This document shows, in pieces, positions 1 to 27,348 of a stretch of 27,348 nucleotides of DNA. The notes below the pieces were generated by a model that saw only the letters and a program-made list of their open reading frames with translations, ran no database searches and was not told the origin of the DNA. Each line of letters begins with the position of its first letter. Position 1 is the stretch's first letter. The stretch covers positions 1-27,348 of IMG/VR virus record IMGVR_UViG_3300044620_001736, one strand, 5' to 3'. This DNA comes from a virus. The position numbers and the translations under genes are program-made.

Positions 1-655
1 CTAACGCTTCGGCAAGGTCAGGGAAAGCAGTTTTAAATACTTCTTTACATTCATTGGCAATGTCCATGTGCTCCTTCTGAGTGCCGTGGGCAGAGCGAAG
101 ATTAATATAATGGATCCATGACCTGGCTGAACCCTTCATATAGATTCTAGTTGGAGTTGATAGTGGAAGTACAAATCTTGCACATTCCTTAGCAACACCT
201 TGGCTGAGAAGACTATCGTAAAGTTGCTGACCTTTCTCAAAGTATTCTTGGATTTCTCCTTGCATCTTAAGCTTTACATAATCACCAAAATCATCAATAG
301 AGTTTTGACGATTCTTGTCATCCTGTCTACGAAGATCAGGAATTACAGGACGATCAGAAAGAAGTTTGGTGTCAGCATACCTTTGTGAAAATTCCTGAAA
401 TGTGAAGCTCCTATGTCGAAGCACTTGAGCTGCAATACCTCTAGTAGTATTAATCTCAAGAGTCATATCAGCTTGCTCAAAGATTGACCAGTGATTCTGA
501 CGAATACAATAACGAAGAAGTTTAGCTGCAGTATCAAAATTTTCTTGATTTGCTGGATTACTTACACGAGCAGTATAAGTAATCACTTCTTGAGCAGACT
601 TACCTTCTAGTTTGCCTGCACCTTGACTAAGTGAAATCAAATAAACATTGCTCAT
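1..655 (-). CDS. thyX: ThyX, flavin-dependent thymidylate synthase (3' end outside window)
   Basis: Makes dTMP from dUMP using methylene-tetrahydrofolate, FAD and NADPH, in the cytoplasm; this supplies thymidine for phage DNA synthesis. The translation carries the ThyX signature RHRSFTFQEFSQRY at residues 80-93, which matches the family pattern RHRxxSxxxxSxR in spacing but has F at one usual position. I translated 218 codons from the ATG at 655 to the window edge, close to the full length of many ThyX proteins, so only the last residues should be missing. The start lies 2 bases after the stop of the upstream gene, suggesting co-transcription with it and the RNase H gene. Family assignment is confident; activity is inferred. 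Confidence 0.93.
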   Translation of the reverse strand, partial: MSNVYLISLSQGAGKLEGKSAQEVITYTARVSNPANQENFDTAAKLLRYCIRQNHWSIFEQADMTLEINTTRGIAAQVLRHRSFTFQEFSQRYADTKLLSDRPVIPDLRRQDDKNRQNSIDDFGDYVKLKMQGEIQEYFEKGQQLYDSLLSQGVAKECARFVLPLSTPTRIYMKGSARSWIHYINLRSAHGTQKEHMDIANECKEVFKTAFPDLAEAL

Positions 656-657
656 AA

Positions 658-915
658 TTACTTTTTCTTTTTAGGTTCTTTTGGCGGGTTTCCCCAGAGT
701 TTAGGATTGACTTTGCCATCAGTCCAGCGGATATCTTTTAGACCCTCTCGGTACTTGTCCCAGTACATGTCGAAGATCTGAGCCCGCTTGTTACATACCA
801 CTATATCATATTTGAGCTGATTGTCAAGTGCATACGTGACCAAATATGAATTTAGAGGTAGGGTCTTATCGGTAGCTAGACTTTTGTCGCAGTCTTGGTG
901 TACAATTTTACACAT
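658..915 (-). CDS. Small hypothetical protein upstream of thyX
   Basis: An 85-residue protein I cannot assign. It starts MCKIVHQDCD and ends in a run of lysines and prolines (KEPKKKK), so the C-terminus is strongly basic. No membrane segment is seen; the middle is rich in aromatic and charged residues (FDMYWDKYREG). It sits 2 bases upstream of thyX and 1 base downstream of the next gene, so it is almost certainly translated from the same message. A role linked to nucleotide metabolism would be only a guess from position. Confidence 0.75.
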   Translation of the reverse strand: MCKIVHQDCDKSLATDKTLPLNSYLVTYALDNQLKYDIVVCNKRAQIFDMYWDKYREGLKDIRWTDGKVNPKLWGNPPKEPKKKK

Positions 916-916
916 A

Positions 917-1369
917 TCACGACCTATTTCCCCACTTAATTTCTGGATAAGCTTCTTCTACACAAGCTTTGGTAATCTTATACTTCTTACCTACAAGTTT
1001 GTCTTTTACCATACAAAGAAGTTTTGCTTCGTCTTGGTGAAGACTTTCTAGAAGTTGAATGAACATGGTTTCTCTTTTATTTCCAGAGAGACCGTCATTA
1101 CCACCTTTAACAAAGTTATAAAGAATTCTATACTCATGAAGTAGTCGAGTATGTTCTGTGTCTACTGGAGCTTCATTTGGAGTATAAGGAACATCTCCTT
1201 CTGGTAGCATAGACACTACACTGTCATCAAAATTCCAGATTAGAATTGATTGTAGTGCAGGAGTCTTATACTTGTTCAATAGTTCAATTTTTTCTTTTTT
1301 CGTTTTAGCATTAGATACTTTTTGTAGAACTTCTGACATCAGAAGTCTTTCCACTGGTAATTCAGCCAT
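917..1369 (-). CDS. Hypothetical cytoplasmic protein, 150 aa
   Basis: A 150-residue soluble, mainly helical-looking protein with no membrane segment or catalytic motif I recognise. The start is the ATG at 1369, preceded by GAGGA about 9 bases upstream; a second Met at residue 11 is possible. The N-terminus is lysine/glutamate rich (NAKTKKEKIELLNKYKTPAL), followed by an LIWNFDDSV stretch. I recall proteins of this general kind in T4-like cyanophages but no function. It lies 3 bases after the RNase H gene and 1 base before the next gene, within the same operon. Confidence 0.8.
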   Translation of the reverse strand: MAELPVERLLMSEVLQKVSNAKTKKEKIELLNKYKTPALQSILIWNFDDSVVSMLPEGDVPYTPNEAPVDTEHTRLLHEYRILYNFVKGGNDGLSGNKRETMFIQLLESLHQDEAKLLCMVKDKLVGKKYKITKACVEEAYPEIKWGNRS

Positions 1370-1372
1370 GAG

Positions 1373-2254
1373 TTAAAAATCCTCCATTTCATTTAATAGT
1401 GAAACTAATTTGTTTTCAATAAAATAATTTATTGATACCTTTTTGGGTTTGTTACTATTTAACAAGTTATATTCATCTATAATTTTTTCTTCTATTGTAA
1501 CAGGAATGCAAGAAAGATCAATAAGTTTGAGATTGCGATGATAGTTCGCTAATTGCTCTTCGTTACAATAGCTTTCTGGTTCTGACTGCACCCACTTAGC
1601 TATGTTCTTTTTACTAATAGGTTTTTGTCTTTTTCCAGAAACAAATGTATCTGAGTCAGATAAAAAGTTTGGAATACCGTCAGAGCGATCTCCTTTAATT
1701 ACGTGTTCTCGGATATAAAGTTTTGGATCAATCCCATCAGTAACGTACTTCTTTTGAACAGGATTGTATTGAGTAACGCAAGGATACTTAGACAGTTGAA
1801 TGAAATCTTTATCTCCTGATAGGATTAAGACTTTCTCTGGTTTTAAATTATCCTTTTGCTTTTTGATATTCTGAATAGAAACATGTTTGGAGAGAGTAGC
1901 AATGATATCGTCTGCTTCTGCTCCATAGATTTCCAGTACGATGTATGGAAAGTTATTCCGAATCTCATCTCTGATTTTGTTCAAAATTTCAAAAATTTGA
2001 TTCCAATCAAAGGATGACTTTTCCCTATCCTTTTTTCTATTTTGTTTGTAGTATGGAAAAAATTCTTTTCTCCAATAGTGCTTACTATCGTAACAAAGAA
2101 CTAAATTGCCATACTCTGCATGAAATTTATTTTTGTAAGCTTTAAGAGATGTTAATACCATGTGACGGATCATACTCTCGTCCAATCCGTCACTTAGTTT
2201 AGTTTGCATCATCAAATTACTAATCATGCACTGATTCATATCAACCAGTATCAT
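1373..2254 (-). CDS. rnh: T4-type RNase H, 5'-3' FEN-family nuclease
   Basis: Removes RNA primers and adjacent DNA from lagging-strand fragments. The 293-residue protein has the acidic metal-binding set of the FEN/RAD2 family: D5 in ILVDMN, D56 in LCYDSK, E113/D115/D116 in GAEADDIIATL, D148/D150 in LSGDKDFIQL, and D189/D192 in IKGDRSDGIPN. Length is close to T4 RNase H (about 305). Start ATG 2254 has AGAGGA upstream, lying within the end of the preceding gene, so translation is probably coupled. It sits near glutaredoxin and ThyX, consistent with a DNA-replication and precursor cluster. Confidence 0.93.
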   Translation of the reverse strand: MILVDMNQCMISNLMMQTKLSDGLDESMIRHMVLTSLKAYKNKFHAEYGNLVLCYDSKHYWRKEFFPYYKQNRKKDREKSSFDWNQIFEILNKIRDEIRNNFPYIVLEIYGAEADDIIATLSKHVSIQNIKKQKDNLKPEKVLILSGDKDFIQLSKYPCVTQYNPVQKKYVTDGIDPKLYIREHVIKGDRSDGIPNFLSDSDTFVSGKRQKPISKKNIAKWVQSEPESYCNEEQLANYHRNLKLIDLSCIPVTIEEKIIDEYNLLNSNKPKKVSINYFIENKLVSLLNEMEDF

Positions 2255-2257
2255 AAA

Positions 2258-2494
2258 TTAATCCTCTTCGTCTTCGTCGTCTTCGTCGTCTTCAAAACGT
2301 ACAGCAATTAATTCTTCGGTAATATAATTCCCATTTTCATCATACATTTCTGGATGGCCAGTAGTAGCATGATTTGAAACAGGATTAAAATATTCATTAG
2401 CGAACCATCCAAACACCATACCAATTAAAAAACTTAGTCCTATTAAAACAAATCCTACTGCAAATACAGTAAGTAAAATTAATAGATTTGTCAT
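2258..2494 (-). CDS. Small membrane protein with acidic tail
   Basis: A 78-residue protein with one long hydrophobic N-terminal segment (residues 3-33, LLILLTVFAVGFVLIGLSFL and onward). A polar region follows, ending in an Asp/Glu run (DDEDDEDEED). The start at 2494 follows AAAGGGAAAG, a good ribosome binding site. The likely topology is a single-pass inner-membrane protein with a negatively charged cytoplasmic tail; orientation is inferred. No family recognised. The end of the gene supplies the ribosome binding site for the RNase H gene 4 bases downstream. Confidence 0.75.
   Translation of the reverse strand: MTNLLILLTVFAVGFVLIGLSFLIGMVFGWFANEYFNPVSNHATTGHPEMYDENGNYITEELIAVRFEDDEDDEDEED
2264..2293. 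repeat. Tandem repeat of about 9 bases encoding the acidic tail
   Basis: About three near-identical copies of a CTTCGTCGT-type unit lie at the 3' end of the small membrane protein gene and encode its alternating Asp/Glu tail. Such a repeat could vary in copy number by slippage without breaking the reading frame. Confidence 0.7.
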
Positions 2495-2514
2495 GGTTCT
2501 TTCCCTTTAGAGTG

Positions 2515-2682
2515 TTAGTCTTGTTGATCTTGGATGAAGATTTTGACTTCCACTCTGTAGTTTCTTTTGAAAATGGAAACTATTTTATCGAAGTGGAAGT
2601 CAGGCTTTTTCAAGTCTTTTTTCCTCCCACTTATCATTGCCTTTACATTTTTATTTAGTAACTTTTCTTGAATAGATGTCAT
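2515..2682 (-). CDS. Small basic hypothetical protein, 55 aa
   Basis: Starts with MTSIQEKLLNKNVKAMIS and ends IQDQQD. It is strongly basic (RKKDLKKPDFHF, IFKRNYRVEVK), with no membrane segment, and could bind nucleic acid; that is inference from charge only. The ATG overlaps the stop of the upstream gene as ATGA, a common translational coupling signal, and the gene fills what would otherwise be a 185-base gap. Those two facts, rather than homology, support it. Confidence 0.65.
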   Translation of the reverse strand: MTSIQEKLLNKNVKAMISGRKKDLKKPDFHFDKIVSIFKRNYRVEVKIFIQDQQD

Positions 2683-3380
2683 GTAATAACTTTAATGATA
2701 ATGTGCTTTGGCGTCATTCTGCCAGAAGGAGACTTTGGTTTAGTTGTCAAGTGGCTGCCGATATTTTCGGCATTGAATTTAGTGCAGGAAATGACTTCAG
2801 TTAGAAAGTCTTCTGGCTTTCGTAGAGTTCGCACCCAAGATTTTTCTGGATCGAATCCATCAATCATAGTGCGGCGAACTGTCAAAGACCTTCCAACATA
2901 ATAACACAGCTCTCGCTTTTCAATGTTATACAAGAATACATACTTGGCACCAATAATATCTTGTGGCTTGATTGACTTGTATGTATTTCCCCCCATCTCT
3001 AGGTCGTTGTCGTAGAGTTTAACATACTTTACGATTTTATCTGGAGATAATTTTTTCTTTTTGCGAACAATTTTTTTAGAATTTTTGTATGTATAAAGAT
3101 CATCTACAATTTGATTTAGCAGATCTTTGAACTCTCGTATCTCAGGGCGACGGAAGTTTCCATACCCCTCTTTTACTACTGGATCTTGACCATCAAGTGC
3201 CAAAGTTAATTCTTCAATTTGCTCTAGAACAAAACCTAGTTTGTTATCTACAAAATCATTAATAGTCCTTCGGTCAATATCTTCTGATCGAAGAAACTGC
3301 ATAAAATTAGCCTTTGATTTTTTACGAGTGATAACAAAATCATCAATAACAGTGTCAATAAAAGCTGCAATTTCACTCAT
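2679..3380 (-). CDS. Hypothetical protein, 233 aa
   Basis: A soluble protein I do not recognise. It is helical and charged in the first 120 residues, with a very basic patch near the middle (KKIVRKKKKLSPDKI). The second half, with more predicted strand character, includes YVFLYNIEKRELCYYVGRSL. It overlaps the glutaredoxin gene before it and the 55-residue gene after it, each by an ATGA junction, so the three are translated together. An AAGGAG ribosome binding site precedes the start, inside the end of the glutaredoxin gene. The YVG near arginines faintly recalls GIY-YIG nucleases, but the order and surrounding residues do not fit, so I make no such call. Confidence 0.8.
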   Translation of the reverse strand: MSEIAAFIDTVIDDFVITRKKSKANFMQFLRSEDIDRRTINDFVDNKLGFVLEQIEELTLALDGQDPVVKEGYGNFRRPEIREFKDLLNQIVDDLYTYKNSKKIVRKKKKLSPDKIVKYVKLYDNDLEMGGNTYKSIKPQDIIGAKYVFLYNIEKRELCYYVGRSLTVRRTMIDGFDPEKSWVRTLRKPEDFLTEVISCTKFNAENIGSHLTTKPKSPSGRMTPKHIIIKVIT

Positions 3381-3613
3381 AGAATTTTGTTCTCCTTGAG
3401 ATGGGCAATGGTGTCTACGCAGCCACCAATAATGTCATTGTCAATCAGAACTCTCGGAAAGGTGGCTTCGTCTCCAAATTGATCAATAAAATTTTGTCGA
3501 GTAAAATGTTCATTCAATTTATATTCGACAAAACTCAATTCAAGCAAATCAAATACTCGCTTGATTTTCTCACAATAAGGGCAATTGTCTTTGCTGTAAA
3601 TTGTAATTTGCAT
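3377..3613 (-). CDS. nrdC: Glutaredoxin (NrdC-like)
   Basis: A small thiol-disulfide carrier, 78 residues. The redox motif CPYC is at residues 11-14 after the strand MQITIYSKDN. The cis-proline region is TFPRVLIDN and the GG pair is in IGGCVD, as in glutaredoxins. It would recycle ribonucleotide reductase, whose subunits are encoded at 18,186-21,662. It is the first gene after a strong sigma70-like promoter at 3,636-3,664, so it should be transcribed early and carry the downstream operon through RNase H and ThyX. Confidence 0.95.
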   Translation of the reverse strand: MQITIYSKDNCPYCEKIKRVFDLLELSFVEYKLNEHFTRQNFIDQFGDEATFPRVLIDNDIIGGCVDTIAHLKENKIL

Positions 3614-3635
3614 GGTGCGTTTGGATTACCCCAGT

Positions 3636-3664
3636 AGTATAGCAAAAAAGAAGGGGGCTGTCAA
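3636..3664 (-). promoter_or_regulatory. Sigma70-like promoter for glutaredoxin operon
   Basis: On the minus strand, TTGACA (3659-3664) and TATACT (3636-3641) are separated by exactly 17 bases. The -35 hexamer is the loop of the terminator hairpin of the upstream gene. The start codon of nrdC lies about 23 bases below the -10. Confidence 0.88.
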
Positions 3665-3673
3665 GCCCCCTTT
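3643..3673 (-). terminator. Rho-independent terminator sharing bases with promoter
   Basis: Stem GGGGGC/GCCCCC with loop TTGACA, followed on the minus strand by TTCTTTTTT. It lies just after the small membrane gene ending at 3679 and overlaps the nrdC promoter. Confidence 0.88.
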
Positions 3674-3678
3674 GAGAA

Positions 3679-3840
3679 TCAAAATTTTTTGAACATCCAC
3701 TTTAGTTTAATATACTTTAATTGCATATCTACAATAAAGTGATTAATTTTTATATTAATCCAATCAAAAACATTTGGATCCGTAATGCAAACATATGCAA
3801 ATACTGCTAAAAATAATGTTAAGTATATTGAGTATTCCAT
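3679..3840 (-). CDS. Small membrane-anchored protein, 53 aa
   Basis: Begins MEYSIYLTLFLAVFAYVCIT, a clear N-terminal hydrophobic segment, and ends with a basic amphipathic tail (KYIKLKWMFKKF). It is probably a single-pass membrane protein with its tail in the cytoplasm. The start overlaps the stop of the upstream gene as TGATG, indicating coupling. It is the last gene before the terminator at 3643-3673. No family known to me. Confidence 0.65.
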   Translation of the reverse strand: MEYSIYLTLFLAVFAYVCITDPNVFDWINIKINHFIVDMQLKYIKLKWMFKKF

Positions 3841-4025
3841 CAGTCTAATGGATCGTCAGTTGTCACATTATCTGGATTATTAAAGTAACCACTATCCATT
3901 GCTTCGGATAATAGTTCAGTTAAAAGTTCTTCAACGGAAATTCCTTTTTCCTTGGCCATAGCTTCTGCAATAGCTGCTGTCTTATCATCTAATTCAATTT
4001 CAATTTCTTCTCTTTCATCAGTCAT
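3840..4025 (-). CDS. Small acidic protein, possible RHH-like fold
   Basis: 61 residues: an acidic strand-like start (EEIEIELDDKTAAI) then two helices (AEAMAKEKGISVEELLTELL). The strand-helix-helix order resembles ribbon-helix-helix DNA-binding proteins, but it is acidic and lacks an obvious basic strand, so this is only a possibility. It overlaps the next gene by TGATG and follows the zinc-ribbon gene by 8 bases, in a run of very small genes. Confidence 0.65.
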   Translation of the reverse strand: MTDEREEIEIELDDKTAAIAEAMAKEKGISVEELLTELLSEAMDSGYFNNPDNVTTDDPLD

Positions 4026-4033
4026 AGTAGTAA

Positions 4034-4228
4034 TTAAAGTAAAGGTAAATCATCATAACCAGGAGGATAATCAATATCCTCATTATAACATGGATTTATA
4101 CAAGGAGAGTCAACTTTACGATACTGACACACTCTTTGTGCAAGAAAATTTAAATCTCCAGGTTTTCCAAAAGAAAATTTAGCTAATTCATTTTCAATAA
4201 CCACACCACATGCAGGACATTTTTTCAT
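4034..4228 (-). CDS. Small cysteine-rich (zinc-ribbon-like) protein
   Basis: 64 residues starting MKKCPACGVVIENE. The CPAC knuckle at residues 4-7 together with later Cys residues in VCQYRKVDSPCINPCYNE could bind zinc. No catalytic motif is visible. It may act by binding protein or nucleic acid, but this is not shown. The next gene starts 8 bases downstream, so co-transcription is likely. Confidence 0.65.
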   Translation of the reverse strand: MKKCPACGVVIENELAKFSFGKPGDLNFLAQRVCQYRKVDSPCINPCYNEDIDYPPGYDDLPLL

Positions 4229-4252
4229 GTCAACCTCGGTCTGAAGGTGATA

Positions 4253-4408
4253 CTATTTAGTCTCAGCTTGATATTTGTGTTTTAATTCATTGACAATCAT
4301 AATTGATTTTTTTAATCCAAGTGCATACTCATTGTGTCCATGCTTGACGGAAATTTGTATGCTGTGTTGAATTCGTTCACATAGTTCTTTGTAAAATTGC
4401 TCATCCAT
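4253..4408 (-). CDS. Small hypothetical protein, 51 aa
   Basis: The reading frame begins MDEQFYKELCERIQHSIQIS and ends HKYQAETK; it is likely two helices and soluble. It begins 18 bases after the 3' end of tRNA-Ser and ends 24 bases before the zinc-ribbon gene. The fit between two flanking features and its ordinary amino-acid composition support a real gene. Function unknown. Confidence 0.6.
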   Translation of the reverse strand: MDEQFYKELCERIQHSIQISVKHGHNEYALGLKKSIMIVNELKHKYQAETK

Positions 4409-4425
4409 AATGTATTTGTGAACAA

Positions 4426-4512
4426 CGGAGGGAGGGGGAGTCGAACCCCCAAGGGCTTTAACACCTCAACTGTTTTCAAGACAGGTTCCGTCGCCAATCG
4501 GATTGCCCCTCC
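4426..4512 (-). tRNA. tRNA-Ser (UGA)
   Basis: 87 bases with a 7-bp acceptor stem (GGAGGGG/TCCCTCC, one G.T pair), anticodon loop CTTGAAA with anticodon TGA, a long class II variable arm as expected for serine, T-arm GGGGG/CCCCC with loop TTCGACT, and discriminator G. CCA is not encoded. Confidence 0.95.
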
Positions 4513-4543
4513 AAAAAAGTAACCTGTGGTTACTTATTATATA

Positions 4544-4774
4544 TCACTGATTCATCGAAGCTTTGGCATCTAGTTGACGAATTGTATGAATGGGACTTTT
4601 GATGTAACGTTTAATTTTTTTGAGTTGTTTATTTAATTGTTTTAGTTGTTGTAGATCTCGTTGAATTTCTGCAGGACTTTTAATCTTGTCTTCATTAAAA
4701 CTGATCTCTGGAGTTAATACAGTTTCTTCTTCAACTACTTCGGTTGATTCAACATCAATGATTTGTTCTTCCAT
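4544..4774 (-). CDS. Hypothetical coiled-coil-like protein, 76 aa
   Basis: An acidic N-terminus (EEQIIDVESTEVVEEE) is followed by a basic, leucine/glutamine-rich helix of roughly 30 residues (DLQQLKQLNKQLKKIKRYIK), likely a coiled coil. It starts 3 bases after the EndoVII-like endonuclease gene, whose last codons supply its ribosome binding site GAGAAG, so it is coupled to that gene. No membrane segment. Function unknown. tRNA-Ser follows 31 bases downstream. Confidence 0.75.
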   Translation of the reverse strand: MEEQIIDVESTEVVEEETVLTPEISFNEDKIKSPAEIQRDLQQLKQLNKQLKKIKRYIKSPIHTIRQLDAKASMNQ

Positions 4775-4777
4775 AAT

Positions 4778-5140
4778 TTAACTTCTCGTTTTTAAATACT
4801 CTACTGCCTTATATAGGCCACTAAGATTATCCCCAAGATTTCCTAATCCAACATTACATGGATCGCAAATCCATCCACGAAATTTTCCAGTATCATGACA
4901 GTGATCAAGAACAATCTTTTTGTTGTGTGGGGGTGTCTTTCCACACAGATCACATACCTCTGGTTTTGGTGGTGCAGTTTTTTTCAACTGATACCGAAGT
5001 TTACTTTGCTCGCTAATACATGTTCTACACCTAGTATCATGCCTATCCTTATGTCCACGATGTCCAGGAAACTCAGACAGTTTTTTCGTTTCATTGCAAT
5101 AGACACATGATTTAGTTTTTAGTTCATCAATAATCTCCAT
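4778..5140 (-). CDS. Free-standing EndoVII-like homing endonuclease (F-CphI type)
   Basis: Likely cuts intronless psbA near the intron site and so spreads the neighbouring intron. The 120-residue protein has an N-terminal zinc pair (CVYC...CRTC) and a recombination endonuclease VII core: CDLCGK, then LDHCHDTGKFRGWICDPCN, then VGLGNLGDN. In S-PM2, F-CphI, a free-standing enzyme that uses the EndoVII motif, lies beside intron-containing psbA (established knowledge). I start at ATG 5140: the upstream ATGs near 5170-5173 lie inside the -10 box, and the longer open frame to 5305 runs into psbA and its terminator. No strong ribosome binding site is visible. Family call is confident; target is inferred from location. 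Confidence 0.85.
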   Translation of the reverse strand: MEIIDELKTKSCVYCNETKKLSEFPGHRGHKDRHDTRCRTCISEQSKLRYQLKKTAPPKPEVCDLCGKTPPHNKKIVLDHCHDTGKFRGWICDPCNVGLGNLGDNLSGLYKAVEYLKTRS

Positions 5141-5168
5141 AGGCACCGGAGGCTTTGGTTGCTCTAGC

Positions 5169-5197
5169 ATCATAGCATGGTTTTCAGGGCTTGTCAA
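5169..5197 (-). promoter_or_regulatory. Sigma70-like promoter for the F-CphI-like gene
   Basis: Minus-strand TTGACA (5192-5197) and TATGAT (5169-5174) with a 17-base spacer, directly after the psbA terminator. It gives the endonuclease transcription independent of psbA and excludes the ATG codons inside the -10 as starts from this promoter. Confidence 0.83.
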
Positions 5198-5206
5198 GTC
5201 ATGGAT

Positions 5207-5233
5207 AAAAAAAGAGACCCTTTCGGGTCCCTG
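5207..5233 (-). terminator. psbA rho-independent terminator
   Basis: Minus-strand stem GGGACCC/GGGTCTC (one G.T pair), loop GAAA, then seven T residues. It lies 20 bases below the psbA stop codon. Confidence 0.9.
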
Positions 5234-5252
5234 AAAACTTATAAAGTTTTTA

Positions 5253-6153
5253 TCAACCGATGGCTGGTGCAGTGAGCGCAACAGGAGTGCTATCAGCAGC
5301 AGCAAGATCTAGAGGGAAGTTGTGTGCGTTCCTTTCGTGCATTACCTCCATCCCGAGACCACCACGATTCAGAATGTCTGCCCATGTATTAATTACATGA
5401 CCCTGACTATCTTGAATTGACTGGTTGAAGTTGAAGCCATTCAGGTTGAATGCCATCGTGCTAACTCCCAGAGCAGTGAACCAAATACCAACGACAGGCC
5501 AAGCAGCCAGAAAGAAATGTAGAGAGCGAGAGTTGTTGAAGGACGCATATTGGAAAATCAAACGACCAAAATAACCATGAGCAGCTACAATGTTGTAGGT
5601 TTCTTCTTCTTGTCCGAACTTGTAGCCGTAGTTCTGTGACTCATTTTCTGTCGTCTCACGTACAAGACTAGAGGTGACAAGAGATCCGTGCATAGCAGAG
5701 AAAAGAGAACCACCGAAGACACCAGCAACTCCCAGCATATGGAAAGGGTGCATAAGAATGTTGTGTTCCGCCTGGAAAACAAGCATGTAGTTGAAAGTTC
5801 CTGAAATCCCCAGAGGCATTGCATCAGAGAAGGATCCTTGACCGAAGGGATAGACCAGGAACACTGCACTAGCAGCAGCAACGGGTGCAGAGTAGGCAAC
5901 ACAAATCCAAGGACGCATACCCAGTCGGTAAGATAGTTCCCATTCACGACCCATGTAAGCATAGATACCAATTAGAAAATGGAAGACGACCAATTGAAAT
6001 GGTCCACCATTATATAGCCACTCATCGAGAGAAGCAGCTTCCCAGATGGGATAGAAGTGCAGACCGATAGCATTGCTAGAAGGAACAACAGCACCAGAGA
6101 TGATGTTGTTTCCATACATTAGAGAACCAGCAACTGGTTCACGAATCCCGTCG
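5253..6153 (-). CDS. psbA: psbA exon 2 (photosystem II D1 protein, residues 60-359)
   Basis: D1 is the photosystem II reaction-centre subunit. Phage copies keep photosynthesis running during infection. This exon supplies the last base of codon 60 and 299 further residues. It shows hallmark D1 segments: [72 protein letters not shown], and the C-terminal [21 protein letters not shown]. The spliced protein is 359 residues, normal for cyanobacterial D1. The exon begins at C 6153, directly after the intron's terminal G at 6154, restoring codon ATC and the native sequence VDIDGIREP. A terminator follows at 5207-5233. Confidence 0.98.
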
Positions 6154-6160
6154 CTTACAC

Positions 6161-6613
6161 CTAACAAACAACCATATCTTTTGACTTAGGTTGCTTCTGT
6201 TGACGAATTTGATTTGCTCGTTTTGCGTTTTCTACTCTTCCACCATTTTCTACCCACTCTTTCCAAGTTTGTAGATGAGAAATACATTCTTTTATCCTTT
6301 CTCCTCGCCTTACTCCCATATAAGGAAGTATTTGTTGTAGAATGGATAAAACCTTTTCTTTTTCTCCGATGTGAAGTGTATACACTTGTTTACCTTTTAC
6401 AGTTTTTCTTGATGGCAAGAAGTATGGTTTATCTAAAAGTTTACTCAACCTTTGGATAATATCTTCATCTACCATAGAAATTTTGATGAAAGGTGCTGGT
6501 GGAGTATTAGAAACTTCGTAACGGTCTTTAGAACGATTGTCTATTCCAAAGTATCCTTCACCTTCTAATAATCCAGCAATCCAAGCAACATCAGTTTCAT
6601 TTAGGTCTAACAT
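6161..6613 (-). CDS. Intron-encoded LAGLIDADG homing endonuclease
   Basis: A 150-residue protein with the LAGLIDADG-family helix [10 protein letters not shown] at residues 11-20 (catalytic acid at the E/D position near its end), followed by YFGIDN. I see one motif only, so the enzyme would act as a homodimer on a near-palindromic site. It probably cuts intronless psbA to drive homing; maturase activity is a possible alternative. The ORF lies entirely inside the intron. A T4-like late box, TATAAATA, sits 23 bases before its start, so expression should be late and independent of the psbA exon frame. Family call is confident; target is inferred. Confidence 0.9.
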
Positions 6614-6635
6614 TTTAATCTTGCGTCTTCTGTAC

Positions 6636-6643
6636 TATTTATA
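6636..6643 (-). promoter_or_regulatory. Late promoter box inside the intron
   Basis: TATAAATA on the minus strand, exactly the T4 late consensus, 23 bases upstream of the LAGLIDADG start codon. The T4 td intron endonuclease gene is also read from an internal late promoter (established knowledge). Confidence 0.7.
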
Positions 6644-6867
6644 CAGCATTAGCAAGAAAAGGTCAACAGTAGATGTGTGGACTATATCTTCACCCTTCAA
6701 AGAAGGGGCTGGGCACTTAAACCTGTTATTAAGGGGACTAAACCCCTCAGGTAGTCTCTGAACCTTCCTCAAGTGTACTTGAGGCTTGGCTGCTGATTGC
6801 CTTTCGGTTTCCAGCAATTCACCCAGTTTCGTCAATACTCTTACGAGTAAGGGACACCGATTAGTTA

Positions 6868-7046
6868 ATGTCTACGGGAGGAGCAGCAATGAAAGCAACA
6901 ATGAAACAAATAGTAGCAGCAAGAAGGGTAGGAATCATTAGAGTTCCGAACCAACCGACATAGAGACGGTTATCGGTAGAAGTTACCCACTCACAGAATT
7001 GTTCCCAAGTGTTACTTCCACGCTGTTGAGCGAGGGTAGCAGTCAT
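6868..7046 (-). CDS. psbA: psbA exon 1 (D1 residues 1-60)
   Basis: Encodes the D1 N-terminus [20 protein letters not shown], then [19 protein letters not shown] and the first membrane helix ([20 protein letters not shown]). It ends after the second base of codon 60 (GAC AT). Without splicing, translation would read one intron codon (Asn) and stop at once. The start at 7046 gives the standard D1 N-terminus. An early-type promoter and an overlapping late box lie 63-96 bases upstream, with a long hairpin in the leader. Confidence 0.97.
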
Positions 7047-7078
7047 AGTTTTAAAAGAACGTAGTGTTTGTAAAAATA

Positions 7079-7106
7079 TGTTAAGGAATGTGTTGATTCC
7101 TTAACA
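7079..7106 (-). promoter_or_regulatory. 11-bp hairpin in the psbA leader
   Basis: A perfect inverted repeat TGTTAAGGAAT/ATTCCTTAACA with a 6-base loop (CAACAC) lies immediately downstream of the psbA promoter, followed by TATTTTTAC. It would form at the 5' end of the mRNA and could stabilise it or act as a weak attenuator. Confidence 0.75.
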
Positions 7107-7108
7107 CT

Positions 7109-7142
7109 TATTTATAGTAGCACAGGTTGCAAAATTTGTCAA
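7109..7142 (-). promoter_or_regulatory. psbA dual promoter: sigma70-like plus late box
   Basis: TTGACA (7137-7142) and TACTAT (7114-7119) with a 17-base spacer form an early-type promoter. TATAAATA (7109-7116) overlaps its -10 and matches the T4 late consensus. psbA could thus be transcribed both early and late. Confidence 0.82.
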
Positions 7143-7178
7143 GGGGTCTCCTAAATATAATTGAGTTGAAAAAAATCT

Positions 7179-7343
7179 ATGTACAGACTTAACTCAGACG
7201 ACGTAGACTACTTAATTTTAGCTTGCAATGCTTATCAGGAAAAAACTGGTTCTGAAGAAATGTGGGATGTATTCAATGAACTGAAAGAAAAATTATATAC
7301 CTACATGGAGCAGAATCTATATGGACGAGAGAAGAACATTTAA
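7179..7343 (+). CDS. Small plus-strand hypothetical protein, 54 aa
   Basis: Begins MYRLNSDDVDYLILACNAYQ and ends QNLYGREKNI; predicted helical, acidic and soluble. It is the first of a short plus-strand cluster divergent from psbA. It overlaps the next gene by 23 bases and has GAGTTGAAAAAA upstream as a weak ribosome binding site. A TAAATATAAT stretch near 7152-7161 could hold a promoter, but no good -35 is visible. Function unknown. Confidence 0.6.
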   Translation: MYRLNSDDVDYLILACNAYQEKTGSEEMWDVFNELKEKLYTYMEQNLYGREKNI

Positions 7344-7518
7344 TACTCCCATCAGGGAACCCTGGAATGCTCCTATTCATAATATATTAAAAGCTATAGA
7401 CAATCACACAAGACAATATTTGAATACTGAAGATCCATGGCATGAAGAGAAAGCTAACATGCTAAGGGAATATTTACATGAATTAAAAACTTGGATTCAC
7501 AAAGAAGAAAATGAATGA
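7321..7518 (+). CDS. Small plus-strand hypothetical protein, 65 aa
   Basis: A 65-residue soluble, charged, helical protein (EDPWHEEKANMLREYLHELK) without a recognisable motif. The start ATG is inside the end of the previous gene and the stop overlaps the start of the next, the usual packing of co-translated phage genes. Some sequence character (many short acidic helices) resembles its 54-residue neighbour, but I cannot show homology. Function unknown. Confidence 0.7.
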   Translation: MDERRTFNTPIREPWNAPIHNILKAIDNHTRQYLNTEDPWHEEKANMLREYLHELKTWIHKEENE

Positions 7519-7636
7519 CTTTCCATGGGGAGTTTCAATAGGACTCGGAATAGTATTATTAGGCACATTAAGTTTTTTAATCTACATTATGATGTTAGAT
7601 TACTTAGAGGGTAATGACAAAAACAATACTCATTGA
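7511..7636 (+). CDS. Small plus-strand membrane protein, 41 aa
   Basis: MNDFPWGVSIGLGIVLLGTL followed by SFLIYIMMLDYLEGN: a single hydrophobic helix of about 22 residues with short polar ends. Its start overlaps the stop of the 65-residue gene by 8 bases. A good plus-strand terminator follows at 7696-7733. Function unknown; a small host-membrane effector is one possibility, with no direct evidence. Confidence 0.6.
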   Translation: MNDFPWGVSIGLGIVLLGTLSFLIYIMMLDYLEGNDKNNTH

Positions 7637-7781
7637 ATTGTTGATCATAGCTAGATTATTAACTAATGATGGAATGATGCTAGAAAATAGAAGACCTCAA
7701 CCGAAAAGACAATCGGTTGAGCTTTTTCGTTTTATTCGTAGACCAGCTAAAAAAGGCAGAAAACTATTTAAGTTTACCTAA
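7614..7781 (+). CDS. Doubtful plus-strand ORF crossing a terminator
   Basis: A 55-residue frame (MTKTILIELLIIARLLTNDG...) overlaps the end of the 41-residue gene. It is hydrophobic at the start and very basic at the end. It runs through a strong plus-strand terminator (7696-7733) and 18 bases into the convergent lysozyme gene, so most transcripts would stop before its own stop codon. It may be spurious, or a truncated message may be translated. Confidence 0.25.
   Translation: MTKTILIELLIIARLLTNDGMMLENRRPQPKRQSVELFRFIRRPAKKGRKLFKFT
7696..7733 (+). terminator. Terminator of the plus-strand cluster
   Basis: Perfect 8-bp stem CTCAACCG/CGGTTGAG, 10-base loop, then CTTTTTCGTTTT. It ends transcription before the convergent lysozyme gene. 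Confidence 0.88.
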
Positions 7782-8396
7782 TCCATTTTCCCATAAAGAA
7801 CCCTCTGCTCGTCTTCTTCTAGCTAATCCTTTCTCTACAGATGATCCTGGATTACGATACCGATAGAGTGCTTCTGGAACAAGATGCCAAGATTTATCTT
7901 TTAATACTTTGGTAATGGTATTAAACCCATCTGATCCATAAAAATTTGCACCAAGATTATATGCAAATGAAAGTAGTGCCCCTCTCATTTCTTCATTCAT
8001 TTCATTCCAATATGGAATCTTGGTTAGTGGAGGAAGAAACTGATTCCTAGCTTGATACTCAAGTAATTCATCTGCCTGTAATTGAGTAATCTTATCAGTG
8101 ATCTTAAATGGCTTTCCATTCATATCTCTGGTACTTCCCCATCCGATGGTAATTGGAAGTCCACCAGTATGAGGATCATAATATGCACTTAATTCACATC
8201 CTTCAAATTCTTTGATTAAATCCAATCCACATTCTGGAACTATAGATGGGTTGGATACTTTATATTCGTTTCTAAATCTTTTAGCAAATTCTTCTAGTAC
8301 ATTAGGAGAAGTATTTTGCTGTAAATACTCCCACGCATCGTTTTGATGCATATATCCTTTACTATGCTTTGCCGCATCAATAAATTTTATAGCCAT
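7764..8396 (-). CDS. T4-type lysozyme (GH24 endolysin)
   Basis: A muramidase that cleaves the glycan strands of host peptidoglycan at lysis, 210 residues. The GH24 core starts near residue 57: KEFEGCELSAYYDPHTGGLP then ITIGWGS, with catalytic-type residues E65, D74 and T83. About 55 extra residues precede the core, with no signal peptide visible, so export would need a holin, which I do not identify here. The ATG at 8396 sits immediately after the T-tract of the terminator of the upstream hli gene, and no early-type promoter is visible in that short interval; readthrough or an unrecognised late signal may express it. Confidence 0.92.
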   Translation of the reverse strand: MAIKFIDAAKHSKGYMHQNDAWEYLQQNTSPNVLEEFAKRFRNEYKVSNPSIVPECGLDLIKEFEGCELSAYYDPHTGGLPITIGWGSTRDMNGKPFKITDKITQLQADELLEYQARNQFLPPLTKIPYWNEMNEEMRGALLSFAYNLGANFYGSDGFNTITKVLKDKSWHLVPEALYRYRNPGSSVEKGLARRRRAEGSLWENGLGKLK

Positions 8397-8421
8397 AAAA
8401 AAAGGAGGTGTAGAACCTCCT
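8397..8421 (-). terminator. Terminator after the hli gene
   Basis: Minus-strand stem AGGAGGT/ACCTCCT with a 5-base loop, followed by TTTTTTT that runs directly into the lysozyme start codon. Confidence 0.87.
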
Positions 8422-8443
8422 GTATTTAGTTATTCGATTGTTA

Positions 8444-8563
8444 TCACCAGACGCCAGGAATAATCTGACCAGTAGTGAGATAGGTTCCGACTGCGACTAC
8501 GAAACCAAGCATAGCGAGGCGACCATTAAGTGTTTCAGCCTCAGGTGTCCATCCGAATTTCAT
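8444..8563 (-). CDS. hli: High-light-inducible protein (short Hli), 39 aa
   Basis: A one-helix chlorophyll-binding-type protein of the thylakoid membrane that protects photosystems under stress; phage copies are thought to support the host during infection. The sequence MKFGWTPEAETLNGRLAMLG continues FVVAVGTYLTTGQIIPGVW. The Hli signature NGRLAMLGF lies at residues 13-21, at the start of the single membrane helix. Start ATG 8563 has AGGAG 9 bases upstream. It follows ferredoxin by 17 bases and a terminator follows it, so hli, the small peptide, ferredoxin and this hli form one transcription unit. Confidence 0.93.
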   Translation of the reverse strand: MKFGWTPEAETLNGRLAMLGFVVAVGTYLTTGQIIPGVW

Positions 8564-8580
8564 TTGTTTTCTCCTGTTAA

Positions 8581-8871
8581 TTAAAGGTTTTCTTCTTGTT
8601 CAGTTAGAATTACACAATCAGATTTAGGATATGCTACACAAGTAAGTACCCATCCATCTGATAGTTGATCATCATCAAGGAACGATTGTTCCTCATTATC
8701 AACTTCACCTTGAATCAGTTTGCCCGCACAAGCAGAACAGGCACCAGCACGACATGATGAAGGAAGATCTACTCCTGCTTCCTCAGCAGCTTCAAGGATA
8801 TATTGATCCTCAGCACACTGAATAGTTTGTTCGGTTCCATCTGGGGAACGAAGAGTAATTTGATAAGTCAT
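8581..8871 (-). CDS. petF: Plant-type [2Fe-2S] ferredoxin
   Basis: A soluble electron carrier that accepts electrons from photosystem I and can feed reductases, including bilin or nucleotide-reducing systems. 96 residues, normal length. The cluster cysteines are C40, C45, C48 and C78 in [15 protein letters not shown] and WVLTCVAYP. The start at 8871 shares one base with the stop of the 28-residue membrane peptide (TAATG), so translation is coupled. A consensus promoter lies at 8935-8963. Its position between two hli genes fits a photosynthesis-support block. Confidence 0.96.
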
Positions 8872-8957
8872 TAGTAAGTTTCAGATAATTGATTTACAGC
8901 GTATGCCAACAGTACAAGGAAGGCAACACTAGTAATTATAAAGATAAATTCAGTCAT
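8871..8957 (-). CDS. 28-residue single-helix membrane peptide
   Basis: Reads [20 protein letters not shown] then VNQLSETY. The first 22 residues are one hydrophobic helix, like the tiny subunits of photosystems or cytochrome b6f, but I cannot match it to a named one. Its stop overlaps the ferredoxin start (TAATG), strong evidence for a translated unit. A consensus promoter overlaps its first codons, so a full message must come from the promoter upstream of the preceding hli gene at 9190-9218. Confidence 0.6.
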
Positions 8958-8963
8958 TGTCAA
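8935..8963 (-). promoter_or_regulatory. Consensus sigma70 promoter inside the small peptide gene
   Basis: TTGACA (8958-8963), 17-base spacer, TATAAT (8935-8940), perfect at both hexamers on the minus strand. The -35 ends just before the peptide's ATG and the -10 covers codons 6-8, so it would yield a message for ferredoxin and hli without the peptide. Confidence 0.85.
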
Positions 8964-8970
8964 TTATTTG

Positions 8971-9165
8971 TCAGAAGATCCCGAAAAAGAACTTGCCAGT
9001 GCCAAGATAAGAAATGAACCCAGCAATAATACCGACCATTGCCCAGCGCCCATTGTACTTCTCCTTTACTTGATTTGGAGTATCCATTCCGTAGTTTTCA
9101 TAATACATTACAGGTTCTTTGGCAAACATATTTTGTTGGCCGAACTCATTAGATGTTACAGTCAT
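8971..9165 (-). CDS. hli: High-light-inducible protein, 64 aa
   Basis: A thylakoid-membrane Hli protein. The signature EKYNGRWAMVGIIAGFISYL lies in the C-terminal third, the expected position, preceded by a polar N-terminus (MTVTSNEFGQQNMFAKEPVM). I start at 9165 rather than at an upstream Met because the -10 box at 9190-9195 puts the transcript start just above this ATG. It is the first gene of the photosynthesis-support unit; the 28-residue peptide and ferredoxin follow at short spacing. Confidence 0.93.
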   Translation of the reverse strand: MTVTSNEFGQQNMFAKEPVMYYENYGMDTPNQVKEKYNGRWAMVGIIAGFISYLGTGKFFFGIF

Positions 9166-9189
9166 TTTGTTGTTACAAATTGTTACAAT

Positions 9190-9218
9190 ATTATATATGA
9201 AAAAGGGGGTTTTGTCAA
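9190..9218 (-). promoter_or_regulatory. Consensus sigma70 promoter for hli-ferredoxin unit
   Basis: TTGACA (9213-9218), 17-base spacer, TATAAT (9190-9195) on the minus strand. The -35 lies in and beside the loop of the terminator of the upstream porin-like gene. Confidence 0.9.
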
Positions 9219-9223
9219 CCCCC
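9200..9223 (-). terminator. Terminator of the SLH-porin gene, sharing bases with promoter
   Basis: Stem GGGGGTT/AACCCCC around loop GACAA, followed by TTTTT on the minus strand. It lies 14 bases below the stop of the porin-like gene and overlaps the next promoter. Confidence 0.87.
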
Positions 9224-9236
9224 AATTGTCAGAAAA

Positions 9237-10118
9237 TCAGAACTTGAATCCCAGACCCGTGGTGAACACGGGAGAATAGGTTCCGTTGGTAGCACCATAG
9301 CTGTTAGCAGCATTGGTGGTAGGGAACTTCAGATCAGCAAAACCAACTAGTGAATTGGTTAGACGACCTTCAATACCTAGAGCAAGTACAACTTGACCTT
9401 TCTCGCCAACAGCAGACTGGAAATTAGCAGCAGTGTTGTTCACGAAAGGAATCTGATAACCAACACCAGTATAGATGTTAGCACGGCTCACACCAGAAGC
9501 AGCCTTAGCAATACTCCAGTCATAGGCAACTAGAGCACCACCTGCAGCACCAATCTCACCAGCAGGAGTGCCTACTAGGTTAGCATATGGACGAACAGAA
9601 ACAGCATTCTGATTAGCAAAGGTCTTTACAGCATAACGACCTTGAACAGTAGCACCAGAGATAGTACGGTTCTCAGTGTAACCATTGCCATCAACGCCTT
9701 GCTTGTTTAGAAGAACACCAGCACCTAGGTAGTTACCTACACCCTGAGCCTTTTGAGCAGCAGCCACTTCTAGTGCAGTTACACGGGCATTAGTAGCACC
9801 GAGTTCCTTAGCAAATTCTGCACGAAGAGCAGCAGCTAGTTGTGCATCTGCAGCAGTTTGGAATTCGCTGATACGATCCAGACATGCATTAGTGAGTGCA
9901 GCAAGTTGAGCACGAGTAGCAGGTTCACCAGGACGGAAAGTGCCATCAGGGAAACCAGCAACACAACCATAACGGGATACTAGGTTAGAGATAGCCTGAT
10001 ATGACCACTCGGTTGGTTGAACATCACGCAGTTGTGAAACACTGGTGACTTGTGCCATGGCAGGAGAGATTGCAGTTGCAGCAACAACACCAGCAGCAAT
10101 AAATGAACGAATCATCAT
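9237..10118 (-). CDS. SLH-domain outer-membrane porin-like protein
   Basis: 293 residues. A signal peptide (MMIRSFIAAGVVAATAISPAMA, cleavage likely after AMA at residue 22) precedes an S-layer-homology domain, about residues 28-85 (LRDVQPTEWSYQAISNLV, FPDGTFRPGEPATRAQLAAL). A short coiled coil (about 86-125) and a C-terminal strand-rich region ending in FTTGLGFKF, a typical outer-membrane terminal Phe, follow. This is the layout of cyanobacterial Som-type porins, but the barrel part, about 170 residues, is much shorter than host porins. Product probably exported to the outer membrane or periplasm; role in infection unknown. Transfer from a host is inferred. A late box lies upstream at 10145. 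Confidence 0.85.
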   Translation of the reverse strand: MMIRSFIAAGVVAATAISPAMAQVTSVSQLRDVQPTEWSYQAISNLVSRYGCVAGFPDGTFRPGEPATRAQLAALTNACLDRISEFQTAADAQLAAALRAEFAKELGATNARVTALEVAAAQKAQGVGNYLGAGVLLNKQGVDGNGYTENRTISGATVQGRYAVKTFANQNAVSVRPYANLVGTPAGEIGAAGGALVAYDWSIAKAASGVSRANIYTGVGYQIPFVNNTAANFQSAVGEKGQVVLALGIEGRLTNSLVGFADLKFPTTNAANSYGATNGTYSPVFTTGLGFKF

Positions 10119-10144
10119 AATTTTAAATGATTAACTACAGATTT

Positions 10145-10152
10145 TATTTATA
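10145..10152 (-). promoter_or_regulatory. Late promoter box for the porin-like gene
   Basis: TATAAATA on the minus strand, 27 bases upstream of the start codon and directly after the tRNA-like element. Confidence 0.65.
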
Positions 10153-10155
10153 TTT

Positions 10156-10225
10156 GGGAAGTGGTTGGAATCGAACCAACTACTGTATGGATTGTCTCCG
10201 TGCCGTTCCAGTTGGCTTCACTTCC
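10156..10225 (-). tRNA. tRNA-like element with abnormal anticodon arm
   Basis: 70 bases. Acceptor GGAAGTG/CACTTCC is perfect; D-arm GCC/GGC has a GG-containing loop; T-arm GTTGG/CCAAC has loop TTCGATT. But the 20 bases where the anticodon arm should be form only GGA/TCC, not a 5-bp stem with a 7-base loop, so no anticodon can be assigned. It is either a decayed tRNA or a tRNA-like RNA. A near-consensus promoter sits directly upstream. Confidence 0.55.
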
Positions 10226-10235
10226 ATGAAATCCT

Positions 10236-10264
10236 ACTATAGCAGGAGTTGTGGGGGCTGTCAA
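10236..10264 (-). promoter_or_regulatory. Sigma70-like promoter for tRNA-like element and porin
   Basis: TTGACA (10259-10264), 17-base spacer, TATAGT (10236-10241) on the minus strand. GGGGG and CCCCC flank the -35 and could form a hairpin around it, without a T-tract. Confidence 0.85.
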
Positions 10265-10418
10265 CCCCCTTTGCAGGCTCGCCACCAGTTTTGAGTACGA
10301 GAAAACTGGAAACTCGGCAGAGTAAAAACTCCTCATCCGCACCAGTCGGCATATTTTATGTCCATCCGACGAGGACTAAATTGGGTCATACTTGACTCCA
10401 CCAGGGCAAGTTTTTAAG
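10265..10418 (-). other. Hairpin-rich spacer, no gene seen
   Basis: Serial stem-loops: GTCGG/CCGAC with a CATA-TTT-TATG core, GAGT/ACTC, and an 8-bp perfect stem CCAGTTTT/AAAACTGG. No ORF or tRNA is recognised. It may be untranslated RNA or insulating structure. Confidence 0.45.
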
Positions 10419-10658
10419 TCATTCCGAGACTTCTATATCATTGTATATTTGCCAGATATACTGTTTATGTTCTTCAAGTTTTTGAATTGTCTCATGCATT
10501 TTAATATAATTTTTTAGATCTAAACGATCTTCAATTTGTTTTAGTGTTGTAATTACACTTTGTATTTCGTCACATACATTCAATAACTTGAGAGAACAAT
10601 AAGTTGTTTTTTGCATGGGAATTAGGGGACGCATCCGACCAGTACTGTTATAGACCAT
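10419..10658 (-). CDS. Hypothetical helical protein, 79 aa
   Basis: A soluble protein whose C-terminal 55 residues look like two long helices (VCDEIQSVITTLKQIEDRL, MHETIQKLEEHKQYIWQIY), possibly a helical hairpin or coiled coil. The start is uncertain: the Met at 10658 gives the longest form, while internal Met codons at residues 9 and 15 are possible and none has a strong ribosome binding site. It lies 20 bases downstream of the zinc-finger ORF. Function unknown. Confidence 0.65.
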   Translation of the reverse strand: MVYNSTGRMRPLIPMQKTTYCSLKLLNVCDEIQSVITTLKQIEDRLDLKNYIKMHETIQKLEEHKQYIWQIYNDIEVSE

Positions 10659-10678
10659 CCGTGTCTCTGTGTATTTAG

Positions 10679-10885
10679 TTATTCTTTGGATTTTGGTTTA
10701 TTGCATTCGTTACAATAATATGAAAATCCTGACCTGAAATATTTTACCACTTGGTAGTGGTCTTTGTCAAGGGGGTACTCAGTGTGACATTTTGAGCACT
10801 GTCTAGTCCCACCACCAGCAGAGGTTTTCAAGGGTGTTGATGAACTGCTCGTGATAGACTGTACGGCTCGGATTAGGTTTACCAT
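10679..10885 (-). CDS. Small zinc-finger protein, possible EndoVII-type fragment
   Basis: Up to 68 residues. The C-terminal 40 have CSKC and CNEC pairs about 24 residues apart (CSKCHTEYPLDKDHY...YYCNECNK), like the N-terminal zinc module of EndoVII-like endonucleases such as the one at 4778-5140. The catalytic DHCH/CNxGLG part is absent. The only ATG overlaps the upstream gene by 83 bases, and residues 1-28 look like a shifted-frame tail, so this may be a remnant rather than an intact gene. A promoter-like pair lies inside it. Confidence 0.5.
   Translation of the reverse strand: MVNLIRAVQSITSSSSTPLKTSAGGGTRQCSKCHTEYPLDKDHYQVVKYFRSGFSYYCNECNKPKSKE
10741..10770 (-). promoter_or_regulatory. Possible sigma70-like promoter inside zinc-finger ORF
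   Basis: TTGACA (10765-10770), 18-base spacer, TAAAAT (10741-10746) on the minus strand. It is weaker than the others because of the spacer and its coding location; it could drive the gene at 10419-10658. Confidence 0.4.
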
Positions 10886-11384
10886 CTTTCATGTCTTGGA
10901 GATACTGTATGATACCACGAACCACAGGGGTGTCCTGGAAATATTCGTACATTTTGTAACAATCAAACTTTTCAATGTATTCAACGAATCCATGCAAAGG
11001 TGCCATGTTACGACGATAGGCATAGATAAATACATCTTCATCTTTGATACCTTCTTTGTTTAGAATTTGAAGTGGAGTATATTTTTCTCCATCGTGTTCT
11101 TCTTCAAGTTCTATTGGATCATCAAATACAAAATGAAGACCGTCATAATACTTATCATGAAGTTCTTTATCTGGTGCTACACGAAGCTTTTCATTTTCTT
11201 CCAGATAATAGTTCATGCGGGCTTTAGCTTCTTCGTTGGTTAGACGAAACACGATATTGCCAATGTAGTAATCTACAGGACCTCCATACATGTTTTCGGA
11301 TGTTCTTTTTCTGAATGACAGATGAGTAATCTCAAATCCAGGTTCTTCGTATTCAGTTTCAACTAATCCTTGTGAAATAGTCAT
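10803..11384 (-). CDS. Hypothetical acidic protein, 193 aa
   Basis: A soluble acidic protein with many aromatic residues (ENMYGGPVDYYIGNIVFRLT, DKYYDGLHFVFDDPIELEEE) ending CWWWD. No signal peptide, membrane segment or known catalytic motif. Its ATG overlaps the stop of the upstream 67-residue gene as ATGA, so the two are coupled. Function unknown; I find nothing in the neighbourhood, which is a tRNA array, that predicts one. Confidence 0.8.
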   Translation of the reverse strand: MTISQGLVETEYEEPGFEITHLSFRKRTSENMYGGPVDYYIGNIVFRLTNEEAKARMNYYLEENEKLRVAPDKELHDKYYDGLHFVFDDPIELEEEHDGEKYTPLQILNKEGIKDEDVFIYAYRRNMAPLHGFVEYIEKFDCYKMYEYFQDTPVVRGIIQYLQDMKDGKPNPSRTVYHEQFINTLENLCWWWD

Positions 11385-11584
11385 ACTTCAAAAGTGTCAA
11401 GGTCTTTACCAGCTTTGATGGATTCTTTGCGGAGTTTCTTCAAATCCTTCATCATGGTTTTAATTTCTTTGTATGCATCATCGGCATTCATCTTACCACC
11501 GATTTCCAATCCGACGATAAGATCTACCTTATCACCGAATCTAGCAAGTGCTCTTTCAAATTCAGTAAGTGATTCGTAACCCAT
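11381..11584 (-). CDS. Hypothetical protein, 67 aa
   Basis: A soluble helical protein (LTEFERALARFGDKVDLIVG, then EIKTMMKDLKKLRKESIKAG). Charged and probably a helical bundle or coiled-coil partner. It begins 22 bases below tRNA-Thr and overlaps the next gene by ATGA. No family recognised. Confidence 0.75.
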   Translation of the reverse strand: MGYESLTEFERALARFGDKVDLIVGLEIGGKMNADDAYKEIKTMMKDLKKLRKESIKAGKDLDTFEV

Positions 11585-11605
11585 AATAAGTTAATTAATT
11601 AACTA

Positions 11606-11679
11606 AGCCCAAGATCGGACTTGAACCGATGGCCTACGCTTTACAAAAGCGTTGCTCTATCCAACTGAGCTACTCAGGC
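11606..11679 (-). tRNA. tRNA-Thr (UGU)
   Basis: 74 bases. Acceptor GCCTGAG/CTTGGGC with G.T pairs; anticodon stem ACGCT/AGCGT with loop TTTGTAA, anticodon TGT; T-loop TTCAAGT. CCA is not encoded. The first 10 bases overlap the end of the upstream protein gene. Confidence 0.95.
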
Positions 11680-11930
11680 ATATCTTCTGGATTTTCTAAA
11701 TCCACTGGAAACAAACAAGGGTGACATTCTTCATCAATCAAATAGAATGAAGTTTTGTATAGATCTTCTGGACTATACTCTTCATTGTTTGAAGCATCAA
11801 TTTGAATGTAAGGATCATCCTGCATTATTTGAGGAAGTTCTTCAAATGTAAACGGAACATTATTAATGAAATACATCTCAACAATTTCATTATTGTAAAA
11901 ACAATACTTTGATGAGATTTTGTATTTCAT
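11670..11930 (-). CDS. Hypothetical protein, 86 aa, overlapping tRNA-Thr
   Basis: A soluble acidic protein (MKYKISSKYCFYNNEIVEMY, EELPQIMQDDPYIQ) with no known motif. Its last two sense codons and the TAG stop are also the first 10 bases of tRNA-Thr (CCT GAG TAG plus the following base), so cutting out the tRNA would remove the stop codon from the message. The start at 11930 is the only good ATG. Function unknown. Confidence 0.75.
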   Translation of the reverse strand: MKYKISSKYCFYNNEIVEMYFINNVPFTFEELPQIMQDDPYIQIDASNNEEYSPEDLYKTSFYLIDEECHPCLFPVDLENPEDMPE

Positions 11931-11960
11931 GACTGTATCCTTCGATACAAATATTTAGTG

Positions 11961-12059
11961 GTAGGAGGGGAGAGCATCACCTTAAGCCTCCCTCTTTACA
12001 TTACCTAGCCTTGACCAGGAAGAGGTTTTGGTTCCTACATTTGATACAAATTGTATCAA
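11961..12059 (-). other. Structured spacer beside tRNA-Asn
   Basis: A 6-bp closing stem GTAGGA/TCCTAC (11961-11966 with 12033-12038) encloses a 78-base tRNA-sized stretch with inner pairs such as CCTCTT/AAGAGG. It lacks a TTCNANT T-loop, so it is not a normal tRNA. A near-perfect dyad, TTGATACAA-A-TTGTATCAA, at 12041-12059 follows the 3' end of tRNA-Asn. Confidence 0.45.
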
Positions 12060-12131
12060 CTGGGGCGGCAGGGATCGAACCTGCGACCAATCGGTTAACA
12101 GCCGATAGCTCTACCGCTGAGCTACACCCCA
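12060..12131 (-). tRNA. tRNA-Asn (GUU)
   Basis: 72 bases. Acceptor TGGGGTG/CGCCCCA, anticodon stem ATCGG/CCGAT with loop CTGTTAA, anticodon GTT; T-arm GCAGG/CCTGC; discriminator G. CCA is not encoded. Confidence 0.95.
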
Positions 12132-12137
12132 AAGAAA

Positions 12138-12302
12138 TTACTGTTGACTTAACATATATTCAACAGTATTTGCAATGTCATTCATTGCTACCCGAAGATC
12201 TGATTGTTGACCAGACTCCATTTTAATTATTGGGCGATGATCATCTACTAGAGTCCATCTCCATTGATTTAATTCACTACAATACCAAAGATTAATTTTC
12301 AT
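12138..12302 (-). CDS. Small hypothetical protein, 54 aa
   Basis: Reads MKINLWYCSELNQWRWTLVD and ends NTVEYMLSQQ. The tryptophan-rich N-terminal half looks strand-forming and the C-terminal half helical. It overlaps the stop of the previous gene by 11 bases and ends 6 bases before tRNA-Asn. The tight packing supports it. Function unknown. Confidence 0.65.
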   Translation of the reverse strand: MKINLWYCSELNQWRWTLVDDHRPIIKMESGQQSDLRVAMNDIANTVEYMLSQQ

Positions 12303-12450
12303 TTTTAAAGTGTTCTAATTCTATCCATCTAAGGAGAGTGTTAAAAGCATAAATTGATGCTTCAGTGCAATTGTCATCTTCAAGCTTTTGAATATAATAC
12401 TCAAGTGCTTCGATAACCATTTCTCTATCTTTTTGAGAAATAAGTGACAT
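12292..12450 (-). CDS. Small hypothetical protein, 52 aa
   Basis: Starts MSLISQKDREMVIEALEYYI; two or three helices, soluble. I start at 12450 because the longer open frame to 12567 would run through tRNA-Gly. The start is 22 bases below the tRNA. The stop overlaps the start of the next small gene. Function unknown. Confidence 0.65.
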   Translation of the reverse strand: MSLISQKDREMVIEALEYYIQKLEDDNCTEASIYAFNTLLRWIELEHFKNEN

Positions 12451-12471
12451 AGTAACCTCAAATAGTGAGGA

Positions 12472-12542
12472 AGCGAATGACGGGGATCGAACCCGTGACA
12501 CCAACTTGGAAGGATGGGATGTTACCGCTACACCACATTCGC
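12472..12542 (-). tRNA. tRNA-Gly (UCC)
   Basis: 71 bases. Acceptor GCGAATG/CATTCGC perfect; anticodon loop CTTCCAA, anticodon TCC; the anticodon stem CCATC/GTTGG has one T.T mismatch; T-arm ACGGG/CCCGT with loop TTCGATC. CCA is not encoded. Confidence 0.93.
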
Positions 12543-12607
12543 AGGGACCCCTCTGTTTGAGCATCATTCGGCGTCCCGAGATAGGCTTGAGAGGTAGATG
12601 ATTTTAT

Positions 12608-12877
12608 TTAGGTAGTAAAATTAATCTCTGGATTTGGATTAATACCACCAAAAGTAATTATATCATCATAGTTAGTTGCAAAAGGAATACCACCTTCTAC
12701 ACTAAAATCTTCTTTTGGAGTCTGTACTCTGTTCATGATAATAATGTAACCTAGCTTTTGTAAAGCTTCTGCAATAGAATGAAGAGTATATGGGTCTTCA
12801 TGCATAGCACCTAGTTCAAGTGCAGAACGAAGTGCATGTTCAGCTTTTTCAATTTGATACTTAACTGAGTCTCCCAT
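12608..12877 (-). CDS. Hypothetical protein, 89 aa
   Basis: Begins MGDSVKYQIEKAEHALRSAL: a helical first half with a tetratricopeptide-like look (HALRSALELGAMHEDPYTLH), then a polar half with FATNYDDIITFGGINPNP. I place the start at 12877; the open frame upstream crosses tRNA-Ala. No membrane segment or catalytic motif. Function unknown. Confidence 0.7.
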   Translation of the reverse strand: MGDSVKYQIEKAEHALRSALELGAMHEDPYTLHSIAEALQKLGYIIIMNRVQTPKEDFSVEGGIPFATNYDDIITFGGINPNPEINFTT

Positions 12878-12897
12878 AAAAAATAATATAGTGGGAA

Positions 12898-12968
12898 TGG
12901 AGAATACCAGAGTCGAACTGGTGATTGATGCTTGCAAAGCACCTGTTTTACCACTAAACTAATTCCCC
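12898..12968 (-). tRNA. tRNA-Ala (UGC)
   Basis: 71 bases. Acceptor GGGGAAT/ATTCTCC, anticodon stem GGTGC/GCATC with loop TTTGCAA, anticodon TGC; T-arm ACCAG/CTGGT with loop TTCGACT; discriminator A. CCA is not encoded. Confidence 0.95.
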
Positions 12969-12975
12969 AGATGGA

Positions 12976-13103
12976 TTAGGTGTGAGACCAGGGACCTAAC
13001 CTCTATCCGTATGCTGACTTTGCAGTTCAACGACGAAGTTATAGCAAAAATCTTGCATATAACTTTTGGTTTACCGTCAGAAAGATAGTTCTGTTAACGG
13101 TAA
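12976..13103 (-). other. Spacer of serial stem-loops between tRNA-Ala and tRNA-Pro
   Basis: No gene is seen. Inverted repeats include TTACCGT/ACGGTAA (13071-13077 with 13097-13103, with an inner CAGAA hairpin), AAGTTATA/TATAACTT (13036-13043 with 13058-13065, inner GCAA/TTGC), and TTAGGT/ACCTAA (12976-12981 with 12994-12999). Confidence 0.5.
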
Positions 13104-13104
13104 G

Positions 13105-13178
13105 TCGGAATGATAGGATTTGAACCTACGGCATCTCGCTCCCAAAGCGAGTGCTCTACCAAACTGAGCTACATTCCG
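13105..13178 (-). tRNA. tRNA-Pro (UGG)
   Basis: 74 bases. Acceptor CGGAATG/CATTCCG perfect; anticodon stem CTCGC/GCGAG with loop TTTGGGA, anticodon TGG; T-loop TTCAAAT; discriminator A. CCA is not encoded. Confidence 0.95.
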
Positions 13179-13184
13179 AGGTGA

Positions 13185-13382
13185 ATGGTGGGATTCTGTC
13201 ATACCCACAACTGGAAGGTTACACTGACAACCGTATTCCAGAACCTAGATTCTTCTTGGTGAGAAGTTCTATACCTTTGATTTCTCAACGATACAGCGGG
13301 CACCACCCCTAATCTATTACATTATCCCGTGAGTAACCACAAAGATTATTCTGTCACATTCTTTGGAAACCCGTCGATTTCC
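13185..13382 (-). other. Hairpin-rich spacer between tRNA-Pro and tRNA-Ile
   Basis: About 200 bases with no ORF or tRNA seen. Stems include GTGGG/CCCAC near 13187-13207, CTGGAA/TTCCAG (13211-13216 with 13236-13241, inner GGTT/AACC), and GGAAA/TTTCC (13365-13369 with 13378-13382) next to tRNA-Ile. Confidence 0.45.
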
Positions 13383-13384
13383 AA

Positions 13385-13456
13385 TGGGAATACTGGGAGT
13401 TGAACCCAGACTAAGCCCTTATAAGGAGCCCGCTCTAACCATTAAGCTATACTCCC
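13385..13456 (-). tRNA. tRNA-Ile (UAU)
   Basis: 72 bases. Acceptor GGGAGTA/TATTCCC, anticodon stem GGCTC/GGGCT with loop CTTATAA, anticodon TAT, reading AUA; T-arm CTGGG/CCCAG with loop TTCAACT. CCA is not encoded. Confidence 0.92.
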
Positions 13457-13465
13457 TAGATTAAA

Positions 13466-13723
13466 TTAACGAACTTCGTAATCTAATCTGCGTATTCGTC
13501 TCTTTGGAGTCATTGGTTCCATAATCTTTTGTTTTTCTTTTGGTTTTGGTTTTGTGAATCCATGGACCATTTCAATACGGCTCATGTCCTCAGCAATTAT
13601 AACAGGTAATCCGTTGTTGTCAAGTCTTATGTATGCTCCATTAGGACACTTACATGATTGACCACGGTTTGGTTGAGTTACTTGCAATTCAGTGTTGCAA
13701 TCTTTGCATCTAATTTTGTACAT
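13466..13723 (-). CDS. Small zinc-ribbon-like basic protein, 85 aa
   Basis: Begins MYKIRCKDCNTELQVTQPNR; cysteines in CKDC and CKC could bind zinc. The C-terminal half is basic (KPKPKEKQKIMEP, TPKRRIRRLDYEVR) and could bind nucleic acid, which is inference. I start at 13723 (AAGG upstream); a Met at 13753 would overlap the last base of tRNA-Arg. It lies between tRNA-Arg and tRNA-Ile. Function unknown. Confidence 0.7.
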   Translation of the reverse strand: MYKIRCKDCNTELQVTQPNRGQSCKCPNGAYIRLDNNGLPVIIAEDMSRIEMVHGFTKPKPKEKQKIMEPMTPKRRIRRLDYEVR

Positions 13724-13752
13724 TGTTTCATACCTTAAATATTCAGTTTTCA

Positions 13753-13826
13753 CGACTCAGGAGGGACTTGAACCCCCGACCAACTGCTTAGAAGGCAGAT
13801 GCTCTATCCAACTGAGCTACTGAGTC
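13753..13826 (-). tRNA. tRNA-Arg (UCU)
   Basis: 74 bases. Acceptor GACTCAG/CTGAGTC perfect; anticodon loop CTTCTAA, anticodon TCT, with a 4-bp stem CTGC/GCAG closed by a T.T mismatch; T-loop TTCAAGT; discriminator G. CCA is not encoded. Its promoter lies directly upstream. Confidence 0.94.
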
Positions 13827-13838
13827 ATTTGTGAGTTA

Positions 13839-13867
13839 ATTGTAGCAGACTAGTCTTGGTTTGTCAA
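13839..13867 (-). promoter_or_regulatory. Sigma70-like promoter for the tRNA array
   Basis: TTGACA (13862-13867), 17-base spacer, TACAAT (13839-13844) on the minus strand, ending 13 bases above tRNA-Arg and starting inside the last codons of the upstream gene. It can drive tRNA-Arg and the array beyond. Confidence 0.85.
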
Positions 13868-14248
13868 GGGGCAGTCTGGAACCCATGGAGCACAGAGTCG
13901 GATTTCTCCTCCCAATGCTTGACACTCATCAGTGTAGCACACGCTGGAGTCCACCGGTTTGTCTGAGTATCGTGGTGATGGTATCGTAGCACGTCCATCG
14001 TCGTTTGTCAAGTCCTCATAATCTTTAATTGCTTTATCGACATCTCTCTCAATTCTTCTCTTGAGAAGCTTGTCGTCCTTTATTATATAGTCGTTTAATT
14101 GACTATTTGGAAAATACTTTCTTTGAATTTCGTCAATCAGGTCATACCAATGTATCTCATCAATCCCTGTACATTTTGTAAGTACACCTACTGATGATGT
14201 AAGTATTATAGCAATGATTGCAAAATTTATTACCTGTTTTTTATTCAT
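13850..14248 (-). CDS. Membrane-anchored or secreted hypothetical protein, 132 aa
   Basis: Starts MNKKQVINFAIIAIILTSSV: a basic N-terminus then a hydrophobic stretch, either a signal peptide or a single anchor, with VLTKC nearby as a possible but poor lipobox. The rest is charged (KLLKRRIERDVDKAIKDYED) and ends with four Cys in SVCYTDECQALGGEIRLCAP and nearby, typical of a disulfide-bonded periplasmic domain. The size and layout would fit an outer spanin, but I lack a matching inner spanin, so this is speculation. Start chosen at 14248, just below the terminator hairpin of the RlpA-like gene. Confidence 0.65.
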   Translation of the reverse strand: MNKKQVINFAIIAIILTSSVGVLTKCTGIDEIHWYDLIDEIQRKYFPNSQLNDYIIKDDKLLKRRIERDVDKAIKDYEDLTNDDGRATIPSPRYSDKPVDSSVCYTDECQALGGEIRLCAPWVPDCPLTNQD

Positions 14249-14273
14249 GAAGAAGGGGAGATCAAGTCTCCCC
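14249..14273 (-). terminator. Hairpin after the RlpA-like gene
   Basis: Perfect 7-bp stem GGGGAGA/TCTCCCC with a 5-base loop, followed by TTCTTCAT. The T-tract is imperfect, so termination may be partial; the ATG of the next gene follows immediately. Confidence 0.6.
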
Positions 14274-14275
14274 AT

Positions 14276-14283
14276 TATTTATC
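14276..14283 (-). promoter_or_regulatory. Late-type box GATAAATA
   Basis: Matches the NATAAATA late motif on the minus strand, 28 bases above the start of the membrane-anchored protein and overlapping the region just below the RlpA stop codon. Confidence 0.5.
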
Positions 14284-14285
14284 TG

Positions 14286-14648
14286 TTAAACTCTATAGTA
14301 ACAGACACTCGCTACTCCCTGTCCAGGAGATGCAATAGTAGAGAATGCCCCGTAGGACAGGTCGAGGTCTCGTCCTCCGACATATGGACCTCTATCATTC
14401 ACTCGCACAATAACTGATCTACCATTTCGTTGATTAGTCACTCGCAATCTAGTACCAAATGGTAGCCATTTATGTGCTACTGATTTACCATATGCATTGT
14501 ATCTTTCACCGTTGGCGGTGGTTTGACCGTGATATCCATCACCGATACCATAATGTGAAGCCATTGAACATCCGCTGGCCGCTTCAGCTTTTTGGGGCGT
14601 AAATCCAAGAAGTGTTGAAGCAATTAGAAGTGTTGAAATAAAACGCAT
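14286..14648 (-). CDS. Secreted RlpA-like double-psi barrel protein
   Basis: 120 residues with a signal peptide (MRFISTLLIASTLLGFTPQK, cleavage near AEA|AS), then one RlpA-type double-psi beta-barrel: SHYGIGDGYHGQTTANGERY, LPFGTRLRVTNQRNG, VRVNDRGPYVGGRDLDLS. Bacterial RlpA proteins act on peptidoglycan, some as lytic transglycosylases; the Asp in NDRGP is the usual catalytic-type residue. It has no SPOR domain, unlike full-length RlpA. It is likely a periplasmic wall-acting accessory to lysis or of host origin. I start at 14648, which gives a clean signal peptide. A C39-like peptidase gene lies upstream. Confidence 0.85.
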   Translation of the reverse strand: MRFISTLLIASTLLGFTPQKAEAASGCSMASHYGIGDGYHGQTTANGERYNAYGKSVAHKWLPFGTRLRVTNQRNGRSVIVRVNDRGPYVGGRDLDLSYGAFSTIASPGQGVASVCYYRV

Positions 14649-14769
14649 TAATTTGAATAGAACTCTACATCCCAATAGAAAGGGGGTACACCCAACCTCT
14701 CGGAGGGCACTTTCCTGGGCACAAAATGACAACAACTCAACCGCTTATAATAAAAATTGGTGTTGTCAA

Positions 14770-14852
14770 TGGGCAGGGCTGGATTTGAACCAGCGTTGGA
14801 CAGAGCCGCCTGATTTACAGTCAGGTTCCTTAAACCACTCGGACACCTACCC
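14770..14852 (-). tRNA. tRNA-Tyr (GUA)
   Basis: 83 bases. Acceptor GGGTAGG/CCTGCCC, anticodon stem CCTGA/TCAGG with loop CTGTAAA, anticodon GTA; long variable arm; T-arm GCTGG/CCAGC with loop TTCAAAT; discriminator A. CCA is not encoded. Confidence 0.96.
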
Positions 14853-14858
14853 GAAAGC

Positions 14859-14957
14859 CTGAAACCAGTAATGCCTCCTTCTATGCTATCTGCATAGCGA
14901 GTAACATATTTCCAGCAGGACTCGTGGCGGAGATGCCAAAAGGTTTACTGGCTTCAG
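14859..14957 (-). ncRNA. Candidate structured leader RNA upstream of tRNA-Tyr
   Basis: The transcript from the promoter at 14968-14996 would start with this 99-base segment. It is closed by long-range pairing CTGAA/TTCAG plus CCAGTAA/TTACTGG (14859-14871 with 14944-14957). Inside are CTATGC/GCATAG, CGAGT/ACTCG and TGGC/GCCA hairpins. tRNA-Tyr begins 6 bases after its 3' end, so RNase P would release it as a discrete RNA. Function unknown; the pairing is seen, the RNA is inferred. Confidence 0.5.
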
Positions 14958-14967
14958 ACTTAAGACA

Positions 14968-14996
14968 ATCTTAACACACTTTTATTTGGTTGTCAA
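14968..14996 (-). promoter_or_regulatory. Sigma70-like promoter for leader RNA and tRNA-Tyr
   Basis: TTGACA (14991-14996), 17-base spacer, TAAGAT (14968-14973) on the minus strand. Confidence 0.8.
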
Positions 14997-15007
14997 GGTG
15001 TTTGGGA

Positions 15008-15015
15008 TATTTATA
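15008..15015 (-). promoter_or_regulatory. Late promoter box below the C39 gene
   Basis: TATAAATA on the minus strand, 5 bases after the C39-like gene. It could give late transcription of tRNA-Tyr and the RlpA-like gene. Confidence 0.6.
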
Positions 15016-15019
15016 AAAC

Positions 15020-15712
15020 TTATGGTGTCTGGAAAACCCTACCCCAGCCATCGTTGCCAGCAGGACACCATCTACGAGCTAGATCAGATCGTTTGTAGAT
15101 TGCTCCTTTACCATTGGTCACTGGACCAGTATAGCTATCATTGAGGCTTCCGTAAGGGTCATTAACTACATAATCTCCATTTGGTGTCTTGCCGATCACG
15201 ACTACCATGTGTCCTCCTGTCGGATTAGATAAAGTCCCCCTATGAAGAATACCAATAACAATAGGTCTACCATTGGCAAGCTCTCTATCAAGATCAGCAA
15301 AACTAAGAGAATAACTGAAATTGGACTTAATTCCATAAGACGCAAGAACCCTTGTTTGAACCAAGTGGTCTGTTGTATCTCCGATGGAGAAGACTTTTTG
15401 AACATATGCATCATCTCCTTTTGGTCCTTTTAATGTGTCAGGTTTAAGAAACTCAAGGCACATTGCACATGCCGATGAATTGCAAGTTCTATTTGCATCC
15501 CTATAATTATCTGTTTGAGGGAACCAAGGAACATTCAGATATGCAGATTTAGGAGCTTCTTGTTTTGTTCTGTATATTCTTACCCAATTAGATGAATCAT
15601 CTATTAATGGAGAATCCATTAAATCAACTTCAAATTGCTCTACTGCAGCAACATGCTTTGGATTATTTTCATCATAGTGTTTAAAGAAATTGTGTAAATC
15701 AATTCTGGCCAT
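15020..15712 (-). CDS. C39-like cysteine peptidase
   Basis: 230 residues. A 55-residue N-terminal extension precedes a papain-like C39-type domain: YLNVPWFPQTDN (oxyanion Gln), TCNSSACAMCLEFL with catalytic-type C77, TGGHMVVVIG with H168, and VVNDPYGSL with D185. Related domains in phages often act on peptide cross-links of cell wall or process proteins. No signal peptide. It overlaps the nuclease gene upstream by 14 bases and a late box follows it. With the RlpA-like protein downstream and lysozyme further on, a role in lysis or virion entry is plausible but inferred. Confidence 0.8.
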   Translation of the reverse strand: MARIDLHNFFKHYDENNPKHVAAVEQFEVDLMDSPLIDDSSNWVRIYRTKQEAPKSAYLNVPWFPQTDNYRDANRTCNSSACAMCLEFLKPDTLKGPKGDDAYVQKVFSIGDTTDHLVQTRVLASYGIKSNFSYSLSFADLDRELANGRPIVIGILHRGTLSNPTGGHMVVVIGKTPNGDYVVNDPYGSLNDSYTGPVTNGKGAIYKRSDLARRWCPAGNDGWGRVFQTP

Positions 15713-16046
15713 CTTTCTCTCCGAATAGTTTGATAAAGTACTCTGCGTCTATTACGACTAATGGTTTCTTGTGGTTCTTTTTCATGACCACTACTGGTTC
15801 ATAATCACCACAATTTGCTTTAGCTTGTTCATATGCTTCCCAGACATTTAACTTCTCAACATTTTTACATTCTATTGAGAAAGGAAATTTACTTCTAGCT
15901 GCTCTAGCCATAATCAAATCTTCACCTCCAGCACCCATAGATCTAGATTCAATATCTTCAGGATGTATATCTAGTTCTTCTATGAGTTGATCTCTAACCC
16001 ACTTTTGTAAATTCCTACCTTTAGCTTTAGCACTCTGAGGTTTCAT
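15699..16046 (-). CDS. PD-(D/E)XK nuclease, 115 aa
   Basis: A small nuclease-fold protein. Active-site-type residues are D43 in GGEDLIM, E59 and K61 in FSIECKN, with a helix EAYEQAKAN after them, the classical PD-(D/E)XK layout also used by Holliday-junction resolvases. The N-terminal KGRNLQKWVRDQLIE helix fits this family. Substrate is not predictable here; recombination or host DNA breakdown are possible. It has both an early-type promoter (16095-16123) and a GATAAATA late box (16070). Confidence 0.8.
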   Translation of the reverse strand: MKPQSAKAKGRNLQKWVRDQLIEELDIHPEDIESRSMGAGGEDLIMARAARSKFPFSIECKNVEKLNVWEAYEQAKANCGDYEPVVVMKKNHKKPLVVIDAEYFIKLFGEKDGQN

Positions 16047-16069
16047 AATATATCTCTAATAACTTAGAA

Positions 16070-16077
16070 TATTTATC
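16070..16077 (-). promoter_or_regulatory. Late-type box GATAAATA
   Basis: Minus-strand NATAAATA match 24 bases upstream of the PD-(D/E)XK gene, below its early-type promoter. Confidence 0.55.
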
Positions 16078-16094
16078 TGAACCCTGACAGAGTT

Positions 16095-16123
16095 ATTGTA
16101 CAGGGTTTCTTGGGTCTTGTCAA
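16095..16123 (-). promoter_or_regulatory. Sigma70-like promoter for the PD-(D/E)XK gene
   Basis: TTGACA (16118-16123), 17-base spacer, TACAAT (16095-16100) on the minus strand. Confidence 0.83.
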
Positions 16124-16145
16124 GCCCCCCTTCTTTCAGGGATTA

Positions 16146-16227
16146 AACAGCTTATATGGCCAGTTAAAGGGGTTTATGACCCTTTCCCTAGTCAGACCAG
16201 TTTAAAGGCCATAAACCGCTGTTTTTT
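16146..16227 (+). ncRNA. Candidate plus-strand structured RNA ending in a T-tract
   Basis: On the plus strand AACAGC (16146-16151) pairs with GCTGTT (16218-16223) and TATGGCC (16155-16161) with GGCCATA (16207-16213). An inner AAAGGG/CCCTTT hairpin and a near-repeat CCAGTTAAAGG / CCAGTTTAAAGG lie between. The closing stem runs into TTTTTT, like a rho-independent terminator, yet no plus-strand gene lies upstream. It may be the 3' end of a small RNA or a terminator against antisense transcription. Confidence 0.4.
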
Positions 16228-16255
16228 GGGAGATTTTACTGGAAGTCCCAGACAC

Positions 16256-16288
16256 AAAAAAGCCACCTACCTAGTCGGCAGATGGCTT
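16256..16288 (-). terminator. Terminator of the Lys/Ala-rich gene at 16309
   Basis: A 12-bp stem AAGCCATCTGCC/GGTAGGTGGCTT (two G.T pairs) with a 5-base loop, followed by TTTT on the minus strand. Confidence 0.85.
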
Positions 16289-16308
16289 GGATTACTTAAA
16301 TATTTGGT

Positions 16309-17463
16309 TTATCCATCGTAGCTTCTTCTTACACCAGTTTCATCATCTTGTCTACGCTGAGTTCCCACAACTGCATTTAATCTAGATTTCAATTTAGCTG
16401 CCTTCTTTTGTTCAGATGTTTTACCATCCCATTCAGTTGGAGTGTTATCTTTCCAATCATTATGCCTGCCAATATTTGCTTCACGACTTCTTGGCAGTTT
16501 AGTTGTTTTTGGGGATTGTGGCCTTTCTGGATATGGTGCAGTAAATCCTTCAACAATTACATCAATCCAATCTTCACTCATGTTAACCATAATGTTTTCT
16601 GCTGATTCTACAGTATCAGCATATCCTTCTTCTAGAAGGTGATCTAAAACTACATCATATACATCTACATCTTCACCTAGTCTTGATGCAAGTCTACCAG
16701 CACCAGAAGCTACCTTTCTAGCAACTCTACCTAGGAAACCTTTACCAGATTTCTTTGCAGCAGAACCTGCTGCTTGCATCTTAGCTTGAGCAGCATCACT
16801 TGAAGATTTGGTTTTTGCTACTGCAGATTGACCTGCAGACTTAACTGCACCTTTAACCTTTTCTACTCCACGCTGGAGTTTATTGGCAGCTCTTGATGCA
16901 AGGTGGCCAACAACCTGTGAGCGAATGCCTCTACGAACAGAAGGATCCTTTGCAGCCTGCTTCATACCAATAGAAGTTCTATTGAGTGGCTTACCCTTCT
17001 TGCTTGATACTAGGCCATGCTTAGCAGCATAATCACCTGCAGCGGTGTCTACAGCCTTTCTAGCTCTAGCTACAGCCTTACCAGGAGCATCCTTGACTGC
17101 TTGAACTTGGCGCTGGCGGGCAGCAGATACAACAGCTTGCTTTCTAGCTTGTTGACGCATTGCAGTGCCCTGACCAGTTGTTACTGGTGCAGAACGCTTA
17201 TCAGTACTGAGTTTAGTATATCCACCACGACCTTTAGTTACAGTAGCTTCGGAGAAAATCTCATCTAGAGCTTCTTCAATATCTACTAATTCATATCCCT
17301 CTTCAATCATAGCTTCGATTGTTTCTTCAACAATCTCTTCAATCTCACCATCATAAAGATAATTAATATCCTCAAGAAGTTCTACTTCTTCAGATAATGT
17401 TTCTCTTACTTCATCGTTATAAACGGCAAAGTATGATTCGTAAAGTCTTTGAGTTTCTGTCAT
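16309..17463 (-). CDS. Lys/Ala-rich protein, probably structural, 384 aa
   Basis: Three parts. An acidic N-terminus, about residues 1-72 (EEIVEETIEAMIEEGYELVD), comes first. A long, strongly basic Ala/Lys/Arg-rich segment, about 75-265 (ARKQAVVSAARQRQ, AGSAAKKSGKG), resembles histone H1-like tails. An acidic module (VVLDHLLEEGYADTVESAEN) and a polar tail follow. I have no catalytic motif. It has a late box at 17495 and a strong terminator, so it is a single late unit; late timing and the similar layout of the 832-residue protein at 24834 suggest a virion or internal DNA-binding role, which is inferred. Confidence 0.75.
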   Translation of the reverse strand: MTETQRLYESYFAVYNDEVRETLSEEVELLEDINYLYDGEIEEIVEETIEAMIEEGYELVDIEEALDEIFSEATVTKGRGGYTKLSTDKRSAPVTTGQGTAMRQQARKQAVVSAARQRQVQAVKDAPGKAVARARKAVDTAAGDYAAKHGLVSSKKGKPLNRTSIGMKQAAKDPSVRRGIRSQVVGHLASRAANKLQRGVEKVKGAVKSAGQSAVAKTKSSSDAAQAKMQAAGSAAKKSGKGFLGRVARKVASGAGRLASRLGEDVDVYDVVLDHLLEEGYADTVESAENIMVNMSEDWIDVIVEGFTAPYPERPQSPKTTKLPRSREANIGRHNDWKDNTPTEWDGKTSEQKKAAKLKSRLNAVVGTQRRQDDETGVRRSYDG

Positions 17464-17494
17464 TGGAGTTTTTATAAATGTTACTTTATAGTAT

Positions 17495-17502
17495 TATTTA
17501 TA
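17495..17502 (-). promoter_or_regulatory. Late promoter box for the 384-residue protein
   Basis: TATAAATA on the minus strand, 32 bases above the start codon. Confidence 0.65.
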
Positions 17503-17503
17503 A

Positions 17504-18124
17504 TTATCCCCTACTTATACTCCAACCATTTTTACGAGTTCCCTTTCTATTATATGCAATTGCTGCTTGCATAGTTGCATATGATATATTGTGGTCGATA
17601 CAAAATTTTTTAAGTTCTCCATCAACTGTATATTCAATTCCATCTGGAGATGTCAAAATAAACGTGCAGGAAGTGTGGTTTTTTCTTCCATTTTTGAATG
17701 TCAATTTTAATGAATTACTAATTTTGTCCAGTATTTCTTGAGTATGTTTATTTCCATAATTTGGATTATTTTTTCCAGCGACTTTTGCAGATATTTTATT
17801 TTTACTTTCTCTAGTATGTTGCCTTCCAGAAAAACCCTTTGTTTTTTGCCCTCCAGGTTTTCCTTCTCCACCAAGATTTTGATTCAATAAAACTCCACCA
17901 TCGCACTCTCTTTTCCAAAGTGCTATGTGTTTTATCTCAAGTTCTATTGCTTCTTCTTTGGTAAGACCAGATTTTACAATATATCTTCTTTCTCTTGGTG
18001 GCAATAAATCTGCACCATTACTTCTTAAATGTTTTGCATGTATTCTTCTAGGTTTTCCATACCCAACATAAAAGGGAGAACTAAAGTCCTCCCTTAAGTA
18101 ATAGTAAAGAATATAATTATTCAT
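17504..18124 (-). CDS. GIY-YIG homing endonuclease
   Basis: Free-standing, 206 residues. The N-terminus has a diverged GIY-YIG module (YILYYYLRE...PFYVGYGKPRR) with a conserved-type Glu in EEAIELEIKHI. The middle has NUMOD3-like DNA-binding repeats (GRQHTRESKNKISAKVAGKN, NPNYGNKHTQEILDKIS). The C-terminus has a NUMOD1-like helix-turn-helix (GELKKFCIDHNISYATMQAA). It sits between nrdB and the Lys/Ala-rich gene; phage homing endonucleases often target nearby genes such as nrd, but its site is unknown. I start at ATG 18124; the frame also allows GTG at 18145. It has a late box inside a 13-bp inverted repeat. Confidence 0.85.
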   Translation of the reverse strand: MNNYILYYYLREDFSSPFYVGYGKPRRIHAKHLRSNGADLLPPRERRYIVKSGLTKEEAIELEIKHIALWKRECDGGVLLNQNLGGEGKPGGQKTKGFSGRQHTRESKNKISAKVAGKNNPNYGNKHTQEILDKISNSLKLTFKNGRKNHTSCTFILTSPDGIEYTVDGELKKFCIDHNISYATMQAAIAYNRKGTRKNGWSISRG

Positions 18125-18128
18125 GGTA

Positions 18129-18175
18129 AAACTGAAGTTGATCACTATTATTTATATGATGCTCAACTTCAGTTT
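18129..18175. repeat. Perfect 13-bp inverted repeat flanking a late promoter
   Basis: AAACTGAAGTTGA (18129-18141) and TCAACTTCAGTTT (18163-18175) with a 21-base loop that holds TATAAATA (18149-18156, minus strand). It could cap the nrdB message or control the endonuclease promoter. Confidence 0.85.
18149..18156 (-). promoter_or_regulatory. Late promoter box for the GIY-YIG gene
   Basis: TATAAATA on the minus strand, 25 bases above the chosen start codon. Confidence 0.65.
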
Positions 18176-18185
18176 GAATTAAAAA

Positions 18186-19349
18186 TTAAAGTTTAAACCC
18201 ACTAAAGATATCATTTGTCATATCTTGTTTAATTCCACCTACTACGTATGAAGTAATTTCTGTTTCTTGGGGTGCTACTTGAACTCCCCTAGAGTTAAGC
18301 CAATGCTCAGTCCAAGGAAGAGGATTGTTTGACATAGAGATGTCAAACATTGGCTTAATACCAATTGCTTTCATTCTACGATTTGCAATATACTCAACAT
18401 ATGAAGAAAGTAGTTTAGCATTTAGACCAATCATAGAACCATCCTTGAACAGATACTCTGCCCATGCCTTTTCTTCATTAACTGCACGAACATACATCTG
18501 CTTAACATTATTTTCTTCCTCAGCAATAATATCTAACATCTGAGGATCATCACCATTCTTCCAGTTCTTAATAATGTTTTGAGTGATCACAAGATGCTGA
18601 GATTCATCACGAGCAATTAGAGAAATGATCTTTGCAGATCCTTCCATGAGTTTTAGTTCACCGAATGCAAAGCTGCAGGCAAATGAAACATAGAAACGAA
18701 TACCCTCAAGAATGTTCACATTCATAACTGCACGATAAAGCTTTCGCTTCAGTTCCTTGAGTTCAATCTGTGCAGTTGGATGATCTCCTAGTTCCCAAAG
18801 AGTTCCAGAATCCCATTGATGAGCACACTGAATTAGGTCATCATATGCTTCAGTTACACTAGTTGCACGTTCTAGAATCTTTTCATCATCTAGAATAGTA
18901 TCAAATACTTCTGTCACATCTGAATATACATTCTTGATGATGTAGGTATATGAACGACTATGAATCATCTCCATAGTTTCCCAAATGGTCATGCAAGCTT
19001 CCAGTTCAGGAAGTGAACAGTATGGAATAAATGCAAGACCAGGACCACGACCCTGTACCGAATCAAGCATGATCTGATACTTCAGGTTGGAAGTGAAGAT
19101 ATGCTTTTGCTCAGAACGAAGAGTTTGATAATCTGCACGATCTTTTTGGAGGGAGACCTCCTCAGGTCTCCAGAAATATCCAAGTTGTTGTTGAGTTAGC
19201 TTTTCAAAGATAGGATACTTGTAGCTATCATATCTTTGAACTCCAAGTGGCTTACCAAAAAACATTGGTTGCTTTTTGGTATCTACATGATTACTATTAA
19301 ATACGGTCATGCCCTTGATTTCACTGTTTGTATTTTTGATGAATTGCAT
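18186..19349 (-). CDS. nrdB: Ribonucleotide reductase beta subunit
   Basis: Class I small subunit: holds the diiron centre and tyrosyl radical that NrdA uses to reduce ribonucleoside diphosphates. 387 residues. Family motifs: ETMEMIHSRSYTYII (metal ligands E and H plus the radical Tyr in SRSYTYI) and ARDESQHLVITQNII (second ExxH). Start at 19349 has AAAGGAG 8 bases upstream. It follows nrdA by 12 bases, one operon with primase, driven by the consensus promoter at 22669-22697. A free-standing homing endonuclease lies directly downstream. Confidence 0.97.
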   Translation of the reverse strand: MQFIKNTNSEIKGMTVFNSNHVDTKKQPMFFGKPLGVQRYDSYKYPIFEKLTQQQLGYFWRPEEVSLQKDRADYQTLRSEQKHIFTSNLKYQIMLDSVQGRGPGLAFIPYCSLPELEACMTIWETMEMIHSRSYTYIIKNVYSDVTEVFDTILDDEKILERATSVTEAYDDLIQCAHQWDSGTLWELGDHPTAQIELKELKRKLYRAVMNVNILEGIRFYVSFACSFAFGELKLMEGSAKIISLIARDESQHLVITQNIIKNWKNGDDPQMLDIIAEEENNVKQMYVRAVNEEKAWAEYLFKDGSMIGLNAKLLSSYVEYIANRRMKAIGIKPMFDISMSNNPLPWTEHWLNSRGVQVAPQETEITSYVVGGIKQDMTNDIFSGFKL

Positions 19350-19361
19350 GTAAATTCTCCT

Positions 19362-21662
19362 TTAGATTTTGCAGCTTTCGCAGTCGTCTTCGGTCTCTAG
19401 TTGTGAGACTAGTTGTGATAGAGCATCCGTTTTCTCTTCCGTATCACCATCAGATTTACTATCATATGTATTTTGATAGTATGATGTCTTCCAGCCATAC
19501 TTATATGTTGTCAGTAGATCTTGTGCCATTACTGATGCTGGCACTTCATTATCTGGATAGTTTTCTGGGTTGTAGCTCCAGTTACCACTGATTGCTTGAT
19601 CAAAGAACTTTTGCATCACAGCAACAATATTAATGTAACCAGTGTTATTAGGCATGTCCCAAAGAAGCGTATAGTTCTTCTTGAGGGTTTGATAGCTAGG
19701 AACAATTTGCTTAAGTGGACCTTTCTTTGATTTCTTAACGGACAAGTAATCTCTAGGTGGTTCAATTCCGTTGGTTTCATTTGACACAACGGAACTGCTT
19801 TCCGAAGGCATTTGTGCGGACAACGTGCTATGTCGTAGACCATGTGTTTGAATCTCGGAACGTAAAGTCTCCCAATCATAGTTCAGTTCGTTAGGTACGA
19901 TTTCGTCTACATCTGTTTTATAGGTGTCGATGGGAAGAATTCCTTGAGAATACTTTGTACGATTAAAATATTCACATGCACCCTTTTCTTGAGCAAGTTT
20001 ATTAGAAGCTTTCAATAGATGATATTGAAATGATTCGGTCAAATCATGGACTAGTTTCCAAGACTCACGATCTTCATATTTCACACCATGTCTAGCCAGA
20101 TAATGTGCAAGCCCAATATAACCGATTCCAAGTGAACGACGAGACTTTGTAGAAACTCTAGCAGCTTCAACTGGATAATCTTGATAATCAATTAATTCAT
20201 CCAAAGCACGAATTGAAAGATCGCAAAGTTCTTCCATTTCATTTACATTATTAAGTTTACCAACATTAACTGCAGAAAGAATGCAAAGTGCAATCTCACC
20301 TTGTGGATCATCAATATGATTGATTGGTACAGTTGGAAGTGTGATCTCTTGGCAGAGATTACTCATGTTCACTTTGTCAAGGAAAGAACTATGTGAATTA
20401 CAATGATCAATATTCATGATGTAAATACGACCAGTCTCTGCACGTTCTTTGAGAAGATCAAGAAATAGTTCTTGTGCATTTACAGTTTTTCTTGGAATAG
20501 ACTGATCTCGTTCTGCATCCACATACATGTCATCAAACGAATCAGTCCCAAAAGCATCATACAAACCAGGAACGTCGTGTGGAGAGAATAGAGAAATTTC
20601 TTCATTTGTGATAAACCTCTCGTAGAATAGTTTTGAGATCTGAATGCTATAGTCTAGCTTACGAACTCGGTTATCCTCGGTTCCCTTATTGTTTTTTAAT
20701 ACTAGGATGTCTTCTATTTCTTGATGCCAAATAGGGAAGTGAACTGTAGCCGACCCACCACGAATGCCGTTTTGAGTGCAACATCTGACCGTCGCTTCAA
20801 ATTTCTTGAGGAAGGGTATAACTCCAGTATGGGCAACCTCGCCACCACGAATTTTGCTATTGAGACCTCTGATCCTGCCTGCGTTAATACCGATTCCAGC
20901 ACGCTGAGCCACATAACGGCCAATAGCCATGTCAGAGCTGAAGATAGAATTGAGAGAATCGTCAGAATCAATAAGCACACAAGAAGCAAATTGACGAAGA
21001 GGGGTTCTAACACCTGCCATAATTGGTGTTGGAATGTTAATTCTGTGCTTGGAGATTGCGTTGTAATATCGTCGGACATATTCTAGTCGAGTTGATTGTG
21101 GATATTCTGCAAAGATAGTTGCAGAAATTAGCATGTACATGTATTGAGGAGTTTCATAAATTTTCTTTGAACTCCTATCCTGCACAAGATATTTGTCTAC
21201 TACTTGACGAAGACCAGCATAAGTAAAAATATAATCTCTTTCGTGATCAATCCAGGAATTAATTTTATCCCATTCTTCATCAGTGTATTTACCAGATAGG
21301 GCTTTATCATATACACCATTCATGATACCTTGGTACAGGTGATCACCTATTGAAGGGAACCCGTTCTTCCAATTAGCTCCAAAGACTTGTTTATATAAGC
21401 CGAACAAAAGAAGACGAGCAGCAACATACTGGTAATTTGGATTATCAAGACTAATGAGGTCACTAGCTGACCGAACCAAGATTTCTTGAATTTCATCAGT
21501 TGTAATTCCATCATAAAATTGTAATCCAGATTGAATTTCAACTTGGGATGCACTTACTCCAGCAAGTCCTCCACAGGCACATTCAACCATATTGTGAATC
21601 TTGTCCAAATCTAAAGATTCCAGAGTACCATTACGTTTTTTTACTTTAGTACCGTTACTCAT
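19362..21662 (-). CDS. nrdA: Ribonucleotide reductase alpha subunit
   Basis: Class I large subunit: makes deoxyribonucleotides. 766 residues from my start. It has an N-terminal ATP-cone-type region (KVKKRNGTLESLDLDKIHNM), the active-site Cys in FASCVLID, the radical-site Cys in SNLCQEITLP, and the C-terminal redox pair in DDCESCKI. It also has the conserved HSTLSAQMPSESSSVVSNET. Start chosen at 21662, where ATGA overlaps the primase stop and GGAAGAAAG precedes it; a Met 4 codons upstream is less likely. Glutaredoxin at 3377 is the likely reductant. Confidence 0.97.
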   Translation of the reverse strand: MSNGTKVKKRNGTLESLDLDKIHNMVECACGGLAGVSASQVEIQSGLQFYDGITTDEIQEILVRSASDLISLDNPNYQYVAARLLLFGLYKQVFGANWKNGFPSIGDHLYQGIMNGVYDKALSGKYTDEEWDKINSWIDHERDYIFTYAGLRQVVDKYLVQDRSSKKIYETPQYMYMLISATIFAEYPQSTRLEYVRRYYNAISKHRINIPTPIMAGVRTPLRQFASCVLIDSDDSLNSIFSSDMAIGRYVAQRAGIGINAGRIRGLNSKIRGGEVAHTGVIPFLKKFEATVRCCTQNGIRGGSATVHFPIWHQEIEDILVLKNNKGTEDNRVRKLDYSIQISKLFYERFITNEEISLFSPHDVPGLYDAFGTDSFDDMYVDAERDQSIPRKTVNAQELFLDLLKERAETGRIYIMNIDHCNSHSSFLDKVNMSNLCQEITLPTVPINHIDDPQGEIALCILSAVNVGKLNNVNEMEELCDLSIRALDELIDYQDYPVEAARVSTKSRRSLGIGYIGLAHYLARHGVKYEDRESWKLVHDLTESFQYHLLKASNKLAQEKGACEYFNRTKYSQGILPIDTYKTDVDEIVPNELNYDWETLRSEIQTHGLRHSTLSAQMPSESSSVVSNETNGIEPPRDYLSVKKSKKGPLKQIVPSYQTLKKNYTLLWDMPNNTGYINIVAVMQKFFDQAISGNWSYNPENYPDNEVPASVMAQDLLTTYKYGWKTSYYQNTYDSKSDGDTEEKTDALSQLVSQLETEDDCESCKI

Positions 21663-22642
21663 ACTTTCTTCCATGTAGTAAATTTAACTTTAGCTTCCAA
21701 CCCTTGAAATGTGTTTTCTTTGATTATTTCCTGTGGGTTGAGTCCAGAAATAACCATATCATTAATATCTTTTTCTTTTATGGTGCTTGGCCAAATAACG
21801 ACCTTTTCTCCTGCAGTGATAAGCTTGTCATACCTCTGGACAATTTGAAGATTTCGTGGTTCATTATCCAATACAAAAATTCTGTCTCGGTAAATAGACT
21901 TTTCCAGGTACACATCAGATCCACACATGGCAATTGCATTAGACAGAAAAAGAGAGTCAAATGGACCCTCTGTGACATAGATGGTTCTATCGAAATCTAA
22001 AGAATCAAGTCCAAATAATTTAACGTACTTATCATCCAGGATGGTAGTAATATAGCGTAGTTTTGCAGTTTTGTCAAGAGCCCTCCCCTGGAATCCAAAA
22101 AGTTTTCCACTTTTGGACATGAGGGGGATGACGATTCTAGACTCTTTAAGTTTTGTGTCTGTTTTGGCCCAAGCATGAAAATCCTCTGCGTAATAAAATT
22201 TAGAAAGATATTTTTCTGGAATTTGTCTTTTGAGAAGGTATTCTTTTGCTGGGTGTGAATTATTTAGTTCTGATATCTTTTGGAGTTCTGATAGAGGTGT
22301 TTTAACAAACACAGGTTTCTTGAACTCCGCCATCGGTGGGTTTGCTGTATTGGATCCTCGTCCAGTTAACCCGACCTTAAATCTTTCCATGATATATTCA
22401 TCATGGAGAGTTACATCCAAGTCTTTTAGGAAATTTGCAAGGTTCCTTCCAACTCCACAGTTATGGCACTTGTAGACCATATCCGATTTCATTAGAAAGA
22501 AAAATCCTCTTGCACGATTCTTATTCTTCACAGAATCGCCACAGTATGGACAACGAAAGTTATATAGATTATCTTTTTTCTTTGAGAATTTATCTAGACG
22601 TATAGAAATGAGGTTGATGTATTTGGCGTCAATGTAATTCAT
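21659..22642 (-). CDS. T4 gp61-type DNA primase
   Basis: Makes RNA primers with the phage helicase at the fork. 327 residues: an N-terminal zinc ribbon (FRCPYCGDSV with C31/C34 and YKCHNCGVG with C59/C62), then a central domain. A TOPRIM-type fold with IYVTEGPFDSLFL (E225) and FVLDNEPRN (D259), the acidic metal-binding residues, follows. Length is near T4 gp61. It overlaps the upstream gene and nrdA by ATGA junctions, so primase and nrdAB are translated as a linked set. Confidence 0.92.
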   Translation of the reverse strand: MNYIDAKYINLISIRLDKFSKKKDNLYNFRCPYCGDSVKNKNRARGFFFLMKSDMVYKCHNCGVGRNLANFLKDLDVTLHDEYIMERFKVGLTGRGSNTANPPMAEFKKPVFVKTPLSELQKISELNNSHPAKEYLLKRQIPEKYLSKFYYAEDFHAWAKTDTKLKESRIVIPLMSKSGKLFGFQGRALDKTAKLRYITTILDDKYVKLFGLDSLDFDRTIYVTEGPFDSLFLSNAIAMCGSDVYLEKSIYRDRIFVLDNEPRNLQIVQRYDKLITAGEKVVIWPSTIKEKDINDMVISGLNPQEIIKENTFQGLEAKVKFTTWKKV

Positions 22643-23055
22643 TTAGTGGAGGGCTGCTCGGTCCCCCCATTATAGTGCATTCCAACCATGTTGTCAATGA
22701 AGGGAACGACCAGTCCGACAACTAGCACAACGGCCCCCGAAATCGCAGCCACCTGCCACCGGAATTTTAATAAATCACTAACAGTTTTTTCAATTTCTTC
22801 TACTCTATCAAGTACAGACTTGTGTTCTGTGGTATTAGACTTTTTTATTTCATCTACCATTTTTATTATAATTTCATCCGACTTCACGGTTTGTTCTATT
22901 CTTTCATCGTGTATTGCTAACATTTTACTAATAGTTTGACTCGTCTCACTTATCTTTTCTATAGCAGAATCAATCTTTTTCATCATCTTCTCATACACAC
23001 TGAGTCGTTCTTCAAGTAAAGCCAATTTAGTTTCTGTTGAAGAATTTTGAAACAT
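22639..23055 (-). CDS. Coiled-coil protein with C-terminal membrane helix
   Basis: 138 residues. A long N-terminal coiled-coil-like region (ETKLALLEERLSVYEKMMKK, to about residue 100) is followed by one membrane helix (WQVAAISGAVVLVVGLVVPF) and a short polar tail. It has no recognised enzyme motif. The layout resembles small phage membrane anchors that hold replication or lysis proteins at the membrane, but that is inference. The last codons contain the consensus promoter of the primase-nrdAB operon. Stop overlaps the primase ATG. Confidence 0.8.
   Translation of the reverse strand: MFQNSSTETKLALLEERLSVYEKMMKKIDSAIEKISETSQTISKMLAIHDERIEQTVKSDEIIIKMVDEIKKSNTTEHKSVLDRVEEIEKTVSDLLKFRWQVAAISGAVVLVVGLVVPFIDNMVGMHYNGGTEQPSTK
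22669..22697 (-). promoter_or_regulatory. Consensus sigma70 promoter for primase-nrdA-nrdB
   Basis: TTGACA (22692-22697), 17-base spacer, TATAAT (22669-22674) on the minus strand, perfect at both hexamers, inside the end of the upstream gene and 27 bases above the primase start. Confidence 0.88.
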
Positions 23056-23067
23056 TTTGATCCTCTT

Positions 23068-23451
23068 TTACTGGGCTGGATGAGAACCTCTGGAGGATGC
23101 AAATGTAGAGATTTTTTCAAATCCGGCAGAAGATGAATTAATTGTTTTAATCATTTTCACTCTGTTACTAGCATTTAGATTTCTATATAAATCAACAAGT
23201 TTATTTGCACCATCAGGAGATACTTGAGCTTTCTCTCCGTTATCAAACATAACAACTCCTTGTTGGCCGGCAAGAGCAATTTGTTTTAATTGATCTATTA
23301 CTTTGCCGCCACTTTCAAACAATCTTTGTTCTTTAATTTTTTTTCTTTTTCTTTTAGATGCAGGAATCCCAGGTGGTTCTACACTTGGAGGAATAGATAC
23401 TGCGGATCCATTACCGACACAATTAGCAGCAACTTCTTCGTTATAGTTCAT
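23068..23451 (-). CDS. Hypothetical basic protein, 127 aa
   Basis: A soluble protein with a proline-rich start (SIPPSVEPPGIPASKRKRKK, a strong basic patch). A globular part (LFESGGKVIDQLKQIALAGQ, KLVDLYRNLNASNRVKMIKT) follows. No catalytic motif. It overlaps the next gene upstream by 4 bases and precedes the membrane-anchored gene by 12 bases. Such a protein is familiar in T4-like cyanophages as an uncharacterised neighbour of structural genes, but I give no function. Confidence 0.75.
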   Translation of the reverse strand: MNYNEEVAANCVGNGSAVSIPPSVEPPGIPASKRKRKKIKEQRLFESGGKVIDQLKQIALAGQQGVVMFDNGEKAQVSPDGANKLVDLYRNLNASNRVKMIKTINSSSAGFEKISTFASSRGSHPAQ

Positions 23452-23810
23452 ATTTTATTAAGTTCCTCTAAACAATAACTATCTGGTTCTATATGAGAAA
23501 TATCACTTAGTTCCATTCTATTAATAAACATCATGAATGATTTCAAATACTTCCAATACTGTTGTTCTATTTTAAAAAATAATATTGGAGTTGCTGCATC
23601 ACCAAAAATATTATATACAACTATGATATGATTTAATAAAAGATGAGTTTTAAGAATCCCTGTTTTATCATAACGTTTAAGTAATCTTTTAATATACTTA
23701 AATCTTTTCAAGTCTTCAAAAAAATCATCTTTTGTCATTGCATTTGGATTGTCATAATTTTTTATTGCAAATAACAAAAAATTATCTTCATTCAACTCAG
23801 TAAATCTCAT
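23448..23810 (-). CDS. Hypothetical helical protein, 120 aa
   Basis: MRFTELNEDNFLLFAIKNYD... a mainly helical soluble protein, with a basic middle (RFKYIKRLLKRYDKTG) and hydrophobic helix (HLLLNHIIVVYNIFG). No signal peptide or motif recognised. It starts 6 bases after the Ig-like protein gene and overlaps the next gene by 4 bases, so it is co-translated. Function unknown; a structural or assembly role would fit the neighbourhood only loosely. Confidence 0.75.
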   Translation of the reverse strand: MRFTELNEDNFLLFAIKNYDNPNAMTKDDFFEDLKRFKYIKRLLKRYDKTGILKTHLLLNHIIVVYNIFGDAATPILFFKIEQQYWKYLKSFMMFINRMELSDISHIEPDSYCLEELNKI

Positions 23811-23816
23811 ATTTTA

Positions 23817-24425
23817 TCAAGTGCCAAATGTTAGAGTTGCAGTTCTGGAAATAACCTCTTCAGTACCACCCGCAGATGTAATCTTAACTCTATACTTATA
23901 ACCAGTAACTACTGAAGTAGCACCAGTTAGAGTTAGAGTGTGAGTTGAAGAACCTGTATAGATTCCAGTGTTGGTAAGATTTGTCCAACGAGTTCCGGTT
24001 GTAGTTTGAACCTGCCACTGATAAGCAAGAGTTCCTGGAGTTCCAGTTGTAGTGGTTTGACCATTAACTGTAAATGTTGCTCCACCAGATGTTGTAGTAG
24101 CATTCTGTGGATATGCAACGTTGATTGTTACTGCGGATGCAACGTCTGCAGCAATTGTGTCGTCAGCTTGAGTTTCGTTTGCATTGGTATCTGGATTGCC
24201 AAGTGCAACTAGCTTTTCTGCTTTATGGCGAGTATTTCCTGCAGCATCAGTATAAGTGAAGTAGGACCACCAACCAGGACCATCAATACCACGGGTACGG
24301 TTCTCGTTTAGTCTTGCTTCAGTTTCATCAACGAAAACAATTGTTTTTGCTTGTGCTGAAGCAGCAATAGTTCTTTCAACTTTAGTCTTATTTGCGTTAG
24401 AATCAGTTCTTCCGTATAGAGACAT
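23817..24425 (-). CDS. Ig-like domain virion-type protein, 202 aa
   Basis: N-terminal about 80 residues form a phage-type domain (GPGWWSYFTYTDAAGNTRHK). Threonine-rich linkers and one Ig-like domain from about residue 100 follow (AYQWQVQTTTGTRWTNLTNT, GYKYRVKITSAGGTEEVISR). The W in YQWQV and the YKYRV strand fit the Ig core. Phage Ig-like domains commonly decorate capsids or tails and help bind surfaces. A TATAAATA late box 32 bases upstream supports a virion protein. The exact location on the particle is unknown. Confidence 0.82.
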   Translation of the reverse strand: MSLYGRTDSNANKTKVERTIAASAQAKTIVFVDETEARLNENRTRGIDGPGWWSYFTYTDAAGNTRHKAEKLVALGNPDTNANETQADDTIAADVASAVTINVAYPQNATTTSGGATFTVNGQTTTTGTPGTLAYQWQVQTTTGTRWTNLTNTGIYTGSSTHTLTLTGATSVVTGYKYRVKITSAGGTEEVISRTATLTFGT

Positions 24426-24456
24426 TTAAACCCCTCTTGAATTTTTATTCTATTAA

Positions 24457-24464
24457 TATTTATA
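24457..24464 (-). promoter_or_regulatory. Late promoter box for the Ig-like protein
   Basis: TATAAATA on the minus strand, immediately below the T-tract of the preceding terminator. Confidence 0.65.
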
Positions 24465-24486
24465 AAAAATGGGGAGTTACCTCCCC
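24464..24486 (-). terminator. Terminator containing a stop codon in its loop
   Basis: Stem GGGGAG/CTCCCC with loop GTAA, followed by ATTTTTT on the minus strand. The TAA of the small ORF at 24477-24599 lies in the loop. Confidence 0.85.
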
Positions 24487-24599
24487 AGCATACGTTTTAT
24501 AGTGTTTTTAGTAAAATCTATTATATTATTTTCTTTGAATCGTTTTGTCTTACCAAGATATTCAGAAAAACTGAGGAGTAAAATTAAAATTAACTCCAC
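24477..24599 (-). CDS. Possible 40-residue membrane-anchored basic peptide
   Basis: With a GTG start the frame encodes a hydrophobic start (ELILILLLSFSEYLG) then a basic tail (KTKRFKENN, TKNTIKRMLGR) and ends exactly in the terminator loop. Upstream in-frame TTG codons (first at 24617) are other possible starts. The lack of an ATG and of a clear ribosome binding site keeps confidence low; the fit of stop and terminator and the hydrophobic-plus-basic composition argue for it. Confidence 0.4.
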   Translation of the reverse strand: MELILILLLSFSEYLGKTKRFKENNIIDFTKNTIKRMLGR

Positions 24600-24625
24600 C
24601 CCCCAGTTCAACAACAAACATTCAA

Positions 24626-24799
24626 TCACTTACAGTTCTTTAGAAGTGCAGTTCGTACAGTTGCTGCGATTACATTATCAATATCATTATCAGTGGTGTT
24701 CACATAACGATCAAGTAGTTCAACTACAAGACGCTTGGTATGACAAGAATTCATTGCTGCAAGTAGTAGTGGTTTTACTACTTCTACTAATACTCCCAT
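24626..24799 (-). CDS. Small hypothetical protein, 57 aa
   Basis: Begins MGVLVEVVKPLLLAAMNSCH and ends VRTALLKNCK; amphipathic helices with one mildly hydrophobic N-terminal part. I start at 24799 because the longer frame would overlap the 832-residue gene upstream and its late box. A late-type box, AATAAATA, lies at 24826-24833, 27 bases above. Small late gene, function unknown. Confidence 0.65.
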   Translation of the reverse strand: MGVLVEVVKPLLLAAMNSCHTKRLVVELLDRYVNTTDNDIDNVIAATVRTALLKNCK

Positions 24800-24825
24800 G
24801 ATTTTCTCCAGAAAGGATTCACTTC

Positions 24826-24833
24826 TATTTATT
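24826..24833 (-). promoter_or_regulatory. Late-type box AATAAATA
   Basis: Minus-strand NATAAATA match between the stop of the 832-residue gene and the start of the 57-residue gene. Confidence 0.5.
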
Positions 24834-27332
24834 TTAGTCGAATCTTGAAGACATATTATCCTGTGCTCTTTGAGCAGAAGCACGACGAGCAGCTACTTTT
24901 TGTGCTGGAGATTTAGGACCGCCATACTCACCAGCTGTAGGTGGCTTTTTACCAGGAGTTTTCTTTTGTCCTCTTGGCTGAACACCCGCTCTTGCAGCTC
25001 CCATTGATTTGGAAACTAGTTTAAATGCAGCACTTGGTTCAGGTGGTCTTGGAGTTCCCTTGTCTTCTCTCCTTCTTTCATCAATTACTTCAACTTCTTC
25101 ACGTTTCATATCAACTTGAGGATTAATGATTACACCATCCTTTCTTTTACCTTTCACATCTGGAGTGTTATCTGTTCTGTTAGTTTGAGTTAGTCTCACA
25201 AATTTTCCAGTTGCTTCATCTGATGCAGTCTTTTCAGTTAGATGTCTCCAATCAGCAAAAGTGAATCTTTCGATGTCAAATGAATTTTGCAATTTTTCTT
25301 CAATAATTTCACGAGCTGATGGGCCAGACTCTTCCACCATTAGCATTGCTTGCTCAATGAAATAATCAAAATGCTCTTGATCGAGTGATTCAAAAATTTC
25401 TTGAACCTCATCATAGTTAAATGCAATTTCAGCTTCAATAAAATAATGAGTTAGGAGTTCTTTTTCTTCTTTCCTCATCTTTTTAACAAAAGTTCCAACA
25501 GCTCTACCTGCGGTTGCAGCAGCAGACTTGCCAGCTTTTCTAGCCTTTACTGCTTCTCCTGCAGCCGCTCCAGCAGCTCCCGCAGCTTTGACTGCAGTTC
25601 TACCTGCACTTTGAGCTGCTCTACCAGCTGCAACAGTTGCCTTTCTTCTTGCCCTAGTTGCAGCTGCGGATTGCTCTGCTTCTTTACCTTTTGCCCTAAC
25701 AGCGTCATAAGTTGCTTTAACTTCTGCAGCACGTCTTGCTCCTACTTGTCTTGCTGTGTTTACTGATTGCTGGACTGATTTAAAGTCCCTTTCTGCTCTT
25801 GCTTTAAGTGCTCCAAGGATACCGCCCTTTGCTTTTTCTTTAGTTTGTGTTGGGGTTGACTTAGTTGCTGGCTGAGATTTTTTAGCCATTGCAATTTTTG
25901 ATTGACTCTTCAAAGCAGAAGTCATTCCAGATGATTTTGATGACTCGGCATCTCTTGCAGCTTTTCTTGACTTATGCTCAGCAGAAGCACGGATTGCTGC
26001 AGATTTAGCACCACCTTTCAGTGAACCAATTGACTTGCCAGACTTGGACATTCCAGAGCCACGAACTTTGGTGCCACCAGCTCCACGTCTCCATTCAACA
26101 AGAAATTCTTCAGATGAAATCTCAGCCACAAAATCACAAAAATCATCAATGCCCATATCTTCGATTAGAAGATCAATACCATACTCATTGAGTCCTTCAT
26201 TCATAAAATATGCTGTTGCAATTTCTGCAACATCTTCCATTTTCACACACTTATCTTTACCGTTTTCGGTACCAGCATACTTATAACCTTTCCAGCAAGC
26301 TTTGCCATCAGCACCTTGCTCTTTGCCTTCTTTGTTTTTTGCTTCAGCAGCAAACTCTTCAGGGGTGTAGTGTACGCTGTGACGATATCCACCAATTTCT
26401 TGATCTAATCTATCTGCTCTAGATTTAGCTCTTTTTTTATTTTTATATGGTTTGCCAATTTTAACTGGCTCTCCATCACTTGGACCATGTTTTTCTGGGC
26501 CATAAATTTGATATGGCATTTCATTCAATTCATACTCTTCATTTCTAGGATCTCTGGTGCCTCTGAGCGGCTCTAAACCAGCACGACGGCGTGCTTTGTT
26601 TCCCGCCCCCTGATCACCATACCCAGCATATCTTGGACCTTTACCGCCAGTGGATTTCTTCTCATACCCAGGTGTTCCAGGACCATCACCACGAACTGCA
26701 ATATTATGAGCATTTGCTCTATCTCTTGTAGTTACTCCATATGTCTGATACTGCTTACCCGCTAGTTTTCTCTGACGGGGACCGGGACGCATTGCCTCAT
26801 CTACAGTTTCATCTTCTTGAAGTTGTCTATTTCTCCAAAGCTCAGCAACATAATCTACTGCTTCTTTTCTGGTCTTTCTAACATCATCACCTGGCTCATA
26901 TGGCTTGTCATCACCATCAGAATTCCACCAAGGATTCTTTCCATTGAACTTACGACCTTTTAGCTTAGGTCTTTTCTTTTCTTGAACTAGTTCAGTTTCT
27001 TCATTGCGAACATTACCCTTAGCATTTAGCTTTGCTTGAATTTTTCGCTTCATTTCTGGCATTGAAGCCACATTATAAAGAGCTAGAGTTGGAGCACTAA
27101 ATGTTCTTCCATTAGTGTACACATTAACACCCATATAATCTCTAACTTTTTTGTCTTCTAGAAGAGTTAGGGCATACTCAAGAGTTTGATCAATTAGATT
27201 TTCTCTTAGATAATCTTCTTGAGAATTCACATCACCAGGAAAGTATGCAGAAGCAGACTCAACCATCTTTGTGGCTTTATACATCATGTCTGGTGTAAGA
27301 GACATGAATTGAGATACAATAGATAAATCCAT
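24834..27332 (-). CDS. Large Lys/Ala-rich protein, probably structural, 832 aa
   Basis: Parts: an N-terminal helical domain (residues 1-110, DLSIVSQFMSLTPDMMYKAT); a long charged, glycine-rich linker region (110-350); a short segment GADGKACWKGYKYAGTENGK and an acidic module (YGIDLLIEDMGIDDFCDFVA); then a very Ala/Lys/Arg-rich tail (about 430-640, TRARRKATVAAGRAAQSAGR); another acidic module; and a basic C-terminus. The basic segment resembles that of the 384-residue protein at 16309. No enzyme motif. Start at 27332 follows AAAGAAAG. A virion protein that contacts packaged DNA is a reasonable inference, not shown. Confidence 0.75.
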   Translation of the reverse strand: MDLSIVSQFMSLTPDMMYKATKMVESASAYFPGDVNSQEDYLRENLIDQTLEYALTLLEDKKVRDYMGVNVYTNGRTFSAPTLALYNVASMPEMKRKIQAKLNAKGNVRNEETELVQEKKRPKLKGRKFNGKNPWWNSDGDDKPYEPGDDVRKTRKEAVDYVAELWRNRQLQEDETVDEAMRPGPRQRKLAGKQYQTYGVTTRDRANAHNIAVRGDGPGTPGYEKKSTGGKGPRYAGYGDQGAGNKARRRAGLEPLRGTRDPRNEEYELNEMPYQIYGPEKHGPSDGEPVKIGKPYKNKKRAKSRADRLDQEIGGYRHSVHYTPEEFAAEAKNKEGKEQGADGKACWKGYKYAGTENGKDKCVKMEDVAEIATAYFMNEGLNEYGIDLLIEDMGIDDFCDFVAEISSEEFLVEWRRGAGGTKVRGSGMSKSGKSIGSLKGGAKSAAIRASAEHKSRKAARDAESSKSSGMTSALKSQSKIAMAKKSQPATKSTPTQTKEKAKGGILGALKARAERDFKSVQQSVNTARQVGARRAAEVKATYDAVRAKGKEAEQSAAATRARRKATVAAGRAAQSAGRTAVKAAGAAGAAAGEAVKARKAGKSAAATAGRAVGTFVKKMRKEEKELLTHYFIEAEIAFNYDEVQEIFESLDQEHFDYFIEQAMLMVEESGPSAREIIEEKLQNSFDIERFTFADWRHLTEKTASDEATGKFVRLTQTNRTDNTPDVKGKRKDGVIINPQVDMKREEVEVIDERRREDKGTPRPPEPSAAFKLVSKSMGAARAGVQPRGQKKTPGKKPPTAGEYGGPKSPAQKVAARRASAQRAQDNMSSRFD

Positions 27333-27348
27333 ATTCTTTCTTTGAAAT

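Follow-up and report, generated by a model that had tools for sequence, protein, structure and literature searches.

What controls a homing endonuclease gene that lies inside a group I intron of a cyanophage psbA gene? The locus was found in a 27,348-nucleotide stretch of viral DNA, here called the window, which comes from a T4-like cyanophage and has its best annotated-phage matches in S-PM2 records (24% of bases 1-25000 covered, at 78% identity). The original prediction held that a late promoter within the intron drives the endonuclease, in parallel to I-TevI of phage T4. This interpretation is partly supported: judged from the sequence it appears right in outline, incomplete in its anatomy and unproven in its timing. 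We consider it likely that the endonuclease gene is an independent unit in the psbA intron, governed by a two-part switch that consists of a late promoter and a hairpin covering the start region. The features are listed in Table 1.

Table 1. Positions of the features discussed, numbered from the first base of the window
Feature	Position	Strand	Basis or remark
psbA promoter region	7109..7142	-	TTGACA-17-TACTAT overlapping TATAAATA
psbA exon 1	6868..7046	-	read from sequence and ORF list
Group I intron in psbA	6154..6867	-	junctions GACAT/TAACTAA and GTGTAAG/CGACGGG; boundaries deduced from the frame, the U ahead of the 5' site and the last G
Proposed P9 5' strand, ACATCTA	6670..6676	-	weak statistics
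TTGACC, -35-like hexamer	6661..6666	-	17 bp before TATAAA
RNA hairpin	6619..6657	-	fold, covariation, opening energy; box over part of inner 5' strand and loop
Hairpin outer stem	6657-6652 with 6624-6619	-	UCUUGC/GCAAGA
Hairpin inner stem	6646-6641 with 6635-6630	-	fold
T4-type late promoter box TATAAATA	6636..6643	-	predicted RNA start about 6630
LAGLIDADG homing endonuclease ORF	6161..6613	-	150 aa; Pfam LAGLIDADG_3, E 8.3e-5
Proposed P9 3' strand, TAGGTGT	6157..6163	-	includes ORF stop codon TAG; weak statistics
psbA exon 2	5253..6153	-	read from sequence and ORF list
TATAAATA of second homing gene	18149..18156	-	sequence
Hairpin around second gene's box	18129..18175	-	perfect 13-bp stem AAACTGAAGTTGA/TCAACTTCAGTTT, z -4.67
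Free-standing homing endonuclease ORF	17504..18124	-	NUMOD3 by Pfam; GIY-YIG-like start by eye

The psbA intron and its LAGLIDADG gene

A match to the group I intron core RF00028 (Rfam; 6877-6664, minus strand, 64.8 bits) splits psbA and is the sole group I intron detected within the window. Its sequence has the conserved core, the U before the 5' site and the G at the 3' end that are expected of such introns, and joining the exons at the inferred boundaries restores the psbA codon ATC. The ORF occupies the 3' part of the intron, with seven intron bases left after its stop codon. A P9 helix reaching across the ORF is only suggestive: the two strands lie in a consistent place with compensating sequences, and the mean helix is 6.5 compared with 5.7 for shuffled 3' segments (13 distinct pairs).

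The LAGLIDADG motif of the predicted protein contains its acidic residue (E19, invariant in 12 sequences), and the best solved relative is I-AniI (E 0.005). Pfam assigns LAGLIDADG_3 and no GIY-YIG domain to the ORF. The control of this endonuclease appears to resemble that of I-TevI, but the enzyme itself is, by its domain assignment, no I-TevI relative. The ribosome-binding sequence is weak (AAGA before the ATG, by eye).

IMG/VR was scanned twice, first with the protein and then with its alignment, which gave 25 loci and 13 further ones (L233-L245), the latter with 69-70% and 37-41% protein identity to the window endonuclease. The psbA junction is the same as in the window in 24 of 30 loci (the window and 29 relatives, L001-L025 and L233-L236), the other six being unmatched by the pattern. 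In L237-L245 the members inspected belong to another psbA intron, whose P7 3' strand follows the ORF, while in the window it precedes the ORF; they show GAGG or GGGG at the stem, a possible ribosome-binding sequence; the downstream exon VFQAEHN was detected by pattern in 8/9 of this group. No relative of the LAGLIDADG protein was encoded in any of the 123 stretches of bacterial and archaeal genomes that matched a pattern. No close relative was found among annotated phages, where 139 records matched, all below 60% identity.

Several other features of these loci were observed. Behind psbA in the window there is an EndoVII-type ORF (4778-5194, minus strand; Pfam) in which a DHCH...R...N motif can be made out by eye; most of this ORF is unlike S-PM2 F-CphI, and the MHER-NAHN site of psbA is uninterrupted. 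The RNA motifs wcaG and manA (Rfam; 10271-10378 and 13178-13383, minus strand) lie inside a tRNA-rich stretch. In two related psbA loci, L020 (2733-5298) and L009 (2731-5000), five and four group I intron matches were detected respectively, and several of the junctions look like psbA peptides by eye; a single phage psbA may therefore carry up to five introns.

A late-type box ahead of the endonuclease

The box TATAAATA is real, and 22 nt separate it from the endonuclease ATG (6613) by the sequence, not the 23 bases first given. It was retained in 35/35 related loci that have a leader, 20-25 nt before the ATG and down to 37% protein identity; the count is based on 38 loci, three of which are cut off upstream, and as many of the 35 contigs are near-identical it represents fewer than 35 independent events. 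For another homing gene of the window, the box stands within 65 nt of the start in 79/81 loci of the family, a set made up of the window's copy and the 80 best of its 100 relatives. The box is absent in 17/17 remoter LAGLIDADG matches (L246-L262), in five of which no ATG was found and the leader was measured from the start of the match.

A chance TATA-like octamer with no promoter function would be imaginable in such AT-rich DNA, where 1.9 copies are expected in the window. Seven copies are present, all seven on the gene strand (expected on both strands 1.92 ± 1.34; 0 shuffles reached 7), and this, together with the conservation of octamer and distance in the relatives and of the octamer in the second family, makes coincidence very improbable. 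CTAAATA was considered as an alternative late motif and rejected, as its 8 copies in the window are no excess over the 6.35 expected (28 shuffles had at least 8).

Read as a promoter, the box is of the T4 late type. A 16-mer containing this promoter, TGTATAAATARTACAG, is likewise found ahead of genes for head protease, scaffold and tail tube (families scanned by one representative each), which are late genes in T4. The box lies at promoter distance and is common to late structural genes. The published late motif of cyanophages is NATAAATA (PMC2984593). T4 late boxes, as deduced from PMC2988020, span -13 to -6 relative to the RNA start, so that RNA would be expected to begin near 6630, beyond the 5' arm of the hairpin described below.

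The box lies within a predicted hairpin over the start region

The promoter of the original prediction stands, but a second element was overlooked, a covarying hairpin that holds the box over the start region. The box is at the hairpin tip, within the palindrome CTGTATAAATARTACAG, which is invariant at 15/17 columns in 14 distinct leaders and is flanked in the window by the outer stem. The 3' arm of the outer stem covers the bases ahead of the LAGLIDADG ATG and ends 5 nt before it. The palindrome was considered as an NtcA site and rejected by eye: the spacing here is 7, and the reported consensus is GTA-N8-TAC (PMC3037559).

The window hairpin folds with z -2.23, and 7/200 shuffles fold as well. 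In 14 distinct intron leaders 154/168 stem cells pair (91.7%; shuffled 87.0 ± 1.1, 0/500 as high) and the covariation score is 0.199 (shuffled 0.122 ± 0.017, 0/500; slid controls at most 0.057), the shuffles overstating this significance because the leaders are related. Double-change pairs (3, a number reached in 115/500 shuffles) and additional pair types (7; 178/500) are not unusually frequent. The stronger point appears to be that different stems occupy the same place: UCUUGC/GCAAGA in the window, CUCAAAU/AUUUGAG in L022 and UUCGCA/UGCGAA in L233, and in L238-L245 the box lies inside the unrelated stem TGTTTATCC/GGATAAACA. The hairpin probably hides the endonuclease start codon until the late-type start signal is used. 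To open the start region, the window's long RNA is predicted to need 9.0 kcal/mol and a short RNA started at the box 0.4.

One relative is free-standing. In L023 (1826-3480) the LAGLIDADG gene is directly behind an intronless psbA and is preceded by TTGTATAAATAATACAG, the same promoter 16-mer as in the intron copies, and the outer stem is absent. From this single locus, the promoter would seem to move along with its gene, and the stem would seem less important once the gene is outside an intron. L023 is a possible intermediate between a free-standing and an intron-borne homing gene.

A second homing gene with the same design

The window contains a second, free-standing homing gene with its own box and hairpin (Table 1). 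In 21 of 40 distinct leaders of its family, which were aligned, 98.1% of the stem cells pair, the covariation score is 0.181 (shuffled 0.117 ± 0.011) and four pairs show double changes, a number reached in 0/500 shuffles. Since psbA holds the one group I intron detected in the window, this hairpin is not a ribozyme structure. By its sequence the second homing gene repeats the box-in-hairpin design of the LAGLIDADG ORF. Another TATAAATA was found at 17495-17502 (minus strand), before a 384-aa ORF that begins at 17463, with TTGGAGT/ACTCCAA around the box by eye, a possible hairpin.

These data also bear on the idea that the LAGLIDADG hairpin is merely a peripheral ribozyme stem, P9 or P9.1, with the box located there since loops are AT-rich. 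The hairpin does follow the P7 3' strand, the place of P9 in other psbA introns, but it begins about 22 nt behind that strand, compared with about 5 nt in the others (by eye), and the ORF may be spanned by another P9. A box in a hairpin precedes the non-intron gene (ATG at 18124) and HNH genes elsewhere, and the exact octamer was kept in every usable relative. As the sole explanation, ribozyme P9 was rejected on the late onset after P7 and on the non-intron hairpin, and a mere peripheral stem is improbable. The start-covering hairpin is preferred.

Opening cost in homing and other genes

As a control, all 101 IMG/VR stretches with TGTATAAATARTACAG were collected by the promoter alone. With the window and the LAGLIDADG loci these gave 76 distinct leaders, 53 of which lead an ORF within 45 nt; the remaining 23 have no ORF of 50 aa starting within that distance, and some start further down. 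The median difference in opening cost between long and short RNA is 7.0 in 8 homing-gene families and 1.2 in 17 others with the same 16-mer (Mann-Whitney p 0.0015), where families were scanned by one representative each, three of the 17 (L040, L099, L103) were unscanned, L037 was placed with the homing genes on a weak match (MUG113, E 0.0055) and L023 was set apart from the medians. The excess over shuffled 5' arms also differs between homing and other families (p 0.0002). The promoter is therefore common to late genes, and the start-hiding hairpin is found mainly with homing genes.

For single leaders the effect is smaller. The window exceeds shuffled 5' arms by a modest margin (z 1.4, 11/100), and in most single LAGLIDADG leaders, the window included, the excess is only z 0.6 to 1.9 (L003 0.8, L001 0.6). 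The homing genes L079, L125, L037, L034 and L023 have little or no excess. Three non-homing leaders (L086, L039, L041) have a lengthened palindrome at the box too, though it lies some 40 nt away from the start.

Other homing-like leaders near psbA are divided: 5/11 have NATAAATA within 80 nt and 6/11 do not, these 11 having been picked by first residues and identified by eye, most of them unscanned. Another homing-like ORF (MITYLA..., by eye) is found in psbA introns of L017 (3785), L242 (1232) and L245 (1209); it begins right behind the P7 3' strand, and NATAAATA is absent within 80 nt. In L113, L109 and L063, HNH homing genes are located behind apparent tRNA 5' halves (by eye), and in L113 and L109 the 3' arm of the hairpin is complementary to the tRNA-like sequence.

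Early or late use of the box

The original prediction that a late promoter drives the endonuclease holds in so far as relatives keep a box of the T4 late type at a suitable distance from the start. Late-only timing is unproven, because a -35-like TTGAC could also allow overlapping use by sigma-70. A TTGAC-like hexamer (at least 5/6) 16-18 bp before TATAAA was detected in 14/16 distinct LAGLIDADG leaders tested, compared with 0/21 non-homing and 0/15 other homing leaders; the test excluded L237-L245, and L238 has no TTGAC at that place by eye. T4-type late promoters have no conserved -35, and in this respect the LAGLIDADG leaders depart from them. In L015 TTGAC is unchanged while adjoining bases have changed.

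The box may accordingly be a dual promoter, with TATAAA(TA) serving both as a sigma-70 -10 element (TTGAC, 17 bp) and as a gp55 late box. The endonuclease would then be made both early and late, and the hairpin would still block only translation of read-through RNA. The -10 element of sigma-70 promoters prefers a final T, which is missing in every LAGLIDADG leader, and the full octamer, unneeded by sigma-70, is kept wherever the leader is present. In the second gene's family a sigma-70 site of at least 10/12 overlaps the box in 24/39 leaders. In the window psbA itself carries both promoter types, an early-type TTGACA-17-TACTAT overlapping its own TATAAATA. Both kinds of motif have been reported upstream of psbA in S-PM2 (PMC5931967), and overlapping early and late promoters have been proposed for cyanophages (PMC2984593). 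Dual use is a serious contender, held at somewhat under even chances, and the late reading of the box remains the best on the sequence features found.

The homing site and a possible operator

The empty homing site TCCCGTAGACATCGACGGGA is symmetric at 16/20 positions and centred 2 nt from the insertion point; its best 18-mer symmetry has P 0.017 in random 32-mers. This fits a homodimeric endonuclease, as a suggestion only, and cleavage of the intronless allele is putative.

In addition to the late promoter and hairpin, autorepression as in I-TevI was weighed, with the palindrome CTGTATAAATARTACAG as an operator bound by the endonuclease. The near-invariance of the palindrome and the symmetry of TCCCGTAGACATCGACGGGA, as expected for a homodimer, would agree with this. 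Over 20 nt, however, homing site and promoter region agree at 12/20 positions at best, a match that 29% of shuffled regions reach, and the same 16-mer stands ahead of many unrelated genes. As the match is not above chance, I-TevI-like autorepression is unsupported, and an operator function seems unlikely.

Comparison with known systems

In the td intron of T4, I-TevI (likewise I-TevII and I-TevIII) is encoded by an ORF in a group I intron with its own promoter just upstream. According to the published accounts (PMC2988022, PMC3014915), the I-TevI promoter is late, an RNA hairpin hides the start region only in RNA initiated upstream, the end of the ORF overlaps the intron structure, and a hairpin mutant that allows early I-TevI translation reduces td splicing. 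In the cyanophage locus a late-type promoter stands within the intron just ahead of the ORF, as far as sequence can tell, and a hairpin over the start region, indicated by prediction and covariation, depends on bases that precede the late start. The parallel is therefore closer than first claimed, since the box is also inside a covarying hairpin over the start region. The two systems differ in the endonuclease (GIY-YIG and LAGLIDADG) and in the host gene (td and psbA). Unlike I-TevI, the cyanophage ORF lies apparently in the P9 loop, has a weak ribosome-binding sequence and a -35-like element, and no operator resembling the homing site was found here. With a different endonuclease family and unrelated stems, convergence is plausible.

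Hairpins that sequester the ribosome-binding site have also been described for the free-standing homing genes mobE (Aeromonas phage Aeh1) and segB (T4) (PMC2988022). Like the window gene that starts at 18124, these have a hairpin and a late promoter ahead of the gene; the endonucleases and phages are others, and in the cyanophage family, of which 80 relatives were examined, covariation was found in 21/40 distinct leaders.

In cyanophages, S-PM2 also has a group I intron in psbA, together with F-CphI (PMC6083498), but the insertion site is MHER/NAHN, the intron has no ORF and the endonuclease is free-standing. Endonucleases encoded within the psbA introns of S-CBWM1 and S-SRM01 are already in print (PMC8557907). 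In S-SRM01 (L027) TATAAATA is also found before the psbA-intron homing gene, but that ORF is HNH-like by eye (annotated as a putative site-specific endonuclease). There (183-198) the box is 5 nt before the ATG, and a late RNA would be almost leaderless. In the literature covered (titles and abstract openings, with few subscription journals), neither a late-promoter hairpin before a cyanophage homing gene nor a LAGLIDADG gene in a phage psbA intron was found.

The proposed switch and its meaning

In the proposed switch TATAAATA would be read by the phage late (gp55-type) RNA polymerase, and the promoter would sit at the tip of a hairpin whose 3' arm covers the bases before the start codon. Read-through RNA from psbA has both arms; it would fold and be poorly translated at the endonuclease start, and ribosomes would thereby be kept from crossing the unspliced intron in the direction of its 3' splice site. 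Transcripts initiated at the box would begin about 6 nt after it, lack the 5' arm and have an open start. Translating ribosomes could threaten psbA splicing as in T4, as the ORF stop lies in the possible P9 3' strand. From the two parts we infer late timing, a translation block and protection of splicing. The arrangement would be a new variant of the I-TevI-type switch, with the logic published for I-TevI.

T4-like cyanophages may use promoter-in-hairpin generally to lock the expression of homing genes, a generalisation offered tentatively and at rather less than even confidence. Unrelated endonucleases (LAGLIDADG, HNH, GIY-YIG-like and EndoVII type), in introns or free-standing, would have been set repeatedly behind a late or early/late promoter in a start-hiding hairpin. 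The architecture, not the stem sequence, would be selected, and promoter and gene could move together between the intron and the psbA flank (L023).

If this is true, T4's limit on intron endonucleases would be no coliphage curiosity and would represent a recurrent way of keeping ribosomes out of a splicing intron. It would recur in psbA, which is believed to sustain photosynthesis during infection and whose splicing in S-PM2 is reported to respond to light (PMC5931967), and would provide a testable link between the control of homing genes and psbA splicing. The box-in-hairpin signature could also be used to find homing genes in phage contigs.
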